A program made the position numbers and the translations under genes. Source: a virus. Taken from it: a stretch of 57,451 nucleotides of DNA. Positions within the stretch are counted from its first letter, which is position 1, and every line of letters begins with the position of its first letter. Shown here piece after piece: positions 1 through 57,451 of the stretch. Where the stretch lies: positions 1 through 57,451 of IMG/VR virus record IMGVR_UViG_3300035698_003244. One strand, 5' to 3'. The notes below the pieces were generated by a model that was given only the letters and a program-made list of their open reading frames with translations, made no database searches and had not been told where the DNA came from.

Positions 1-8
1 CATTTAAA

Positions 9-605
9 TTATTTTAGTATCTTAGCACGCATACTGTGGTACAGTACAGCCGCCTCAATCTCATCACTGCAGTCATCACAATCTTCCTCTTCGTCGTCAA
101 GTGGAGGCTCGTAGCTGTCGTCCGGCGGCTGTGCAGGCTCATCAGGGATAACCAACAGGCTCAATACTCTGCTCACCCCTCCAATGAATGACTGCGTATA
201 GCTGGTAACGTTATCAATATCTGCTTTCCACTCCGGCTTACTTAAGAACATTATATCGATTGCTGATAGTATAGATGCTGTACCAACAAGTACAAGCGGC
301 TTATCCTCAGTATCGATCTCGGTAGTACTTAATACGTACGCTTCCACCCTTGGATATATAACGCTGCTATACGAGTTTGTTCCAACTGTCACCAATACAG
401 ACTCAACTACTGCCAGCGTATCAACCACGCCATCTTTCTGATCCGCCGTTGGGTTGTCGAACATGATCCAGCCAAATGCCGCGGTAGTTCCAGCTGTGTT
501 GGCGACTGATCTGATCTGATTCGGGTTAAGATTAGTCTCACCATCACATCCTGTCATAACTGGTAGCATAAGCAATGCTGCCATAAGTACAATAAGTTTC
601 TTCAT
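9..605 (-). CDS. Predicted lipoprotein with acidic C-terminus
   Basis: 198 aa. The start at 605 follows AAGGAGAGACACA; an upstream in-frame start lacks such a site. The N-terminus is a lipoprotein signal: MKK, a hydrophobic stretch, then the lipobox VMTGC with Cys at about residue 20. Lipidation and export across the inner membrane are inferred. The last 40 residues are rich in Asp, Glu and Pro with a CDDC pair. I do not recognise the body. A phage lipoprotein could act in lysis, superinfection exclusion or envelope modification, but nothing here decides between these. It is the last gene of the visible minus-strand run and lies just downstream of a small zincin-like gene. Confidence 0.8.
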   Translation of the reverse strand: MKKLIVLMAALLMLPVMTGCDGETNLNPNQIRSVANTAGTTAAFGWIMFDNPTADQKDGVVDTLAVVESVLVTVGTNSYSSVIYPRVEAYVLSTTEIDTEDKPLVLVGTASILSAIDIMFLSKPEWKADIDNVTSYTQSFIGGVSRVLSLLVIPDEPAQPPDDSYEPPLDDEEEDCDDCSDEIEAAVLYHSMRAKILK

Positions 606-616
606 TGTGTCTCTCC

Positions 617-901
617 TTAGAGGTCTTGTTTGCGCCACCCTAATCGCCAGAGAAGTCCGGCTATACTGGTAGCAGTTTGTGATACGCCGTGCTCATCAAG
701 CTCGACGCACGCGTGTAGCGCTTCATGCACTATTGTATCCAGTGCTTCTAATGTACCACCCCGTGTGGGTATGTACAACACAGGACACTTACGTCTTGAA
801 TCTTCATATCGACATTCACCAAGCGTACCGTCTCTCAGGTACTGGCTATCGTGTATACGCCATCTTTTGTGTCTGAATAAATGCGTTTTAACGGGTCTCA
901 T
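617..901 (-). CDS. Small zincin-like protein with HExxH motif
   Basis: 94 aa. The visible signature is VHEALHACVELDEHG: an HExxH zinc-binding helix near residue 59 with a possible third ligand (His or Glu) 8-10 residues later. The ATG at 901 lies 14 bases after the stop of the glycosyltransferase and behind a weak TAAGG site; a TTG two codons earlier is possible. The size and the isolated HEALHA helix resemble minimal SprT or WLM-type phage metallopeptidase domains. Zinc binding follows from the motif; proteolysis is inferred. It is followed closely by the lipoprotein gene. Confidence 0.72.
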   Translation of the reverse strand: MRPVKTHLFRHKRWRIHDSQYLRDGTLGECRYEDSRRKCPVLYIPTRGGTLEALDTIVHEALHACVELDEHGVSQTATSIAGLLWRLGWRKQDL

Positions 902-914
902 GTACAAACCTTAG

Positions 915-1673
915 TTATTTCTTCAGTTTTTCATACTCTGAAAGGTACTTATTCCATTTGGCTATATAAGGCTTTAAATTATTTGCACCCTGTCTGCCAC
1001 TCCATGGTGTTGGTCTGAGATGCCCTATAACCACGTCATGTGGCATATCACACCATTTACCTTCAAGGAACTCCGTAGGTCGATCCAATTTCTTAGGATC
1101 TGTTTGCCAAGCACGATAATTGTATCTATCTGGTAACGTCATAAAGTTTTTTTTGAAATACACGTTCAGTACACCTTGGTCACCTAACCTAGCAGCTATC
1201 TTAACTGGGTCGCCATTAACAGCCATATCCACAAGCTCAGCGTGTATAGCAGCATTAGGTTTAAGAACCATCATACCAGAGTTGAATCGCTTTCCAGTCG
1301 GTATAACATGCGTTGCAGCCAAGGAGCCCGGTATTGTGAACAGTGCATCAAACGGTTTAAATGGGCAAGCGTCAGCGTCCATATAAACTATCTGGTCATA
1401 CGGTAAATTCCATAGATTAAGCTTAGTAAATGTACGCGGCCATCTATCAGCTTTAAATTCACACGCCTTTGTGCGTATAGGCGGTACTACGTGTACTTCA
1501 TACCCAGACGCCGTTAAGTTATTTATAACCGCCTTAGAATACGCCTTATCCTCTACCATTATAGCAGGGGTAATATCAGGCATATGTTTAGCTATAGCAG
1601 CCCTTAAGGCCTTAGCTCCTTTAACATACCCATCACCACCTGATATCATTGTTACTATTGCTTTACTTTGCAT
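915..1673 (-). CDS. Glycosyltransferase family 8 (glycogenin-like)
   Basis: 252 aa, GT-A fold glycosyltransferase. The N-terminus (KAIVTMISGGDGYVKGA) is the nucleotide-sugar binding strand. The metal-binding DxD motif is DAD at residues 99-101, in VYMDADACPF. KLNLWNL just before it is typical of GT8/glycogenin enzymes, as is a late His within IGHLRPTPW. The expected role is transfer of a sugar from UDP- or GDP-sugar to an acceptor, which in a phage may be modified DNA, virion protein or host surface glycan; the acceptor cannot be told. The ATG at 1673 is the annotated start and the length fits a single GT8 domain. Confidence 0.85.
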   Translation of the reverse strand: MQSKAIVTMISGGDGYVKGAKALRAAIAKHMPDITPAIMVEDKAYSKAVINNLTASGYEVHVVPPIRTKACEFKADRWPRTFTKLNLWNLPYDQIVYMDADACPFKPFDALFTIPGSLAATHVIPTGKRFNSGMMVLKPNAAIHAELVDMAVNGDPVKIAARLGDQGVLNVYFKKNFMTLPDRYNYRAWQTDPKKLDRPTEFLEGKWCDMPHDVVIGHLRPTPWSGRQGANNLKPYIAKWNKYLSEYEKLKK

Positions 1674-1710
1674 TATTCAACTCCTAATCCGTTTACTGTT
1701 AATTAATTAC

Positions 1711-1785
1711 TGGTAGGCCGAGGGAGAATCGAACTCCCGTAATCTAAATTAAAAGTTTAGTGCGTAACCGCTACGCTACCGGCCC
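1711..1785 (-). tRNA. tRNA-Lys(TTT)
   Basis: Acceptor GGGCCGG pairs with TCGGCCT (two G.U pairs), T8-A9 are present, the D stem is GCGT/ACGC, and the anticodon stem CTAAA/TTTAG encloses loop CTTTTAA, giving TTT. The T arm is CGGGAGTTCGATTCTCC-like and CCA is encoded. A promoter-like TTTACA-17-TACGAT ends about 20 bases upstream. Confidence 0.95.
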
Positions 1786-1807
1786 ATTGATTGTATTCGT
1801 TAAGTTA

Positions 1808-1836
1808 ATCGTATACATTTTATATGTATTTGTAAA
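1808..1836 (-). promoter_or_regulatory. Sigma70-like promoter for tRNA-Lys
   Basis: On the minus strand TTTACA (1831-1836), a 17-base spacer and TACGAT (1808-1813) match the -35/-10 pattern. Transcription would start near 1801, just before tRNA-Lys, and right after the terminator that closes the zinc-finger gene unit. The call rests on sequence pattern only. Confidence 0.55.
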
Positions 1837-1854
1837 GTCGATTCAATCGATAGT

Positions 1855-1888
1855 TAAAAACTAGTCCTTTGTTAGGGGAACTAGTTTA
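1855..1888 (-). terminator. Rho-independent terminator
   Basis: On the minus strand AAACTAGT and ACTAGTTT pair with extra C-G pairs around a short loop, and the hairpin runs into TTTTT. It lies 35 bases after the stop of the triplicated zinc-finger gene and separates it from the tRNA-Lys promoter. Confidence 0.65.
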
Positions 1889-1922
1889 CCGGCGCACCTG
1901 AAGGTGCACCTGGTCTTTGTGG

Positions 1923-2450
1923 CTACATTGCGAATGAATCCATAACTGACGTTGGGTTACGTCTAAATCGCTCAGCAGCACAGTTATCGCAGTACTTATG
2001 ACTATGAGATTTACGTACCACTGTGGCACCGCATTCACATTTAAACGTTTCACCCATACGTACACGCGTACGACCAGCTTCCGCGGCCTTTTTATCCATA
2101 TACTCACGTGATCTAGCCAGCTTACGTTTGTTGACACACGCGCCACAGCAGAACTGATGACTATTTTTACGCACCACGTCAGCGCCACATTCACATTTAA
2201 ACGTTTCACCAATATGTACACACGTATGGCCAGCCTCCGCAGCCTTTTTATCCGCATACTTGTGTTGCACGGCCAGTCTATGCTTATGGGCACACGCATC
2301 ACAATACACATGCGTACGGGACCTACGTATCACGGTAGCGCCACATTCGCACTTAAACTTTTCACCCATACGTAGCCGAGTGTGTCCGGCGGCATGTGCC
2401 GCCGGATCGTCACGGTACGCAGAAGTCTTTAACTCTTCTTTGCGTGCCAT
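1923..2450 (-). CDS. Protein of three tandem zinc-ribbon repeats
   Basis: 175 aa built from three copies of a unit of about 50 residues. Each copy carries GHTR-RMGE-FKCECGA-V-R, then H-YC--C, so that CxC(G) and CxxC could bind one zinc. Copies begin near residues 22, 73 and 124 and are joined by basic linkers (YADKKAAEAGHT, YMDKKAAEAGRT). The repeat is also visible in the DNA, which implies recent internal triplication. A nucleic-acid-binding role is likely from the Cys/Arg/Lys pattern; the target is unknown. Its start overlaps the end of the preceding gene by 22 bases, and a terminator follows. Confidence 0.82.
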   Translation of the reverse strand: MARKEELKTSAYRDDPAAHAAGHTRLRMGEKFKCECGATVIRRSRTHVYCDACAHKHRLAVQHKYADKKAAEAGHTCVHIGETFKCECGADVVRKNSHQFCCGACVNKRKLARSREYMDKKAAEAGRTRVRMGETFKCECGATVVRKSHSHKYCDNCAAERFRRNPTSVMDSFAM

Positions 2451-2998
2451 TTTTCCATCTCCTCGTTGAGCTTACGCCAACCGTTGATGCCGATAGTACC
2501 CTTACCTTTAAATACGAAAACACCGTTCTCGATCTTATAAGGCGGAACAGAGTCCGCCATTATCATACCATTAAGGACAGTCTTCTGTCCTCTGCGTGTC
2601 CTCTGCGTTCCGTTCTTCGTAAAGGCGATAAGCACCTCACGCTGCGTGAAGTTACCAATCGTCTTACGTTTAGTACCACCACGCTTAGTTATGACGGTGT
2701 ACTCCTTAGCGAGCATCTCCCTCTGTTGTTCCAGCGGAAACTTGATAAGGAAGTCAATGACATGCAACTGCATGTCCCAACAACGTGAATCCAGATCATC
2801 GTTACCGATCGCCAGTATATTCGGCCAACCATACGACTTGATATTTGGGAACGATTGCACGAACTGTGTATGTGCCTCGTCTGGATATGTTCTGATGCCC
2901 TCAGCGTATGCTTTGGCTGCCTGGTACCTGTATTCTACACTTTTATTGTAGTTAACTTTAAACGACTGCAATAATGCAGCTAATGTATTCTTAGCCAT
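2429..2998 (-). CDS. Conserved phage protein of unknown function
   Basis: 189 aa. I do not recognise it. It is soluble, helical and basic at the C-terminus (LNEEMEKWHAKKS), with no Cys cluster or membrane segment. The ATG at 2998 has AAGGCC upstream. It overlaps the zinc-finger gene by 22 bases, so the two are probably translated from one message. Confidence 0.75.
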   Translation of the reverse strand: MAKNTLAALLQSFKVNYNKSVEYRYQAAKAYAEGIRTYPDEAHTQFVQSFPNIKSYGWPNILAIGNDDLDSRCWDMQLHVIDFLIKFPLEQQREMLAKEYTVITKRGGTKRKTIGNFTQREVLIAFTKNGTQRTRRGQKTVLNGMIMADSVPPYKIENGVFVFKGKGTIGINGWRKLNEEMEKWHAKKS

Positions 2999-3039
2999 AG
3001 TTATGGCCTTTCTTTTATTGTAATGTTTACCTCTGTAAC

Positions 3040-3126
3040 GTACAGAAGTTTAGTAGTGAGGGTCAAACTCGCAACTGCATAATTCGTAATCATACAAGCT
3101 ATCCGATTGAGCTAACCACCCTGTAC
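3040..3126 (-). tRNA. tRNA-like RNA, possible degenerate tRNA-Arg(ACG)
   Basis: The strand carries TTAGCTCAATCGGATAGC (D arm), an anticodon-like hairpin TATGA-TTACGAA-TTATG with ACG in the loop, and a T-arm-like GCGAG-TTTGACC-CTCAC with one mismatch. A normal 7-bp acceptor is not formed. Instead GTACAG at the 5' end pairs with CTGTAC at the 3' end, and GGTGGT can pair with ACTACT. No CCA is encoded. It may be a decayed tRNA or a small RNA derived from one. A strong promoter places its 5' end at 3126. Confidence 0.45.
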
Positions 3127-3131
3127 ATTAT

Positions 3132-3160
3132 ATTATAACATTATTATGTTAGTTATTAAG
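3132..3160 (-). promoter_or_regulatory. Promoter CTTAAT-17-TATAAT
   Basis: The -10 TATAAT (3132-3137) and CTTAAT (3155-3160) are 17 bases apart. The predicted start, about 3125, coincides with the first base of the tRNA-like RNA. The same arrangement occurs at 23171-23199, including ATATA after the -10. Confidence 0.6.
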
Positions 3161-3263
3161 GTGTATATTAGTATAGAAATTGGTGCGACAGCGGGCTTTC
3201 ACCGGCATGTGTACTCACGAAATAATATTCTCATTCCTATACTCATAATCTGTTCATTTAATG

Positions 3264-3779
3264 TTAAACCATACCCCAATTGTCTGGGTTTAAGTGTGCC
3301 TTTCCATGACACCCACAACATAACAATTGACATTTATCCAATTCAAAAACTATTTTATCCCATGCTTTCAATCTTAATGTGTTCCACATGTCCGACTTTT
3401 CTCCGACATGATGGAAATCGAATTCCACTGGGTGAAGTCCTTCACGTCCACATGCCTCACAGGCTCCACCCTTATAAGCTATTGCCTTTATCTTAATCTT
3501 ATTCCATCTTATCATGCAATACTTGTTATAGCAAACCTTGCAATAACTTTGTTCATTTTCACCCTTCCTATAAAAATAATCAATTGGCAGAATCCTACCA
3601 CACTTTATGCACTTCTTTAATTTTTCACCAACTGTATCATACGCATCAATTTCCTTCTTAGTGTTATGACACCCAAACGGTGAACACGCCAAACAAAACT
3701 TTCTATTCTGCAAATTTCTACGAACTCCGTCAACTAAAATACTCTTTGGAATATCATTATTACACGCTCTACATTTCAT
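3264..3779 (-). CDS. HNH endonuclease
   Basis: 171 aa. The start ATG at 3779 follows AGGTGTTA; a GTG three codons earlier is less likely. The N-terminus holds treble-clef Cys pairs (CRACNN, CLAC, CIKCGR, CKVCYNKYC). The C-terminal half has CEACGR, then the HNH core DFHHVG and LLCCGCHGKAH (residues about 130-165). Such free-standing enzymes nick DNA and are typical phage homing nucleases, moving into intergenic sites. It lies between two tRNA genes, a common landing place. Confidence 0.88.
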   Translation of the reverse strand: MKCRACNNDIPKSILVDGVRRNLQNRKFCLACSPFGCHNTKKEIDAYDTVGEKLKKCIKCGRILPIDYFYRKGENEQSYCKVCYNKYCMIRWNKIKIKAIAYKGGACEACGREGLHPVEFDFHHVGEKSDMWNTLRLKAWDKIVFELDKCQLLCCGCHGKAHLNPDNWGMV

Positions 3780-3857
3780 AATTAACACCTATCTTAGTAT
3801 ATAGAAATAATCTTCTATACGCTATAGGTACACAATATATCAAAATAATTACAAAAA

Positions 3858-3932
3858 TGGTAGGGGAATCTGGACTCGAACCAGAATATTTGGATTAGAA
3901 ATCCAAGGCTTTATCCCTTAAGCTATACCCCC
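3858..3932 (-). tRNA. tRNA-Arg(TCT)
   Basis: Acceptor GGGGGTA with TTCCCCT (one T-T mismatch), D stem GCTT/AAGC, anticodon stem TTGGA/TCCAA around TTTCTAA (TCT), T arm TCTGG-TTCGAGT-CCAGA and encoded CCA. It would read AGA/AGG. Confidence 0.93.
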
Positions 3933-3949
3933 ATAATCTTATCGTTATA

Positions 3950-3980
3950 TAGTTGCTCTATCCAACTGAGCTAATCGCCC
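3950..3980 (-). pseudogene. Truncated 5' half of a tRNA
   Basis: GGGCGAT, TA, then a perfect D arm (GCTC-AGTTGGATA-GAGC) form a canonical tRNA 5' half. Only 17 bases later the next tRNA (Arg) begins, so the anticodon arm, T arm and 3' acceptor are missing. The fragment's T8-A9-G10 supplies the stop codon of the gene ending at 3971. Confidence 0.7.
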
Positions 3981-4303
3981 GGATTAAATCCCATAGCGTT
4001 AACACCCATGTGCCAGCCGTCTACCGTGGGTACGAACCTACCTACTGGGTAACGCAATTTTGTATCCTCACTGAAGTGTGGGTCGATATCCTTTTGTCTC
4101 TTGAGCTGTTTCCATGTCGTATCATTAAACAGCAGTATCTTCTCACCCTCATAATTGGTACAGCCATCGTAGACCAACCATACGAGAAGATAACCGTTAT
4201 CCTCACGACTAAGAAGCTTCTCCCAGTTACGCGTATTAACCGGTGGTACTACTTTGACTACAGGCTCAGTGATACCTGTTGACATCTTAAATAAATGTGA
4301 CAT
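3971..4303 (-). CDS. Unknown protein ending inside a tRNA remnant
   Basis: 110 aa. The start ATG at 4303 follows AGGAGCAAAT; the longer frame upstream is just the translated tRNA-like gene. The product (MSHLFKMSTGITEPVV...) is not recognised. It contains LLSREDNGYLLVWLVYDG and a C-terminal GWHMGVNAMGFNPGD. The last codons GGC GAT TAG come from the tRNA fragment at 3950-3980, so the tRNA sequence defines the present C-terminus. Confidence 0.72.
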   Translation of the reverse strand: MSHLFKMSTGITEPVVKVVPPVNTRNWEKLLSREDNGYLLVWLVYDGCTNYEGEKILLFNDTTWKQLKRQKDIDPHFSEDTKLRYPVGRFVPTVDGWHMGVNAMGFNPGD

Positions 4304-4317
4304 ATTTGCTCCTATAA

Positions 4318-4400
4318 TGGAGTAGCTGGATGGATTTGAACCACCGACTTCGGAACCTAGCCTAGGTGTCCCGCGCTCTACCAAACTGAGCTACAGCCAC
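4318..4400 (-). tRNA. tRNA-like gene with a 13-nt anticodon loop
   Basis: Acceptor GTGGCTG/CAGCTAC, D arm GCTC-AGTTTGGTA-GAGC, T arm GGTGG-TTCAAAT-CCATC and encoded CCA are all intact. The anticodon stem CGGGA/TTCCG is perfect but encloses CACCTAGGCTAGG, 13 bases instead of 7, centred on the palindrome ACCTAGGCTAGGT. No amino acid can be assigned. It may be a tRNA broken by a short insertion or duplication (CTAGG twice), or one with a mini-intron. Confidence 0.7.
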
Positions 4401-4518
4401 TTTAAATTCTGCATCTGTAGGGATTACACCTCATGTGATCTTAACGAGCATACCCAGATGCGCAGTATACTAAGACTTATTACCAACAAGCTGGACCGTC
4501 GCCCTCACCACCGGCAAT

Positions 4519-4595
4519 TGGTAGGCGGAGGTGGTATCGAACCACCGACTTCGACCTTATCGGGATCGCACTCTAACCATCTGAGTTACCCGCCC
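4519..4595 (-). tRNA. tRNA-Ile(GAT)
   Basis: Acceptor GGGCGGG with CTCCGCC-type pairing, D arm ACTC-AGATGGTTA-GAGT, anticodon stem CGATC/GGTCG around CCGATAA (GAT), T arm GGTGG-TTCGATA-CCACC and encoded CCA. Confidence 0.93.
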
Positions 4596-4600
4596 ATAAA

Positions 4601-4840
4601 TTATATCTCGTTACCTATAGCCTCAGCAAGCGTACGCCTGCGGGCCTCTATAACAGCGTCACCGCTTATCGTAGTACCACTAGCATCAAAAGCTCCAACA
4701 GTCTGTGAGTTCATCTGGTACGTAACCTTCTGGTAATCAAACCGTATCTCGTCGTCGTTTACGATACGTATATTACACATTATCTCTGGACGGCTTACTG
4801 TCTTAATAGCTATTTCTATCAGTTGTCCTTGGCTTAGCAT
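4601..4840 (-). CDS. Small unknown protein
   Basis: 79 aa, not recognised. Mixed alpha/beta composition with SGDAVIEARRRTLAEAIGNEI at the C-terminus. Its ATG shares a base with the stop of the preceding gene (TAATG), indicating translational coupling. It ends six bases before tRNA-Ile. Confidence 0.72.
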   Translation of the reverse strand: MLSQGQLIEIAIKTVSRPEIMCNIRIVNDDEIRFDYQKVTYQMNSQTVGAFDASGTTISGDAVIEARRRTLAEAIGNEI

Positions 4841-5055
4841 TAGTTGCCACCTTTCTTTAAATTATCATTACTAGCGACATAATCATCACTATCCTTATAA
4901 TCTTCCATCAATTCGTCTAGTGCACGCATAATACTTCTAGTAGGGTTACTGCTAGTTATACTCATATCATCAAAACATTCTCTATCCATCTTCATCGATA
5001 CGGTATCAAATTTATCATCGTCGGTATCTATTAACTCTATTCTAACTATCTGCAT
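4840..5055 (-). CDS. Small acidic unknown protein
   Basis: 71 aa and strongly acidic (DTDDDKFDTV, ELMEDYKDSDD). Not recognised. It starts at 5055, nine bases after the preceding gene, and is coupled to the next gene through TAATG. Confidence 0.72.
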   Translation of the reverse strand: MQIVRIELIDTDDDKFDTVSMKMDRECFDDMSITSSNPTRSIMRALDELMEDYKDSDDYVASNDNLKKGGN

Positions 5056-5063
5056 GTTTAAAA

Positions 5064-5336
5064 TTAACCTTTCTTTTTAGACTTCAACTTAGTTATAAGT
5101 ACAGGCGGTGTAGGAGGCTTCTTAGCCTCTGTACGGGCCTGTGGCGTCACAGGACAGCAGCAACATGGATCAGTAGTCTCCGCAGACGCTATTGTCCTCG
5201 GTGGTGCCGGTGGCGGCTTGCAGTTCTTAGGAGGGGCTACAAAGCCAGCTTCATTAGATCCATCGCCAGCCAAAACCGTACCCATACATAGTGTTGTGGC
5301 CAGTAAAGCCATTCCTGCTGCGCATCTCTTATTCAT
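5064..5336 (-). CDS. Secreted Pro/Cys-rich small protein
   Basis: 90 aa. The ATG at 5336 follows GGAGAAGAAGC and overlaps the upstream gene by 8 bases. The N-terminus MNKRCAAGMALLATTLCMGTVLAG is a Sec signal peptide with likely cleavage after VLA. The mature part is Pro-rich (PPKNCKPPPAPPR, KKPPTPP) with a run of four Cys (DPCCCCP). Export to the periplasm is inferred. The polyproline/Cys make-up recalls small envelope-associated or Rz1-like proteins, but no lipobox or partner is clear. Confidence 0.7.
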   Translation of the reverse strand: MNKRCAAGMALLATTLCMGTVLAGDGSNEAGFVAPPKNCKPPPAPPRTIASAETTDPCCCCPVTPQARTEAKKPPTPPVLITKLKSKKKG

Positions 5337-5625
5337 GCTTCTTCTCCATATCAAACGTTTTTGATAGCCACTTATAAAAATCCGCCGCTGATACGTGCCA
5401 AAGCACTTCAGTAGCATAGTGTATCTCACTCACATCAATACGTGATGCCGCGCTATAAAATCTACAATGTAGGCTAGGTATAATGACAGATAAATCAGAT
5501 TTCTTACGCTTAGGTGTCTGTCTAAAAACTTTTATCTCATCGTAGATTGTATACTCATGTGTACCGGTACGCTTTGTAAACTTAGCCCCAGCCGGTAACG
5601 CAAGTGCTTGAATTAATACTTTCAT
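5329..5625 (-). CDS. Unknown small basic protein
   Basis: 98 aa, not recognised. Basic, with a short hydrophobic N-terminus (MKVLIQALALPAGAKF) that may be a strand rather than a signal. Ends DFYKWLSKTFDMEKKHE. Start 5625 follows AAGGAATAACC. Its end overlaps the start of the secreted Pro/Cys-rich gene. Confidence 0.75.
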   Translation of the reverse strand: MKVLIQALALPAGAKFTKRTGTHEYTIYDEIKVFRQTPKRKKSDLSVIIPSLHCRFYSAASRIDVSEIHYATEVLWHVSAADFYKWLSKTFDMEKKHE

Positions 5626-5694
5626 AAGGTTATTCCTTTAAGTATGTTATCAACTTTTTGAATTATCATCAATAGTGGTAAAATACTCTATACA

Positions 5695-6003
5695 CTATAG
5701 ATCCTTCATTATGTATAACTGTTCCCAGTCATCCTCGTCACATATATCACCGTTACCCATAGGATCTCTTATATCCTTACCATGGATACAACAGTGCCTA
5801 CTACACCATACAGATGCATCGTCGTCTATAGCTGTGAAGTTAGCACACGACCGGAACGACAGCCTTCTAAGCATGCGATCCGCTATATCTAACGCCTTAG
5901 CTGTAAGTACGTCTATCTCAGCATCCGTTTCAACTACGTTTTTAGTAAGCAGTATCGATAATGCCTGTGACGCAAAAAACTCTCTACTAGGTATATTGTC
6001 CAT
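5695..6003 (-). CDS. Unknown protein
   Basis: 102 aa, not recognised. The N-terminal half is helical, and the C-terminal half carries WCSRHCCIHGKD, a possible metal site, followed by an acidic stretch. It begins seven bases after the preceding gene. Confidence 0.72.
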   Translation of the reverse strand: MDNIPSREFFASQALSILLTKNVVETDAEIDVLTAKALDIADRMLRRLSFRSCANFTAIDDDASVWCSRHCCIHGKDIRDPMGNGDICDEDDWEQLYIMKDL

Positions 6004-6009
6004 AAGTTC

Positions 6010-6426
6010 CTATTCTATTAATGTATATTTTAAAAATGTTAATCTACAAACTACACACGGGTGCAGCTTTATACTGGCGTAGCACGTGTTAGGTTCCTGG
6101 TTAATACATTTAACAGTGGACCTACTAACAACAAACTTTGGTGTCTCCCGGTTACGCAATATCGTATCAAACAACTTAAAAATGTCACACGGTTTAGGTC
6201 GTGAGGTCAGATAAGCTATTAACCGATCAAACTGTAATTGGAAGTCATAGTACTCCGGCGCCCACGACTCGGAGCTAAGGTTAGAATATCTCATTGTAAA
6301 ACACCTAGGGCCTAACCGGGTTAACGCTGGATTATCTATACGAACACTATTAATGCCGTCTATCAATTCCGCGTCAACACTGGCGAGCTCATCAAGTGCT
6401 ACAGTACGTTTGTATGCTAGTTGCAT
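6010..6426 (-). CDS. Unknown protein
   Basis: 138 aa, not recognised. The ATG at 6426 is preferred because GGGTGGGG lies immediately upstream; a GTG at 6435 is possible. Four Cys occur in the last third (CDIF, CINQ, CYAS, CVVCR). It overlaps the Cys-rich gene before it by about 10 bases. Confidence 0.72.
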   Translation of the reverse strand: MQLAYKRTVALDELASVDAELIDGINSVRIDNPALTRLGPRCFTMRYSNLSSESWAPEYYDFQLQFDRLIAYLTSRPKPCDIFKLFDTILRNRETPKFVVSRSTVKCINQEPNTCYASIKLHPCVVCRLTFLKYTLIE

Positions 6427-6728
6427 GATCCCCACCCGCTTGTCTTCCTAGGTACGCCATAAGTATCATGTGGTTTGTTAGCGCCACAGTCACACGTTTC
6501 TGGTGATTCACCACTACCACAGTCACATAGGTCTAGCCCCCAGTGGTTAACGCAGTGATTGCAGTTGCGTACTGCTATAACATTTCTAGGCGCTACAGTA
6601 ACCACATCAGGTAACATATCTTTGTTACCCTCACCTACCGAGCTAGTGAATGTGTTACCATCATCGTCCTTACCGGTGACTGTCATTGCACCGCAGTCAC
6701 AAAGGCTCAGTGTGTCTATGACGGCCAT
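6417..6728 (-). CDS. Cys-rich putative zinc-ribbon protein
   Basis: 103 aa with repeated CDCG knuckles: LCDCGAM near residue 9, CNHC near 56, LCDCGSG near 67 and CDCGANK near 79. The spacing suggests two zinc ribbons. No enzyme motif. A structural or nucleic-acid-binding role is inferred only from the Cys pattern. It overlaps neighbours on both sides. Confidence 0.75.
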   Translation of the reverse strand: MAVIDTLSLCDCGAMTVTGKDDDGNTFTSSVGEGNKDMLPDVVTVAPRNVIAVRNCNHCVNHWGLDLCDCGSGESPETCDCGANKPHDTYGVPRKTSGWGSCN

Positions 6729-6982
6729 GGTAGTACCTCACAGCTATTGTGCCTCACAGTACGGCAGTAATGCTCGTCACTAAGAAACGAGTCCATACAC
6801 CTACCCTGTATTTCTTCAATAGTCTCGCCGGTACCATCGTGAGTCTCTTCATAGACGTACGAATCGTGTACCTGACTAACGAGCTTAAAACGCTTTGCCG
6901 GCTTCTTCACCTCAATACGTACAGTAAATAAGGCTGTGATTGCAAGACATAATGTCTTTATAAAATTACTTCTAGTTATCAT
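6716..6982 (-). CDS. Unknown protein with hydrophobic N-terminus
   Basis: 88 aa. The first 22 residues (MITRSNFIKTLCLAITALFTVR) could be a signal anchor. The rest is acidic and polar with three Cys in the C-terminal part. Membrane attachment is inferred. It overlaps the next gene by 13 bases. Confidence 0.7.
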   Translation of the reverse strand: MITRSNFIKTLCLAITALFTVRIEVKKPAKRFKLVSQVHDSYVYEETHDGTGETIEEIQGRCMDSFLSDEHYCRTVRHNSCEVLPWPS

Positions 6983-7149
6983 AATTTCCTATTTCTTTTA
7001 AGTTCAGCAGCTTTGTCCGCCCAACGTTTCATATCCGGTATATCGCCATCCTGTCTCGCTAACGCGCTCATTTCAAGCGCCTGCTCTATTTTTTTGTCAT
7101 AGAAGTAGTCTTCCTGTGACTGACCAGGTTTAAGTGTACCTATAGCCAT
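6979..7149 (-). CDS. Small helical unknown protein
   Basis: 56 aa from the ATG at 7149, which has TTAGGAGAAATAAC upstream; the longer frame upstream has no ribosome site. Charged and helical (KKIEQALEMSALARQDGD, DKAAELKRNRKL). Its stop overlaps the next ATG by four bases. Confidence 0.75.
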   Translation of the reverse strand: MAIGTLKPGQSQEDYFYDKKIEQALEMSALARQDGDIPDMKRWADKAAELKRNRKL

Positions 7150-7226
7150 GTTATTTCTCCTAAAATTAATGTTATCATAATGATTCCTTATGGGACATTT
7201 ATGAGACTTATGAGACATTTATATAA

Positions 7227-7865
7227 TTAATGCTGTACAGGGAAGTCTCTATGTTTCAGCTTTGTTATAATTCTGTCACCGTTTCTAGCAAACAACTCAA
7301 CAGCAGGCCTGGCTACAATACCCTCAGCCATGAAGTCACCCCACATGGATGTTATGCCACTCTTAACGAGCTTTATCATGTCGTCAAGTGTACCGGTGCC
7401 TATAACAGGTACCGTACACGTGTTAAGCCTGATACCTAGCTCTACCACGGCTTTACGCTGCAACCACCAGTCGTTTATGGTTACGTCAAACATTACAAAC
7501 CCTTGATCCTCACGGTAGTTTCCACCGCCCTTCTGTATCTTAGCTCCGTAGCCCTCTCCATAAAGACATACTGGCGTATCACCAAAGTGAGCAGAGAACT
7601 CATCTCTCATCGGTAAAAACTGTTCCTCAAGAGCTGCTACTAATTTTTGTGGTATACTGGCATTTTCACCCTTACCACGGAAGCCAAACTTACCAGAGTC
7701 AAATGATACGCGTATGTTTGTACCATCTACCTTCTCGGTGAATACCCATGTATTGTCTTTAAGGTATTCAAACTCCGGAATGCTGTAGTCACCAAACAAC
7801 AATGTCTTAAACTTAGTTGCTGGGTCTCTCTTAAATATCGTCTGTATCTTATGATATGGTTCCAT
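7227..7865 (-). CDS. RNA ligase, Rnl2-like
   Basis: 212 aa, covalent nucleotidyltransferase. Motif I is EKVDGTN with the adenylated Lys at residue 45, followed by FRGKGEN near 63. Motif III is YGEGYG (102-107), IIIa GFVMFDV (122-128), IV AEGIVARP (180-187) and V ITKLKHRDF (200-208). The set and spacing fit the Rnl2/REL family more than DNA ligase, and there is no OB domain. The enzyme would use ATP to seal nicked RNA. Its place inside a tRNA cluster fits repair of tRN As cut by host anticodon nucleases, although no polynucleotide kinase/phosphatase partner is visible. The start at 7865 follows TTAGGAGAACTATT; the frame upstream is tRNA sequence. Confidence 0.9.
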   Translation of the reverse strand: MEPYHKIQTIFKRDPATKFKTLLFGDYSIPEFEYLKDNTWVFTEKVDGTNIRVSFDSGKFGFRGKGENASIPQKLVAALEEQFLPMRDEFSAHFGDTPVCLYGEGYGAKIQKGGGNYREDQGFVMFDVTINDWWLQRKAVVELGIRLNTCTVPVIGTGTLDDMIKLVKSGITSMWGDFMAEGIVARPAVELFARNGDRIITKLKHRDFPVQH

Positions 7866-7885
7866 AATAGTTCTCCTAAAATTAA

Positions 7886-8133
7886 GGTGGTCGCCAGGGG
7901 GATTTGAACCCAGAGATTCTGCCGAGTGTATGTAGGTACTCACCGACTGACATACTAATGCGCCTGTCCGGGGCTTAATCCCGGCTCACGCTTTCTATAG
8001 CTAATGCAATGGTTACACACCAGCACACCGTTGTCGTCACTTCACTACACAGGTACTCCTGTTTCATCAACCGCACCGTCCTTACATTGCGTTAGCTTAT
8101 GGACGAGCTCTACCAGTCTGAGCTACGGCGACC
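7886..8133 (-). ncRNA. tRNA-like gene interrupted by about 170 nt
   Basis: The 5' part is GGTCGCCG-TA, a perfect D arm (GCTC-AGACTGGTA-GAGC) and stem CGTCC/GGACG around 19 bases. The 3' part is a T-loop TTCAAAT between partly paired arms, then TGGCGACC, which pairs fully with the 5' GGTCGCC(G). Between them lie about 170 extra bases with strong hairpins (ACAGG/CCTGT, CCGGG/CCCGG) and a 12-base helix joining 8085-8096 to 8000-8011 with one mismatch. It could be an intron-bearing tRNA, a fused remnant of several tRNAs or a structured RNA. A G(-1):C73-like extra pair recalls tRNA-His, but the anticodon cannot be assigned. Confidence 0.5.
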
Positions 8134-8215
8134 TTATAAATTAAAACGAATCGCGCTCACCATTACAGTGAATGGGACTTAATGCTAACTACACACTTGG
8201 TGCAGTAACGTAAAA

Positions 8216-8294
8216 TGGTATGCCTGACGGGAGTCGAACCCGCAACTGTCCACAGTGAAAGTGTGGTGAGGTTAACCAATTTTTCTACAGGCAC
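8216..8294 (-). tRNA. tRNA-Glu(TTC)
   Basis: Acceptor GTGCCTG/CAGGCAT, anticodon stem CCACA/TGTGG around CTTTCAC (TTC), T arm GCGGG-TTCGACT-CCCGT, CCA encoded. The D arm is weak (GAAAAATTGGTTAACCTC). Confidence 0.88.
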
Positions 8295-8342
8295 ATAAAT
8301 TATCTGATAAGTGCGTTACACACCTGGTGCAGCAACGTAAAA

Positions 8343-8421
8343 TGGTATGCCTGACGGGGGTCGAACCCGCAACTGTCCACATTGAGAGTGTGGTGAGGTT
8401 AACCAATTTTTCTACAGGCAC
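8343..8421 (-). tRNA. tRNA-Glu(CTC)
   Basis: Copy of the neighbouring tRNA-Glu, with loop CTCTCAA giving CTC and one compensating change in the anticodon arm. It shares the weak D arm and the encoded CCA. The pair covers GAA and GAG. Confidence 0.87.
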
Positions 8422-8477
8422 ATAAATCATTACTCTACTCCGACACCAAGGTCATCCTGTGCTAATCCAGCGTCACA

Positions 8478-8609
8478 CTATCCGTGTAGCCACAGGGAGT
8501 GTCTGATGCTGCCGACACGGTACTCGTTATCGTAAGGGGCTTTACCATCAATAAATGCTTGGCTACCCTCTTCTATAATATCAACTGATGCTTTTTGCGT
8601 TTTAGTCAT
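8478..8609 (-). CDS. 43-aa protein, possibly RMF/CrpP-like
   Basis: 43 aa reading MTKTQKASVDIIEEG and then SQAFIDGKAPYDNEYR up to LWLHG. The pattern G--AF-DGK-PY-----R--S--WL-G recalls the ribosome modulation factor / CrpP fold (helix, PY turn, helix, W), which binds ribosomes or nucleic acid. The resemblance is by eye and weak. AGAAAG lies about 10 bases upstream. It sits between tRNA genes. No intron or nuclease feature is seen. Confidence 0.5.
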   Translation of the reverse strand: MTKTQKASVDIIEEGSQAFIDGKAPYDNEYRVGSIRHSLWLHG

Positions 8610-8627
8610 ACTATTTCTTTCTATTGT

Positions 8628-8701
8628 TGGCTGGCTCGGGTAGATTTGAACTACCTCTTAAAGAGTCAAAGTCTTTTGTGCTACCATTACACCACGAATC
8701 A
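8628..8701 (-). tRNA. tRNA-Gln(TTG)
   Basis: Anticodon stem AAAGA/TCTTT around CTTTGAC (TTG), D arm GGTGTAATGGTAGCAC typical of Gln, T arm GGTAG-TTCAAAT-CTACC and acceptor TGATTCG/CGAGCCA with one A-C mismatch. CCA encoded. Confidence 0.9.
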
Positions 8702-8710
8702 TTATATTAT

Positions 8711-8786
8711 TGGATGCCCCCGTCAGAATCGAACTGATCATAACCGCTGTCAAAGAGCGAGGTACTAGCCATTGTACTAGAGGGCA
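8711..8786 (-). tRNA. Second tRNA-Gln(TTG)
   Basis: Acceptor TGCCCTC/GGGGGCA, D arm GTAC-AATGGCTA-GTAC, anticodon stem TCGCT/AGCGG around CTTTGAC (TTG), T arm TCAG-TTCGATT-CTGA, CCA encoded. It shares the anticodon with its neighbour but little else. Confidence 0.82.
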
Positions 8787-8799
8787 ATATAGTTATCAT

Positions 8800-8873
8800 T
8801 GGCAGACCCACCAGAATTCGAATCTAGTCCAAGAACGTCAGAGGCTCCTGTGCTACCATTACACCATGGGTCC
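8800..8873 (-). tRNA. tRNA-Gln(CTG)
   Basis: Acceptor GGACCCA/TGGGTCT, T8 followed by GGTGTAATGGTAGCAC, anticodon stem GGAGC/GTTCT around CTCTGAC (CTG), T arm CTAGA-TTCGAAT-TCTGG, CCA encoded. Confidence 0.88.
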
Positions 8874-8880
8874 AGTTAAA

Positions 8881-9087
8881 TTATTCTATCAACGCATTAA
8901 AAATTACGGACCCATCACGGATATCACGCAGTATGCGACGGGTGCCAGAAATAGACTTAATATAAGTCTTCGCTTTACGCACGCCCCACAACTTAGTCAA
9001 TCCGGCTAACACGCCAGTATCTTTCTCTACATCAGTAAGTAAAAGTACAGCATTATGTACATCTAACTCTGTATATGTTCTAGCCAT
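8881..9087 (-). CDS. Small helical unknown protein
   Basis: 68 aa, helical and basic (GVRKAKTYIKSISGTRRILR). Start 9087 follows AGAAAGGTAAACA. Not recognised. It ends eight bases before tRNA-Gln(CTG). Confidence 0.72.
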   Translation of the reverse strand: MARTYTELDVHNAVLLLTDVEKDTGVLAGLTKLWGVRKAKTYIKSISGTRRILRDIRDGSVIFNALIE

Positions 9088-9105
9088 TGTTTACCTTTCT
9101 GTAAG

Positions 9106-9330
9106 TTATGCATACCCGACACGCATGCGCTCCGGGTATATACCATCTTGCATCATCATGCCCGTCACTTTTACATTAAACTTAGTTAGCAACCTATAAC
9201 TTTTTCTATTACTAGGTATACCTATCTCAGTTCCATTAAATACGTCATGGCCAGAAGTGTAGGTAGGCCTGCTAGAGAAGTAATGTGTACCACGTCTATC
9301 AATAGCCTTCCATATTGTATTTTTTACCAT
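9106..9330 (-). CDS. Small unknown protein
   Basis: 74 aa, basic, not recognised. Start 9330 has AAAGGTAAACA upstream, the same site as the next gene. It contains ISTRP-like polar stretches and KFNVKVTGMMMQDG. Confidence 0.7.
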   Translation of the reverse strand: MVKNTIWKAIDRRGTHYFSSRPTYTSGHDVFNGTEIGIPSNRKSYRLLTKFNVKVTGMMMQDGIYPERMRVGYA

Positions 9331-9380
9331 TGTTTACCTTTATCACACGTCATTACGTGCGTAAAACCTCACGTATTAGT

Positions 9381-9455
9381 TGGGTTGAGGGAGGGGAATC
9401 GAACCAGCGACAAGCGCGTTAACAGCACGCGGCTCTACCACTGAACTACCTAGGA
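9381..9455 (-). tRNA. tRNA-Asn(GTT)-like, acceptor unpaired
   Basis: D arm GTTC-AGTGGTA-GAGC and anticodon stem GCGTG/CGCGC around CTGTTAA (GTT) are good and CCA is encoded. The T stem GCTGG/CCCCT has two mismatches. The acceptor halves TCCTAGG and CCCTCAA do not pair. The 3' end looks replaced or decayed, so function is doubtful. Confidence 0.55.
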
Positions 9456-9502
9456 AAATAGACACACCGGTACCTTACCACGGCACCGGTGCATCGTGTT
9501 AT

Positions 9503-9531
9503 TATTTATTAAAAATTTATTCGGATGTCAA
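9503..9531 (-). promoter_or_regulatory. Promoter-like TTGACA-17-TAAATA
   Basis: A perfect -35 TTGACA (9526-9531) stands 17 bases from TAAATA (9503-9508), downstream of a terminator and upstream of the Asn-like tRNA. An inverted repeat CACCGGT/ACCGGTG lies in the leader. Pattern evidence only. Confidence 0.5.
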
Positions 9532-9546
9532 AGATCAAAGCGCAAT

Positions 9547-9572
9547 AAAAAAGCCCCAGAGTTACCTGAGGC
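9547..9572 (-). terminator. Rho-independent terminator
   Basis: On the minus strand GCCTCAG pairs with CTGGGGC (one G.U) and the hairpin is followed by TTTTTT. It closes the transcription unit ending with the gene at 9724-9969. Confidence 0.8.
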
Positions 9573-9620
9573 CTGTTTATATTGCAAATCATTATATGAA
9601 ATTATACAAATAAACAGGCC
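9570..9620. repeat. 11-bp perfect inverted repeat
   Basis: GGCCTGTTTAT (9570-9580) and ATAAACAGGCC (9610-9620) flank 29 AT-rich bases immediately upstream of the terminator. It could be an RNA stem protecting the 3' end, or a protein site. Confidence 0.75.
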
Positions 9621-9723
9621 CGGCCAATCCAACGATTCACTGGGTTTTGTATCTGCTCAAAATGTTTGTTAAATTTCATGGTGTCAATGTACCACTATTA
9701 TTCTGTAATAGTCAACTGGTATT

Positions 9724-9969
9724 TTAAAATTTATTTTTACCAAAGATGTTCTCAAATAAATCACCTTTGCCGAATGCCCGATCAAACTTACTCTGTGTGC
9801 TACTCGCACTTCCAGCTAACGCTTTACCGTTAGCTACACCTTGGCTATGCGCCTTATCCCATATGTCATCAAATAACTTATGAAAAGCCACAGGGGTAAA
9901 CTGTGTCTTCTTTGTAGACAGTCCCGGGTTCTTCTTGGTGAGCCTGGCCCAGTATTCTTCTTTATACAT
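9724..9969 (-). CDS. Unknown protein
   Basis: 81 aa from the ATG at 9969, which overlaps the stop of the preceding gene (TAATG). Helical, with basic ends; contains FTPVAFHKLFDDIWDKAHSQ and a Ser/Gly-rich C-terminal half. Not recognised. A terminator follows about 150 bases on; the gap contains the 11-bp inverted repeat and an unconvincing 25-codon frame. Confidence 0.75.
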   Translation of the reverse strand: MYKEEYWARLTKKNPGLSTKKTQFTPVAFHKLFDDIWDKAHSQGVANGKALAGSASSTQSKFDRAFGKGDLFENIFGKNKF

Positions 9970-10334
9970 TATGCACCTACTTTGCCAAACATAGATCCAC
10001 ACATAACCAGCTTATCCAGCTGACTCTGCTCATTTTCAGGAGTTAAAGTCTTACGATTCACACGTAGTGTCTTACCCCTGTAGCGAACTGCTACAATACT
10101 ACCATCCTGGCTAATCACTTTACCAGTTCTTGTGGTAAACGTTACGCTACTACCTATAGCCCGTCTATGCATCCACGTTACGCGTTCATCGGCCACAAGT
10201 TCTCTAACCTCTTGTGGCTCACGAGATTTTACAACCGTTAAACGAATCTTGTTAGCCTCTCGTTTATTAATCTGTTCTCGGCTTGCAATTGACTCCGAAG
10301 ATGTTACCGTGAATGGGTCTCCATACATACTCAT
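9969..10334 (-). CDS. Unknown protein, possibly SH3-like
   Basis: 121 aa. The N-terminal half is charged and helical (ASREQINKREANKIRLTVVK). The C-terminal half (VTFTTRTGKVISQDG, IVAVRYRGKTLRVNRKTL) alternates strands and turns like a small SH3 or KOW barrel. Function unknown. Coupled to the next gene by TAATG. The upstream terminator at 10383-10413 makes this the start of its unit or a read-through gene. Confidence 0.7.
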   Translation of the reverse strand: MSMYGDPFTVTSSESIASREQINKREANKIRLTVVKSREPQEVRELVADERVTWMHRRAIGSSVTFTTRTGKVISQDGSIVAVRYRGKTLRVNRKTLTPENEQSQLDKLVMCGSMFGKVGA

Positions 10335-10382
10335 TTATTACTCCTCTGTCAGATTTATATACCCATTATTTCTTACGAGTAC

Positions 10383-10413
10383 AAAAAAAAACCGGAGTGT
10401 TTTATTACTCCGG
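10383..10413 (-). terminator. Rho-independent terminator
   Basis: Minus-strand stem CCGGAGT/ACTCCGG with loop AATAAAAC, followed by nine T. It lies seven bases after the stop of the small basic protein gene. One of the clearest terminators in the window. Confidence 0.9.
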
Positions 10414-10420
10414 TCGTCTT

Positions 10421-10603
10421 TTAATGTTTACGGTGCTTCCGTTTATCCCAAACTGCGAGAGCTTCAGCACGAGTCATTCCGTTATGCTCCATCATATTTT
10501 TAACTTTTCTATGACAGAGACGGTTAGATGCCCAGTATTTAACGTGGGTAGGCCTGTTAGCCTTACAAGCTTTACTTCTCTTAGTCTTCTGAGCAGCAGC
10601 CAT
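10421..10603 (-). CDS. Small very basic protein
   Basis: 60 aa with about a third Lys, Arg and His (KTKRSKACKANRPTHVK; WDKRKHRKH). Start 10603 follows AGGAGGTACAC, a strong ribosome site. A nucleic-acid-binding or ribosome-associated role is plausible from charge alone. It ends just before a terminator, so it may be a single-gene unit with high expression. Confidence 0.78.
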   Translation of the reverse strand: MAAAQKTKRSKACKANRPTHVKYWASNRLCHRKVKNMMEHNGMTRAEALAVWDKRKHRKH

Positions 10604-10673
10604 GTGTACCTCCTATAAGCAGCATTATTGCGTACCTATAGGTAGGGTGATCGGCTCCAGCGTATTACTTTCA

Positions 10674-11012
10674 TTACGTAGTTCTCCGCTTGGCCCGCTT
10701 AGTGACCGTCTTTGTTTCTTTATCAACCTTATCGGTCGTGGCTCCCATATTACACGCACGCATCTTACTACTATCTGAGTCGGACAACCATTCTACTTTC
10801 AGTCCGTATATCCCCCAGTCCTCAAGCACTGCAATAGGGCCGTCTATGAAAATTGTGTCTAGAAATTCTGGACCTAGCTCATCCATTGTGCAATTACACA
10901 AATCAAATGCTTTTAGTTTAGTTAATCGTAATGTATCAGGGCTTACGCCATTCTCCACGTATGCAAATTTAATTGCTGCTATTACTTCTATTCTGAAGTT
11001 TGTATCTTTCAT
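10674..11012 (-). CDS. Unknown protein
   Basis: 112 aa, acidic core with a very basic tail (KETKTVTKRAKRRTT). Contains CNCTMDELGPEFLDTIFIDG. Not recognised. Start 11012 lies 15 bases after tRNA-Asp. Confidence 0.72.
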   Translation of the reverse strand: MKDTNFRIEVIAAIKFAYVENGVSPDTLRLTKLKAFDLCNCTMDELGPEFLDTIFIDGPIAVLEDWGIYGLKVEWLSDSDSSKMRACNMGATTDKVDKETKTVTKRAKRRTT

Positions 11013-11027
11013 TGTTGTGCCTCAAAA

Positions 11028-11104
11028 TGGCACGCCCTGTGAGACTCGAACTCACATCGTCCACCGTGACAGGGTGGTGCCCTAACCAATTAGACCAAGA
11101 GCGT
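11028..11104 (-). tRNA. tRNA-Asp(GTC)
   Basis: Acceptor ACGCTCT/AGGGCGT, anticodon stem CCACC/GGTGG around CTGTCAC (GTC), T arm TGTGAG-TTCGAGT-CTCACA, CCA encoded with G73. Confidence 0.95.
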
Positions 11105-11111
11105 AATAAAA

Positions 11112-11291
11112 TCAGACACCCTTTCTTTTACGAGGGTTCTGACGAAATCCGCAAGCTGGACACTTGCTTGTTTTAGAAACGAGCGCTTCGTCACAGGCTA
11201 AACACCAGTACTTCGTTCGTTTTGCTGTCATAGCACTTTCCCTATTAGTTTTACAATAGTCTTCACTATCTACATCATATGCGGGTGCCAT
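11112..11291 (-). CDS. 59-aa zinc-ribbon protein
   Basis: 59 aa. The ATG at 11291 has TTAGGAGAATAT upstream. The C-terminal part reads WCLACDEAL and then KCPACGFRQNP, a CxxC-x(10)-CxxC zinc ribbon, followed by the basic tail RKRKGV. An internal ATG at 11231 would keep the ribbon but has a poorer site. Likely a small nucleic-acid or protein adaptor. It ends eight bases before tRNA-Asp. Confidence 0.78.
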   Translation of the reverse strand: MAPAYDVDSEDYCKTNRESAMTAKRTKYWCLACDEALVSKTSKCPACGFRQNPRKRKGV

Positions 11292-11377
11292 ATATTCTCC
11301 TAATGTTGTCTGAGTTTTAGTCTCAAATTAACCGTGTGGTTATATTAACATTAATATGTTTCGAATTGCAATAACAA

Positions 11378-11411
11378 ATTACTAACCAGCATATGTGTAC
11401 TGGCTAGTAAT
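11378..11411 (-). terminator. Hairpin, possible terminator
   Basis: ATTACTA-CCAG and CTGG-TAGTAAT form a 12-bp stem (one G.U) with a 10-base loop, followed by TTTGTTATT. It lies in a 158-base gap between tRNA-Thr and the 59-aa gene. A 13-codon frame (MKVWITS...) overlaps it behind AGGAACAAAT and could be a leader peptide; weak. Confidence 0.45.
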
Positions 11412-11449
11412 CCATACTTTCATATTTGTTCCTATCTCTTTAACTAAAT

Positions 11450-11525
11450 TGGAGCCCAAGGTGGGGATCGAACCCACGGCATCCTGGTTACAAATCAGGT
11501 ACTCTACCAGCTGAGTTACTCGGGC
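11450..11525 (-). tRNA. tRNA-Thr(TGT)
   Basis: Acceptor GCCCGAG/CTTGGGC, D arm ACTC-AGCTGGTA-GAGT, anticodon loop TTTGTAA (TGT) on CCTGA/CCAGG (one mismatch), T arm GTGGG-TTCGATC-CCCAC, CCA encoded. Its first ten bases overlap the 3' end of the membrane protein gene. Confidence 0.93.
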
Positions 11526-11845
11526 CTTTTAATTTCAAAATATGTGTGTATGATACCTGACGTACCTATAGCAGTCAAGTAGGTAAGCAATGTTGGAGCC
11601 ACTAATAAAGTGAAGCATAATGCAAACCATGTTGTCATACAATACGGACAACCCATCCAGGTTGCCAGCTTTGGTTTCGCCAAACCTACATAATCGATCA
11701 CATCATCAGACGTAACCGCATGTTCCTGTGGCACCACACGCACGATCCAGTTGGCTGTAACCCAACCGTCCACGTACACCAGTACATACGTCAAAAAGAA
11801 CGTACCAATGCCCACGCCTACGCCAGCTATGAATAGATCTATCAT
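11516..11845 (-). CDS. DUF1360-like membrane protein
   Basis: 109 aa with hydrophobic segments at about residues 3-28, 66-84 and 84-100. Between them is GCPYCMTTWFA, the CxxC---W motif typical of DUF1360 proteins (small integral membrane proteins found in phages and bacilli, function unknown). The stop TAA is formed by T8-A9-A10 of tRNA-Thr. Its ATG overlaps the end of the exonuclease gene by four bases. Confidence 0.75.
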   Translation of the reverse strand: MIDLFIAGVGVGIGTFFLTYVLVYVDGWVTANWIVRVVPQEHAVTSDDVIDYVGLAKPKLATWMGCPYCMTTWFALCFTLLVAPTLLTYLTAIGTSGIIHTYFEIKRPE

Positions 11846-12600
11846 CTACGTGCGGCTCGTCTACTCGGGCCGCCCTTACCACGCAACTGACCAAGCTGCG
11901 TTATGGTATGCACGATGTCAGGATCACGTTCTTTTTGGTTCATGTACCAAGTACAGTATCCCCAGTCCGTGTCAAATGGTAATCCTTTGTGCTTACCGAA
12001 CGGCCACGTAGACAGGACCATAGGTTTATCAACCCAATCCATTATAGCCTTATAATCAGTCTTATCACTTATACCTGCCTCGTCAGGGATCATCTCGCAC
12101 ATACGAGTGAAGATCCTGTCCGTCAGTATGCAGTCATCCAGTGCATCGTGCGCCTGCCGCGTCGCCATAAGGAACTCAAGCTCGTCCGGGAATAGATATA
12201 CGAATATCGCATCTACTGAAAACCCACCTATTACCTGACGCGATATGAGCTTCTTAGCCATCCTGAATGTGCACAGCTTATGCGTTGGTACTATACCTGT
12301 GTGGCGCTGCAGCACCTCTACATCAAATGATATATTGTGTGCTACCACTACCGGCGCACTGTCTGTGCATACTAATCTGAGGTAATCATCAAACGCTGTC
12401 TTAAGCTCAGCTACCTCAGGGTATGCCTGCACCGCCTCATTGCTTATACCGTGAATAGCAGTTGCTGCCGGCATTATAGCCACGTGTGGGTTGCAATGCA
12501 TATTAAAATTGTCGCCAACCGGGTTATACACTGCCAGCTGTATCAGTCCGCAATCCGAAGGGTTCGCGTCTGTTGTCTCTGTGTCTAATACTATGTACAT
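11842..12600 (-). CDS. DnaQ-like 3'-5' exonuclease with ExoX-type C-terminus
   Basis: 252 aa. Exo I is LDTETT (Asp6, Glu8), Exo II HNISFDVEVL, Exo III HDALDDCILT, giving a DEDDh active site that removes nucleotides with two metal ions. The C-terminal region STWPFGKHKGLPFDTD followed by GYCTWYM is the small DUF3820-like module seen at the end of exodeoxyribonuclease X relatives. Probable roles are DNA trimming, proofreading or recycling of host DNA. Starts at 12600 with TAATG coupling to the small gene before it. Confidence 0.9.
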   Translation of the reverse strand: MYIVLDTETTDANPSDCGLIQLAVYNPVGDNFNMHCNPHVAIMPAATAIHGISNEAVQAYPEVAELKTAFDDYLRLVCTDSAPVVVAHNISFDVEVLQRHTGIVPTHKLCTFRMAKKLISRQVIGGFSVDAIFVYLFPDELEFLMATRQAHDALDDCILTDRIFTRMCEMIPDEAGISDKTDYKAIMDWVDKPMVLSTWPFGKHKGLPFDTDWGYCTWYMNQKERDPDIVHTITQLGQLRGKGGPSRRAARR

Positions 12601-12800
12601 TAAGTATCCTTTCGTTCTTTATAATGTTTCGTTACGTCGTGCACGGTCTCTTCCGTTGCGTTAAAGCATACGTATGGTTTACCGTCCATATCTGATTCAG
12701 GATTATAGTAGACCTCGCAGCCCTGATGGACTAGTGCGACTATCAACCTATCTTTATGTTGCTGAGATTTTATCTCTATTGCTACTTCATACCGTTTCAC
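12600..12800 (-). CDS. Small unknown protein
   Basis: 66 aa, ferredoxin-like alternation (YEVAIEIKSQQHKDRLIVAL, VCFNATEETVHDVTKHYKER), perhaps a small alpha/beta fold. Start 12800 follows AAAGGATAGACG. Coupled to the exonuclease. Confidence 0.72.
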   Translation of the reverse strand: MKRYEVAIEIKSQQHKDRLIVALVHQGCEVYYNPESDMDGKPYVCFNATEETVHDVTKHYKERKDT

Positions 12801-12823
12801 CGTCTATCCTTTCATTTATAAAA

Positions 12824-12897
12824 TGGTGCGGGTAACGGGAATCGGACCCATATGACCACGTTGGCAACGTCGCGCACTACCATTATGCTATACCCGC
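12824..12897 (-). tRNA. tRNA-Gly(GCC)
   Basis: Acceptor GCGGGTA/TACCCGC, D arm with AATGGTA, anticodon loop TTGCCAA (GCC) on CGACG/CGTGG (one mismatch), T arm TGGG-TCCGATT-CCCG, CCA encoded. Confidence 0.9.
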
Positions 12898-13007
12898 TTA
12901 AATTGGCGCCCGATGCAGACTTTTACTGCCTCAAAATATTATCATATACCTCGGACGTGATCACAGTATATGAGGTTCTCCCACACTTTTGGAAGGCGTG
13001 GTTAAAA

Positions 13008-13081
13008 TGGAGCAGGTAAGGAGAATCGAACTCCTATAGACAGATTGGAAATCTGGCGCTCTACCATTAAGTTATACCTGC
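13008..13081 (-). tRNA. tRNA-Gly(TCC)
   Basis: Acceptor GCAGGTA/TACCTGC, D loop AATGGTA, anticodon loop TTTCCAA (TCC) on CCAGA/TCTGT, T arm AGGAG-TTCGATT-CTCCT, CCA encoded. In the gap before it an inverted repeat CATATAC/GTATATG is the only structure seen. Confidence 0.92.
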
Positions 13082-13094
13082 AAAATTATATACG

Positions 13095-13484
13095 CTACTC
13101 AGGTACTTCAATAATCTTAACTTCAGCTTCCTTAGCGGCAGCGGCAAGTAACGCACCGTACGTCTTATATTTACCTGACCATCCCTGGTAATCACCACGA
13201 GGCTCATCATCACTAATGACTACAGTGTCGTCAACGACCTTTATGCCAGTTTTCATCATACTACCGAATACGTAATCACCATAGTACTCACCATTATCTT
13301 TGTTGCGATTTCCAGGGTAATCACCGTCAGTTCTAACGTTATTGAGTACCTCATCCGGCGTAACTGAACTACGCGCTTGAAATATTCCCATACCCGCCGG
13401 ATCGCCACATGCCGCATAAGCTAACCAAAAATACTGTTTTACTAACTCTGCTACGTTACCTTCTACTTTGTATGTCTTACTCAT
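13095..13484 (-). CDS. Unknown protein
   Basis: 129 aa from the ATG at 13484, behind AGGAAATATTACA; the upstream frame reads tRNA-Ala. Contains a conserved-looking GDYPGNRNKDNGEYYGDYVFG and an Ala-rich helix LLAAAAKEAEV. Not recognised. Confidence 0.75.
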   Translation of the reverse strand: MSKTYKVEGNVAELVKQYFWLAYAACGDPAGMGIFQARSSVTPDEVLNNVRTDGDYPGNRNKDNGEYYGDYVFGSMMKTGIKVVDDTVVISDDEPRGDYQGWSGKYKTYGALLAAAAKEAEVKIIEVPE

Positions 13485-13514
13485 TGTAATATTTCCTATT
13501 CGTTTGTTGTTAAA

Positions 13515-13590
13515 TGGTGGAGGTAGCCGGGATCGAACCGGCGACATCTTGCTTGCAAAGCAAGTGCTCTACCAATTGAGCTATACCCCC
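13515..13590 (-). tRNA. tRNA-Ala(TGC)
   Basis: Acceptor GGGGGTA/TACCTCC, D arm GCTC-AATTGGTA-GAGC, anticodon stem CTTGC/GCAAG around TTTGCAA (TGC), T arm GCCGG-TTCGATC-CCGGC, CCA encoded. Confidence 0.95.
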
Positions 13591-13774
13591 TAAAATCCGC
13601 GGAACAATCCACGGTAATATTAATAACATGCCTAAATAAATTTAGATCTAATGATTTAGAATTGGGTGGGCACCAAAGGCTTAAACGGTGTTATCCAAGT
13701 TACCCCCAGCTTCAAGGGCCCATTTCAGATGCGGTATGTTATAAAGGAGTCCTTAGCATCATCGTATCTCACTT
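13591..13774. other. Non-coding gap
   Basis: About 184 bases between two tRNA genes. It has imperfect GC-rich pairing (GGGCCC around 13719, GGGTGGGCACC around 13664), but no gene, convincing promoter or terminator is seen. Confidence 0.5.
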
Positions 13775-13878
13775 TGGTCGCTGGGGCGGGATTCGAACCC
13801 ACAACCCCCTCAGTAGACGTCATACTTATCGAGGAGGCATCACCCTTCCGATGACTCTGCCAATTGGTCTACTCGCTC
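13775..13878 (-). tRNA. Aberrant class II tRNA-like gene
   Basis: It has a 3-bp D stem GAC/GTC with AATTGGCA, a long variable arm (CCTC...GAGGGGG), T arm GTGGG-TTCGAAT-CCCGC and encoded CCA, as in Leu/Ser tRNAs. The acceptor halves GAGCGAG and CCCAGCG do not pair, and the anticodon hairpin CATCG/TGATG leaves a 6-base loop (GAAGGG). AGTAGAC in the D region can instead pair with GTCTACT in the variable arm. No amino acid assigned; probably decayed or recombined. Confidence 0.45.
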
Positions 13879-13884
13879 GGGTTG

Positions 13885-14379
13885 TTAATCATAGTGTCGT
13901 TCATTCTGTAGATCAGATATAATGTTATCACGTACAAGCTCATAAGCTACTTCCAATACATCATTCATTTCAGTCATATCTGCTTTAAAGTCTTCATAGG
14001 TCTCAAACCAACCTGAGTACGTATACCGCCCCTCAAATATAGCGTCAGTAGGTTGGAATCCTAACTTAGGTAACAACTTGTCGTCCTTACTAAAACTAGT
14101 CACGTATACCAGTATATGCCCAGTATCAGTGATATAGCCTTCTACAATTGAACTACACCCTGTAACGTTAGTTATTGCATTCCATATGTTATGCCTGGCC
14201 ACCCAACCGTACGTTTTAATAGCATAGTTACGCAGAATTTCATTACGCGTATTAATCACATCTAGAAAATCAACGGTAGACTTTATGCCGGCCTTTGTCA
14301 GGTTTATGGTACACTTACCCCATAGTGTGTTATTGAACACATCAGGTTTATCTGTAAATGAAGCTTTTCTTCTGTTCAT
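13885..14379 (-). CDS. Unknown protein
   Basis: 164 aa, soluble, mixed alpha/beta, no Cys cluster. Features include IWNAITNVTGCSSIVEGY and an acidic C-terminus. A small acetyltransferase-like fold was considered because of this segment but is not supported by motifs. It lies between two class II tRNA genes. Confidence 0.72.
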   Translation of the reverse strand: MNRRKASFTDKPDVFNNTLWGKCTINLTKAGIKSTVDFLDVINTRNEILRNYAIKTYGWVARHNIWNAITNVTGCSSIVEGYITDTGHILVYVTSFSKDDKLLPKLGFQPTDAIFEGRYTYSGWFETYEDFKADMTEMNDVLEVAYELVRDNIISDLQNERHYD

Positions 14380-14397
14380 AGTTTGTCCTCATTATAA

Positions 14398-14480
14398 TGG
14401 TGGGCCTCAAGGGACTCGAACCCCCAATCCCGAAGGCACGCGGGCTTAAACCGCGTGTGTATGCATTTCACCACCGGGCC
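14398..14480 (-). tRNA. tRNA-Leu(TAA)
   Basis: Class II. Acceptor GGCCCGG with GAGGCCC-type pairing, anticodon stem CGCGG/CCGCG around TTTAAGC (TAA), variable arm TGCCTTCGGGATT, T arm GGGGG-TTCGAGT-CCCTT, CCA encoded. Confidence 0.93.
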
Positions 14481-14485
14481 ATTAA

Positions 14486-14941
14486 TTACTTATTACGTCC
14501 ACAAAACGTCTTAGTCTGACTATTACAATTAGGACAAAGCATACGCAGATTAGTTAACCTATTATCATTATGTATACCGTTAATATGATCTAGCACCATA
14601 ACTATCGGTTCACCTCTCCACATACCGTCTTGTCCACATATGGCACACTCATTAGTTAATAATTCTAACTTTAGTAACCTTCTTTTAAGGCAGCTACGCG
14701 GGTACGTTGACTGTTCCACTAGTACGTCATCAAGTTTTGGTTGTTTAGACCACGAATGCGTTTTACCCTTCAAGTATCCTTGCCCAGTAAAGTGTTCAAT
14801 ACTTATATCAAACTGTTTTAATTGTCGCTTAAGATGTGCATGTAAACCACCAGACTGTCTTGCGCCTAATTTACGTATCACACCAGCCATTGATGTGCTA
14901 TCGGCTACCACTTCTGTTAATATCTCTTTTGTATATTTCAT
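14486..14941 (-). CDS. HNH endonuclease with N-terminal helix-turn-helix-like region
   Basis: 151 aa. Residues 1-60 resemble a DNA-binding module (EVVADSTSMAGVIRKLGARQ). The nuclease core has CAICGQDG, then LDHINGIHNDNRLTNLR and MLCPNCNSQT; the catalytic His lies in DHINGIHND, and CxxC pairs bind structural zinc. The family comprises free-standing phage HNH homing nucleases. It is flanked by tRNA-Leu genes. The promoter at 14952-14980 would start transcription about 4 bases before the ATG, and no ribosome site is visible, so the message may be leaderless. Confidence 0.9.
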   Translation of the reverse strand: MKYTKEILTEVVADSTSMAGVIRKLGARQSGGLHAHLKRQLKQFDISIEHFTGQGYLKGKTHSWSKQPKLDDVLVEQSTYPRSCLKRRLLKLELLTNECAICGQDGMWRGEPIVMVLDHINGIHNDNRLTNLRMLCPNCNSQTKTFCGRNK

Positions 14942-14951
14942 AATGTATTAA

Positions 14952-14980
14952 ACTATAACCTATACAGCTGTGAGTGTCAA
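14952..14980 (-). promoter_or_regulatory. Consensus promoter TTGACA-17-TATAGT
   Basis: Perfect -35 (14975-14980), 17-base spacer and near-perfect -10 (14952-14957). Predicted start about 14945, nearly at the ATG (14941) of the HNH gene. It lies in an otherwise empty gap. Confidence 0.65.
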
Positions 14981-15023
14981 ACACAAGTTTGCTACTTATT
15001 GGTAAGTCTTACACGTTTAAAAA

Positions 15024-15100
15024 TGGTGGGCCTGAAGGGATTCGAACCCCTAACATTTTGCTCCTAAGGCAAACGCGACTGCCGATTGCGCCACAGGCCC
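15024..15100 (-). tRNA. tRNA-Leu(TAG), class I shape
   Basis: Acceptor GGGCCTG/CAGGCCC, D region GCGC-AATCGGCA-GTCGC, anticodon stem TTTGC/GCAAA around CTTAGGA (TAG), variable loop of only about five bases (ATGTT), T arm AGGGG-TTCGAAT-CCCTT, A73 and CCA. The anticodon and G37 say Leu(CTA), but bacterial Leu tRNAs normally have a long variable arm. Confidence 0.8.
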
Positions 15101-15116
15101 ATAAAATCATTTACGT

Positions 15117-15416
15117 TTAATACACTCCACTAACAGTAGCATAGTAATCATCCATCCAATCTTCCCAGTCTTCATTCTCATACTTACTCCGTGTTAGATA
15201 TACTGGTTCATCGTTGCTATCAAAGTATATTGCTTTCTGTGTTTCAACAGACAGCCCTCCCATGGTCTCAGTATCAGCACGTAGGTCGTCAAAAACTTCT
15301 ACCGGTCTATCACCTACTTTACCACTCCATTGCCACTCCCAACCGGAAGGGCGTAACGATCTTGATTCAAGCTTATCCAGTATAGTCTTTGTTGCATCAA
15401 ATTTGTTATTCGGCAT
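15117..15416 (-). CDS. Unknown acidic protein
   Basis: 99 aa, Trp-rich and acidic at the C-terminus (YENEDWEDWMDDYYATV). Not recognised. Its start lies inside the last codons of the preceding gene (11-base overlap). Confidence 0.72.
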   Translation of the reverse strand: MPNNKFDATKTILDKLESRSLRPSGWEWQWSGKVGDRPVEVFDDLRADTETMGGLSVETQKAIYFDSNDEPVYLTRSKYENEDWEDWMDDYYATVSGVY

Positions 15417-15594
15417 TGTTACCGCCTATACGTCGCATCAAACGTGATACGTCATCTCTACGTTTTTTAATAAAACACTCAGCGTGCGTGGTAAACAACC
15501 TAGTATAATCTCTAGGACTACCACCGTACTTACGAGCACGCTCAGCAGCACTTGGTGCAAGTACTATTGGATCTCCACATATTGTGCAGTTCAT
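15406..15594 (-). CDS. Small zinc-finger-like protein
   Basis: 62 aa from the ATG at 15594, behind TTAAGGAGAAAT; the longer frame reads through two tRNAs. N-terminus MNCTICGDPIVL has a CxxC pair, with HAECF later providing His/Cys, and a basic C-terminus (RLMRRIGGNN). It may bind one zinc. Function unknown. Confidence 0.75.
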   Translation of the reverse strand: MNCTICGDPIVLAPSAAERARKYGGSPRDYTRLFTTHAECFIKKRRDDVSRLMRRIGGNNAE

Positions 15595-15611
15595 ATTTCT
15601 CCTTAATAAAA

Positions 15612-15705
15612 TGGCAGAGGGAGGGAGGATCGAACTCCCACACCCGTATAAGGGGCGTACTGTTTTCAAGACAGGTGCCGTCGCCAGCCATCGGCTGGTC
15701 CCTCT
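15612..15705 (-). tRNA. tRNA-Ser(TGA)
   Basis: Class II. Acceptor AGAGGGA/TCCCTCT, anticodon stem CTGT/ACAG around CTTGAAA (TGA), variable arm CGCCCCTTATACGGGTG, T arm GGGAG-TTCGATC-CTCCC, CCA encoded. The D region can form an alternative perfect hairpin CCAGCC/GGCTGG. Confidence 0.9.
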
Positions 15706-15710
15706 TAAAA

Positions 15711-15804
15711 TGGAGGAAGGAGTGGGATTCGGACCCACGGGAACGTATTGCAGAACCACTGATTTAGCAAACCAGCACCATAGGCCATACTCGGTCACCC
15801 TTCC
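15711..15804 (-). tRNA. tRNA-Ser(GCT)
   Basis: Class II. Acceptor GGAAGGG with TCCTTCC, anticodon stem CTGGT/ATCAG around TTGCTAA (GCT), long variable arm, T arm GTGGG-TCCGAAT-CCCAC, CCA encoded. Confidence 0.92.
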
Positions 15805-15817
15805 TAAAATTATTCTA

Positions 15818-16381
15818 TCAATCGTCATACATGTTGGATAGACGCATGCATGCAGGTAAGTCACGTCCACCCTGGTGTGCATCACGATCCAAAACAAATT
15901 TGGATGTCTCAACAGCTCGGTAACCAATAAACCTATAGTCAGTCCAGCCGTCCATGCCGCGATCCTCATAAACCTCTACGAGCACTATGCTATCATAATT
16001 TGATGTACCGTGAAAGTCTGGTAGCTTACGTAAGAAGTCATAATTTACAATCTCACCGTCTACCATATATACACCAGTACGAAATACACGTGCCTGCCTT
16101 GGTGCGTATAACCCAGGTTTAGTAACCAAATGGTGCTCAGGTATACTAATAGCGTAATCGTCCGTCGTAGCGATACGCCCTATGTCTACATCATCAATCA
16201 GCATGAGCTTACCTAACTCAAATCCACTAGTGTTGTTCGCCTCAAGTTGCGTTTTAACATGCATGAGCGCCTCCGTCACTATCCTTGACGCTGCATTGAG
16301 AGCGTCCCTCATAACGTCATCATCGGACCCGGAGTTATCAGTGATATCCATAATCTCTATTAATGATTCTTTTGTAGTCAT
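15818..16381 (-). CDS. Unknown protein
   Basis: 187 aa. Helical N-terminal third, then strands (DDYAISIPEHHLVTKPGLYA, VFRTGVYMVDGEIVNYDFL) and an acidic C-terminus. Not recognised. Start 16381 has GAAAGAGGTGTAGC upstream. Lies between tRNA-Tyr and tRNA-Ser. Confidence 0.74.
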   Translation of the reverse strand: MTTKESLIEIMDITDNSGSDDDVMRDALNAASRIVTEALMHVKTQLEANNTSGFELGKLMLIDDVDIGRIATTDDYAISIPEHHLVTKPGLYAPRQARVFRTGVYMVDGEIVNYDFLRKLPDFHGTSNYDSIVLVEVYEDRGMDGWTDYRFIGYRAVETSKFVLDRDAHQGGRDLPACMRLSNMYDD

Positions 16382-16405
16382 GCTACACCTCTTTCGTTGT
16401 TAAAA

Positions 16406-16489
16406 TGGTGGCGAGTGATGGAGTCGAACCACCCGAGCCGAAACAAGAGATTTACAGTCTCCCCCGCTACCCCTACGGAATAACTCGCC
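16406..16489 (-). tRNA. tRNA-Tyr(GTA)
   Basis: Class II. Acceptor GGCGAGT/ACTCGCC, anticodon stem GAGA/TCTC around CTGTAAA (GTA), variable arm about TTGTTTCGGCTCG, T arm GGTGG-TTCGACT-CCATC, CCA encoded. A TTGACA immediately after the upstream terminator has no -10 at a useful distance. Confidence 0.93.
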
Positions 16490-16516
16490 ATTAAAACTAT
16501 TCAAATGTCAAAGAAC

Positions 16517-16550
16517 AAAAAACCCGCTACAACTAAAAGCTGAGCGGGTT
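16517..16550 (-). terminator. Rho-independent terminator
   Basis: Minus-strand AACCCGCT/AGCGGGTT stem with a 14-base loop, running into TTTTTT. It ends the putative small RNA unit at 16517-16632. Confidence 0.85.
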
Positions 16551-16632
16551 AAAATCGTATACAATACAGTTCACCCAACCATCAGCCTGTGCCGAGGGAC
16601 GCGTATAGTGAACTATATAATGTGTTTTTCAT
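16517..16632 (-). ncRNA. Candidate small regulatory RNA
   Basis: About 116 bases bounded by a promoter (16639-16667, start near 16632) and a terminator, isolated from upstream transcription by another terminator. AGTTCAC (16609-16615) pairs with GTGAACT (16569-16575), enclosing about 33 bases, followed by the terminator hairpin. A 16-codon frame (MKNTLYSSLYASLGTG) begins exactly at the predicted start and would be leaderless. The RNA reading is preferred, but a leader peptide is possible. Confidence 0.5.
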
Positions 16633-16638
16633 GCGGGT

Positions 16639-16667
16639 ATCGTATTACAACTGTGCAAACGTTGCAA
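16639..16667 (-). promoter_or_regulatory. Promoter TTGCAA-17-TACGAT
   Basis: -35 TTGCAA (16662-16667) and -10 TACGAT (16639-16644) are spaced by 17 bases; TACGAT is also the -10 of the tRNA-Lys promoter at 1808. It lies between two terminators and would produce a short transcript. Confidence 0.55.
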
Positions 16668-16699
16668 CCCCTAAATTAAAAAATTATTTATTGCTTGTT

Positions 16700-16740
16700 A
16701 AAAAGCCCACGCCCCCGATAAACAAGGAGGGGCGTGGGCT
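16700..16740 (-). terminator. Strong Rho-independent terminator
   Basis: AGCCCACGCCCC pairs with GGGGCGTGGGCT (12 bp, GC-rich) and is followed by TTTTT on the minus strand. It closes the unit ending at 16799. Two further hairpins (GCACTG/CAGTGC, CCAGTT/AACTGG) lie between the stop codon and this terminator. Confidence 0.92.
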
Positions 16741-16798
16741 AGGGGGCACTGAATTAACAGTGCGCTTCCACCATCCAGTTTACTAACTGGCAAAATTA

Positions 16799-17173
16799 TT
16801 AAGGTAGTACGTAGGAGCACTCAGACATAGGTGCTTCAATACATCTGTTATCAGGGTGCTCTGGTGATATGTACTCTGTGCCATCTAAAGCAAGTATACC
16901 ATTACCATGGTCTATATCATATATTGTACGTACAACATCCTGGTATTTTACCTTTTGACCTAACGTCCATTGAGTAGCCCCGCGCAGTAATGCGTCTACC
17001 GTTGTGTTGCGTGACTCTCTAAACGATTCAGCGATCATTGAATCAGCCAACAGGTATGCATCGGTCGCCATATCTTCAGGCTTATCTAGATCATACCCAT
17101 TTTTACGTATGTTAATACATAACTGCTCAACTATACTAATAGCCAGATCATCTCTATTTTTTATATCAATCAT
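16799..17173 (-). CDS. Unknown protein, paralogue of next-upstream gene
   Basis: 124 aa from the ATG at 17173, which overlaps the end of the upstream gene by 8 bases. Residues 1-50 (MIDIKNRDDLAISIVEQLC, ATDAYLLADSMIAES) match the whole of the upstream 60-aa protein. The C-terminal 75 residues are unique (GATQWTLGQKVKYQDVV, LALDGTEYISPEH) and look like a small beta barrel. Tandem duplication followed by extension is the simplest history. Confidence 0.78.
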   Translation of the reverse strand: MIDIKNRDDLAISIVEQLCINIRKNGYDLDKPEDMATDAYLLADSMIAESFRESRNTTVDALLRGATQWTLGQKVKYQDVVRTIYDIDHGNGILALDGTEYISPEHPDNRCIEAPMSECSYVLP

Positions 17174-17348
17174 GCCAATCTTCCTTAGTAGATGAGTCTG
17201 ATTCCTCAATAAGCGCGTCAGCCAACTTAAACGCCGCGGCTGCCAACTCCTTTGGTTCACTTATATTAACGCCATTACGTCCAGCGTTAACTAGCAGAGC
17301 CATAGACATGCTAACAGCTAACTCATCTCTTGCTTCTGGATCAATCAT
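17166..17348 (-). CDS. Small helical protein, paralogue of its neighbour
   Basis: 60 aa: MIDPEARDELAVSMSMALLV, then PKELAAAAFKLADALIEES. It aligns with the N-terminus of the following gene (MID---RD-LA-S, A---LAD--I-ES). Start 17348 follows AGGAGATATT. Unknown function. Confidence 0.78.
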   Translation of the reverse strand: MIDPEARDELAVSMSMALLVNAGRNGVNISEPKELAAAAFKLADALIEESDSSTKEDWHD

Positions 17349-17356
17349 AATATCTC

Positions 17357-17584
17357 CTAGTCCGGGGCATCAGCCCACTCTTTGATTTCGGCCGCAACGC
17401 TTGCGGACATTTCGGGTTGTTTGTCACCATCGTACTCACCACAGATGGCTCCTACGATTAAATTTTGTGCCTCTTTAGACATGAGGCTGAATGGCGTTAC
17501 ACCACTATCATTGTCAGGCGCTAAGTCAGCAGACGCTGTTAAAGCCATTACCGCCATAGTTCCCCATAATGTAATATCTGGCAT
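17357..17584 (-). CDS. Small unknown protein
   Basis: 75 aa, acidic, Ala-rich (VMALTASADLAPDND, SVAAEIKEWADAPD). Start 17584 follows AGAAAGGTACAAC. Not recognised. Confidence 0.72.
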   Translation of the reverse strand: MPDITLWGTMAVMALTASADLAPDNDSGVTPFSLMSKEAQNLIVGAICGEYDGDKQPEMSASVAAEIKEWADAPD

Positions 17585-17595
17585 GTTGTACCTTT

Positions 17596-17802
17596 CTAGA
17601 CACTATTTGCATCTTTTGCATCAACCATACAATGAGCTGTGACAAGCGGGTCAAAGTCATCGTACAGCTGCGCAAGGTCAGATATTATAGCCACTGCTGC
17701 ACCATCTGCCTCTCTATCCCTTATCTCTTCAATAGCCTCATCATTCAGATATGGGAACTCTTTATAGAACCATCCTGGCTCAGCTTCATATACTACATAC
17801 AT
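17596..17802 (-). CDS. Small acidic unknown protein
   Basis: 68 aa, acidic and aromatic (YEAEPGWFYKEFPYLNDEA). Start 17802 follows AAGGATACATT. Lies between tRNA-Cys and a run of small genes that ends in a strong terminator. Confidence 0.72.
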   Translation of the reverse strand: MYVVYEAEPGWFYKEFPYLNDEAIEEIRDREADGAAVAIISDLAQLYDDFDPLVTAHCMVDAKDANSV

Positions 17803-17819
17803 AATGTATCCTTATAGGT

Positions 17820-17893
17820 TGGACGGGGTAGAGGGAATCGAACCCACTTAACAAGATTTGCAATCATGCGCATAGCCACTCTGCCATGCCCCG
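17820..17893 (-). tRNA. tRNA-Cys(GCA)
   Basis: Acceptor CGGGGCA/TACCCCG, D arm with GAGTGGCTA, anticodon loop TTGCAAA (GCA) on CATGA/TCTTG (one mismatch), T arm GTGGG-TTCGATT-CCCTC, CCA encoded. Confidence 0.9.
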
Positions 17894-17895
17894 TA

Positions 17896-18432
17896 TTAAA
17901 GATTGTTTACGATAGCTTTAGCCATCTCTATTACTTCAGCGTCTGTTCCGTCATTCTTAGCATAATTAACAATACAAGCAACATATCTTACATTACCTTT
18001 GATGTAGCCCTTTGAACTATCTATTCGATCAAGACTAGCGTGCTTATGTGATGGACCAGAACGCCATCCGGCTGTGGAGTTAGGTAACTGTAGCTTCCAA
18101 CCAGTTAACGGGCATATACCAGACTGGTCTTCCCACAATTTCTTAAGCCACTCAGCCGTAATATCATGATAGTCGCCACGCCATTTACGATATCTGCACC
18201 TAGCTATAAACCACTTAAATGGTGTTAATACAGTTCTCCTATTATCAGGACATAATCTATCAGCGTCCTCTGGTTTACTATACTTACCACCAGTATTTCT
18301 AACTATAACCGAACAGGAATGACCACAAAAATTTCTACGCCCTAACTTAATTGATCGTTTATACTCCTTTAATGGCCTATTAAAAGTATTATTACACCCA
18401 GGATTGTCGCATGTCAATTTAACTGTCTTCAT
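17896..18432 (-). CDS. HNH-type endonuclease
   Basis: 178 aa from the ATG at 18432, behind GGAGGTGGATT. The N-terminal 45 residues hold a zinc motif (CDNPGCNNTF, NFCGHSCS) common in phage HNH proteins. The core has GICPLTGWKLQL, then SLDRIDSSKGYIKGNVRYV and a C-terminal Asn/Lys-rich helix, matching the HNH/EndoVII-like nuclease type in which LDRID-S-GY--GN--- is the metal site. It sits between tRNA-Cys and the tmRNA. An inverted repeat CCACCTCC/GGAGGTGG brackets its leader. Confidence 0.88.
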   Translation of the reverse strand: MKTVKLTCDNPGCNNTFNRPLKEYKRSIKLGRRNFCGHSCSVIVRNTGGKYSKPEDADRLCPDNRRTVLTPFKWFIARCRYRKWRGDYHDITAEWLKKLWEDQSGICPLTGWKLQLPNSTAGWRSGPSHKHASLDRIDSSKGYIKGNVRYVACIVNYAKNDGTDAEVIEMAKAIVNNL

Positions 18433-18498
18433 AATCCACCTCCAACAACAGCTTAACAAACTGCAGTGGAGGTGGCAAGAGTTAATTTACATTTAAAT

Positions 18499-18946
18499 TG
18501 GTGGAGGTGGGCGGGAACGATCCGCCGTCTTTAAAATTATTAAACTATGCTTGTACGTGTGTATCCACATTATTGGTCGGTAGAGTGGCCACCGTTTAAA
18601 CGTCTTTCCGCCAGCGTCAGGGCTGCATTCGCAATCTTCCACCGGAGTGCCCATCCAGTTCCACGTCTACTCCGTGGTGTCCTTCCCTGTTTGTTTAACC
18701 TCAAGCATGGTTAGGGACCCAATACTTTTTTGGTGCCTGCTCGTTAGAGCGAACTTACGCAGCACAAAGTGCTGGTGTGGCTAACTCATTAGAGCCAGCC
18801 AGCATCGCAGCAAATTTACTACCCAGTTCACGGGCGTGTGTTGTCAGTGTTTTAGCACTTATGTTTTCCGGTTTTTTAAAGAGGCCAACCAGACCCTCTA
18901 CACGTATCATAATCCCTTAATTTCAAATCGAAACCAAGTCACCCCC
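18499..18946 (-). ncRNA. ssrA: tmRNA (transfer-messenger RNA)
   Basis: 448 bases. The 5' end GGGGGTGACTTGGTTTCGAT matches the tmRNA start consensus. G1-G7 (18946-18940) pair with CACCTCC near the 3' end, followed by A73 and encoded CCA (18499-18501), and the T arm is GGCGG-ATCGTTC-CCGCC. ACGTGT and ACACGT help form helix P2. The first pseudoknot, GAGGGTCTGGTTGGCCTC, then AAAAAACCGG, closely resembles the enterobacterial one. The tag frame begins with GCT at 18854-18856 just after CATAAGT and runs 33 codons to TAA at 18755-18757, starting AKTLTTHARE and ending NELATPALCAA. A hairpin GCTC/GAGC follows the stop. tmRNA rescues stalled ribosomes and tags nascent proteins for proteolysis; a phage copy may favour recycling or degrade host proteins. 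No SmpB gene is seen. Confidence 0.92.
18755..18856 (-). other. tmRNA tag reading frame (33 codons)
   Basis: Open frame inside the tmRNA, from the resume codon GCT to TAA. Most tags encode about 8-15 residues. The C-terminal ALCAA keeps the hydrophobic-Ala-Ala end recognised by ClpXP-type proteases. The resume codon is placed by comparison with the spacing from pseudoknot 1; a later GCT (18809-18811) would give an 18-codon tag. Confidence 0.7.
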
Positions 18947-19082
18947 AAAGTGTGTGCCGACCGAAGCCGGAAAAGGGTGGGATGCCATAAGAACATTACC
19001 ATATTATGGCACCCCGATTTTATTTTTATGAAAAATAAGTACACTGTTAGTGTGTCTGCGTTAACCGTTTCAGTTTTAATTA
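18947..19082. other. Non-coding spacer rich in hairpins
   Basis: Between the tmRNA and the permuted tRNA. On the minus strand it holds ACACT/AGTGT, TTATTTTT/AAAAATAA and a long stem GGGGTGCCATAA/TTATGGCATCCC with a 13-base loop. These could terminate upstream transcripts or guide processing. No gene or clear promoter is seen. Confidence 0.55.
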
Positions 19083-19178
19083 GCCGGTGTTTTACCATTG
19101 AACTAATTGGCCAAATATGAACATCCGCACGCGGGTGCTCATGGTGACCAATACGGGAGTCGAACCCGTGCTTCCAGC
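19083..19178 (-). tRNA. Circularly permuted tRNA (3' half before 5' half)
   Basis: Read on the minus strand, a tRNA 3' half comes first (19178-19142): GCTGG, AAGC, T arm ACGGG-TTCGACT-CCCGT, ATTGGTC, A, CCA. After a 29-base linker (19141-19113) a 5' half follows (19112-19083): GGCCAAT, TA, D arm GTTC-AATGGTA-AAAC, A, CCGGC. GGCCAAT pairs with ATTGGTC over seven bases and CCGGC pairs with GCTGG over five, so together they complete a normal cloverleaf that lacks only the anticodon loop. Neither half has a partner in the normal order. The amino acid is unknown. It could be processed from a circular precursor or be the remnant of two adjacent copies. Confidence 0.65.
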
Positions 19179-19362
19179 GTTAGTTTTTGAACGTCTAACC
19201 AGTATCACTTGTAAAGTGCCTCTGAATAAAATTGACTGAGCAATAGTTTCAGTTTCATGCACGAACAACTATCTCTTACCTCGCAAGGTTTTTATAGAAT
19301 CCGTGACTCGTAATTCTGAGCTTAAGTCTAAGCTTTCTCAGAAATTGTTGTGGAGTATATAC
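19179..19362. other. Non-coding leader of the permuted tRNA
   Basis: 184 bases after the stop of the 251-aa gene. It contains hairpin GTTAG/CTAAC next to the tRNA 3' half, and GTTTCAGTTT (19246-19255), repeated at 19067-19076 on the other side of the permuted tRNA. No coding frame and no group I intron core motifs are seen. Confidence 0.55.
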
Positions 19363-20118
19363 CTACTTAAGGGTTCCTGCAAGTATATATTCAGAAATCT
19401 TTTTACCGATGTGTACATCAGGTACTTCGGTGCTATTTGCGCGTTGGCGTGCGGCCTGTATTGCATTGAACAGTTTATCTACTCTGCCAAGCAATTCGGA
19501 CTTCTCAGCCTTACTCAGGAACCCGTACCATCGATATGTGATTGTCTGACCGACGTTAATCGTCTCATTCCACTTTTCGATCTGTGCCGGAAACTCCTTG
19601 GTAGCATTAACGAGAATCTTACTCTTCCAGTCTTTAGCGGTCTTGAACTGGGTATCAGGAACTACCTGCAGCCATACACCATCTTGATCATCTGACCGTT
19701 CATACTTCTTACCCGGTGGCAGAGTCGGTATAAAACCGAGAATCTGACGAAACTGCTTAATCTCTGATTCCATCGCCAGGAGCGTCGTAGAGGGCACGGA
19801 AACCAATAGTGATACATTGTCTACCACAACGTCAGCAGTGGCCTCCTGGTTGGCCTGGTCCACCTGTATGGCAGCATCCCAGTAGTTAACCAGGTGTGTA
19901 AGCGTATATTTCAGCTTATCTGCAATTGTAGAGTCGATTTCTTTTGTGACATCGGTACCCTCTACTGGTACCTTAAGTTCATCAAACGGCATATAAACTG
20001 TACGACTTCCGGAGAACCGGTCGGCCTTACCGAATGCTTTCTGGGCTTCGACCAGCATTTCTTTCTTCAAGGCACGCAAAGAATCGCGTACCGGCAGTAC
20101 TTCATGAATTACAGACAT
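19363..20118 (-). CDS. Conserved phage protein of unknown function
   Basis: 251 aa from the ATG at 20118, which follows AAGGAGACATAAT; upstream codons in frame are not used. The protein (MSVIHEVLPVRDSLRALKKE...) is soluble and helical with a beta middle (ADVVVDNVSLLVSVPST) and TLPPGKKYERSDDQDGVW. Such proteins recur in large phages, but I cannot assign a role. It is co-directional with and two bases from the gene before it. Confidence 0.78.
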   Translation of the reverse strand: MSVIHEVLPVRDSLRALKKEMLVEAQKAFGKADRFSGSRTVYMPFDELKVPVEGTDVTKEIDSTIADKLKYTLTHLVNYWDAAIQVDQANQEATADVVVDNVSLLVSVPSTTLLAMESEIKQFRQILGFIPTLPPGKKYERSDDQDGVWLQVVPDTQFKTAKDWKSKILVNATKEFPAQIEKWNETINVGQTITYRWYGFLSKAEKSELLGRVDKLFNAIQAARQRANSTEVPDVHIGKKISEYILAGTLK

Positions 20119-20119
20119 A

Positions 20120-20605
20120 TTATGTCTCCTTCTTATTTTGTGGTTTATCCAACGCCTTACCAGCGACCCTTGCACAGGTATCTCGTAAAGCATCAAGTGA
20201 TTTGTTTTCATGTATATCTGACCCGGCATCTTCAAGCTCGTCAGATAATACGGTTTCATAAATTTTCTCAAGTGCATCTTTATACACGGCAGCGTCACAT
20301 TTATTGCTATGTGACTCCATAGATCTTATAGACCATGCCAGTCCCAGGAGGTACCTGTCAGATACAGGTTTCTTTGTCAACAATCTGTTAAGTGTGCCAG
20401 CACATATTTCACCGAGCCGGTTACCCTCGATTGCGCAGGATGCATACGATTCAAGATACAGCATAAGCCCAGTGTATGGTAACGCAGCTAAATAATTTAA
20501 TGCGCTCTTCGCCGCTGGATGGGCTTCGCCCTGCAGCAAAGTTGTTCTTAGTTCTTCAGCATTATCTTTTTCTATTACAGACAAATCTTTATCCTTAGTA
20601 GACAT
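20120..20605 (-). CDS. Unknown helical protein
   Basis: 161 aa, all-helical appearance, acidic, with four Cys scattered. Not recognised. Start 20605 follows AAAGGAATCAAC. It is the first gene downstream of the palindrome array at 20654-20996, so that region probably holds its promoter. Confidence 0.75.
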   Translation of the reverse strand: MSTKDKDLSVIEKDNAEELRTTLLQGEAHPAAKSALNYLAALPYTGLMLYLESYASCAIEGNRLGEICAGTLNRLLTKKPVSDRYLLGLAWSIRSMESHSNKCDAAVYKDALEKIYETVLSDELEDAGSDIHENKSLDALRDTCARVAGKALDKPQNKKET

Positions 20606-20653
20606 GTTGATTCCTTTTTTTACAGGTTTTCTCTTTTTCTCAAAATGGTTTAC

Positions 20654-20996
20654 TATAATATATTTATATATTATACGCGGCTACACCCTGAGGGTGTGCG
20701 TATCGCGTATCGCAAAATAAAGGTCTAATACCTCAAAATGTACCTACTTTATGTAAGTGCTTATATATCAATCCTTTGCTACTTAATTTACGATACACCC
20801 ACCCCCTATTTTGTGTACGTATCGGCAGATAACCGTACTAGACCTTTGTCACCTTTACATAGTGGATGCTATGGTGGGGGGTATCGCATTTATAACCCTT
20901 ATTTATGCGATACTCTCACCAGCGGTATGGTGTATGTATCGCGTTTATAGCCTATATTTGTACGATACACCCATAGTGTGTACCATGGGTGTATCG
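20654..20996. repeat. Palindrome array CGATAC-N22-GTATCG with AT-rich element
   Basis: Three 34-bp elements (20791-20824, 20908-20941, 20963-20996) each have CGATAC and GTATCG exactly 28 bases apart start to start. The last has 12-bp arms (CGATACACCCAT/ATGGGTGTATCG). Extra half-sites lie at 20700, 20707 and 20881. An AT-only inverted repeat TATAATATA/TATATTATA lies at 20654-20675 and could be a promoter -10 or DNA-unwinding element. The 412-base gap has no gene. It may be a replication origin, partition site or operator array. Confidence 0.75.
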
Positions 20997-21017
20997 CAAA
21001 ATTTGGCACATAAACTG

Positions 21018-22061
21018 TTAAACTTCTATAGTTTTCCTACGTTGTTTGGCATGTCTTTTGCGACCTGCCAACCGTACTTTATATCCCATTGATTCACGCT
21101 CTTTATCACCGTCAGGCATAATAGTATTAGCACGCATAAAACCGACTGATACAGGAGATTTACATGTACCGCTAGCCTCAATTATTAAACCGCTACAGTA
21201 ATTATATCTGCCTGAATTACAGATGCATCTCTGTACTTGTTTAGTAGTCTTATACGGTCTTATGACCCTTCCGGCCTCGGTGCTTCTTTCGTTAATACAT
21301 ACAGCCTTACTATCCATAGGATCTGGATTCCAGTGATCTGGTGCGTGCTGTGACGGGTACACACCCCATACTCTTGGTACCATTGATACTGCATCAAGAA
21401 CTGGATATTGACTCGTATACTCCTGAAACATCTGATCAATAACAGGATCATCAGGATGCATTTGTATAGGTGCTGCCCATTGCCATTGTAGCTCCGCCGG
21501 TCCCATACCATTAGCTTTACGTCGCATCACACAATCCTCGTGCATGCATATGAACCTACCACCGCTTAACACTTTGACCTTATTACCAAGCTTACGGTTT
21601 AATTGAAACGTACTACCACAATCAGGGCACACCCTGAATCCAGGTATATGGTTTACTATTGAACCTTGCTTAATTACTTTACCGGTTGTTCCATCCATTC
21701 TAAATGGCGCGAATAACAGCTCGGTTACACGCAGTTCCTGCATGAATGTCTCAGGGGATACTAAACCCCTTAGTCCATATTCTGGGCCTATAACTATGCG
21801 TCCCATATGACGTTGATGCGCCGATACAGTCAGTCGTCCCTTGCGCACCTTCTCACCGTCAGGCGCAAACTCCGATCTGCGTATTGGAAATTCTATTGCC
21901 ACGATTCTTGCTGTACGCGGTGGTGTAATTGATTTACTCTTTTCCTCCACTTTGTGTACAGGTGTTATTTGTTCCACGCTACCGTTATCTACTTGAGATG
22001 TTATTTCTTTCTCAATCATCATCCCAATATTTGGACCAATAAGTATGTCTTCTTCTTTCAT
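21018..22061 (-). CDS. Zinc-binding protein of unknown function
   Basis: 347 aa. Central region has CPDCGS, then ICMHEDCVMRR; a second cluster has CICNSGRYNYCSG near residue 285. The C-terminus is very basic (RLAGRKRHAKQRRKTIEV). Middle includes WGVYPSQHAPDHWNPDP. A nucleic-acid-binding role is suggested by zinc clusters and the basic tail; no enzyme motif. It ends at the palindrome array. Confidence 0.75.
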   Translation of the reverse strand: MKEEDILIGPNIGMMIEKEITSQVDNGSVEQITPVHKVEEKSKSITPPRTARIVAIEFPIRRSEFAPDGEKVRKGRLTVSAHQRHMGRIVIGPEYGLRGLVSPETFMQELRVTELLFAPFRMDGTTGKVIKQGSIVNHIPGFRVCPDCGSTFQLNRKLGNKVKVLSGGRFICMHEDCVMRRKANGMGPAELQWQWAAPIQMHPDDPVIDQMFQEYTSQYPVLDAVSMVPRVWGVYPSQHAPDHWNPDPMDSKAVCINERSTEAGRVIRPYKTTKQVQRCICNSGRYNYCSGLIIEASGTCKSPVSVGFMRANTIMPDGDKERESMGYKVRLAGRKRHAKQRRKTIEV

Positions 22062-22094
22062 TGTATTCTCCGTGTGCGGGTTGTCTTAAATTAC

Positions 22095-22595
22095 TTAGGC
22101 GTTAGATACTTTAAGCATCCATACTGCTTTTAGGGTATCCCCTAATTTTTCAGCTTCTTTGAATGTTTTTGTGATATCTTTATCGCCATAAGGTAATACG
22201 ATTATGTCTGGGCATCCACATCTAGTGCCGATACCGATTAAGTTTTTTGGTTTATCCAGCTTGCCAAACCGCTCTTCCCAACCATCAAACTGATCAGGGT
22301 ATAAGTTAAGCGGCGTATACTCTCCAAGCCATCCACCAGTCGTGTTATGGTCTAGCCATGATGCTGCATCGTCATGCGACCATTTTAGGTCATCGTGATA
22401 ATAGTCATACGCTTTATTTATATTATATGCAAATATGTATTCTTTTATGCCCGTTTCTACACGCGGGATAATAACACCCTCAACAGTTTTAACATGTATA
22501 TCAGGGTAGAAAATAATATTGCCAGCAGTAAGCAATTTTATAGACTCCGGCTGGTCAGCCAACCATTCTGCATAGTATTTATTTTTAACGTTCAT
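22095..22595 (-). CDS. Unknown protein
   Basis: 166 aa, aromatic-rich (WLADQPESIKLLTAGNIIFYP, WLDHNTTGGWLGEY). Not recognised. Start 22595 follows AGGATTTTTTATGTATG. A terminator lies 30-60 bases upstream of the start. Confidence 0.72.
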   Translation of the reverse strand: MNVKNKYYAEWLADQPESIKLLTAGNIIFYPDIHVKTVEGVIIPRVETGIKEYIFAYNINKAYDYYHDDLKWSHDDAASWLDHNTTGGWLGEYTPLNLYPDQFDGWEERFGKLDKPKNLIGIGTRCGCPDIIVLPYGDKDITKTFKEAEKLGDTLKAVWMLKVSNA

Positions 22596-22628
22596 ACATA
22601 AAAAATCCTATTATCCATAAATTAGAAT

Positions 22629-22657
22629 AACCCGACCCCCACAATGGGAGCCGGGTT
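22629..22657 (-). terminator. Hairpin, probable terminator
   Basis: AACCCG and CGGGTT enclose a second stem of CCC/GGG. The T tract is weak on the minus strand (TTATTC) and better on the plus strand (TTTTAATAA), so it may act in either direction. It follows the stop of the gene at 22675. Confidence 0.55.
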
Positions 22658-22674
22658 TTAATAACGTGTAGCAC

Positions 22675-23109
22675 TTAGCCAGCAAAAGCTTCAGCAGGCA
22701 AGTCGCTAAGCGAGTGCATTGTCATAGCTGGAGTAGCTTCTTCAACGTGAACCGTACGGTGTTCTGAGTTAACAGAATGATCTACAATTTTGTCACCTTC
22801 CACGGTCAACGGTGGGGCTACCTCCTGTAACTCTTCCACTGTTTCTTCAACCTTTTCAGGTTCTTTCACAGTTTTATGGTCACGATACAGACGAGAGTCA
22901 ATGGTACGATGTGCTTTTGTTCCACGTATGGTATTACCATACGCTAAAGTTGCTATTCCGATAATCTTACCTACAAAGCCAGCAGCCTCCAAAATTACGC
23001 TCGGCCCTAATATTGCCAGCCCTAACCCTTGCACTGTCCAACGGGTTGGTGTAGTAATTCCTGTAACGGCTGCATGGCCACATGATGCTAATAATGATTT
23101 CTTTTTCAT
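22675..23109 (-). CDS. Putative membrane-associated protein
   Basis: 144 aa. Residues about 20-62 are hydrophobic and Gly/Ala-rich (GLGLAILGPSVILEAAGFVG, IIGIATLAYG) and may form one or two membrane helices. The C-terminal half is acidic (PEKVEETVEELQEVAPP). Unknown role. It has its own promoter (23171-23199) and a 5' leader with the inverted repeat AGACGT/ACGTCT, so it is probably regulated as a single-gene unit closed by the 22629 hairpin. Confidence 0.75.
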   Translation of the reverse strand: MKKKSLLASCGHAAVTGITTPTRWTVQGLGLAILGPSVILEAAGFVGKIIGIATLAYGNTIRGTKAHRTIDSRLYRDHKTVKEPEKVEETVEELQEVAPPLTVEGDKIVDHSVNSEHRTVHVEEATPAMTMHSLSDLPAEAFAG

Positions 23110-23170
23110 ACAATATTCCTTAGTTTGAATTTAATCGTATAGACGTCATAATTAACGTCTTCGTTACTAT

Positions 23171-23199
23171 ATTATAACCATATTGGTGCAATAATTAAG
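23171..23199 (-). promoter_or_regulatory. Promoter CTTAAT-17-TATAAT
   Basis: -10 TATAAT (23171-23176) and CTTAAT (23194-23199) spaced by 17, with ATATA after the -10 as in the promoter at 3132. A potential operator, AGACGT-TAATTATG-ACGTCT, lies between it and the ATG at 23109. Confidence 0.6.
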
Positions 23200-23204
23200 G
23201 TATA

Positions 23205-23768
23205 TTACGACAGCATTAATTTAGGTAATAAAGCATATTTAGTATACATGAATACCTCTATGCTCTTCCTATCATCCGATAATTTGATATGCCCACATAT
23301 AGGAGACACCGCCGCTACCTTATCTGTGTTTTCTTCTAATGGTTTAGCTAGCTGAGGACCTATACTATTAGTTAACGATTTAAGCCGATCAGCGAGCTTA
23401 TTCAGCATTAATTGCGTATTGCATACACTTACATCTTCATAAGGTATGGTGATCTTAGGCGTCATTAAGCGTACAACCGGTCTGCCATACTTTATAACGT
23501 TATCATCAATCGGGTCTAGACGACCCGGTAGATATAACATCTGAGTACTAGGCTCGCCATCAGTGTCGATAACATCATACGGTTTAATTTCATCTTCACG
23601 TATATTAATTACACGCTCACTTAATTTTTCATGTTTAATTAAGTAATCGTACCAAAGCGCAGAGCATAGCTCCGACATTGGTACTTCAATCATGTTACTG
23701 AACATTTGAACAGTTTTTGTTACCATATCTAATGCCAACATTAATTTATTAGGTAATTCTTCGTACAT
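23205..23768 (-). CDS. Unknown protein
   Basis: 187 aa. N-terminal helices (LMLALDMVTKTVQMFSNMIE), then strands and KYGRPVVRLMTPKITIPYEDV. Not recognised. Starts ten bases after the preceding gene's stop. Confidence 0.74.
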   Translation of the reverse strand: MYEELPNKLMLALDMVTKTVQMFSNMIEVPMSELCSALWYDYLIKHEKLSERVINIREDEIKPYDVIDTDGEPSTQMLYLPGRLDPIDDNVIKYGRPVVRLMTPKITIPYEDVSVCNTQLMLNKLADRLKSLTNSIGPQLAKPLEENTDKVAAVSPICGHIKLSDDRKSIEVFMYTKYALLPKLMLS

Positions 23769-23778
23769 AATTATCTCC

Positions 23779-24357
23779 TTACACGCAGATCTGGTGCCAA
23801 CGCACTATTGTCTGCAATTTTGATATTGGTAGTAATACCGTCATTGGCGCGATAGCCAACGACATCCTGTCAACCTGGAACGCACCTGCGCCGCCTTTCT
23901 TAACAAACCGTGTCAGCTTAGATGTAGGTATCCAGCCACCTACATATATATTCTGTACATCGATAATATTACCGTTTTTGTCTTTAGCCCCTACAACGTA
24001 TATGGCTAGTATAGCATGTTGACTCAGCCCGCGTTCTTTGCGTAACTGACCCGCCGGTACTATTATTTGCTTGTCTACTATATCATTATCGTGTACCAGG
24101 GACACCGCCGTTGATATGCCTATTAGCTTTTGCTCCGCGTCCTCACACATACACTCAACACCATGTTCAAGTGCACTGTCAAGTTGATCGATATAGTCAT
24201 CTTCACTCATATCCACCACTTTACGTAATACGGCACTACCGATCGATTTGAGTTGACCTGTGCTTATATTTTTGAACCTTGTGTTTGGTGTGCTTATACA
24301 ATTGTTGAGCTCATCCTGAGATAGTTCAACTGTTTCAATATCACGTTTATCTACCAT
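23779..24357 (-). CDS. Unknown protein
   Basis: 192 aa, acidic N-terminal half (LDSALEHGVECMCEDAEQKL) and a beta-rich C-terminal half (DKQIIVPAGQLRKERGLSQH, IYVVGAKDKNGNIIDVQN). Not recognised. Start 24357 follows AAAAAGGAATTAATC. Confidence 0.74.
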   Translation of the reverse strand: MVDKRDIETVELSQDELNNCISTPNTRFKNISTGQLKSIGSAVLRKVVDMSEDDYIDQLDSALEHGVECMCEDAEQKLIGISTAVSLVHDNDIVDKQIIVPAGQLRKERGLSQHAILAIYVVGAKDKNGNIIDVQNIYVGGWIPTSKLTRFVKKGGAGAFQVDRMSLAIAPMTVLLPISKLQTIVRWHQICV

Positions 24358-24378
24358 GATTAATTCCTTTTTAGTCGG

Positions 24379-25290
24379 TTACATTAATGTGCGTAATTGT
24401 TTTTTAGGTTTTACTTCGCCTTTATCAGGTGTAACGATAATATCTTCTATCTTACTATTAGGCGCTAGTTTATTTTTTTCGTTGCCCGGCCATCCGGCAA
24501 TAGATTTCTTTATGCTCATCTTAGCAAACTTTGAACAGTGTGGTAAAGATGATGAATCAACCATTTTAGGCGGGAACTTTTTTAGACATTCTAAAACCGC
24601 ATCATCTAAAGTCAGATGCGCGTATGTCTTTTTTAACCGGCTATTCTTTGAGCAATCCATAAACGTTAACTGTTTAGTCTCAAAGTAGTTATGCAGTATT
24701 CGTAGTTCTTCTACTAAACTATTATATAGGTCTATATTCCATTTTTGTTGTAATTTGCTCAATTCTGTTTTATGTGCATACATAGCACCGTCAGTAGCCC
24801 CGCCAAAGTCAGAACCACCAAGAATTATTTTTCTAATACCTAACTGGTATAGAATATGAATAGCAGACATTAGCGTATTGTGATACCAAGGTACACCGCT
24901 ATGTTCATCAAGATATTCTGACCAGTCAATATTGGATGATTGTGTATAGAAGAATATATTAGGCATATCGAGATACTTCAAGCCGCCATACTCTTTCCCT
25001 AATTGTGTGTTAGCATGGCCTATCGGGGCCATCTTCATTATGGTAGGGTCAAGTAGTATTTGTGGCTCGTAGCACTCAGGCTTATCTGAGCTTATCCAAA
25101 GGGTAGGCCTGAAGTGTACCGCAGCATTATTTATCGCTACAGTAAGTACACCTCGTTGATTCAATAAATGTATAGACTGTTCACGCAAGCTTGGCGCTCC
25201 ACCGATCAGCATAGCCGTTTGGCCTTCGAATAGATCTGTAAGGTCCGCAACTCTACTGGTTCCGTGTGCATCAGGTCTCAAGAAAATCAT
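24379..25290 (-). CDS. DUF115/MptE-like Rossmann protein, possible glycosyltransferase
   Basis: 303 aa. The N-terminal Rossmann-like motif TAMLIGGAPSLREQSIHLL with TVAINNAA, TLWISSDKPECY and a later LGIRKIILGGSDFGG resembles the DUF115 / 6-hydroxymethylpterin-pyrophosphokinase-like and sialyltransferase-like proteins found in phage genomes. Those families bind nucleotide-activated substrates; here the reaction is unknown. The C-terminal 70 residues are Lys/Pro-rich and separate. It overlaps the preceding gene by 20 bases. Confidence 0.68.
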   Translation of the reverse strand: MIFLRPDAHGTSRVADLTDLFEGQTAMLIGGAPSLREQSIHLLNQRGVLTVAINNAAVHFRPTLWISSDKPECYEPQILLDPTIMKMAPIGHANTQLGKEYGGLKYLDMPNIFFYTQSSNIDWSEYLDEHSGVPWYHNTLMSAIHILYQLGIRKIILGGSDFGGATDGAMYAHKTELSKLQQKWNIDLYNSLVEELRILHNYFETKQLTFMDCSKNSRLKKTYAHLTLDDAVLECLKKFPPKMVDSSSLPHCSKFAKMSIKKSIAGWPGNEKNKLAPNSKIEDIIVTPDKGEVKPKKQLRTLM

Positions 25291-25669
25291 TCAACGTTAC
25301 CCCCGTATTATCATATATGTGCAAAGCACGTCTTCCTATACTAGTTATTTGAAATAAACTAATAGGTCTCCCAGCTTTATCGTTTAATAGTTTAATGCTA
25401 GAAACAAGCATATTAGCGTCGATCATATCTTTAATAAGGTTTGCGTGTCTTGAAACGTAATTTGATACCCTTGCACGATTATTTGAATTAATTAACGTGT
25501 GTGACCGTAATGCTGCAAATTTACCTATGTCGTCATACGTTACACCGGCCGGACTTACGAATGCCGATCTGAGAAATACAACTGACATAGGACTACTGCA
25601 TAACAGTTTTACGGGCAGAACCAAATATTCGGTGAGTTCTGTGTTTTCTTCCATAAACATCTCTGACAT
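25271..25669 (-). CDS. Unknown protein, possible winged helix
   Basis: 132 aa. Middle and C-terminal helices end in LVSSIKLLNDKAGRPISLFQ and ITSIGRRALHIY, reminiscent of the recognition helix and wing of an MarR/winged-helix protein, a by-eye suggestion only. Overlaps the Gp88-like gene by 61 bases at its start and the next gene by 20. Confidence 0.65.
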   Translation of the reverse strand: MSEMFMEENTELTEYLVLPVKLLCSSPMSVVFLRSAFVSPAGVTYDDIGKFAALRSHTLINSNNRARVSNYVSRHANLIKDMIDANMLVSSIKLLNDKAGRPISLFQITSIGRRALHIYDNTGVTLNDFLET

Positions 25670-26415
25670 TTAGTACATACTCCTTCCATGTTCATTGTAC
25701 CTGCATCACACGGGCACGTCTGTAGCTTAGGCGGTTTAACAGGCCAATCTATATCTAACTTTGTTGCGTGCTTACGTGCAGCTGTCCAGCGTTCCATAAA
25801 GTCGTTTGACTTAGTAGGCGATAGGTAACATACCCTTAGGTTATCTTTATAAAACATATCGTGATACTTATAATAAGCAGTCATACCATCACACATGTTA
25901 CACGCGTCGAGTGACACATACATAGAAAGGTTATCAACTACTGATAATATTGGTAACACGTTAAATGTTCGTGTGTACGCCCAAAACTTAATATCAGGGA
26001 ATGACCACATAGCATTAACGGCTGCACGTGCATACTCATTTGAGAAGAAGTCGCCAGACCAGTGTATCCTGTAATTCAAAAACGGTTCATAGTCCTTAAG
26101 TCGGCTAGCTCTACGAAACTCTGCAGATCTGAACCGAGCAAACTCTGTTTCCATCATATCCTGCATTTCATCTTGCGGGGCATTCATCATGATATCAGTA
26201 TTATGCTTTAATACATTTTTTACGCCGACGTACGCTTTCATAAGCCCGTCTACATAGCATACCATGTTCTTACACCCTTTCTTAATCCAGCAACACCCAC
26301 CTTCTCCGTGTGTTGCGCCGGGACACGTTACAACTGGTAGTAACCCAAACGTTTTCCTCTGTCCCTTCCAGTTGCGCGTTTTACGATCACAACTGGGTTT
26401 AATTACATCTGTCAT
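25609..26415 (-). CDS. Phage Gp88-like protein
   Basis: 268 aa with many Cys: CPGATHGEGGCCWIKKGCKN near residue 31 and CPCDAGTMNMEGVCTKCQRC near the end. The centre, YRIHWSGDFFSNEYARAAVN followed by IKFWAYTRTFNVLPIL and MYVSLDACN, matches the gene product 88 family of mycobacteriophages and other phages (R-H-SGDF, AYTR, S-D). The family has no proven function; the Cys pattern suggests metal or Fe-S binding. Confidence 0.72.
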   Translation of the reverse strand: MTDVIKPSCDRKTRNWKGQRKTFGLLPVVTCPGATHGEGGCCWIKKGCKNMVCYVDGLMKAYVGVKNVLKHNTDIMMNAPQDEMQDMMETEFARFRSAEFRRASRLKDYEPFLNYRIHWSGDFFSNEYARAAVNAMWSFPDIKFWAYTRTFNVLPILSVVDNLSMYVSLDACNMCDGMTAYYKYHDMFYKDNLRVCYLSPTKSNDFMERWTAARKHATKLDIDWPVKPPKLQTCPCDAGTMNMEGVCTKCQRCLWKKTQNSPNIWFCP

Positions 26416-26441
26416 TAAATTATTCCAACAATTGACTTAGC

Positions 26442-27512
26442 CTAAACGCCAAGTCGTCTCAGTAATACTCTGAGTTTATTTATGTAAACTGATTTGTCTT
26501 CATTGCACGCCCACGCTTTACCGTTTGCGCCTATTTGGTTTCTTAAGTTATTGTTGTTGTATAATAGTGTAATATTCTCAATCATCTTCTTATAATCACA
26601 TGGATCAAAGAACAAGCAGTGTTGAGTATGTATCAATTGCTCGCTTAAAAAGCCTGATTTTTCACAGACTACTGGTATACCAACCGCTAAAGCTTCTACG
26701 ACGGTTTTTGAGTACGGACTACGATAATTTGGTTTACCATATCCTTGTACTAGAATGTCTAAAGATCTTATTATAGAACTATTTTGAGTGCCTACAATAC
26801 GACCTAATCGTACCGTTCTTCCCGACATACCAGCTATAGATTTTAATTCATCTACATATTTATCTGGTGCGGACACATATATAACTGTGCCCTTTGGGGC
26901 GAATGCAATAAGTTTCCTAACTAGTTTAAGTGAATACTGACCATCATAATCAGTATTTACGAATCCTATAGTAAACTCTTTATTGTTACGCTTAAGTCTT
27001 CTTAGTCTTCGTACGTTTATAGCAGGATGTATAACTTCAGCATAATCCGGCGGATGTGTGTCCCACATGTGGCTGTGATTATATCTACCATGCCTACGTG
27101 CATAATCAGACGCTACGGCAACTATGTCAGCTTGTACGTTCTTATCGTAATTACCATATGAGTAATAGATAGAAGGTATAGCCTTACCCAGTCCTCTGTG
27201 CTGTAACGTATTATGCAACATGGCTGCGTCGAAGCCACCACATTTAAGCATGTCATCCGTAACCCAATCCGTACTATACTCAACAGTCGGGTTACCCTCA
27301 GCAGGCACGTGTACAGCTCTCACGTCAGCGCCATCATTTCTGAGAACGTTTAGTGTATTAAGATCGTGTGAACTGAAACAGCCCTCAAAGAGCACAGTGT
27401 GATGATACTCTTTAAGGCTACTAACAACATTAATCATATTAGTAGTAACGCCATTGATACAAAGATCGGGCATAACATGTACAAGTCTTCTCTTAACACT
27501 AGTCTGTATCAT
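26442..27512 (-). CDS. Glycosyltransferase, GT-B fold (family 4-like)
   Basis: 356 aa. The start ATG at 27512 overlaps the previous stop as ATGA; a TTG seven codons earlier is less likely. The N-terminal domain begins RRLVHVMPDLCINGVTTNMI. The C-terminal domain carries FTIGFVNTDYDGQYSLKLV, SLDILVQGYGKPN, and PYSKTVVEALAVGIPVVCEK, the E-x7-E-like nucleotide-sugar motif of GT4. Expected to transfer a sugar from a nucleotide donor; substrate unknown. One of four glycosyltransferase-like genes in the window. Confidence 0.85.
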   Translation of the reverse strand: MIQTSVKRRLVHVMPDLCINGVTTNMINVVSSLKEYHHTVLFEGCFSSHDLNTLNVLRNDGADVRAVHVPAEGNPTVEYSTDWVTDDMLKCGGFDAAMLHNTLQHRGLGKAIPSIYYSYGNYDKNVQADIVAVASDYARRHGRYNHSHMWDTHPPDYAEVIHPAINVRRLRRLKRNNKEFTIGFVNTDYDGQYSLKLVRKLIAFAPKGTVIYVSAPDKYVDELKSIAGMSGRTVRLGRIVGTQNSSIIRSLDILVQGYGKPNYRSPYSKTVVEALAVGIPVVCEKSGFLSEQLIHTQHCLFFDPCDYKKMIENITLLYNNNNLRNQIGANGKAWACNEDKSVYINKLRVLLRRLGV

Positions 27513-27937
27513 TCCGTCATATCCTGCTCGCAAGGTAGCATTGTACGTTTAATAGCCTCCGCTATAATGGCTTGTTCTCTATCAGATACATCATTAGCCG
27601 GCATATCTGACATAAAAATCTCATCAGAAGTATTTTTAAATTGAGATTCTAATGAGAACCCATACTTGGTAGCATGAAGGCTGAAACCATCAAGTCGTAC
27701 ATCATCTTTGTCTTTCCAAGCATGAAACCCTGGTATGCACCCTGGCTCGTTGTCCAATAGCAGATCATAGTCTACGTCTACACCGTATACTATTAGTACA
27801 TCACCATCAGTGCATCCTAACTGGCGTATAATACCCCTTGCTAGCTTTCTAAGATCCAATGGATTATTTATACGTATGTGTGTAGGCACATCGGCCCAAT
27901 CACATTGCGACATTACACTATATATTTCACTAGACAT
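27509..27937 (-). CDS. Unknown acidic protein
   Basis: 142 aa, acidic (DGDVLIVYGVDVDYDLLLDN; FKNTSDEIFMSDMPANDVSD). Not recognised. Its stop overlaps the ATG of the glycosyltransferase by four bases. Confidence 0.74.
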   Translation of the reverse strand: MSSEIYSVMSQCDWADVPTHIRINNPLDLRKLARGIIRQLGCTDGDVLIVYGVDVDYDLLLDNEPGCIPGFHAWKDKDDVRLDGFSLHATKYGFSLESQFKNTSDEIFMSDMPANDVSDREQAIIAEAIKRTMLPCEQDMTE

Positions 27938-27945
27938 ATTATTAC

Positions 27946-28368
27946 CTACTTATTTAACGTTACAGCAAACATGGAGTCCTTAGATGGATCTAATCTACCA
28001 GCGGCATAGTTCGTTTTCTTATTAGAATCTTTGAAGTCCTTGACCTGTTTAGCCGCATCATCAATTACCTTAGTGAGCTCTGTCGTAAACGTCCATGACC
28101 CGTTTTTAGTAGCGTTAGACAAAGTACAGAATCCACCTACGTCCCATCCTGTATTTTTATCGCTTACCAGCTTCATACAGCTGAAGTCTTTATTAGCTTT
28201 TACTACAATAGCTTTGCTAGCGGCTTTTAATACCTTGGATAGCCTATTTATCCAACAATACGTCTCTAGAGCACTAGCTGTACCATCATGTATAACGTGT
28301 GCACCGTTAACAAGTGTAGTCGTATCAACGTCACGTAACACGTTCAATACATCATTATTAGTTATCAT
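27946..28368 (-). CDS. Unknown protein
   Basis: 140 aa, mixed helix and strand (AASKAIVVKANKDFSCMKLV; LTKVIDDAAKQVKDFKDSNK). Not recognised. Start 28368 is one base past the preceding stop, behind AGGAGGTTAAT. Confidence 0.74.
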   Translation of the reverse strand: MITNNDVLNVLRDVDTTTLVNGAHVIHDGTASALETYCWINRLSKVLKAASKAIVVKANKDFSCMKLVSDKNTGWDVGGFCTLSNATKNGSWTFTTELTKVIDDAAKQVKDFKDSNKKTNYAAGRLDPSKDSMFAVTLNK

Positions 28369-28369
28369 A

Positions 28370-28753
28370 TTAACCTCCTATTGGTTGTTTTGTCCATAAT
28401 GTGAACTGTTCATCACTATCTTTTATTACTAATTTCATCTCATCGTAAGTTGCATATACCTGAAACACTGTACCCATAGGAACACCTGCAGCCACTACCG
28501 CTGTCTCCATAAGGTACCTTTCAAGCATAGGTTTAGGTAGGCAAGGATACTCTTTACACAACAGTAAGTGTTGGTCATCGAGTGATAAGTTATTAATCCA
28601 CGCAGTCCTTGCATAGAATGATGGTAAAAGTGACTCAAGGCCTAAGAACGTATTCATAGGCCCCGTCGGGAAGTTAGGCATAACCATTTCTCCGTCCGGG
28701 GCCATTTGTCCTTTGGCATACTCTTCCATACACTGTGCAACCAGGAACCTCAT
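28370..28753 (-). CDS. Unknown protein
   Basis: 127 aa, contains PNFPTGPMNTFLGLESLLPS and a beta-like C-terminus. Not recognised. Its start shares a base with the stop of the upstream gene. Confidence 0.74.
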   Translation of the reverse strand: MRFLVAQCMEEYAKGQMAPDGEMVMPNFPTGPMNTFLGLESLLPSFYARTAWINNLSLDDQHLLLCKEYPCLPKPMLERYLMETAVVAAGVPMGTVFQVYATYDEMKLVIKDSDEQFTLWTKQPIGG

Positions 28754-29535
28754 TAAAGGATTACCTTAGTAGGCTTACCATCCAGCCCGAGTATGTTAGA
28801 CTCGTCCGGGAACGTGTAACCTATCTTCTTCATATTAGTCCGAAACAGATCGACAGCCGCAGTTGCCTGATACGCCATCATGTGTATGTCCTCCTCAGTT
28901 AGCGTTTCGCCGAGTGACTTATTGATAACTGAAAGGTTAACAGGGCTTTGATCTTCGAAGATAGCAGTAACCATGATACCGCGTACTGGACTGTTTTCAA
29001 GCATAGCCATCATTGTGTTATACAACATACCGGCAGCCATCTGTTTATCCATCATACGCTTCTGCATACCAATTACTACATCCATTGCAGGACCCTCAGA
29101 CATAACATGCCGTATAAGATTACCTTTAGTATCATGAGCCATATTACTTATGGTAATGTACAGCTCATCAGGCTTTATCGTAGACGTATCTACATCTTCA
29201 CCGTGAAGCTCCTGAAGAATCTCCATAAGCTTAGCCAGTATGATCCACATGTTACGTGAGCACCTAGCCTCAACTGTGGTATGGCAGTTCTCTCTATCAC
29301 CTACGTATTTTACTACGATATCAACAGGTGTATCCAGTGACACACTCAACTCCGCCGGATCTACTTCGGCAGGTAGCTCAGTATCGTCTGGTACCGGTGG
29401 TGCCACTGGCGGTGTCTTTATGGCCTCTTCACCACTCTCGTGTTCAGCCTGCACACCATCCTGCTCTACAGCTGGTGTGTCGAGTAACGGTTCAACGTTT
29501 GACATATCGATTTTCTCTACTTTATCTTTTTTCAT
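28753..29535 (-). CDS. Unknown protein with disordered acidic N-terminus
   Basis: 260 aa. The first 70 residues are acidic and Pro-rich (APPVPDDTELPAEVDPAELS). The folded part includes QKRMMDKQMAAGMLYNTMMA and DQSPVNLSVINKSL. The SPVN-LSVI--SL motif recurs in the next protein upstream, suggesting distant paralogues. Not recognised. Confidence 0.75.
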   Translation of the reverse strand: MKKDKVEKIDMSNVEPLLDTPAVEQDGVQAEHESGEEAIKTPPVAPPVPDDTELPAEVDPAELSVSLDTPVDIVVKYVGDRENCHTTVEARCSRNMWIILAKLMEILQELHGEDVDTSTIKPDELYITISNMAHDTKGNLIRHVMSEGPAMDVVIGMQKRMMDKQMAAGMLYNTMMAMLENSPVRGIMVTAIFEDQSPVNLSVINKSLGETLTEEDIHMMAYQATAAVDLFRTNMKKIGYTFPDESNILGLDGKPTKVIL

Positions 29536-29992
29536 TCTTATTTCCCTCTTTCGTTTTTGGTACTTGCATCCAATACAGCATACCGGTTAATTCTGGTGAT
29601 CTACCAGATGTTTGTATAAATGTTAGTCGCATACTACGTCCGACGACCTGTATGTCGTATTGTTCGAGTAATTCTACTACCGTGCTACGTATACACTTAA
29701 GAGCTTGATCTATCACACTAAGGTTTAGCATATTTACTGGAGATTGCCACGGTACTGCCCTACACCGTATCTCAACCTTAGTATTAGTGTTATGCTGCGC
29801 GTCTTCAATCACAGCATAATGCTTTTCTTTTGAAAGCTCTTTGTCGTCAAGAGCCATACCTAACAGTATATGACCTATGATGGGCATAGCTGTATCGAAT
29901 GTAAGATTACGTATCCACGTATCTATAATGGCTCCACGAGCCTCTAATAGTAATGCGCTACTGGGCCAAACTTCTTTCTTTTTATCACTCAC
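29522..29992 (-). CDS. Unknown protein sharing a motif with its neighbour
   Basis: 156 aa. Contains WQSPVNMLNLSVIDQALKCI, similar to the SPVNLSVINKSL of the following gene. Basic C-terminal tail (KTKEGNKNEKR). Overlaps both neighbours by 8-14 bases. Not recognised. Confidence 0.74.
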   Translation of the reverse strand: MSDKKKEVWPSSALLLEARGAIIDTWIRNLTFDTAMPIIGHILLGMALDDKELSKEKHYAVIEDAQHNTNTKVEIRCRAVPWQSPVNMLNLSVIDQALKCIRSTVVELLEQYDIQVVGRSMRLTFIQTSGRSPELTGMLYWMQVPKTKEGNKNEKR

Positions 29993-30218
29993 GTGTAAGT
30001 TCCTTTTTTAAGCTTTCCAGTAATAGCGGTGCTACTGCTCTACCAATTGGTGTAAATGTATTTATATGAATTCTGATACCCTTAGGCTTATCTACGTCAG
30101 CCACTGTAATATTAAGTGTGAAGTCCCTACCGTATGAAGGAAGCGATACTGCTACCGCCTCGAACACACGAGAGGTAACATCATTATTAAACAGGTGTAA
30201 CTGCGTTTTCGTAGCCAC
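29985..30218 (-). CDS. Small unknown protein, GTG start
   Basis: 77 aa. The GTG start at 30218 lies inside the end of the ATPase gene, behind GGAGATATACA. Strand-rich centre (RDFTLNITVADVDKPKGIRI). Not recognised. Translational coupling to the ATPase gene is likely. Confidence 0.7.
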   Translation of the reverse strand: MATKTQLHLFNNDVTSRVFEAVAVSLPSYGRDFTLNITVADVDKPKGIRIHINTFTPIGRAVAPLLLESLKKELTRE

Positions 30219-31665
30219 TGTATATCTCCGGGTTACTCATCTGATGCAGCATTGTCCTATCAACGAGTTTTTCGTACTCAACGTCGTATACCCCATCATG
30301 CCCGGCGCCTTTACAGTGGGCCAGTTCATGTAGGATCAGACCGGTACAACGGCTTACAGGATTTGTCATACGTGTTTTACCAAGTGACATAACATTAAAT
30401 ATTACCTGGTTCTGACCATAGTTCATACCCTCTATTTTACTTCCCATCCAATGAGCCAGCTCTACGTTGAACTTGTAGTCACCATATAAATGGCGTACCA
30501 GCATTTTGGCGTAGTCCGTAAAGTTCTTGTATACAGGATCTTCTATACCAATACGTGTGAATCCATCAGGCATATTGTTATTAAGTTCACGGTCTTGGAT
30601 ATCACGACTGTATACTTCCTTAGACGTCTGAACGCCGGCTTCGCGTAGTTTGTCATTAACGCTCTTTCCGAACATGCGTGACGGAACCAGTGGCGTATTG
30701 TGTCGTGCGGCCTCCTGGTCGCTATCGGCATCGTGTGATTGTATCACGGCATCTTCACCACACAGCCGGTTAAACAGAGTCTTAGTAGTGGATGCGTCCA
30801 TACGATTATCTTCCATAGCGAGCTTAATGTGGCCCTTGTCCATAGCGTCCATATCGATTATGTCATGGGTTGCATTAAGCATCTCAGCGTAAACGTGCTG
30901 TGCAAACGACAGTGGTACCGTAGTTCTGTCTTGAGACAGTGGTATCTTCTGCTGTATGTCAATGTCGTATGGGCCATCGATCTCACATACTGGTAGTCCA
31001 AGCTCATACAGGTAAGCTGTGTCTCCACGCTTATAATGTATACGCATATCAGCTTTCCTGGATGTACGAGTCATAACCATGTGCCCGTCAACGTCCTTAA
31101 GGAACTCTGTCGGAAGCTTCGCAACGTGTACTCGTAATGGCGCCCGTTCGGGTATAATATCGTTGTTAATCCAGGTTTTTATACCCGATGGTGGATAGAG
31201 ACGCTTAAGGAAGTCAATACACTTGTTTACCTCACTGTTCTTCCAGCATGGGAATACCACGCTTATAACAGAACCTGATTTACGTTTGGTGTCTTCCTCC
31301 CATCGTCCATCTTCATCGAATATTACCGTACCCTTTGTTGTACTGACAACAGCGCTTATTGCTCTGGCCAGTACGATCTTTTCTCCATAGTTGAATCTAC
31401 CACGCTTTGATGGGTCGCTACGTTTTGACGTAGATCCAAACAGCGTATACGCATCACGTATGTTTTTGAACCCCTCTGGGTTATCGTCCTGTACTGTAAG
31501 CGTTGTATGACCACCACACGTTTCTATGGTAACTCTACATACGTTAGAGTCCTCGTCCCAAGCGTTCTGGATAAGTTCCATAGCCATACGTTCTCCAGGG
31601 AAGTTAGCGTGCATTTCTGCAAAGCCAGCCGTATCTACTTCAAACCAGTTATTTTTATTCGTCAT
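30187..31665 (-). CDS. GHKL ATPase fused to a metzincin-like domain
   Basis: 492 aa. The N-terminal part has a GHKL ATP-binding site: N box ELIQNAWDED (Glu30, Asn34, Asp37), G1-like DDNPEGF (60-66) and RGRFNYGEKIVLA (88-100), as in MORC, Hsp90 and topoisomerase II-type ATPases. The middle (about 110-380) is unassigned and includes KIPLSQDRTTVPLSF. Near the C-terminus LILHELAHCKGAGHDG gives HExxHxxGxxH (446-456), the zinc site of metzincin proteases. ATP-controlled proteolysis is a plausible reading; chaperone or DNA-binding use of the ATPase is also possible. It stands just before a dNMP kinase gene. Confidence 0.8.
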   Translation of the reverse strand: MTNKNNWFEVDTAGFAEMHANFPGERMAMELIQNAWDEDSNVCRVTIETCGGHTTLTVQDDNPEGFKNIRDAYTLFGSTSKRSDPSKRGRFNYGEKIVLARAISAVVSTTKGTVIFDEDGRWEEDTKRKSGSVISVVFPCWKNSEVNKCIDFLKRLYPPSGIKTWINNDIIPERAPLRVHVAKLPTEFLKDVDGHMVMTRTSRKADMRIHYKRGDTAYLYELGLPVCEIDGPYDIDIQQKIPLSQDRTTVPLSFAQHVYAEMLNATHDIIDMDAMDKGHIKLAMEDNRMDASTTKTLFNRLCGEDAVIQSHDADSDQEAARHNTPLVPSRMFGKSVNDKLREAGVQTSKEVYSRDIQDRELNNNMPDGFTRIGIEDPVYKNFTDYAKMLVRHLYGDYKFNVELAHWMGSKIEGMNYGQNQVIFNVMSLGKTRMTNPVSRCTGLILHELAHCKGAGHDGVYDVEYEKLVDRTMLHQMSNPEIYSGYENAVTPV

Positions 31666-31668
31666 AGG

Positions 31669-32250
31669 TTATTCCTCATTTTCTGCTACCATAAAATTTA
31701 TGGCCTTGATTATTTCCGCCTTGAACTCATCCAGAGTTCCATAGTTTGTAATATGTCTTGTGAACTCCCCATACCGAGAATTTAGTGTGCCCTCACTACT
31801 GTGAAGACACGCGCCGTTATCGTCAGTAACATCCGGTCTATCTATCCACCAGCACTCACCACCGAGATGTAATATTGCATCCATTTCGTTACTGAAACGC
31901 AAATCGTCAACAATAACGTTGAACCCGTCGGCCATAGTGTTAAGTACACCGCCACGCCACGCCTCCACCCATACGTTTTTATCTATACAGTCACGACCCC
32001 ATTCGGTACCCAATGTCTGTAGCAAATGGCGTGTAGTGACATTTATACCAGGTATGATGTCATTCTTTGCATTACCGTATAACATAGCGTTAACAGTGCT
32101 TGGGCTAACAAAATTGTTTAAAAGCACTTTACTCATGTTTTTAATAATAGTGGCAAACGAGGAGCGTATGTAAACATGATCCTCAAATATGCCAGCTGCT
32201 GTACTTTTACCACTTTGTGGTTGTGGTGAATATAATCCTATCAATTTCAT
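31669..32250 (-). CDS. Deoxynucleoside monophosphate kinase
   Basis: 193 aa, P-loop kinase. Walker A is PQPQSGKST (9-17). The region VTTRHLLQTLGTEWGRD and DKNVWVEAW is the signature of phage dNMP kinases (T4 gp1-like), and VIVDDLRFSNEMDAI follows. It phosphorylates dNMPs, in T4-like phages including modified dCMP, to dNDPs for phage DNA synthesis. Start 32250 overlaps the stop of the preceding gene by four bases. Confidence 0.88.
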   Translation of the reverse strand: MKLIGLYSPQPQSGKSTAAGIFEDHVYIRSSFATIIKNMSKVLLNNFVSPSTVNAMLYGNAKNDIIPGINVTTRHLLQTLGTEWGRDCIDKNVWVEAWRGGVLNTMADGFNVIVDDLRFSNEMDAILHLGGECWWIDRPDVTDDNGACLHSSEGTLNSRYGEFTRHITNYGTLDEFKAEIIKAINFMVAENEE

Positions 32251-32714
32251 TTTATATCCTCTTTTTTACGTAGTATATCAGGTAGTTTAATCGGTAATTG
32301 TAATGGGTCCTCAATAATTGGCATCGGTACCATTAGTTGCGGATCATCTCCTATAGACGCTGATCCATCTTCAATATACCCCCAATACATTCTTAACTGT
32401 TCCAATTCTGTATCATTAATGGTTAACGTTATTGATTGGTAACCAAAAGTTATCATTAGTGTCTTTATAGCTGCCAGTACATCAGTACGTATATCATGCA
32501 TTATCTGTGGAAGATCAGACGAAAACGTGGCATAGTCCAACGTAAACGTAGGAAATAGACTTGCCGTCTTAACTACAAGATGCACCTCAGATATTGCAAA
32601 CACGTGCATGAGATTGCCTATCTGTGGTAGCATCCAATCTTTCATTCTGAAAATAGACATTGGTACTTTTATACGTTTACCGTCTTCTCCGAATACTTTT
32701 ATAGATAATTTCAT
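32247..32714 (-). CDS. Unknown protein
   Basis: 155 aa, beta-rich with a Pro-rich C-terminus (MVPMPIIEDPLQLPIKLPD). Not recognised. ATGA overlaps on both sides place it firmly in an operon with the dNMP kinase. Confidence 0.75.
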   Translation of the reverse strand: MKLSIKVFGEDGKRIKVPMSIFRMKDWMLPQIGNLMHVFAISEVHLVVKTASLFPTFTLDYATFSSDLPQIMHDIRTDVLAAIKTLMITFGYQSITLTINDTELEQLRMYWGYIEDGSASIGDDPQLMVPMPIIEDPLQLPIKLPDILRKKEDIK

Positions 32715-33430
32715 AATGATTTATTATGCACGTATTGTTTGTAACCAAGTAATGGTTTTCTTAGTACTTTAATAGGCTTATTGCGTTTATTGTACTTAAG
32801 CTTAGCTGGCTTAGCCGCATATGTTTTCCACTCACCATCATGTTGCAGGTAATCTATCCACGTGGCTATAAAGTGCTCATAGCGGGTACCTAACATATCA
32901 ACAGCATGCAGTAGTTCAGGCGTATCCAGTTGATCCATGAAAAGCTCATTATAGAAGTTAGCGTTTACAATTCCTTGCTTATTGTAGCTCCATGCCCACT
33001 CGTTATAGTCATTAAGCATGCAGGTAAGTTGAATCTCTACCATCAGCGTACCGTCTGATAGTGCAGTCAATAAGCCTATCACATCGAACGATTTACCTTC
33101 ATCGTCGTTTTGATATAATAATATTGAATCAAGTGACCAAACGCGCTCATTCAACGCCTCTGCCGCATCATGATTATGTGGTATAGATAACGCCTGCATT
33201 ACATAAGGGTTTGTAGCCACGGATGTACCAGGCATTATAACTATAGTTCTGTGCGGTAATTGTATTGGTAACTTAGGCAATCTACTAACAGTATCAACGT
33301 TACATATAGGCCAATATATACTAACAGGTTTTAAGTCAACTAGCGTTTTGTATAACGCGCCAAACAGTTTAGTCTTACTGCGGTTGTTAAACGCAGTCAT
33401 CATTAGATCATCTAATGTAGTTCTAATCAT
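32711..33430 (-). CDS. Unknown protein
   Basis: 239 aa. Contains PHRTIVIMPGTSVATNPYVM and FDVIGLLTALSDGTLMVEIQ; ends with a basic stretch KLKYNKRNKPIKVLRKPLLG. No recognised motif. Overlaps both neighbours. Confidence 0.75.
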   Translation of the reverse strand: MIRTTLDDLMMTAFNNRSKTKLFGALYKTLVDLKPVSIYWPICNVDTVSRLPKLPIQLPHRTIVIMPGTSVATNPYVMQALSIPHNHDAAEALNERVWSLDSILLYQNDDEGKSFDVIGLLTALSDGTLMVEIQLTCMLNDYNEWAWSYNKQGIVNANFYNELFMDQLDTPELLHAVDMLGTRYEHFIATWIDYLQHDGEWKTYAAKPAKLKYNKRNKPIKVLRKPLLGYKQYVHNKSL

Positions 33431-34016
33431 TCACTTCTTCCTTTAATTCACGAAGTGTATATCTATACCCATCGTCAGTTTTTGTGATAACGGCTATCTC
33501 GTAAAATAAGCCAGCTGTGCTTACCACCTCATATTTTACGTACCGTTGCGGTTCATCCTTAGGTGTAAACATGAATACTTTCTTACCATTCTTAGTTATA
33601 CGAGGTCTAGTAAAACCAGCGTCTAAGTATTTTACATCGGCACGGAACTTGTCCCACAGTTCGCGTATTTCACCCGTCGTGTAATCATGCTGTTGCATAC
33701 GTATGACATTATCTTTTGTGAACCCACGCTGCTTAATCATATAATTGTATATTGCGCGTACAATAGCGTAGTCTGCTCTCAAGTGCACCTTACGTAGGTG
33801 GCATGCAAAACATAAAGTTACACCATTATCCACTAGCCAACGGGCTGAATGAGCCTGTTTGTCAGCGAAGTACCAGTGATGTGCACTGAGTTTCTCTATA
33901 TTACCACACAGAGCACACTGCCATCCATCAGCCTTCTTTACCTCTAACGCCCACTTGTTATAAAGCGCCTTCTTTATAGTACTTATCTTTAATAATTTCT
34001 TCTTTATCTTTCCCAT
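33423..34016 (-). CDS. HNH endonuclease
   Basis: 197 aa. Residues 30-80 hold CALCGNIEKLSAHHWYF and VTLCFACHLRKVHL, the CxxC...HH...CxxC...H layout of the HNH fold, with the catalytic His in SAHHW. The C-terminal 110 residues are a separate domain (TRPRITKNGKKVFMFTPKDE). Unlike most free-standing HNH genes here it overlaps its neighbours by 8 bases, so it may be a resident gene rather than a recent arrival. Confidence 0.82.
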   Translation of the reverse strand: MGKIKKKLLKISTIKKALYNKWALEVKKADGWQCALCGNIEKLSAHHWYFADKQAHSARWLVDNGVTLCFACHLRKVHLRADYAIVRAIYNYMIKQRGFTKDNVIRMQQHDYTTGEIRELWDKFRADVKYLDAGFTRPRITKNGKKVFMFTPKDEPQRYVKYEVVSTAGLFYEIAVITKTDDGYRYTLRELKEEVND

Positions 34017-34031
34017 TACTTACCTCTTATT

Positions 34032-34742
34032 TTAAACCCACGCTGGTTTTTTATCAGTTACAGGAAGAGCTTCTAGGAACTCGATCACTTCATCCGGTAC
34101 GGATTCTTTAAGCCAGGCTGTCCCATACCTATAACCGCATACTGGACACGGCTTTGATAGTATACCGCGTGAGTGCTCCTTTTGACTTAACCAACCAAGC
34201 GCCTTCTTCTCCACGCTTGGTGTAGCTCCGGCATATAGAGGACTAGCCTCAGTATAGAATGACGTATGGGTTCCGTTTTCCGATGTCATAGAATATGGAA
34301 GGGACATAATATGTATTTCTTCATCGTTCAGTTTTATCGATATACCAAGCGCCAATTGCCGAAGTGATTCTCCCTTTATTTCACGCTGTCTTTTACTCGC
34401 CTCACCAGTTAGTTGAAAATGGTATATGTTTACCTTTTCTCCCGATAATTTATCCCATCCAAGGGCCTTCTGGTGCACGCAGTACGGCCGCATATCATTC
34501 AGGTGCCATTCATTCCAGATGCATACGAACTCAGCCAGTAGTTTGTAGTCCCACCCATCAGCGAATGTATCAATGTTGATATGGTCTACAAGTTGACCAC
34601 AACTACCCCGGCAGTTTCCGTCACGTGTAGGCCCCTCAACACCGCATATAGAAAGTTTTATTCCGTCAAACTTAATATGACAGTACGTGCTTCCTACGTC
34701 TTTTGAATAGCCGATTCTAACTATTTTATCTATCTTATCCAT
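34032..34742 (-). CDS. Conserved phage protein of unknown function
   Basis: 236 aa. It has CGVEGPTRDGNCRGSCGQL, then IWNEWHLNDMRPYCVHQKAL and a C-terminal CPVCGYRYGTAWLKE zinc-like pair with the segment VPDEVIEFLEALPVTDKKPA. The FV-IWN-WHLNDM--C-HQ segment is common in large phages in this type of gene block. Role unknown; metal binding is likely. Confidence 0.76.
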   Translation of the reverse strand: MDKIDKIVRIGYSKDVGSTYCHIKFDGIKLSICGVEGPTRDGNCRGSCGQLVDHINIDTFADGWDYKLLAEFVCIWNEWHLNDMRPYCVHQKALGWDKLSGEKVNIYHFQLTGEASKRQREIKGESLRQLALGISIKLNDEEIHIMSLPYSMTSENGTHTSFYTEASPLYAGATPSVEKKALGWLSQKEHSRGILSKPCPVCGYRYGTAWLKESVPDEVIEFLEALPVTDKKPAWV

Positions 34743-34754
34743 GTATATTACTCC

Positions 34755-35213
34755 TTATACTACATCTAGTGATGTATTAGAATCACCATGGCTACTCCAG
34801 CAGCCACAGTTGTGTTGATGATAACCACGCTGGTTACGTAGCACCCAGTCTGTTACTGTGCGTCCGTTAACCTTCCAGAGGTTTTCACCTACTTTAATTG
34901 GTGCGGCTTCCATCTGTCTGTAACATCCTTTGTCACCAACAGAATGCCTAAATTTAATACCACCACAATTACACTCGTGATAACGTTTATTTGCATCGCA
35001 GCGAGATTTATATAGTAACGGCGCCCAGCTGTCAAGCCAGTCAACCGTCTCTATACCACAAAAGCGAGTACCGTACTCACGCACGCCATAACGATTGGCA
35101 AACCACCATTGATGATAAAACCATGCGCTGAATGACCTGCATGAGCTCAGTTTGCTATAGCGTATAGCTCCTATCCATCGTTTAATTCTTAACTTTGTTT
35201 TTGATTTCACCAT
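34755..35213 (-). CDS. Unknown Trp/Cys-rich protein
   Basis: 152 aa, basic N-terminus (VKSKTKLRIKRW), many aromatic residues and Cys (YHECNCGGIKF, YHQHNCGCWSSHG). Not recognised; metal binding possible. Start 35213 follows TGAGGCAAA and overlaps the zinc-ribbon gene by 32 bases. Confidence 0.72.
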   Translation of the reverse strand: MVKSKTKLRIKRWIGAIRYSKLSSCRSFSAWFYHQWWFANRYGVREYGTRFCGIETVDWLDSWAPLLYKSRCDANKRYHECNCGGIKFRHSVGDKGCYRQMEAAPIKVGENLWKVNGRTVTDWVLRNQRGYHQHNCGCWSSHGDSNTSLDVV

Positions 35214-35376
35214 TTTGCCTCATACATTTATGCGAACAATAGTGTAGCTTATTACCTCTAGTTAACAGCCATCCGTCATCAGCTGCCATTTCATTAACCA
35301 TCTGTATGTTATCAGCTTCCATAACCATATCGTGGCCACAATAGTCGCAGGTTATTACATATGCTCTTTTTACCAT
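35182..35376 (-). CDS. Small zinc-ribbon protein
   Basis: 64 aa: ITCDYCGHDMVME, then HYCSHKCMRQNGEIK, a CxxC-x(32)-CxxxC treble-clef-like site. Probably a single-zinc adaptor or DNA-binding protein. Starts one base into the stop of the preceding gene. Confidence 0.78.
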   Translation of the reverse strand: MVKRAYVITCDYCGHDMVMEADNIQMVNEMAADDGWLLTRGNKLHYCSHKCMRQNGEIKNKVKN

Positions 35377-37013
35377 TACTTTTTACTCCTTCTTTTCATA
35401 GGCGCCGGCAGCTTAGCCGCACGTGTTTTCAGCCCCTTTACCATAATAGGGTAATTATCGATGTAAGCGATATACCGCTTATACTCAAGATCAGTCAACG
35501 GTTTGACAGGCGTATTACCATCTATAGGTACGTAACCTTCCCATACCCGTTTATGATGTAGTTTTATAAAGATATCCTGCTGCTTTATAGCCTTCAATCT
35601 TTTACGGTAAGCCGCTGTGCGTTTACGTCTTTCATACGATGTCTTCTTCGTACTCTTATATCTGTACCGCATTTCGTATCGTTCAACCGCTAATGTGATA
35701 AGATCATGTACCCTGGTTAGATTATTATCCATCTCAAGGTGTTCCTTATACCTTTCCATGGCTCGTCTGTCATTTGACTTCTTAAGTTCTTTGTAATCAG
35801 CCTTAGGTCGTCTAGGCGCCGTTGGCGTTCTTTTAAACGTTAGGCAGTCTTTAGATACCATAGGTGGCGTAACAGCCCTCAGTGCCGCGTAGTCCGCGCT
35901 TAGTATGTACTCATGAAAGTACCTATGCGTATCGTCTACTAACGGATCACCTTTTGCAGACCATCCAGCCTTTAACAATCCCCACATTAAACCGGGATTC
36001 ATTAAGTCTGCGGCCTTAGCTCCGTACATTATAGGCGCCGCGATGTTAGGGCCGTCCTTATAGTGATGTTGCACTAATGGCTGATGCATTAACATATCAA
36101 CACAAGCCCAACCTGGCATAGCCACAATTGATGGTAAACAGCACCAGTTATCACCAGGTACCACGTTATCAGTATATCGCTCATATGCTTCCGGGTGCGG
36201 TTCTATATGTACAACCATATGCGCGTAAGCCATAGTGACATCCGGTATAGGTGAGTCTTGTCCGTCCCATGGTACAGTTAAGATCGGATCAACAAAGTCT
36301 GTTGTAGTCCTAACATGTATTCCGTAAGCGAAGTGTGGCTCGCTATCACCGCTACGATCTGACACATCAAGTGGTAAGTTAAACAGTATGCTGAATACTA
36401 TCTCTCCTAACGCGTCTATAAACTCACCAGAGGTTCCCATGCCAGGCCGCAGATCATGTGGCTTTGACGGGTTTCTTAGATGAGCAAGCATGTGAGCCAG
36501 CTCGATTATTTCCCAACCGTCTTTATTGGCCTTCAAGTCTAATATGTACGCGCCTGTTGGTCTCAGCACCTGCTTATCATACCCTATAGGGCCTATACGC
36601 TTTATACCAGGAAGCATCTCCTCTATCCAGGTAGTATTAGTATTGCACAGTGGATGTATGGCATCCATCCTATGTACCTTATCACCGCGCATTATAGCCG
36701 CGGGTATCCCTGCTGCTGCGTCCCACATAGCGTAACCACCTGATCGTATACGGCTGGGTTCAAACGGATTAATAGGTATTATTGCATACGGATCCGTATT
36801 ACGTATCTCGGTCCAGTCATCAGTGTTAAACTTTAATAACTTCTTGTGCGAGTACTCACTCCGGTCAAATGGTAAATACCCGAATGCCTTATCGTCAGCG
36901 TTACATATATTTCCATTACCAGTTACTATTCTACGTAGCCGATTACGCCATAAAGCGTTACACAACTCATTATCCCATTGGGCGATTATAGATTTAAACT
37001 TTTCGTTCTTCAT
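35376..37013 (-). CDS. Large unknown protein
   Basis: 545 aa. Features: NPFEPSRIRSGGYAMWDAAA, DGWEIIELAHMLAHLRNPSK, WDGQDSPIPDVTMAYAHM, and a very basic C-terminal 150 residues (KRRSKK end; RRPKADYKELKKSNDRR). The His-rich central part suggests a metal site, but no classical motif is found. Structural, nucleic-acid or enzyme roles all remain open. It overlaps the glycosyltransferase-like gene by 20 bases. Confidence 0.75.
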   Translation of the reverse strand: MKNEKFKSIIAQWDNELCNALWRNRLRRIVTGNGNICNADDKAFGYLPFDRSEYSHKKLLKFNTDDWTEIRNTDPYAIIPINPFEPSRIRSGGYAMWDAAAGIPAAIMRGDKVHRMDAIHPLCNTNTTWIEEMLPGIKRIGPIGYDKQVLRPTGAYILDLKANKDGWEIIELAHMLAHLRNPSKPHDLRPGMGTSGEFIDALGEIVFSILFNLPLDVSDRSGDSEPHFAYGIHVRTTTDFVDPILTVPWDGQDSPIPDVTMAYAHMVVHIEPHPEAYERYTDNVVPGDNWCCLPSIVAMPGWACVDMLMHQPLVQHHYKDGPNIAAPIMYGAKAADLMNPGLMWGLLKAGWSAKGDPLVDDTHRYFHEYILSADYAALRAVTPPMVSKDCLTFKRTPTAPRRPKADYKELKKSNDRRAMERYKEHLEMDNNLTRVHDLITLAVERYEMRYRYKSTKKTSYERRKRTAAYRKRLKAIKQQDIFIKLHHKRVWEGYVPIDGNTPVKPLTDLEYKRYIAYIDNYPIMVKGLKTRAAKLPAPMKRRSKK

Positions 37014-37863
37014 ATGGTTCTATGTGTGTATCTGGGTACTCTATCTTTTTACCACCCAACTTAATAAATGATACATCTGGGCTTGCTTTGTTTCTACTAT
37101 ACGACAAGTATGGCATCATGTCTTTCCAACGTCCAACGTAGTGTACACTTTTGGCTGTACGTATAGCGCTAGGCACATCCCAGAATACTGAGTTGTAATC
37201 GTCTGCTAGCTTTACTGTGTTTGGTACAGTTTGTTTTAATATGTTCCATAGTGTTGTACCAGGAATTGCTGCACTTATCTGATGTATATCGTTTGCAACA
37301 TATTTTTTGTATATTTCAGCGTACTCAGCATAAAAGCTTTTACGCATGTATATGAACCCGGCTTGCATAATAGGATTCTCTACACCATTTGATGTAGTTA
37401 ACGGGTATTTTAAACCTAATACGCGTAGGTCGTGTACTACACCGGCGACTGACACGTAGTCCTGACACCACCCAAGGTCGTTGTTGCCAACGTCATCGCG
37501 TATACCGGACAAGTCTTCCACCACGTCTGTATCTGGGTCCATGTACAGGCCCTCAGTTATCCGAAATATATCCAGAAGACTTGACCTTAGCATTTCAAAG
37601 TATAACATATGACCCTTTACCGCTGTCTCTGTTCTTGGCATACATACAACGTTTGCGTGTACACGAAGTGCGTTAATTATATGTAATACCTCATCAGCGT
37701 TAGAATTTTCATCAATCACTACCAGAACGTATATGGCTGCGTCTGGCATGTTCTTTTTTACAAAGTGCAGCCACCTGGGCATCATATCATAAACCCATTT
37801 ATCAGCACTAACTATAGTCATTATGTTAAATGGGTTCTCTTTAACTTCCATTGACTTGTTCAT
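36994..37863 (-). CDS. Glycosyltransferase, GT-A fold with DxD
   Basis: 289 aa. Start ATG 37863 forms ATGA with the previous stop and has AAGGA at good distance; an ATG three codons earlier is too close to that site. Begins FNIMTIVSADKWVYDMMPRW, and the metal motif DPDTDVVEDL (about residue 125) follows ITEGLYM. The layout is of OCH1/GT8/GT32-like sugar transferases. Substrate unknown. Confidence 0.76.
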   Translation of the reverse strand: MNKSMEVKENPFNIMTIVSADKWVYDMMPRWLHFVKKNMPDAAIYVLVVIDENSNADEVLHIINALRVHANVVCMPRTETAVKGHMLYFEMLRSSLLDIFRITEGLYMDPDTDVVEDLSGIRDDVGNNDLGWCQDYVSVAGVVHDLRVLGLKYPLTTSNGVENPIMQAGFIYMRKSFYAEYAEIYKKYVANDIHQISAAIPGTTLWNILKQTVPNTVKLADDYNSVFWDVPSAIRTAKSVHYVGRWKDMMPYLSYSRNKASPDVSFIKLGGKKIEYPDTHIEPYEERKV

Positions 37864-38795
37864 GTAATCCATCCTTCAGTCTTTGCAAAGTCGATTATAT
37901 CATTCCACTTCATTTTATGACACTCAACTATAACGCCAACATTATCAATAGAGATAATTTTATAATCACCTATCTTAATTTGTTCTCCATTACTGCGCCA
38001 TCCTTTTTTACGAAGCGTGATAGCAAGTTTAAATGCACGCTTCCCATCTTCATATGGAACAGACGCGCCTTTAGTGGTTTCAATAAACTTAACTTCTTTG
38101 TGTGGGTTATTAGAGTTACCCTGTAAACGAGTTGACGCACGAAACAATATCCGGCTGGATGAAAAATATCCTGATACATCTGCTCCAGCTAACCATTCAA
38201 TTAAGCGTTCCTCTTCCGCTTTAATGATTTTCTTTTCTTTAGCTGCCTGAGCTCTGGCGACGGAACGCTTAGCATTCTTGATAGCCGTGGCAGCCTCTTC
38301 TGCAGAACCGGGTACTTTACGTCGTACCTTAAATAGTTGCTTCACACCTCTCGCTTGATTAAGCCAGTTATATGCTGACGATATGTCACAGTCAGCTAAT
38401 ATGGTACTACGACGTTTGGAAGCTTTTTTAAATAAACTCTCAGCCTGTTTCAAGTGATAATTAAATATAGTATTAACCCATATTTTATGTTGGTTACAAC
38501 TTGGATCGACGTACAGCTTATTACAGCCAAACTGTACATGCGGCACATTTATGATTGTAGCATCACTTGGTATACCACGTCGCATGCGTGACTGATGTGA
38601 GCTAGTGCTAGATGAGTAGTACCCGTCACTAACTAAGTAAACCGGTTCCCCACCAACATCGATTATTTCTCCAATGCAGGTACCATAACTATAGTACCTT
38701 GTTTCATCAAAGGAATAATTTCCTGCTACGGCATGTGAGCGCGTTTGATTCGCCCATGCGTGCGGTAATTCGTGCGCTTTTAATCGCGTGTACAT
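37860..38795 (-). CDS. Unknown protein
   Basis: 311 aa from the ATG at 38795, behind AAAAGGAAACTAAT. Central helical Lys/Glu region (AKRSVARAQAAKEKKIIKAE) may be a coiled coil. The ends look globular. Not recognised. Confidence 0.75.
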   Translation of the reverse strand: MYTRLKAHELPHAWANQTRSHAVAGNYSFDETRYYSYGTCIGEIIDVGGEPVYLVSDGYYSSSTSSHQSRMRRGIPSDATIINVPHVQFGCNKLYVDPSCNQHKIWVNTIFNYHLKQAESLFKKASKRRSTILADCDISSAYNWLNQARGVKQLFKVRRKVPGSAEEAATAIKNAKRSVARAQAAKEKKIIKAEEERLIEWLAGADVSGYFSSSRILFRASTRLQGNSNNPHKEVKFIETTKGASVPYEDGKRAFKLAITLRKKGWRSNGEQIKIGDYKIISIDNVGVIVECHKMKWNDIIDFAKTEGWIT

Positions 38796-38796
38796 A

Positions 38797-39009
38797 TTAG
38801 TTTCCTTTTGTTGCGTATAACTCTTCCAGATGCCCCTCAAATACACTCACGACAGTAAAAGGTACATCATTATTGTTGGCATACTCACCTTCAATTCGCG
38901 TATCAGCATAAACTTTCTCTGCCGCACCATACGCGGTATATTCTTCTACGTGTGCGATGGATACCTGTTTGTCTTCATCCCATATGAATACTACCGTATA
39001 TTTATTCAT
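38797..39009 (-). CDS. Small unknown protein
   Basis: 70 aa, MNKYTVVFIWDEDKQVSIAH onward, alpha/beta. Starts four bases inside the preceding gene's end. Not recognised. Confidence 0.74.
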   Translation of the reverse strand: MNKYTVVFIWDEDKQVSIAHVEEYTAYGAAEKVYADTRIEGEYANNNDVPFTVVSVFEGHLEELYATKGN

Positions 39010-39518
39010 GATAGCGTACCGAACTTTCGTGCCGTTCCTACAGGGAATCCGGCTGCGTCACGTAGGTTTGCCCACATGGTTCCGGTACTAGCAGCATTAA
39101 TGTTATCGCACTTCCAACGTCCAGCAGTATATATTTCAGCTACATTGCATAGCAACTCCTCACGTGAATTGCATGTAAGAAGAATCAACCCATCTTTGTC
39201 ATCAATCATCCGCTCTGACAGTTTTGCGTACGTAGAATCGATATTATCAGGTGTATATATTTCAAATTCTGACGTCATAACGTTTATATACATAACGCTT
39301 CCGCCATCAATTATGTGTGACGTGTACTTGTTTATAGGCCATGCCTTAGGCGTAGCTATGCAATCTTCCTCTATCTCCTGATATCTTTCGAAGACCTCTG
39401 TGGCCTTTTTAACTATAAAAGTTATGGCCGACAATGGTAGTCCGCATACATTACCCGACTTATCGTCAGCTAGAGCTACTAATAGCTCTCTTCTAAACCC
39501 TTCTTTATTGTTGCTCAT
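39006..39518 (-). CDS. Unknown protein
   Basis: 170 aa, mixed fold, with two CNSR/CDNI-like Cys and GFPVGTARKFGTLS at the end. Not recognised. A hairpin CAGGGTGG/CCACCCTG ends 20 bases before the ATG. Confidence 0.74.
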   Translation of the reverse strand: MSNNKEGFRRELLVALADDKSGNVCGLPLSAITFIVKKATEVFERYQEIEEDCIATPKAWPINKYTSHIIDGGSVMYINVMTSEFEIYTPDNIDSTYAKLSERMIDDKDGLILLTCNSREELLCNVAEIYTAGRWKCDNINAASTGTMWANLRDAAGFPVGTARKFGTLS

Positions 39519-39537
39519 AATTAACTCCTTTAATATA

Positions 39538-39559
39538 CAGGGTGGTATTATCCACCCTG
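39538..39559 (-). promoter_or_regulatory. Hairpin in leader
   Basis: CAGGGTGG-ATAATA-CCACCCTG, an 8-bp perfect stem without a T tract, lies between two genes and just before a ribosome site (AAAGGAG). It may stabilise a processed 5' end or pause transcription. Confidence 0.6.
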
Positions 39560-39568
39560 CATTATAAA

Positions 39569-40192
39569 TTATTGGTTATTAAACCCGAATGTACTGGTTG
39601 GCTTAACATCCGCTTTGTTAACTGGTTGCGGCGTAGGGGCCGGAGGCATTATCAGAGCGCCTACACCACCCTCTATAAACGTGACAGGTATACCAAACAG
39701 CATATTACCGGCCTGTTTAATATCTTCCATTACGTCGTCATTTAGTTCCTCGATACCTATAACCCAGTTGCACCGGTTAATACAATCTACTAACAAAGGG
39801 TTCTTACGTTTAAATGCAGCAAGTATTTTATTGATACGAAATGCTGATATAATCCAATCAGTACCGTTTAAGTTGTTTTGCTGTATCCATGACTTGAGTG
39901 CCCATACGTTTACCGTCCTACAATGGTTATCTTCAAATCTACTAGGTACGCGACCTATACAGCGCCATAGTTTACCCTTGAACACGCTACCCTTCCACAT
40001 ACGTGGGGAACCTGACGGTTTAGTAGGGTCTACTCCATTATGCTCAAGTACTGTACTCACGTCATCAATTGTAACTGGGCCGTACTGTGCCATTGTTATT
40101 GCTTCTCGTTTAGCTAGTGCTATGATTGCATGTTTACCTTCTGCGCCTTTAGCCATACCTATCTGTTTTGCTGCTATTGCTTTATCATTCAT
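39569..40192 (-). CDS. Unknown protein
   Basis: 207 aa. N-terminal half with YGPVTIDDVSTVLEHNG resembles a small helical DNA-binding module; RMWKGSVFKGKLWRCIGRV suggests RNA or DNA contact. C-terminus Pro-rich (MPPAPTPQPVNKADVKPTST). Not recognised. Confidence 0.74.
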   Translation of the reverse strand: MNDKAIAAKQIGMAKGAEGKHAIIALAKREAITMAQYGPVTIDDVSTVLEHNGVDPTKPSGSPRMWKGSVFKGKLWRCIGRVPSRFEDNHCRTVNVWALKSWIQQNNLNGTDWIISAFRINKILAAFKRKNPLLVDCINRCNWVIGIEELNDDVMEDIKQAGNMLFGIPVTFIEGGVGALIMPPAPTPQPVNKADVKPTSTFGFNNQ

Positions 40193-40226
40193 ATTCGTTA
40201 TTCCTTAGTGTTTAATTATGTAAACT

Positions 40227-40249
40227 AAAAAAGCACCCCGAAGGGTGCT
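40227..40249 (-). terminator. Rho-independent terminator with TTCG loop
   Basis: Minus-strand AGCACCC-TTCG-GGGTGCT followed by TTTTTT. It lies just after the small exported protein gene (40254) and separates the upstream block from the gene at 39569-40192. Confidence 0.92.
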
Positions 40250-40253
40250 CGTG

Positions 40254-40457
40254 TTAATCTTCCTGTACATCAGGTGTTGGTATTTCTTCGACGTCAGTTA
40301 TACCGTCGTCTTTAGTCATATCAATAAGACTATCGTACTTATTTTTAAGCTTTGTCCTTACGTATGACCATGGATTATCTGGATGCCGTCTAGCTATCTC
40401 TATACCGGAAGCGAACGCGCTGCTGATACAGATTAAGCTGAATAGTAAACTACCCAT
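40254..40457 (-). CDS. Small membrane or exported protein
   Basis: 67 aa. MGSLLFSLICISSAFASG is a short hydrophobic segment that could be an anchor or Sec signal, followed by a basic and then acidic tail (DVEEIPTPDVQED). Starts two bases after the preceding gene. Function unknown; a terminator follows. Confidence 0.7.
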   Translation of the reverse strand: MGSLLFSLICISSAFASGIEIARRHPDNPWSYVRTKLKNKYDSLIDMTKDDGITDVEEIPTPDVQED

Positions 40458-40458
40458 T

Positions 40459-40905
40459 TTATCTCCTATTAGATGTTACCGACGATGGGAGTATTATTGT
40501 TTTTTTCGGTCTAAACAATCTTTCCCATTGTGCTATTTCAATAACAGTAGACACACCAGGATTTCCGAAACTATTAGGGTGTCTTGCTATTCTGTCCAGA
40601 CATATGCTACACGCGTCAACGTGTAATACGGTACGTGGTTGAACGTAATACCCGCATTCTATTATGCCGGGCGCTACTCTTCCTATCGTAATCTTACATC
40701 TGTTACATACAAGTCTTGCCATTTCATCATAATCTTTACGACACATCGGACACACCTGATCAGGCATACCCGTGTATTGCGGCATTATGAATGGTTTACC
40801 GCACAGCAGGCAAGGAGTTATCTTGCCGGCTGTCGGCATTACTGACGTGTCCTGAAATAGGAGTGGGTCCCCCTGTCGCAGAATTGGTAATTTATTTATA
40901 TCCAT
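40459..40905 (-). CDS. Zinc-finger protein
   Basis: 148 aa with three CxxC pairs, PCLLCGKPF, VCPMCRKDY and VCNRCKITIG, and CSICLDRIAR after them, enough for two zinc sites. No nuclease HNH residues. Coupled to the methyltransferase gene (one-base overlap). Confidence 0.78.
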   Translation of the reverse strand: MDINKLPILRQGDPLLFQDTSVMPTAGKITPCLLCGKPFIMPQYTGMPDQVCPMCRKDYDEMARLVCNRCKITIGRVAPGIIECGYYVQPRTVLHVDACSICLDRIARHPNSFGNPGVSTVIEIAQWERLFRPKKTIILPSSVTSNRR

Positions 40906-41513
40906 TATTTACTCTTTGGTTTTCTAGCTATAAATCTGTATTTTGATTCGTGTACTATATCCCAATTAAGTAACTTTGCCAAGCGTTTAGTGAGCTCCGT
41001 GGCCTCTTCCCGCGTGTTAACTAGACATTCATCATTGTCCAGCAACCATTGTATTTCACATACAAAAAAACAACCAGGTTTCGCTATCCGGTCTATCTGA
41101 TCAATAAGAGTACGTGTTGTACTACCATCAATGAACATAAACACGTATTGCGCCAGTATCACGTCAGCGTACCCGTCTACAAATGGCAACTTTACACAAA
41201 CATCGTTAAAGTCCCACTTAACCCCATAGTCACCCTTCTTGTCAAGGAGCGTACAGCGTCTGAAGCCATGGTTCTGTAGAAACAACGAGTTCCTACCGTT
41301 ACCACCGCCTAGGTCTACTACGCGCAGATCCAAGTCATACGCTTTCTCATACATCCATCTGCTAAACTTGTTACTGCTACCGTCTATAGGCATCAGGTTA
41401 CCACCATCTATCTCGTAGCCTGTTGGAGCTCCTACGTTACCAGTAATAAATACTGTGTAGTACTTCTTAAGGTACGGGCTTACTTTAGTATTAGTTGATC
41501 TAGTTACCTTCAT
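40905..41513 (-). CDS. SAM-dependent methyltransferase (class I)
   Basis: 202 aa. Motif I is RVVDLGGGNGRNSLFL (about 64-79), the acidic end of strand 2 lies in TLLDKKGDYG, and LPFVDGYADVILAQYVFMF is motif IV-like. FFVCEIQWLLDN follows. No DNA amino-methyltransferase DPPY/NPPY motif, so a small-molecule, protein or RNA substrate is more likely. ATGA overlap with the preceding gene. Confidence 0.84.
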   Translation of the reverse strand: MKVTRSTNTKVSPYLKKYYTVFITGNVGAPTGYEIDGGNLMPIDGSSNKFSRWMYEKAYDLDLRVVDLGGGNGRNSLFLQNHGFRRCTLLDKKGDYGVKWDFNDVCVKLPFVDGYADVILAQYVFMFIDGSTTRTLIDQIDRIAKPGCFFVCEIQWLLDNDECLVNTREEATELTKRLAKLLNWDIVHESKYRFIARKPKSK

Positions 41514-42184
41514 ACTGCCACCTCTTCATTTTCAAGTACGTGTGACCAGTAACGCGAATCTTCTTTATTCTGCCGCTTATCAAAGTACAACCAGCGTGCG
41601 GTAACCGGGTTTACCCCGAATGTGCCGCATGTCTCTACCCAATGCTGCTCCATCATTCTAACGGACTTAAGCGTGTAACTCTTGGCATTTATCTGTTTTG
41701 GCGTTAACCCATAGAGCTGCAACTGGTGTGTGTCGAAGCACGCCAGACCAGCTTCATGGAAATGCACCAGTTCTAGGGCGAACGACGTCTTAGCGATACC
41801 AAGGCCTGGAGTATACTCCATTAGCCTGTTACGATAATCTCTCCACCCTTCCCAAGGTGAACGCATAAACCATCCTGGATGATCGAAGAAGAACATTGTG
41901 AAAGCGTTTATAAACTTAGTACGGTTGTTTTGCAGCCCAGCCTTACTAGCAGTAATACGCTCTAATAACATTCTTTCATTCCCGACCCATTCCAGATCTT
42001 TTAAGTTATTATATAATTTAACATTATATTCCCAGGTTGTGTGCACGCTTGCGTAGGCAAACAGCCAACGCCTAAGCACTTCGCTCTGAGAGTGCGGTTT
42101 AAGCGCGTTGAAATACGCCTCATACTTTATGACCTTATTATGGTCTAACGACTGTATTAATTGTACAGCTTTATCGGTTCTCAT
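41510..42184 (-). CDS. HhH-GPD-like protein, possible DNA base-modification family
   Basis: 224 aa. The centre reads PGLGIAKTSFALELVHF, a helix-hairpin-helix, followed by LACFDTHQLQLYGL with an Asp-Thr-His. This arrangement is seen in DNA glycosylases and in the glycosylase-like thymine-modification enzymes of phages that make hypermodified bases. No further hypermodification gene is seen here, so catalysis is inference. Overlaps the methyltransferase by four bases. Confidence 0.6.
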   Translation of the reverse strand: MRTDKAVQLIQSLDHNKVIKYEAYFNALKPHSQSEVLRRWLFAYASVHTTWEYNVKLYNNLKDLEWVGNERMLLERITASKAGLQNNRTKFINAFTMFFFDHPGWFMRSPWEGWRDYRNRLMEYTPGLGIAKTSFALELVHFHEAGLACFDTHQLQLYGLTPKQINAKSYTLKSVRMMEQHWVETCGTFGVNPVTARWLYFDKRQNKEDSRYWSHVLENEEVAV

Positions 42185-42238
42185 GTGCCACCTATTGTGT
42201 TATTGATTCAAACTAGGTGTAATTAATTATATTGTTAC

Positions 42239-42679
42239 TCAACTAAACGTAGGTGTGTCCTTAAGCAGGTTTAGTGTATCTTTCAGTTCATCTTTCAGTT
42301 CATGCAGTTCGTCGTTGTAATTCGCTGCGGCATTCTTTTTGGATGCTTCAACTTCTTGAATAGACTCATTGAGTCTACGTACTTTTTCCAGTAACTCGTT
42401 TCTCTCACCGACTTCTGGATTACTGTTGTCATTCTGGACTAATGTGTCTGTCATTATACTTTCTCCGTTTCCTATTATAATATGCGTATAACACACACCG
42501 CACCAGGGGCATACTACCTGCGCCTGCAGTCTAGTAGCCTCTGAGCCATCAGGTATGTCTACGCTGTCAAACCCAACCCGGTGCGTACCGGGTTCTAATT
42601 TATCAGATACGTACTGCGATGTAGGTGTACCGAATTTATAATTACACGCTGTGCATCTTGTGAGCATATTATCAGGCAT
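42239..42679 (-). CDS. Zinc-ribbon plus coiled-coil protein
   Basis: 146 aa. CTACNYKFG near residue 9 and VVCPWCGVCY near 56 form a zinc ribbon; residues 90-140 (ELLEKVRRLNESIQEVEASK, DELHELKDELKDTL) are a strong coiled coil. An adaptor or transcription-related role is possible. Overlaps the upstream gene by eight bases. Confidence 0.76.
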   Translation of the reverse strand: MPDNMLTRCTACNYKFGTPTSQYVSDKLEPGTHRVGFDSVDIPDGSEATRLQAQVVCPWCGVCYTHIIIGNGESIMTDTLVQNDNSNPEVGERNELLEKVRRLNESIQEVEASKKNAAANYNDELHELKDELKDTLNLLKDTPTFS

Positions 42680-43319
42680 AGTAACTCCTTGCCACGCATT
42701 GCATGCCGTAAAGATAAGCTGCTACCTGTTTATACCCTCTTGTTTTCCAGTCTTCCATAGTGTACTCAATGAACTCTGCATCTGTAACGTGGTACGGTAC
42801 ATTATCTGTTTGAGGTACTCCCATGTAAGCAAGGAAATCTGGTAATGCCGGATATCTCCGCCAACCCGGGTATGCACCCTGCATGTATATCTCTGATAGA
42901 TCCAGCAGGCATGTTGTAGTGCAGAAGCGTGACATCGGGTCACTCTTAAACATCGGGTTGATTTTTATTCCGTAATGCATTCCTTTTGTAATAAGTAACG
43001 GCCATAACAAATGCCGAATAGCCCAACCACCTAATATGGTGGTGTCCGGGAATTCGGCAACATTATTCATGGTACCCCAAAATGATGCAATCATCTCAGC
43101 TTCATTCGGCCAGAAACATATCGTATGTGCTGTATCACCAGCTATAATAGTTTCTGTCTCTTGTGTAGTAATATCACCTATTACGTTATGCATATACCCG
43201 TTACCCTGGGCCCAGGATATATGTATCATATTTTTGTCCATGTCAGCACATGGTCCGTTGTCATCGCCTGCTACAGTTGAGTGCAGGTAGATAACGTTCT
43301 CTATCGGTATAGCGTTCAT
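42672..43319 (-). CDS. Degenerate RNase H-like 3'-5' exonuclease (inferred)
   Basis: 215 aa. The order of elements matches DnaQ/PolB-type exonucleases: NVIYLHSTVAGDD at the start, a FW--M middle, ILGGWAIRHLLWPLLITKG, a DLSEIYM segment and ALPDFLAYMGVP. The usual catalytic residues are absent: LDxET is LHSTV, and N--FD is W--HL. It may be a pseudoenzyme, a structural subunit or a mis-identified fold. Judged from pattern only. Confidence 0.5.
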   Translation of the reverse strand: MNAIPIENVIYLHSTVAGDDNGPCADMDKNMIHISWAQGNGYMHNVIGDITTQETETIIAGDTAHTICFWPNEAEMIASFWGTMNNVAEFPDTTILGGWAIRHLLWPLLITKGMHYGIKINPMFKSDPMSRFCTTTCLLDLSEIYMQGAYPGWRRYPALPDFLAYMGVPQTDNVPYHVTDAEFIEYTMEDWKTRGYKQVAAYLYGMQCVARSYYA

Positions 43320-43684
43320 GCAAATCCCCTCTCATCTGTATCAAATATCATCTTAATTGTCTCTGACAATGTCGGTGTAATTTTTATGACAGCCGTATCA
43401 GCGTAACCTGGTACAGCTATATGTGATTGTTCCATTGGTTCATTGGACGGTACAAATAGATATGTTGTTTCACCACACATCATTACGTCGCCTGCCTTAG
43501 GCGTGCGCTTAATACCTATTGAGGTACGCGTAGCGTCCTTAAAATCTTGAGCCCAGCTCACTGGAGTATGTCCAGTCATCTCTACCAGTGGAAATTCCAT
43601 TACCCTTATATATTCAGGCCTGGTTTTAACAAAGTCGTCGAACCCGCGATATTCTGTGGTCCGATAATATAATTTAACTAACAA
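43316..43684 (-). CDS. Unknown protein
   Basis: 122 aa, beta-rich (GDVMMCGETTYLFVPSNEPM). Not recognised. Overlaps the next gene by four bases. Confidence 0.74.
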   Translation of the reverse strand: MLVKLYYRTTEYRGFDDFVKTRPEYIRVMEFPLVEMTGHTPVSWAQDFKDATRTSIGIKRTPKAGDVMMCGETTYLFVPSNEPMEQSHIAVPGYADTAVIKITPTLSETIKMIFDTDERGFA

Positions 43685-43685
43685 T

Positions 43686-44222
43686 TTAGTCCTCGCTTGG
43701 ACTTATATTATAATATGGCGCAAATTGTTTAATGAAATGCGTCAACTCCTGCCGCGTAAATAACAGGTAGGGTTCATCCCCTCCTGGTAACACTGTGTAC
43801 GGCGCAGTTAGTAATACTAACTCGTCTATTTTCCAAAATGTGTATGCGTAACAGTTTTTTGATCCCTTTATTCTTGTAAACAGTACGGGCTTAATCTGTG
43901 AAGTTTCAGTATCTACCAAGTCAACTCGTTCCAGAGCTTCAGCGTCATTTTTTACCTCTACAGCATCTAGTAACATGTTATGTAGCATAGCAGCGTTATC
44001 ACATGAGTGTATGCAATTACGGTACACAGCTCTTGCTCTATGCCATAAAGGCTGTTCATTGTTTACATAACCCAGTACCTCTTGCTCAGCCCTTGTTATC
44101 GCTTTAGCCGTTCCGTAACCCAGGCCCCGTATGACACGTCTAGCTAACATATCTTCGAAGCTCTGGGTACCGAGACTCTTGTGCGATTTATAAAATGCCT
44201 GTCTGGTCTCCCAGTCACTCAT
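43686..44222 (-). CDS. Unknown protein
   Basis: 178 aa, helical N-terminus, then KPVLFTRIKGSKNCYAYTFW. Not recognised. Coupled to the preceding gene by a one-base overlap. Confidence 0.74.
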   Translation of the reverse strand: MSDWETRQAFYKSHKSLGTQSFEDMLARRVIRGLGYGTAKAITRAEQEVLGYVNNEQPLWHRARAVYRNCIHSCDNAAMLHNMLLDAVEVKNDAEALERVDLVDTETSQIKPVLFTRIKGSKNCYAYTFWKIDELVLLTAPYTVLPGGDEPYLLFTRQELTHFIKQFAPYYNISPSED

Positions 44223-44848
44223 TATACTAACGCTCCTTGTTGCAGATGCGGCTCTGTTCTGTAATAGCGTCGTAATTTTCCCCAGCTTTCCCCACTAACT
44301 TTTTTCGCATAAGCGATGTGATCCGGAGCTGGGTGTACTTCATTTTGAAAAAAGCATTTAAATATTACAGCAGTAGTCTTTCCTATTGTAGCATTATTAG
44401 CATTATATCTAAGTTGAATTGATTTTTTCTTTATTGCTGATTCTGTATTTTTTTGTTCTGTAGCGCTCTTTTGTATTGCGCGTAGTTGTTCAGCTTTATT
44501 TTTTTGCTCCTTGCGCAGCTTGTTACGCCAATATTGTGATAGCCCAATGAAGGGTAACAAGTCTTGATTATTTATAATAAGAGCGTACATTTCTGGTGAT
44601 AACCAGTAACATGGTTTAGCCTTACCATATTTACCAGTTGCACGCTCGTAAGTTGTCGCGAAATGAGTTCCCTGTAGTTCCGCTGGACGGGTGCCGTGAG
44701 CATACTCACGCGATATACCGATTATAGTTTCGATAATATTACACGTTGTCTCCTTCCTCTCAAAGCCCCTTCCGGTTAATGGTTTTTTAGGGTATCCGAG
44801 ATTCGTTATAGCTTTTGCTAATGCTTTTGGATATTTATACGTTTTCAT
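44222..44848 (-). CDS. Unknown basic protein
   Basis: 208 aa, very basic, with coiled Lys/Gln/Glu helix (RKEQKNKAEQLRAIQKSATE) and an N-terminal region YPKALAKAITNLGYPKKPLT. A DNA- or RNA-binding role is plausible. It follows the recombinase gene by 14 bases. Confidence 0.74.
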   Translation of the reverse strand: MKTYKYPKALAKAITNLGYPKKPLTGRGFERKETTCNIIETIIGISREYAHGTRPAELQGTHFATTYERATGKYGKAKPCYWLSPEMYALIINNQDLLPFIGLSQYWRNKLRKEQKNKAEQLRAIQKSATEQKNTESAIKKKSIQLRYNANNATIGKTTAVIFKCFFQNEVHPAPDHIAYAKKVSGESWGKLRRYYRTEPHLQQGALV

Positions 44849-44861
44849 TGTTTAGCTTTTA

Positions 44862-46148
44862 TTATGCCCCCTGGGAAGAGGCTGCTGCTATAGCATTCTG
44901 CGCTTCATACGCCTGCTCCTTAGTTACATTCGCATCAGCTATATTATCCTGCGCTTCTTCTTTCGTCATCTGATAGTTTGTCTCAAAATCGAATCCGAAT
45001 CCACGTATACGGAGGAACTCTCTACATTGCATAACAAGGTCTTTATCTTCGTAAAACGCTAACATAAGTTGCATCTTACCATCACGACCCTGTACCTTTT
45101 TACCACCTAACAGTCTGTCACAGCTAGTCCACGCGCCACTTGCGGTGAAGTCGAATGTTGACCCATCAGGTAATACCCACGGTGTATACTGGCGTAACCA
45201 GTCGCACGTAGGTGATAGTAGATCAAATCCATGATCTCTGTAATGGTGTAATGCTGCGTACCTGTTACGAGGCGACAACTTATTTTTAGTTATCGTCATG
45301 TTAAGTATCTCGCCTACGTCCTCATCCTTCTTATTAACCTTAGCTTTAAGAACCTGTGCACCCATACGGATACGCCAGCTTGCATGATAGTTAAGAGGAT
45401 TGTTAGCTATAGTGGTTCCCTGTCTGTTACCGGCACCAACTGGTGACCTGTTAGGGCCTACCTCTATCTTCATTTTCAATTGTGCTGTAGTCAGCATAAC
45501 TACTTTGTTAGTGTCAAGTGTGTGACCACGATCCCTAAACCATTGTGATACCTTACGTGCGTGCGCACCTAATCCTTTAGTATCGCCAGGGTCAGGTACA
45601 TCACCCGCATCCATCTGTACGTCCGCACCAAATCCACTTATTGAGTCTAGCCCGGTCACAATAGGGTACTTACAAGTTGGATCAACGTCAGTACGTATAC
45701 TCTTTATGGTTTCTTCCATAGCGTAGAATCCGCGTTCGATAGAACCAGGCTGTTGTATAAGTAATTGATTAGGGTCACAACCAAATGAAGCGATATAATC
45801 CGGTGGTGGTGGAGCGTGTTCCGATTCACCATGCCAGCAAAACCCTTTCTGTTGTTGTGCCATTCCATATTGCAGGAAGCAAAATGAACTCTTACCCACG
45901 CCCTCCATAGCCTCTATCTTTATCATGCGTCCACAAAGTGTTCCACGTGTTCCGAACAGCCATTCCAGCAACAGACATGGTACCTTATATTGTGGATCTA
46001 TGAAATCCACAAACTTCCAGTCATTGCCTATTCCGCCAGCCGCCACGAGTGAACCAGCAATTATTTGCTTGTCCTCCGCCTTACCAGCGTTTTTTAGTAC
46101 CGATTTAATAACTTGATCGGTCCAATTATCTTTTTTCTTGGCAGCCAT
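44862..46148 (-). CDS. RecA-like recombinase
   Basis: 428 aa. Walker A is EAMEGVGKSS (79-88) and the Walker B-like segment is YPIVTGLDSISGFG (161-174). ATTAQLKMKIEVGPNR followed by GAGNRQGTTIANNPL is in the place of the DNA-binding L2 loop, and ITKNKLSPRNRY matches the ITKNK strand seen in RecA and UvsX relatives. It would coat single-stranded DNA and drive strand exchange in recombination-dependent replication. Ala/Gln-rich C-terminus. The start ATG follows TTTAGGAGGCACAT, the strongest ribosome site in this block, as expected for an abundant protein. Confidence 0.88.
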   Translation of the reverse strand: MAAKKKDNWTDQVIKSVLKNAGKAEDKQIIAGSLVAAGGIGNDWKFVDFIDPQYKVPCLLLEWLFGTRGTLCGRMIKIEAMEGVGKSSFCFLQYGMAQQQKGFCWHGESEHAPPPPDYIASFGCDPNQLLIQQPGSIERGFYAMEETIKSIRTDVDPTCKYPIVTGLDSISGFGADVQMDAGDVPDPGDTKGLGAHARKVSQWFRDRGHTLDTNKVVMLTTAQLKMKIEVGPNRSPVGAGNRQGTTIANNPLNYHASWRIRMGAQVLKAKVNKKDEDVGEILNMTITKNKLSPRNRYAALHHYRDHGFDLLSPTCDWLRQYTPWVLPDGSTFDFTASGAWTSCDRLLGGKKVQGRDGKMQLMLAFYEDKDLVMQCREFLRIRGFGFDFETNYQMTKEEAQDNIADANVTKEQAYEAQNAIAAASSQGA

Positions 46149-46230
46149 ATGTGCCTCCTAAATATAACAGCCGTACGATATAGTATCAGTACGCCTGTAT
46201 TTATAACTAATTAATCAGCATATCACTAAT

Positions 46231-47751
46231 TTATTGTGCTGGTGTGCTTTCCCTTAGCGTATTCATGAACTGCTCACGGTTCATATTAGTACCAGGTACG
46301 TTATCACCGCCACCGGCTACGATAGGTTGCCCACCAGGCATAGGTACCGCTGCATTCTGTGTTACAACACCTACTGCTGCTGCCACAGGCTGTGCTACCG
46401 GCTGTGCCACAGGCTGTGCTACCGGCTGTGCTACAGGCTGTGCTACTGGCTGGTTAGTGAATCCTGGTACTGGCCCACCAACAGGCTGCCCGGCTGGAGG
46501 TGCGTACACTGGCTGACTTGCTGGCTGCATAGGCTGCTGATATACTGGTTCACCTACTGGCTGAGTTACCGGCTGCTGTACCGGCTGAGTTACCGGCTGA
46601 GTTACCGGCTGCGATGGCTGCTGTACCGGCTGTGCCACTGGCTGCGGCTGGTATACTGGCTGAGCTACACCAGGCGTAACGGCTGGCATTGCACCACCCG
46701 GAATTACACCCTTTACTGGTCCACCGGCCATAACCGGGCCGTGAGATGGTCCGGTAGGCGCGGCGAACCCTGATTGTACCGTGGAAGACGCGCATGGAGC
46801 ATTCTCCGGTGGGTCTGGTACCTCAACAATGTGGCCAAACAGATCCTTAAGGAGGTTCCACTCGTGGTGCCCGTGTGGTGACCGCATATTAAGCAGTCTA
46901 CACAACTGACCTACGATCTGCTGTTCAGTGTCCCGCGGTACAACCTTAGTTACGTCAGCCAGATTATACCGGTTAGCCAGGTAGTTCTCCCCACGACAGT
47001 CCCATCTACGAGGCTGCTGTTGCCCGTCAAACCCGATTGTCATTTGGTACTTAGCGTACTGTCCACCCTGCTGTTTACTACACATAAGCACGGGACCGTA
47101 ATGCGGGTCAGTGATATCTCCGTATGCCCAGCGTAACATGTAGTTAGCCGCTATTTGGTCAGGTGTGGCTGTCGCGCTTATCGCCGTAGCCAAACCGTTA
47201 TTACCAAACAGAGAGTCGATCAGACTCTTACTCATTATACCAAGCTGCACTCTCTGTGATTCCTGAGCCGATCCTACTTCAGCGATATTAATACCAAATG
47301 ACTTAGCCACACGACTAACTGCTGCACGCACTGTAACTTTACCAGACGCATCTTTTACATCATCGATCAAATACTGCCACTCCGGGTATGCGCCGCAAGC
47401 GCGGTACAGCTCAGTTACTGGGTCGAATACGTCTTCCTCGTACGTTTTAAGTGACAGTACGTCTTGTCGTGTGTCAGATTTAAAGTCACGTCCGTGACCT
47501 ATAGAACGCGCACACATAATCTGACAACCCCAGTCGGTGAAGTCACCGTTGGTATCACGATACGCATCTACAGACATAGGGTCGCTTATTACCTTAGCGC
47601 CATCAGCCCCTTTTACGTATACGTACGCCGGCAGTATGCGTAAGCCGATAGCCGCAGCACCGCTAAGGTATTTAACCTTAACATTAGATGCATAAATACC
47701 AAACTTCTCACCATTGTCTTTCACGTTATTAACGCTATTATTGAATCCCAT
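46231..47751 (-). CDS. Q-P-V repeat protein, candidate ssDNA-binding protein
   Basis: 506 aa. Residues 1-340 form a mixed domain with strands (GIYASNVKVKYLSGAAAIG) and a central alpha part; VKYLSG-AAIGLRILPAYVY and KYQMTIGFDGQQQPRRWDCR are notable. Residues about 345-475 are a low-complexity tail of Q-P-V, T-Q-P-V and V-A-Q-P-V units. The position between the DNA polymerase and the recombinase is where phages often keep their ssDNA-binding protein, and a flexible tail would fit, but the C-terminus is not the acidic tip of SSB or gp32. Function is therefore an inference. Confidence 0.62.
   Translation of the reverse strand: MGFNNSVNNVKDNGEKFGIYASNVKVKYLSGAAAIGLRILPAYVYVKGADGAKVISDPMSVDAYRDTNGDFTDWGCQIMCARSIGHGRDFKSDTRQDVLSLKTYEEDVFDPVTELYRACGAYPEWQYLIDDVKDASGKVTVRAAVSRVAKSFGINIAEVGSAQESQRVQLGIMSKSLIDSLFGNNGLATAISATATPDQIAANYMLRWAYGDITDPHYGPVLMCSKQQGGQYAKYQMTIGFDGQQQPRRWDCRGENYLANRYNLADVTKVVPRDTEQQIVGQLCRLLNMRSPHGHHEWNLLKDLFGHIVEVPDPPENAPCASSTVQSGFAAPTGPSHGPVMAGGPVKGVIPGGAMPAVTPGVAQPVYQPQPVAQPVQQPSQPVTQPVTQPVQQPVTQPVGEPVYQQPMQPASQPVYAPPAGQPVGGPVPGFTNQPVAQPVAQPVAQPVAQPVAQPVAAAVGVVTQNAAVPMPGGQPIVAGGGDNVPGTNMNREQFMNTLRESTPAQ
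46379..46665. repeat. Coding microsatellite encoding Q-P-V repeats
   Basis: Tandem 12-base units (plus-strand ACAGGCTGTGCT variants) inside the 506-aa gene, with a pure block at about 46384-46450 and diverged blocks to 46665. Such repeats slip easily, so unit number may vary between relatives. Confidence 0.85.
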
Positions 47752-47755
47752 TTTA

Positions 47756-48301
47756 TTAATCCTTTTTAATTTTGTCGCTCCACCTTGTCATAACATCGAC
47801 ATCGATGCCTAACTTCATTGGCGCGTTGGGTATTGGAACGTAAATGTTTCCCATAGTCGCCCAGCAGGCTTGCTCGGCTTCCTTTATTTCGTTTACCGGT
47901 ACTTCAAGCATGATAGAGTCATGTACCTGGTTTATTATTCGATAGTGTAAATTATGTGTTATCCTGTAGTCCTGTAGCATCTTAAGTGCAATTATGCACG
48001 TGTCTGCCACTGTGGATTGCACGGGAAAGTTCTGTGCTTCGCGTTTGTACGCGGCTAGTTTCATTCTATCTGTAGTTGCAGGAAAGTTCCTACGTCGCCC
48101 CCATGGATTCTCAACGAACCCCTGGCTGTCTACGGCATCTGCACAATCACACATATAATTCCAAGCGTTTGGATAAGTATCCGTTTTCCACGCTGTCATC
48201 ATAACATCGATCTGTGCTTTTAGTTCTTCGATACTTACGTCAGTACCTGTTTCTGCTTTAACCTGAACCGCTATATCAAGCGATCCCCTACCATAAGGTA
48301 T
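47756..48301 (-). CDS. DNA polymerase I family, exon 2
   Basis: 181 codons of the C-terminal polymerase domain. Continues from exon 1 as IPYGRGSLDIAVQV (O-helix region), then REAQNFPVQSTVADT and the catalytic QVHDSIMLEV (motif C, HDS). Ends KIKKD. Reading begins at 48301 once the intron (48302-49123) is removed; without splicing the fingers and motif C would be missing. The junction is exact: exon 1 ends GGT, exon 2 begins ATACCTTATGG. Confidence 0.9.
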   Translation of the reverse strand: MPYGRGSLDIAVQVKAETGTDVSIEELKAQIDVMMTAWKTDTYPNAWNYMCDCADAVDSQGFVENPWGRRRNFPATTDRMKLAAYKREAQNFPVQSTVADTCIIALKMLQDYRITHNLHYRIINQVHDSIMLEVPVNEIKEAEQACWATMGNIYVPIPNAPMKLGIDVDVMTRWSDKIKKD

Positions 48302-49123
48302 CTAGTATTTTATGAGTAGCTTTTTATCTACTCCTACTCGTTTAATTCCAAGTAGATAGGCGTACCTTTTCACGTTTGGCTGACGTGTTGCGGCCTCGTG
48401 GGGATGTTATTGTTTCCGCAATCCCTACGCTCTGCCCCTGACTGTACTGTTAGTTACAGCCTTCGGTTCGGGTTGGCATCTCAGCTTTCCCGCTTAATTC
48501 CGCAATTTTATTTCGGCTACCCTTTGGTAGTATGGTCATTGTAGCATCAACATATTCTGACGTTTTTGTCCACTTCTTTCTATGTACTTTACCATGGCAC
48601 ACGGCACATAATGGTATCAAATTACACTTTGCATAATTTAACGGGTTACCATCTATGTGATGAACCTGTATCTGTGATTTATGGCTGGCGTCCACAGCAC
48701 ATTGTTTACCCCACACATCGAAACAACGTTTACGATAATTTGACGTGTACTTCGTACTTTTGTGCTGATCAAGTGGTTTCCATGCTGGATTATTTTCGCC
48801 AAACTGGTTACCACCACTACCAACCCCAACGCGTATGTTAGGATCTCTCTTAGATCTCCAACGCATTTGGTAATCACTAGCATACTTTTTTCTACACGTT
48901 TCGCACCTTTTAGCTTTAGTTCTCCCCGTAAATTTAAACGAGCACCCACAATCACAGCACGTAAGTGTTTTTTCGATTTTACTGTGCTTAAGTCCACATG
49001 ACCTAGTACAGTACTTTTGCTTTTTGTAACTCGGGGTGTAACTACACCCGCATCCGATACATTTCTTTTGCATGTTATTCTCCTTAGTTGCCAATAGAAT
49101 AACATAATCTCATATAGTCTACA
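48302..49123 (-). other. Self-splicing (probable group I) intron in DNA polymerase
   Basis: 822 bases interrupting the polymerase gene between Gly (GGT) and Ile (ATA) of NFG-IPYGRG. The 5' exon ends in T and the intron ends in G, the rule for group I introns. The intron houses an HNH gene. I could not trace P3-P9 confidently by eye, so the class is inferred. Confidence 0.8.
48450..49073 (-). CDS. Intron-encoded HNH homing endonuclease
   Basis: 207 aa. The ATG at 49073 follows AACTAAGGAGAATAAC. The N-terminal region has two CxxC pairs (CIGCGC, CTRSCG, CDCGC, CETCRK), and the HNH core is CAVDASHKSQIQVHHIDG, then NLIPLCAVCHGKVH. The enzyme would cut intronless polymerase genes and so spread the intron. 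Basic tail. Its stop lies about 150 bases before the 3' splice site. Confidence 0.88.
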   Translation of the reverse strand: MQKKCIGCGCSYTPSYKKQKYCTRSCGLKHSKIEKTLTCCDCGCSFKFTGRTKAKRCETCRKKYASDYQMRWRSKRDPNIRVGVGSGGNQFGENNPAWKPLDQHKSTKYTSNYRKRCFDVWGKQCAVDASHKSQIQVHHIDGNPLNYAKCNLIPLCAVCHGKVHRKKWTKTSEYVDATMTILPKGSRNKIAELSGKAEMPTRTEGCN

Positions 49124-51355
49124 ACCGAAATTGAGATTTTTGGCGGATACTCTAATAGTACCCTTAAATGTACCTCGGGACATAAGTAAGCCCCTTTGAT
49201 CTAGATATTGTAATGTATGTTGATATTTTTCAAAATCATGCCCCTCACACGTACCATATTTACGTACGTCCTCCGCGGCCATGTCCAATAGTACCTGATC
49301 CTGCACTTCGTGTCCGTGTTCATCCAGTACCTTAAGTCCAAATGCCGTTATAGCAGTTAGATCATGTAAGTCCTTACCGGGCGTACGCAGCGCGTCAAGC
49401 ATGTTCTGGTCACCAGATAACCCGGCTAACGTAAATAACTCCGCCTGTTTCCAGTCAGACTCCATTATTACGTATCCCGGCTCCGGTACAAATATTGTAC
49501 GTATATCTGGTGGTTTTTTATCCTTACCGAATATACGAGCCATATCGCCCTCAGCCCGCTTAGGGAAGTTCTGCATGTTAGGCTTTCTACTGCTGAACCT
49601 ACCAGTCTCCTTAAGCTGACTGAATGATGCGTGTACACGCCCATCAGGCCATACCTTAGACTGCAGTCCACCACCTTTGGTTATCTCATTATGTATCGCC
49701 GGGTCATAATTAGTGGGCATCCACGTTTTACATGCGTGATCTATCTTACGCAAGTCGCGTAAGAGTGCTATAGCCGGATGTTGATCCTGTAATATATCCA
49801 TTGTACGCTTATCAGTAGATGCTGCTACCTCTGTTAGTTTAGCCTCATCCCTTATTTGGTCCCACGGCTTGTTACCATGTGCCGCGGTTGCCTTAATTGG
49901 GGTAAGTTTAAGTTTCTCAAACATTAATCTAGACACCTGCTGTACAGATCTAAAGTTGAAGTCCGGCATACCAAGCTTAATAGCTATAACTATCATCTGA
50001 TTCTCAAGATCTTGTAACTTAATATGATAAGCTGAGGCTATACTGTCGTATCGATTATGATCAAACAGAATACCATTACGCTGTATTTCATAAAGTGCCA
50101 TCTGGCAATTTAAACTTGATTGGAAAAGACTAGGGTATTCGCCACGCGGATTAAGGTACCCGGCTTCCGCAAGTAGTTTGTACTGCCGCATGAATACTCT
50201 GTACGTAGCTGTAACGTCACACGCGGCGTAAGGAATTAATAACTCAGATGGTATGGCTCCGTACCCTTCCTCCGTTTCCTTGGGGTGTTCGTCAACCCAC
50301 TCTTTAACGTGTACGTCATACTTACCCATCTGAGTGTACTTTTCAGTTAATGCCGTAAGGTTAAATATACCTGATGAGTTTAACGTATGCTCCGCTATCA
50401 TAGTATCGAAGTATGTCTGTGGTCGTATATCTATCCCATATGTTAGTAGCCACTCACCATCTGCAATAGCGTTTTGCCCTATAAGCTTTACCTTTGGATG
50501 TTCAAACAGTCGTTTAAGCGCCGCGAATATCTCATTAGGTTCACCAACAGTAACACGGTGCTCATCTACTAATTCAAACACCAAAGCTTTATCAGGCGCA
50601 TACGCCACCTGACACGTCCTCAGATAGCCGTTAGGGTCCATCCACGTTTTACCATGCCACTCACAGTCCAATGCGAGCGCTATGCCATCATCTGAGCTCT
50701 CAGCGGCCCCCAGCAGCTTATTAACAACGTCGTCCGCCTCTGAACCGAGTCTAATCACTCGTATGTGTGTAGGATCGATAGTCGTTGTTATATTATTCTG
50801 CCAGTTATGTATCTTTTTCCAATCCTTTATACTCTCAAGGTCCGCCGCTGGTTTATACTGGCTGTACGCCAACGCGTACGTAGGCAATACGGTTATATTC
50901 TCATCCTCAGGATAAGATAACCATACGCCACGGTGCGTTGATATCTTGTACTCTTTGCCCATTATAGCTTTAAGGGCTTCGCCACCCAGGCATACTATTA
51001 CCTTCGGCTGAGCCCTAGATATTTCATTTAACAGCATGTCTCTACACGCCTTAACCTCACCAGCTTTTGGTTTCTTACCTTTAGGGCAGAACTTTACTAT
51101 GTTGGTCATATATGCTCTAGTAAGGTCTACACCACAAGTCATAGCCCTGGCGCGTAGTTCACCTCCGGAGTTACCGCCGAAGTGCGCGTTGACTGCCATA
51201 TCATCCTGCATTGGGTAATGCCCAATTATCATAATGTCACATGGTAGGCAACCGGTACCAATTAGCCATTTATAAGCCCCTATAGTCTGCGTATGGTCTA
51301 TCCATGGTACACTTTCTATCTCGGGCTTTTTTTCAGTTTTAACTTTAGTTGTCAT
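49124..51355 (-). CDS. DNA polymerase I family with N-terminal UDG-like domain, exon 1
   Basis: 744 codons. Residues about 25-185 resemble the uracil-DNA-glycosylase family 4 / SPO1 polymerase-related domain (IMIIGHYPMQDD, YMTNIVKFCPKG, KVIVCLGGEALKAIMG). The 3'-5' exonuclease follows: ALALDCEWHG (Asp230, Glu232), LIGQNAIADGEWLL and AACDVTATYRV. The polymerase begins near residue 440: GRFSSRKPNMQNFPK, then motif A VIMESDWKQAELFTLAG, and RVSAKNLNFG up to the splice site. ATG 51355 overlaps the end of the upstream gene; no strong ribosome site is seen. Joined protein about 925 aa. It would be the main phage replicase. Confidence 0.9.
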
Positions 51356-51584
51356 TTTGTGTATCAACCAGTGTATAGTAATTTAAAAATGAGCGTATCG
51401 GCATAGTCTGATTAGAAAATGTTCCTTTGGGTAGTAGCATATCATACAATACCAAACCTTCTTTAACCGCTTTTACACGCACTTTATAATTCTTTGTGAA
51501 GAATGGACCAACCTCAGTGTGTTGGTATATTCCATTAATTATAATGCCTTCACTTTCATATCTTTTTCTTTTAAATGGCCACAT
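51345..51584 (-). CDS. Small unknown basic protein
   Basis: 79 aa, N-terminus MWPFKRKRYESEGIIING is basic, followed by strands (YKVRVKAVKEGLVLYDMLLP). Overlaps the polymerase start by 11 bases, so may be coupled to it. Not recognised. Confidence 0.74.
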   Translation of the reverse strand: MWPFKRKRYESEGIIINGIYQHTEVGPFFTKNYKVRVKAVKEGLVLYDMLLPKGTFSNQTMPIRSFLNYYTLVDTQNDN

Positions 51585-51598
51585 TATCAGTCTCCTAT

Positions 51599-52633
51599 TT
51601 ACCTGTCAGTTGTACGTATGATAGCCTCGTTATACGGGCCAAGATCATACCTAGTTATGTCGTGTCCGTAATGCGCCGCTGTATCATAAATCTGCGTCCA
51701 GATTCTATTAAATGATGCGTCTCCGGGGTCATGGGCACCTACCAGCTTAACCGGTACTACCGGCACGCTCATACGTAATCCATATATCAGTTGTTGCGTC
51801 TCAGCATCTGTACCATCCGGGTCTAGCATTAATACTATTAAATCCCAGTATGATTTCATCATGTTTATTTGTTCAGGTGATATACCCTTACCAAATGTTC
51901 CTAAGCCGCACATACCAACCCCGGCTACGTCAAGTGGTCCCTCAACCACTACGCCGACTCTGCTTCGCCGTGCATTATCAAAATTGTAAAGTATTTCGGA
52001 TTTAGCTACCCCGGGTGGTGTCATGTATTTTGGTGGTATTACCCACTCACCATCACTGTCCTTTGGTATTCCGTAACGTTCGCACCCTATATCATCTAAC
52101 TTATCAGGGTCGTATAGCAGTCTCGACTGCCAACCTGCCATCTTACCGTGCATCCATATTGGAAACACGATAGTACTGGTAGTGTCGAAGAAAAAGTCTT
52201 CACCGTCACCGTACGTTCGTCCAGTTGTGCAGTAATGTACGCCCAAGCTGTCAGACAACACGTCAGTATTAAACCCGCGTCCTCTTAGATACTGTACTGC
52301 AACGTTATCATGTCCAGCCTGTTTCAGTGTCACCACGTCACCAGGCATACTTATGTTCTTTGGTCTATGTAACTTAACTGGTTGAAATGGCGCTGTACTG
52401 TCACTCTTTAGTGTCCCGTACAAGGAACTCAAGTGACCACCTGATCCACACTTATAACAATTGTACTTATCAATAGTGGGATTCATGTACATCTTATAAG
52501 CCCTGTCTATCTTACCCGTTATCTTAGGGCAGAATGGGCAGCATATCCGGTATTCGGTACCTCGCCTTCCACGACTCTTCTTCCATTTAGATCCATAGGT
52601 CTGCTGTAGTATTTTTTCTAATTGTACACTCAT
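51599..52633 (-). CDS. DNA primase (zinc finger plus TOPRIM)
   Basis: 344 aa. CCPFCPKITGKID near residue 31 and YNCYKCGSGGHLSS near 58 form a CHC2-like zinc finger that reads template. After a linker, VVVEGPLDVAGVG (228-240) is the TOPRIM glutamate motif and LIVLMLDPDGTDAE (266-279) the DxD motif. It makes RNA primers for lagging-strand synthesis and should work with the helicase encoded just upstream, whose stop overlaps its ATG. Confidence 0.9.
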   Translation of the reverse strand: MSVQLEKILQQTYGSKWKKSRGRRGTEYRICCPFCPKITGKIDRAYKMYMNPTIDKYNCYKCGSGGHLSSLYGTLKSDSTAPFQPVKLHRPKNISMPGDVVTLKQAGHDNVAVQYLRGRGFNTDVLSDSLGVHYCTTGRTYGDGEDFFFDTTSTIVFPIWMHGKMAGWQSRLLYDPDKLDDIGCERYGIPKDSDGEWVIPPKYMTPPGVAKSEILYNFDNARRSRVGVVVEGPLDVAGVGMCGLGTFGKGISPEQINMMKSYWDLIVLMLDPDGTDAETQQLIYGLRMSVPVVPVKLVGAHDPGDASFNRIWTQIYDTAAHYGHDITRYDLGPYNEAIIRTTDR

Positions 52634-53406
52634 TGTGGCACTATACCCAAATCCTCATTTAATTGTGCGATACCCCCCGCAACTAACTTATTGCTAACAC
52701 GAGTCCACGCCTCTTTCTTAGCCCAGAAACGTAATGTGGGGCTCTGATATAATTCAAACCTAAATGGCGGTGCGTCACGATTCTTAGTTGAGTTCATGCT
52801 CAACCGTCTACCATCCTGTACGAGCTGCAGTGCTGCTGCATCATCGTCCTCTCCACCTGTTGACAGAACTATATCATTTCGGTCAGAGTAGTCTTTTATC
52901 GGCGCCAGCGCTAAACCTATATCCAACGCATGGTTGATACCGTAAGCCGATGCTATGTCTCCCATCTTCATTATTTCCTTACCGTCACCTTTCGCACTCG
53001 CCTGACACGCTGTCCATCCTGCAACACCACATTTACGTAAACGCTGTCCTAGCTTTTTAGCTAAACTAGCAACATACTCGTACGATTTTATGTCCCGTGG
53101 CGCATTGAAGGTAATGTAATCCTGATGAAGCCAGTCAATGCAAACTAATAATGGTGATGCTGATTCACCATGTCTAGCTACCATAGTAGCTTTCCAATCC
53201 ATTATAATGGACTCTATAGTATTCAGTGATGTAGCACCCTGGCTGCAATCGACTATACATACACCGTCTACCGGCATTATGTCTTTGGCGTGCCTCCACC
53301 TGTCAAATGCAGAATTAGGCCATTCGGTAATAGGAATCTGTAACAGGTTATTAGGTATATGAGCAGATATAGACATCTGTCTACGTGCTATTCTTTCCTC
53401 CGTCAA
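52630..53406 (-). CDS. DnaB-like helicase, C-terminal part (frame-shifted)
   Basis: 258 aa from a TTG at 53406, but the coding reading extends upstream without a start: LLNFAIAAAYNGYRTLFITC and ELTEERIARRQMSI directly continue the RecA core of the N-terminal piece. Motifs: catalytic Glu in CELTEE, Walker B LLVCIDWLHQD, then KKLGQRLRKCG and WTACQASAKGDG (motif H3). Together with 53463-54128 it forms one replicative helicase interrupted by a 1-nt frame change near 53471-53480. Overlaps the primase start by four bases. Confidence 0.8.
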   Translation of the reverse strand: MTEERIARRQMSISAHIPNNLLQIPITEWPNSAFDRWRHAKDIMPVDGVCIVDCSQGATSLNTIESIIMDWKATMVARHGESASPLLVCIDWLHQDYITFNAPRDIKSYEYVASLAKKLGQRLRKCGVAGWTACQASAKGDGKEIMKMGDIASAYGINHALDIGLALAPIKDYSDRNDIVLSTGGEDDDAAALQLVQDGRRLSMNSTKNRDAPPFRFELYQSPTLRFWAKKEAWTRVSNKLVAGGIAQLNEDLGIVPQ

Positions 53407-53462
53407 CTCACACGTTATAAATAACGTACGATAGCCATTGTAGGCTGCTGCTATTGCAAAGT

Positions 53463-54128
53463 TCAGTAATGCGGAGTTTTACCAACACCCGGAGACGCCA
53501 TTACTGCACCAATCTCACCAATACTAATCCCGCCATTAATACGACGATCCAATGGTAGTAGACCAGTTGTTATTCTAACCACGTCAGACGGTGCTATAAT
53601 AGGAAGTATGTGCTGCCATGCGTCAGTAAATCTATGTTTCTGATCTACTGATTCAAGCATTTCAAGTTTTTTAGTTTCCTCAATCATCGAGTCTATGCCA
53701 ACACCACTGGCATTCTGATGTGTCATCAGTAGTTGGTTATACCGAACTCTTTTAGCCCATGGTATCAGCTTATCACAATAAAGTGGTGTATCCATTGGTT
53801 GCTGCATTAAACCCACAAAGCTGTTCCAGCTATCATTAAATGCCGGCATCTCTTCCGGTCTTAATGCTGCCGTGCTACTACCGCCGTCCCGCGCAAACTC
53901 CATTGCTATCATGTGTAGTGACGTCAACTCTGGTTTATGCCCTTGTACTGTGTGGTATGATACCAATGCGTCGTATACCGTTTGGCATATCGGAAGATCA
54001 AAATCAGATATGCGGATTGTACCTGACGCACGTTTATAGAAGTCCTCGTCTACAAATAGATGGCGTAGTAACTCCAGCTGAAACATCTTAGGGAAATCCA
54101 TAACGTCAAACATTGGTTGATTAACCAT
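53463..54128 (-). CDS. DnaB-like helicase, N-terminal part
   Basis: 221 aa from the ATG at 54128, behind AGGAGGATTATA. It has the helical N-terminal domain (QLELLRHLFVDEDFYKRASG), a linker, and the start of the RecA core, RINGGISIGEIGAVMASPGV then GKT (Walker A), after which it ends PHY-stop. The stop is premature: the other frame continues directly with S-ALLNFAIAAAYNG. A missing base, sequencing error or regulated frameshift explains it. Expected role: unwinding at the replication fork. Confidence 0.82.
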   Translation of the reverse strand: MVNQPMFDVMDFPKMFQLELLRHLFVDEDFYKRASGTIRISDFDLPICQTVYDALVSYHTVQGHKPELTSLHMIAMEFARDGGSSTAALRPEEMPAFNDSWNSFVGLMQQPMDTPLYCDKLIPWAKRVRYNQLLMTHQNASGVGIDSMIEETKKLEMLESVDQKHRFTDAWQHILPIIAPSDVVRITTGLLPLDRRINGGISIGEIGAVMASPGVGKTPHY

Positions 54129-54741
54129 TATAATCCTCCTCTTCTGTACAGAATCCACCATGTATGGCCTCTAATAAGTCCATAGTTTCCGGACGCTTCT
54201 TCCTAAGAAGTATACGCAGGGATGGGCTTTTATTTATCTCCAGCACGGCTTCGCTACCATACTCATCCATTAATTTGAGTATGGGTTTGACTGGATAAAA
54301 TACCCTGAACCAACTTGTAAACGGACGTATAGCCGGGTATAGCAGCATTACCAGATTAGTGAATAACTCAGGGCGCTCTATTTGTTGCCTAGTTACAAAT
54401 CTGCACTGATATTCCCATAGTGCCACATCTGCTGTTACAGCGTGTCTATCCGCCAGTTGTTTAACATAATCACCTTGTACACCAGCTTTTAACAGGTCTC
54501 TCGGTAATACCATGGCATTCTCAGTTAATATTGAATCAAGGCAGGTTTTTATATAATCCCTTACGTCAAATCGTTGTCCGATGCAGTGTCTTGCTATAGC
54601 TTGAAACGTCGCTTGGTGCTTACAATCCTCCAACAACTTACCCTTACCTCTATATGATACGGTGCGTCTGTCAGTGTCATTGTAGAATGTTTCCCATGCA
54701 AAACGAGCAGCGTCTTGAATAGCATCTACGTCAGTAATCAT
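54121..54741 (-). CDS. Unknown replication-block protein
   Basis: 206 aa, helical, basic and acidic patches, with C-terminal LRKKRPETMDLLEAIHG. Not recognised. It lies between the SF2 helicase and the replicative helicase with an 8-base overlap, so a helicase loader or mediator is possible; this is context only. Confidence 0.72.
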   Translation of the reverse strand: MITDVDAIQDAARFAWETFYNDTDRRTVSYRGKGKLLEDCKHQATFQAIARHCIGQRFDVRDYIKTCLDSILTENAMVLPRDLLKAGVQGDYVKQLADRHAVTADVALWEYQCRFVTRQQIERPELFTNLVMLLYPAIRPFTSWFRVFYPVKPILKLMDEYGSEAVLEINKSPSLRILLRKKRPETMDLLEAIHGGFCTEEEDYNG

Positions 54742-54750
54742 TTAAGACTC

Positions 54751-56334
54751 CTATTTATTAATTACGAATGGAAGATCATCTATACTGTCAACCCAGACTC
54801 TGTTGAATCCTAGTTTTTCGTATATCTTGTCTCTCGCTCTATCATCTCTAAGTAACGGACCTGCCTTCTTAGGCGGCTTCATAGGGTCGTCAGTGTGTAC
54901 ATCCCATGGGTGCCAGAAGTCAACGATATACGATATATCTTTACCGTTTATCTTTCTACTGGCTCGGCCTGGTATCTGACCTGTTACGATCTTGCTACCA
55001 CCGCCGCCGGGGCATATCATCACTTCTAGTTTTGGAAAGTTAACACCCTGTTTGTACACGTAAGTTGCCATAACACGCATCAGTTCTCCGGACTCCAGCT
55101 TCTTGTATATCCTGTCCCGCTCTTTATCCTTTATAGGCGTTAAAGCGTGAAACCCTTTATTAACCAACTGACTGTCCTGCTTAGTAGCATGCACATCCTG
55201 TACGTGAGGTAACCGCGTCTTTAACTCATTCAGTTGTAACTGATGCTCCATTATAAGCATAGTCTGTTTATCAGCAGGTATACGATTAACCAACTCTGCT
55301 ATAAGATCATTAAGGTTAGCGTTAAGCTCTACACCGTGACGACGCTGTGTAGCCCGTTGTTTATACTCACCATATCTAGAAAGGCCTATATCTGGCTCAG
55401 GGCATTTAACAAAGTATACTGTTATCGGTACAAGCGCACCCACTTCCACACCGAAACTGTACGGTATGTCAACTACAAGAGGTCCGAAGAGTCCCTCTGT
55501 CTTAAGGTCACCACCATCAAACCGTCCCTCTGGCGTAGCACTCACGCCCCATTTCAAGGCCTTACGGAACTCAGAAATCTTCATAGATCTATTCTCAGTA
55601 CCGTTTGAGTGAACCTCATCGGCCATATATACACCGACGTCATCCGGGTTAATCTTGTGCAGGCTACCTAGCGTTATTACCTGTATGTCGTCAGACCACT
55701 TTGTTTTACCAGTGGTTACTATACCAACCTCTCTATGAGGTAGTAACTTACATAGGTCACGGTAGTTCTTCTTAGTAACATCAATCGTGTCAGCCGTGAC
55801 GACTGTCAGCCTTGTATTACGCATTAGAAGATCTTCGTGCTTGATTGCCTTTATTATGGCTGCCATAAGATGAGTCTTACCGAATCCGGTAGGGCATGAC
55901 CCTATTCCACCACCGGCCATAAGCAGATCTAGCACGGGAGCATACTGATAATCGTAAAGACCCTCCATAGCAAATCTACAGTCAAACGGCGGTGCAGGCG
56001 TTCTGCAGTCTATTACTTCATGTTTGTATCCATTTGCTTGTAGGAAATTACATATACGCTGCTTGAAGCCGGGCATAGTTATTAGATAGTTAACGATCTG
56101 TTGTTTCTCATCCATGTAGAAATCTAGTTCGTAGAGGTTTCTGTATTCACCTTTCATTATCCGCTTATATGGGTTATCAGGGTCTGTAGCAAATTCTTTG
56201 TGGTAATATTTTAATTCTTTACATAGTTCAGGTGGAACCGTTGGTTCGACTCTGATAAACCCATCACCGAGTAACACTCGTATAGGTGGGCTGTTAGGAT
56301 CTTGGAACAATGGCCCCAGATCGGTATTATTCAT
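54751..56334 (-). CDS. SF2 DNA helicase, UvsW-like
   Basis: 527 aa. YDYQYAPVLDLLMAGGG precedes Walker A SCPTGFGKTHL (146-156). Motif Ia and TVVTADTIDV follow. Motif II is MADEVH (238-242), motif III VSATP (264-268), motif V GVNFPKLEV and motif VI TGQIPGRASRKINGK (about 435-450). The DEVH box and the order fit the UvsW/RecG-like ATPases that unwind branched DNA and help turn origin-dependent into recombination-dependent replication. N-terminal 110 residues form a separate domain. ATG 56334 overlaps the small gene before it. Confidence 0.88.
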   Translation of the reverse strand: MNNTDLGPLFQDPNSPPIRVLLGDGFIRVEPTVPPELCKELKYYHKEFATDPDNPYKRIMKGEYRNLYELDFYMDEKQQIVNYLITMPGFKQRICNFLQANGYKHEVIDCRTPAPPFDCRFAMEGLYDYQYAPVLDLLMAGGGIGSCPTGFGKTHLMAAIIKAIKHEDLLMRNTRLTVVTADTIDVTKKNYRDLCKLLPHREVGIVTTGKTKWSDDIQVITLGSLHKINPDDVGVYMADEVHSNGTENRSMKISEFRKALKWGVSATPEGRFDGGDLKTEGLFGPLVVDIPYSFGVEVGALVPITVYFVKCPEPDIGLSRYGEYKQRATQRRHGVELNANLNDLIAELVNRIPADKQTMLIMEHQLQLNELKTRLPHVQDVHATKQDSQLVNKGFHALTPIKDKERDRIYKKLESGELMRVMATYVYKQGVNFPKLEVMICPGGGGSKIVTGQIPGRASRKINGKDISYIVDFWHPWDVHTDDPMKPPKKAGPLLRDDRARDKIYEKLGFNRVWVDSIDDLPFVINK

Positions 56335-56584
56335 TATGTTTACCCTCTTTCTTCGTTTTAGCTAACTTTTCAGCCACCTTTTCGTTATTCCATTTCCACG
56401 CCTTCCTTACGGCTAAACCTAAATGCTTAGCGCAACAGTTAGTATCAAGTCTACTAAGCTTTGGATTTCCGTCGTCGGCGAAAACCATGAACCGTGCAAC
56501 TCTGTTACACGTTTTAATATTACACTTAAAAGTCGGCGTCCACTGTGCTACAGTCACAGTTACTCTGTTAAAATCACCTAACAT
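56327..56584 (-). CDS. Small unknown protein with Cys pairs
   Basis: 85 aa. FKCNIKTCNRVARF and TNCCAKHLG may form a zinc site; the C-terminus is a Lys-rich helix. Ends eight bases inside the helicase start. Not recognised. Confidence 0.72.
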   Translation of the reverse strand: MLGDFNRVTVTVAQWTPTFKCNIKTCNRVARFMVFADDGNPKLSRLDTNCCAKHLGLAVRKAWKWNNEKVAEKLAKTKKEGKHNE

Positions 56585-56599
56585 TATGACTCTCCTATT

Positions 56600-56848
56600 T
56601 TAAGGTGCTACGTTTGTTAGTATAACCAACGATAACGCGGAACCCAATGTACCACCAATTATGTATGCCAGTCTATCTTTCCAGCACGCCGTGCTAATAT
56701 CCCGTACATTTAAAGTCCATACGACTGATATACCTGCTGAGACTATCACGGCCAAAACGTATTGGTTCTCCGCGATAAAATACGTGCTACTAGTACACAG
56801 CATAACCATTATAAATGCGCGTGACAGTATAAACATCATACGTTTCAT
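56600..56848 (-). CDS. Small membrane protein
   Basis: 82 aa with hydrophobic stretches at residues 5-27, 29-47 and 62-80 (YIIGGTLGSALSLVILTNVA), so two or three membrane helices. Size and topology would fit a holin or an accessory membrane protein, but no lysozyme is nearby. A second ATG three codons in is possible. Overlaps the upstream gene by four bases. Confidence 0.72.
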   Translation of the reverse strand: MKRMMFILSRAFIMVMLCTSSTYFIAENQYVLAVIVSAGISVVWTLNVRDISTACWKDRLAYIIGGTLGSALSLVILTNVAP

Positions 56849-57108
56849 GTCTCTCCTCTTTCTAGTCCATTTTCGTCAAAGTGTGTGCCGCCGTCACCCC
56901 CATCAAATACGCCCCCGCACATACTACCAACTATTACTGCTTGTCCACCTATCTCATGTGAACGTAATTGACCTGATCCAGATGCACCGAACACAGTTAA
57001 GTTTAGTTCAGCAGCTTGTTTGGCGTATCGTTCTAACCCTTTAGTTATTCTATCAACTTTTTTGTAATCAATAAAACAGGCCTCGCATTCGTTTATACTA
57101 CATCCCAT
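56845..57108 (-). CDS. Small Gly-rich protein
   Basis: 87 aa. MGCSINECEACFIDYKKV has three Cys, a helix follows, then a Gly-rich C-terminus (GGQAVIVGSMCGGVFDGGDG). Not recognised. Confidence 0.72.
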   Translation of the reverse strand: MGCSINECEACFIDYKKVDRITKGLERYAKQAAELNLTVFGASGSGQLRSHEIGGQAVIVGSMCGGVFDGGDGGTHFDENGLERGET

Positions 57109-57117
57109 GTTTATACC

Positions 57118-57357
57118 TCAGTTAGTTGATTTCGGACCGTCTTCAATTATCTTGGCAACGGCCGCCGTAAATTTCGGGCCGCATATCTGAACGTTATTTA
57201 CCGTTACGTAACACTCTTGTCCTAATAGTGTATCAAGGTCATTAACATCCGCGCCTTGCGTATCATAGTCAATTATAGCTATAGGATGATTTCGCAAATT
57301 CTCATCATCAGATAATACATTATGTATAATGCCACCCTTCATTGTTATAGTAAGCAT
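57118..57357 (-). CDS. Small unknown protein
   Basis: 79 aa, mixed strands and helices (MLTITMKGGIIHNVLSDDEN; GPKFTAAVAKIIEDGPK). Not recognised. It is the first gene visible at the right-hand end, preceded by inverted repeats at 57372-57435 that may be its control region. Confidence 0.72.
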   Translation of the reverse strand: MLTITMKGGIIHNVLSDDENLRNHPIAIIDYDTQGADVNDLDTLLGQECYVTVNNVQICGPKFTAAVAKIIEDGPKSTN

Positions 57358-57371
57358 AGATTAACCCCAGA

Positions 57372-57435
57372 CACAGTTATACTGTGCCATAGTTATTATG
57401 GATTTAATTAATAGATATTAACGACTAATCGTTAA
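57372..57435 (-). promoter_or_regulatory. Two inverted repeats, possible operators
   Basis: CACAG-TTATA-CTGTG (57372-57386) and TTAACGA-CTAA-TCGTTAA (57418-57435) lie in the AT-rich leader upstream of the rightmost gene. They look like sites for dimeric regulators. No full promoter consensus is seen; the window ends shortly beyond. Confidence 0.5.
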
Positions 57436-57451
57436 ATGTTGAATACCTTAC

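What the first reader, a model, noticed from the sequence alone, without database searches (positions are those of the whole stretch)
19083..19178. Circularly permuted tRNA gene next to the tmRNA
A tRNA 3' half (T arm, acceptor, CCA) precedes its 5' half (acceptor, D arm) with a 29-base linker. Seven acceptor and five anticodon-stem pairs match only across the permutation. GTTTCAGTTT is repeated on both sides. Permuted tRNAs are known from some algae and archaea but require circular processing; one in a phage would be new to me.
Basis: seen in the sequence. Interest (0 to 1): 0.85.

Follow-up and report, generated by a model that had tools for sequence, protein, structure and literature searches.

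The report
Tail-to-head tRNA mimic beside DUF7873
The phage carries a small RNA shaped like a tRNA whose two halves are joined in reversed order on the end of a long stem; it resembles bacterial Y RNA and sits beside a protein of unknown function (DUF7873), a pairing that recurs in many phages and bacterial chromosomes and points to an uncharacterised RNA-protein partnership.

Summary
On the minus strand a T arm, acceptor 3' strand and ACCA precede the acceptor 5' strand and D arm, with a 29-nt linker; 7 acceptor and 5 anticodon-stem pairs form only across the permutation, and 30 shuffles of the window give no such hit. The interpretation changes. The element is not a lone phage oddity or a deletion remnant. 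It lies 170-190 nt downstream of a DUF7873 (PF25283) gene. The same kind of RNA lies just downstream of DUF7873 in 76 of 79 environmental viral loci, in 12 of 13 named phages inspected and in 70 of 80 bacterial chromosomal loci. There is no conserved U33 or anticodon loop: the stem continues through a conserved internal loop into a long leader-trailer helix. That is the architecture of bacterial Y RNA (YrlA), known to be a circularly permuted tRNA mimic. It differs from YrlA: it scores 19-39 bits against Rfam's cut-off of 69, lacks the leader motif of Ro-linked copies, keeps N73-CCA in 60/81 phage copies, and most named phages with it have no Ro/TROVE gene. Best reading: a Y-RNA-like tRNA mimic partnered by DUF7873. 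Function and protein contact are inferred.

The parts
19056..19202 (-). whole predicted RNA: leader strand, permuted tRNA module, trailer strand (covariance-model hit 19069-19187, 58.3 bits)
19153..19169 (-). T arm, ACGGG-TTCGACT-CCCGT
19146..19152 (-). acceptor stem, 3' strand ATTGGTC, pairs with 19106-19112
19142..19145 (-). discriminator A73 and CCA; NCCA occurs in 60 of 81 phage copies and was not used in the search
19113..19141 (-). 29-nt linker joining the CCA end to the acceptor 5' strand
19106..19112 (-). acceptor stem, 5' strand GGCCAAT
19089..19103 (-). D arm, GTTC-AATGGTA-AAAC (G18G19 present)
19083..19087 (-). anticodon-stem 5' strand CCGGC, pairs with GCTGG at 19174-19178
19174..19178 (-). 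anticodon-stem 3' strand GCTGG
19070..19082 (-). trailer side of the internal loop (TAATTAAAACTGA), place of the conserved T-N-A-R-N-N-T-R-A motif
19179..19189 (-). leader side of the internal loop (CAAAAACTAAC)
19190..19202 (-). leader strand of the outer helix (CTGGTTAGACGTT), pairs with 19056-19069
19056..19069 (-). trailer strand of the outer helix (AACGGTTAACGCAG)
19363..20118 (-). DUF7873 (PF25283) gene, 251 aa, the conserved neighbour; the longer ORF to 20298 starts upstream of the family's start

Best explanation
It is a Y-RNA-like (YrlA-type) non-coding RNA: a circularly permuted tRNA module (T arm, acceptor, D arm) on the tip of a long stem, encoded next to, and most likely working with, the DUF7873 protein as a stand-alone RNA-protein pair that phages and bacteria share. 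SHOWN: the permuted fold with covariation; the tRNA-like elbow residues; the conserved internal loop and leader-trailer helix; the tight linkage to DUF7873; that most named phages with it lack Ro/TROVE. INFERRED, from the linkage and the YrlA precedent: DUF7873 binds the stem or internal loop, in the place Ro/Rsr has on YrlA, while the tRNA module is presented to enzymes that bind tRNA (PNPase is the YrlA precedent), so that the pair steers or blocks tRNA-handling or RNA-decay enzymes; in phages it may act as a decoy against tRNA-cleaving defences. It is unlikely to decode codons. Rough confidence: Y-RNA-like RNA 0.85, DUF7873 as physical partner 0.7, the enzyme-recruiting or decoy role 0.3.
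For: Permutation and rarity. Conserved just downstream of DUF7873: named phages of Rhizobium, Vibrio, Klebsiella, Arthrobacter, Gordonia and Pseudanabaena; 66/79 viral loci by a strict scanner with no hit upstream, on the reverse strand or in 1600 shuffles, 76/79 adding covariance hits; 70/80 bacterial loci. Independent pairing test: the anticodon stem, not used for selection, has 4-5 of 5 pairs in 73/81 copies against 36% with swapped partners. Covariation score 0.94 against 0.23 shuffled (acceptor, T and D helices were partly selected for). Outer helix: mean -15.9 against -9.7 kcal/mol with partners swapped. tRNA elbow: T54T55C56-R57-A58, T8, GG in the D loop (partly selected), Y48 in about 99%, R26 in about 94%. 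YrlA is Rfam's nearest full-module match, and model R1 also finds Ro-linked YrlA. DUF7873 membership 194.8 bits, cut-off 27.
Against: No transcription or binding data exist here. Gene adjacency is not proof of binding; DUF7873 is not basic (median pI 6.8) and its confident model (pLDDT 92) has no informative structural match. All DUF7873-linked copies tested score below Rfam's YrlA cut-off. NCCA in 60/81 phage copies suggests a processed 3' end, which a plain Y RNA would not need. Ten bacterial loci, mostly Bacteroidota, lack a recognisable copy, and Lak-A1 has a copy that is not beside its DUF7873 relative.
Confidence: 0.7

Rival explanations
1. Two-piece tRNA-like RNA: RNase P and the 3' tRNA-maturation enzymes cut out the linker, leaving a split tRNA-like molecule with a real CCA end, held together by acceptor and long stem like two-piece tmRNA; it could be aminoacylated or bind EF-Tu.
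For: Full 7-bp acceptor, G1-C72 or U1-A72 in 70/81, N73-CCA in 60/81 phage copies though not selected for. Permuted tmRNA has the same order of acceptor parts.
Against: NCCA in only 12/73 bacterial copies, where the median linker is 8 nt. Discriminator and acceptor bases vary widely, so there is no single amino-acid identity.
Confidence: 0.16
2. True permuted tRNA gene: the anticodon-loop ends are spliced to make a circle, then cut at the acceptor, giving a decoding tRNA, as in algae and some archaea.
For: Same order of halves plus an intervening sequence, as reviewed for algae and archaea (doi 10.3389/fgene.2014.00063). The window's ordinary tRNA set lacks several isotypes.
Against: No conserved U33 or anticodon-like loop: T at that place in 44/80 phage and 11/73 bacterial copies. 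The same internal-loop motif follows bodies of different tRNA types. The stem runs on into a long helix.
Confidence: 0.05
3. Decay remnant of two tandem tRNA genes, or a chance arrangement.
For: The window is rich in tRNA genes, and adjacent tRNAs can imitate the arrangement at low covariance scores.
Against: Conserved at the same place across distant phages and bacteria with compensatory changes.
Confidence: 0.02
4. Exons of a circularly permuted group I intron that releases a circular tRNA.
For: Exon order would fit; phage and bacterial tRNAs can carry group I introns (general knowledge).
Against: No group I intron match at E up to 10 in 18940-19380; only about 140 nt lie before the tmRNA; relatives show a simple long helix instead.
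Confidence: 0.02

Closest known systems
Bacterial Y RNA, YrlA (Rfam RF02553), partner of the Ro60 homologue Rsr (TROVE domain)
   Same: Order T arm - acceptor-like stem - D arm on top of a stem made by the RNA's own 5' and 3' ends; circularly permuted relative to tRNA. Model R1 also recovers Ro-linked YrlA.
   Different: Scores 19-39 bits against cut-off 69, whereas Ro-linked copies score 30-72. Neighbour is DUF7873, not TROVE. Leader motif of Ro-linked copies in 1/81 against 8/12. Phage copies keep N73-CCA and linkers up to 47 nt.
Circularly permuted tRNA genes of algae and archaea
   Same: 3' half precedes 5' half with an intervening sequence.
   Different: No conserved anticodon loop or U33; the element ends in a conserved internal loop and long helix instead of a shown splice junction.
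Permuted (two-piece) tmRNA
   Same: CCA end precedes the 5' acceptor strand in the gene.
   Different: Has a tRNA D arm, is short and shows no tag; the window has a separate ordinary tmRNA at 18499-18946.

Membership tests
YrlA (RF02553) | T arm - acceptor-like stem - D arm in permuted order | tested here: met
   Rfam alignment to model positions 30-81
YrlA (RF02553) | basal stem formed by the RNA's 5' and 3' ends | tested here: met
   leader-trailer helix, swap test over the set
YrlA (RF02553) | score above Rfam's curated cut-off (69 bits) | tested here: not met
   19.1 bits here, 19-39 for other DUF7873-linked copies tested
YrlA (RF02553) | Ro/Rsr (TROVE) partner in the same genome | tested here: inconclusive
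   absent from this 57-kb fragment; present in 1 of 13 named phage records and 11 of 22 bacterial genomes with the DUF7873 pair
YrlA (RF02553) | leader motif seen in Ro-linked copies ([GT][AT]TACTTC or ACTACATC, derived here) | tested here: not met
   1/81 DUF7873-linked phage leaders against 8/12 Ro-linked
YrlA (RF02553) | binding of Rsr and PNPase | not testable with these tools
   needs biochemistry
Circularly permuted tRNA gene | 3' half, intervening sequence, 5' half in this order | tested here: met
Circularly permuted tRNA gene | joined halves give a 7-nt anticodon loop with U33 | tested here: not met
   T at that place in 44/80 phage and 11/73 bacterial copies; position 33 read from the 5' half is A in the window
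Circularly permuted tRNA gene | bulge-helix-bulge motif at the junction | tested here: inconclusive
   internal loops seen but no dedicated motif search was run
Circularly permuted tRNA gene | circular intermediate and mature tRNA | not testable with these tools
   needs RNA sequencing
Permuted tmRNA (RF04321) | Rfam match at the element | tested here: not met
   no RF04321 hit at the element at E up to 10
Group I intron | Rfam match to the conserved core | tested here: not met
   no group I intron hit at E up to 10 in 18940-19380; a split core would be harder to see
DUF7873 (PF25283), the neighbour | Pfam score above cut-off 27 bits | tested here: met
   194.8 bits, E 2.6e-57

The most novel reading that the evidence does not exclude
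DUF7873 and its permuted tRNA form a new, Ro-independent RNA-protein system shared by phages and bacteria, in which phage copies are cut at the acceptor end into a two-piece tRNA-like RNA with a free CCA that is charged or binds EF-Tu, acting on translation or on tRNA-targeting defences.
Probability: 0.15. Interest if true: 0.92.

Novelty: new variant of a known kind. Interest (0 to 1): 0.75.

Why it matters
Y RNAs are known with one kind of protein partner, Ro60/Rsr. Here a relative of bacterial Y RNA, and thus a circularly permuted tRNA, is tied to a different protein of unknown function across phages and bacterial chromosomes. This gives DUF7873 a testable role, gives annotators a class of RNA that ARAGORN and Rfam miss (a Klebsiella phage record annotates a suppressor tRNA, Sup-TTA, over one of them), and offers a simple two-part system for asking what tRNA-mimicking Y RNAs do.

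Tried and rejected
Permuted group I intron: no Rfam core match. Deletion remnant: same permutation in distant relatives. GTTTCAGTTT repeat: taken as chance. DNA similarity in named phages: none, so relatives were reached through the neighbour protein. Exact acceptor-pattern scans gave little; one hit, L010, looks like a coincidence. A 14-member protein alignment was too diverse to scan with. Fold searches with the DUF7873 model gave nothing convincing: best BFVD E 0.0035 to an uncharacterised protein, best VIA Z 6.0 to TolC at rmsd 13.8; absence of a match does not show a new fold. Papers: none held mentions DUF7873; searches for permuted tRNA with phage, and for YrlA, found no report of this association, but the library lacks most subscription papers, including two main YrlA papers. 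Genome-wide covariance hits of 25-45 bits include tandem ordinary tRNAs, so only hits beside DUF7873 were counted.

Full report
What was checked. The window is an IMG/VR viral fragment of 57,451 bases with 20 ARAGORN tRNAs, all on the minus strand, and a tmRNA at 18499-18946 (104 bits). The finding lies on the minus strand just upstream of the tmRNA. Its anatomy is as described: T arm, acceptor 3' strand and ACCA, a 29-nt linker, then acceptor 5' strand and D arm, with seven acceptor and five anticodon-stem pairs formed only across the permutation. A scanner for permuted tRNAs finds this site alone in the window and none in 30 Markov shuffles. ARAGORN and the Rfam tRNA model miss it.

Relatives. 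DNA similarity found nothing in named phages, so the upstream neighbour (ORF 19363-20298; family start at 20118) was used. It belongs to Pfam DUF7873 (194.8 bits, cut-off 27), a family of unknown function. A relative on another metagenomic contig has a different permuted tRNA downstream of the same gene. So do Rhizobium, Vibrio, Klebsiella, Arthrobacter, Gordonia and Pseudanabaena phages, mostly one or two each. Microcoleus phage and Lak phages gave no clear copy beside the gene; Lak-A1 has one elsewhere.

Counts. Of 80 DUF7873 loci from viral contigs, 79 have enough sequence. A strict scanner finds a permuted tRNA within 1.5 kb downstream in 66, always on the same strand, with none upstream, none on the reverse strand and none in 1600 shuffles. 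A covariance model built from 30 copies, with linkers shortened, finds 10 more above 40 bits, giving 76/79; it also finds one upstream copy in the near-identical pair L058/L060. Some loci are near-duplicates. DUF7873 also occurs in bacterial chromosomes (Streptomyces and other Actinobacteria, Bacteroidota, Myxococcota, sulfur bacteria): of 80 loci, 70 have a copy at 35 bits or more. In the few bacterial loci examined, flanking genes are unrelated to each other, so the pair seems to stand alone.

Structure. In 81 non-redundant phage copies the anticodon stem, which the search did not use, has 4-5 of 5 pairs in 73, against 36% when leaders and trailers are swapped between copies. Covariation over the four helices is 0.94 against 0.23 for shuffles, though acceptor, T and D helices were partly selected for. 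Beyond the anticodon stem the trailer carries a motif near T-N-A-R-N-N-T-R-A (log-likelihood 91.7 against 31-38 for shuffled sequence), then a leader-trailer helix stronger than with swapped partners (-15.9 against -9.7 kcal/mol on average). Tertiary tRNA marks are kept: T54T55C56-R-A58, Y48, R26, GG in the D loop (some were required by the scanner). N73-CCA, not selected for, stands in 60/81 phage copies but only 12/73 bacterial ones. No U33 is conserved.

What it is. The nearest Rfam family for the whole module is YrlA, bacterial Y RNA. YrlA has a basal stem from its two ends and a tRNA-like domain (doi 10.3390/genes12081125) and aligns with tRNA by circular permutation (doi 10.1093/nar/gkae758). 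So a permuted tRNA module on a stem is a known kind of RNA. This one differs: it is below the YrlA cut-off, lacks the leader motif common in Ro-linked copies (1/81 against 8/12), and lies beside DUF7873. TROVE is found in 1 of 13 named phage records searched, RHph_TM30, and in 11 of 22 bacterial genomes, at other places with their own YrlA-like RNAs. DUF7873 therefore looks like an alternative partner, an inference from linkage. AlphaFold gives a confident model (pLDDT 92, pTM 0.80) with no informative structural match.

How it may work. By analogy with Rsr-YrlA-PNPase, DUF7873 would hold the stem or internal loop while the tRNA module meets an enzyme that handles tRNA. A published suggestion for YrlA is that its tRNA-like domain might inhibit an anticodon nuclease (doi 10.1016/j.celrep.2020.108527); a phage could use such a decoy. 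None of this is shown here. The CCA end of phage copies leaves open a processed, two-piece form. A decoding permuted tRNA is unlikely.

Limits. No expression, processing or binding data; the window is a fragment; counts come from the best 80 loci of each scan, not a random sample; the covariance model can be imitated by tandem tRNAs at 25-45 bits.

Noticed in passing
window 18499-18946, minus strand: Phage-encoded one-piece tmRNA (Rfam 104 bits), missed by ARAGORN, with a long predicted tag AKTLTTHARELGSKFAAMLAGSNELATPALCAA before a stop (18755-18856).
   Followed up: partly
L033 (Klebsiella phage vB_KpM_FBKp24) 3518-3597: The public record annotates a suppressor tRNA (Sup-TTA) that overlaps the 3' half of a permuted RNA, probably a misannotation.
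   Followed up: partly
L211 150-350, minus strand (Prevotella phage Lak-A1, about 215988-216102): A permuted tRNA with 7 acceptor and 5 anticodon-stem pairs that is not beside the DUF7873 relative of that phage.
   Followed up: partly
L208 170-350, minus strand (Myxococcota genome G014, contig 201): Successive T arm - acceptor hairpin - D arm units that look like an array of tRNA-like modules; ARAGORN calls no tRNA there.
   Followed up: no
L033, L037, L063, L086, L113, L116: Several loci carry two permuted RNAs, one with a leucine-tRNA-like D arm (TGGCGGAAT.GGTAGACGC) and one of another type.
   Followed up: no
window 17896-18459, minus strand: Endonuclease VII / HNH-like protein just downstream of the tmRNA (PHROG 3322, E 5.5e-19).
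   Followed up: no
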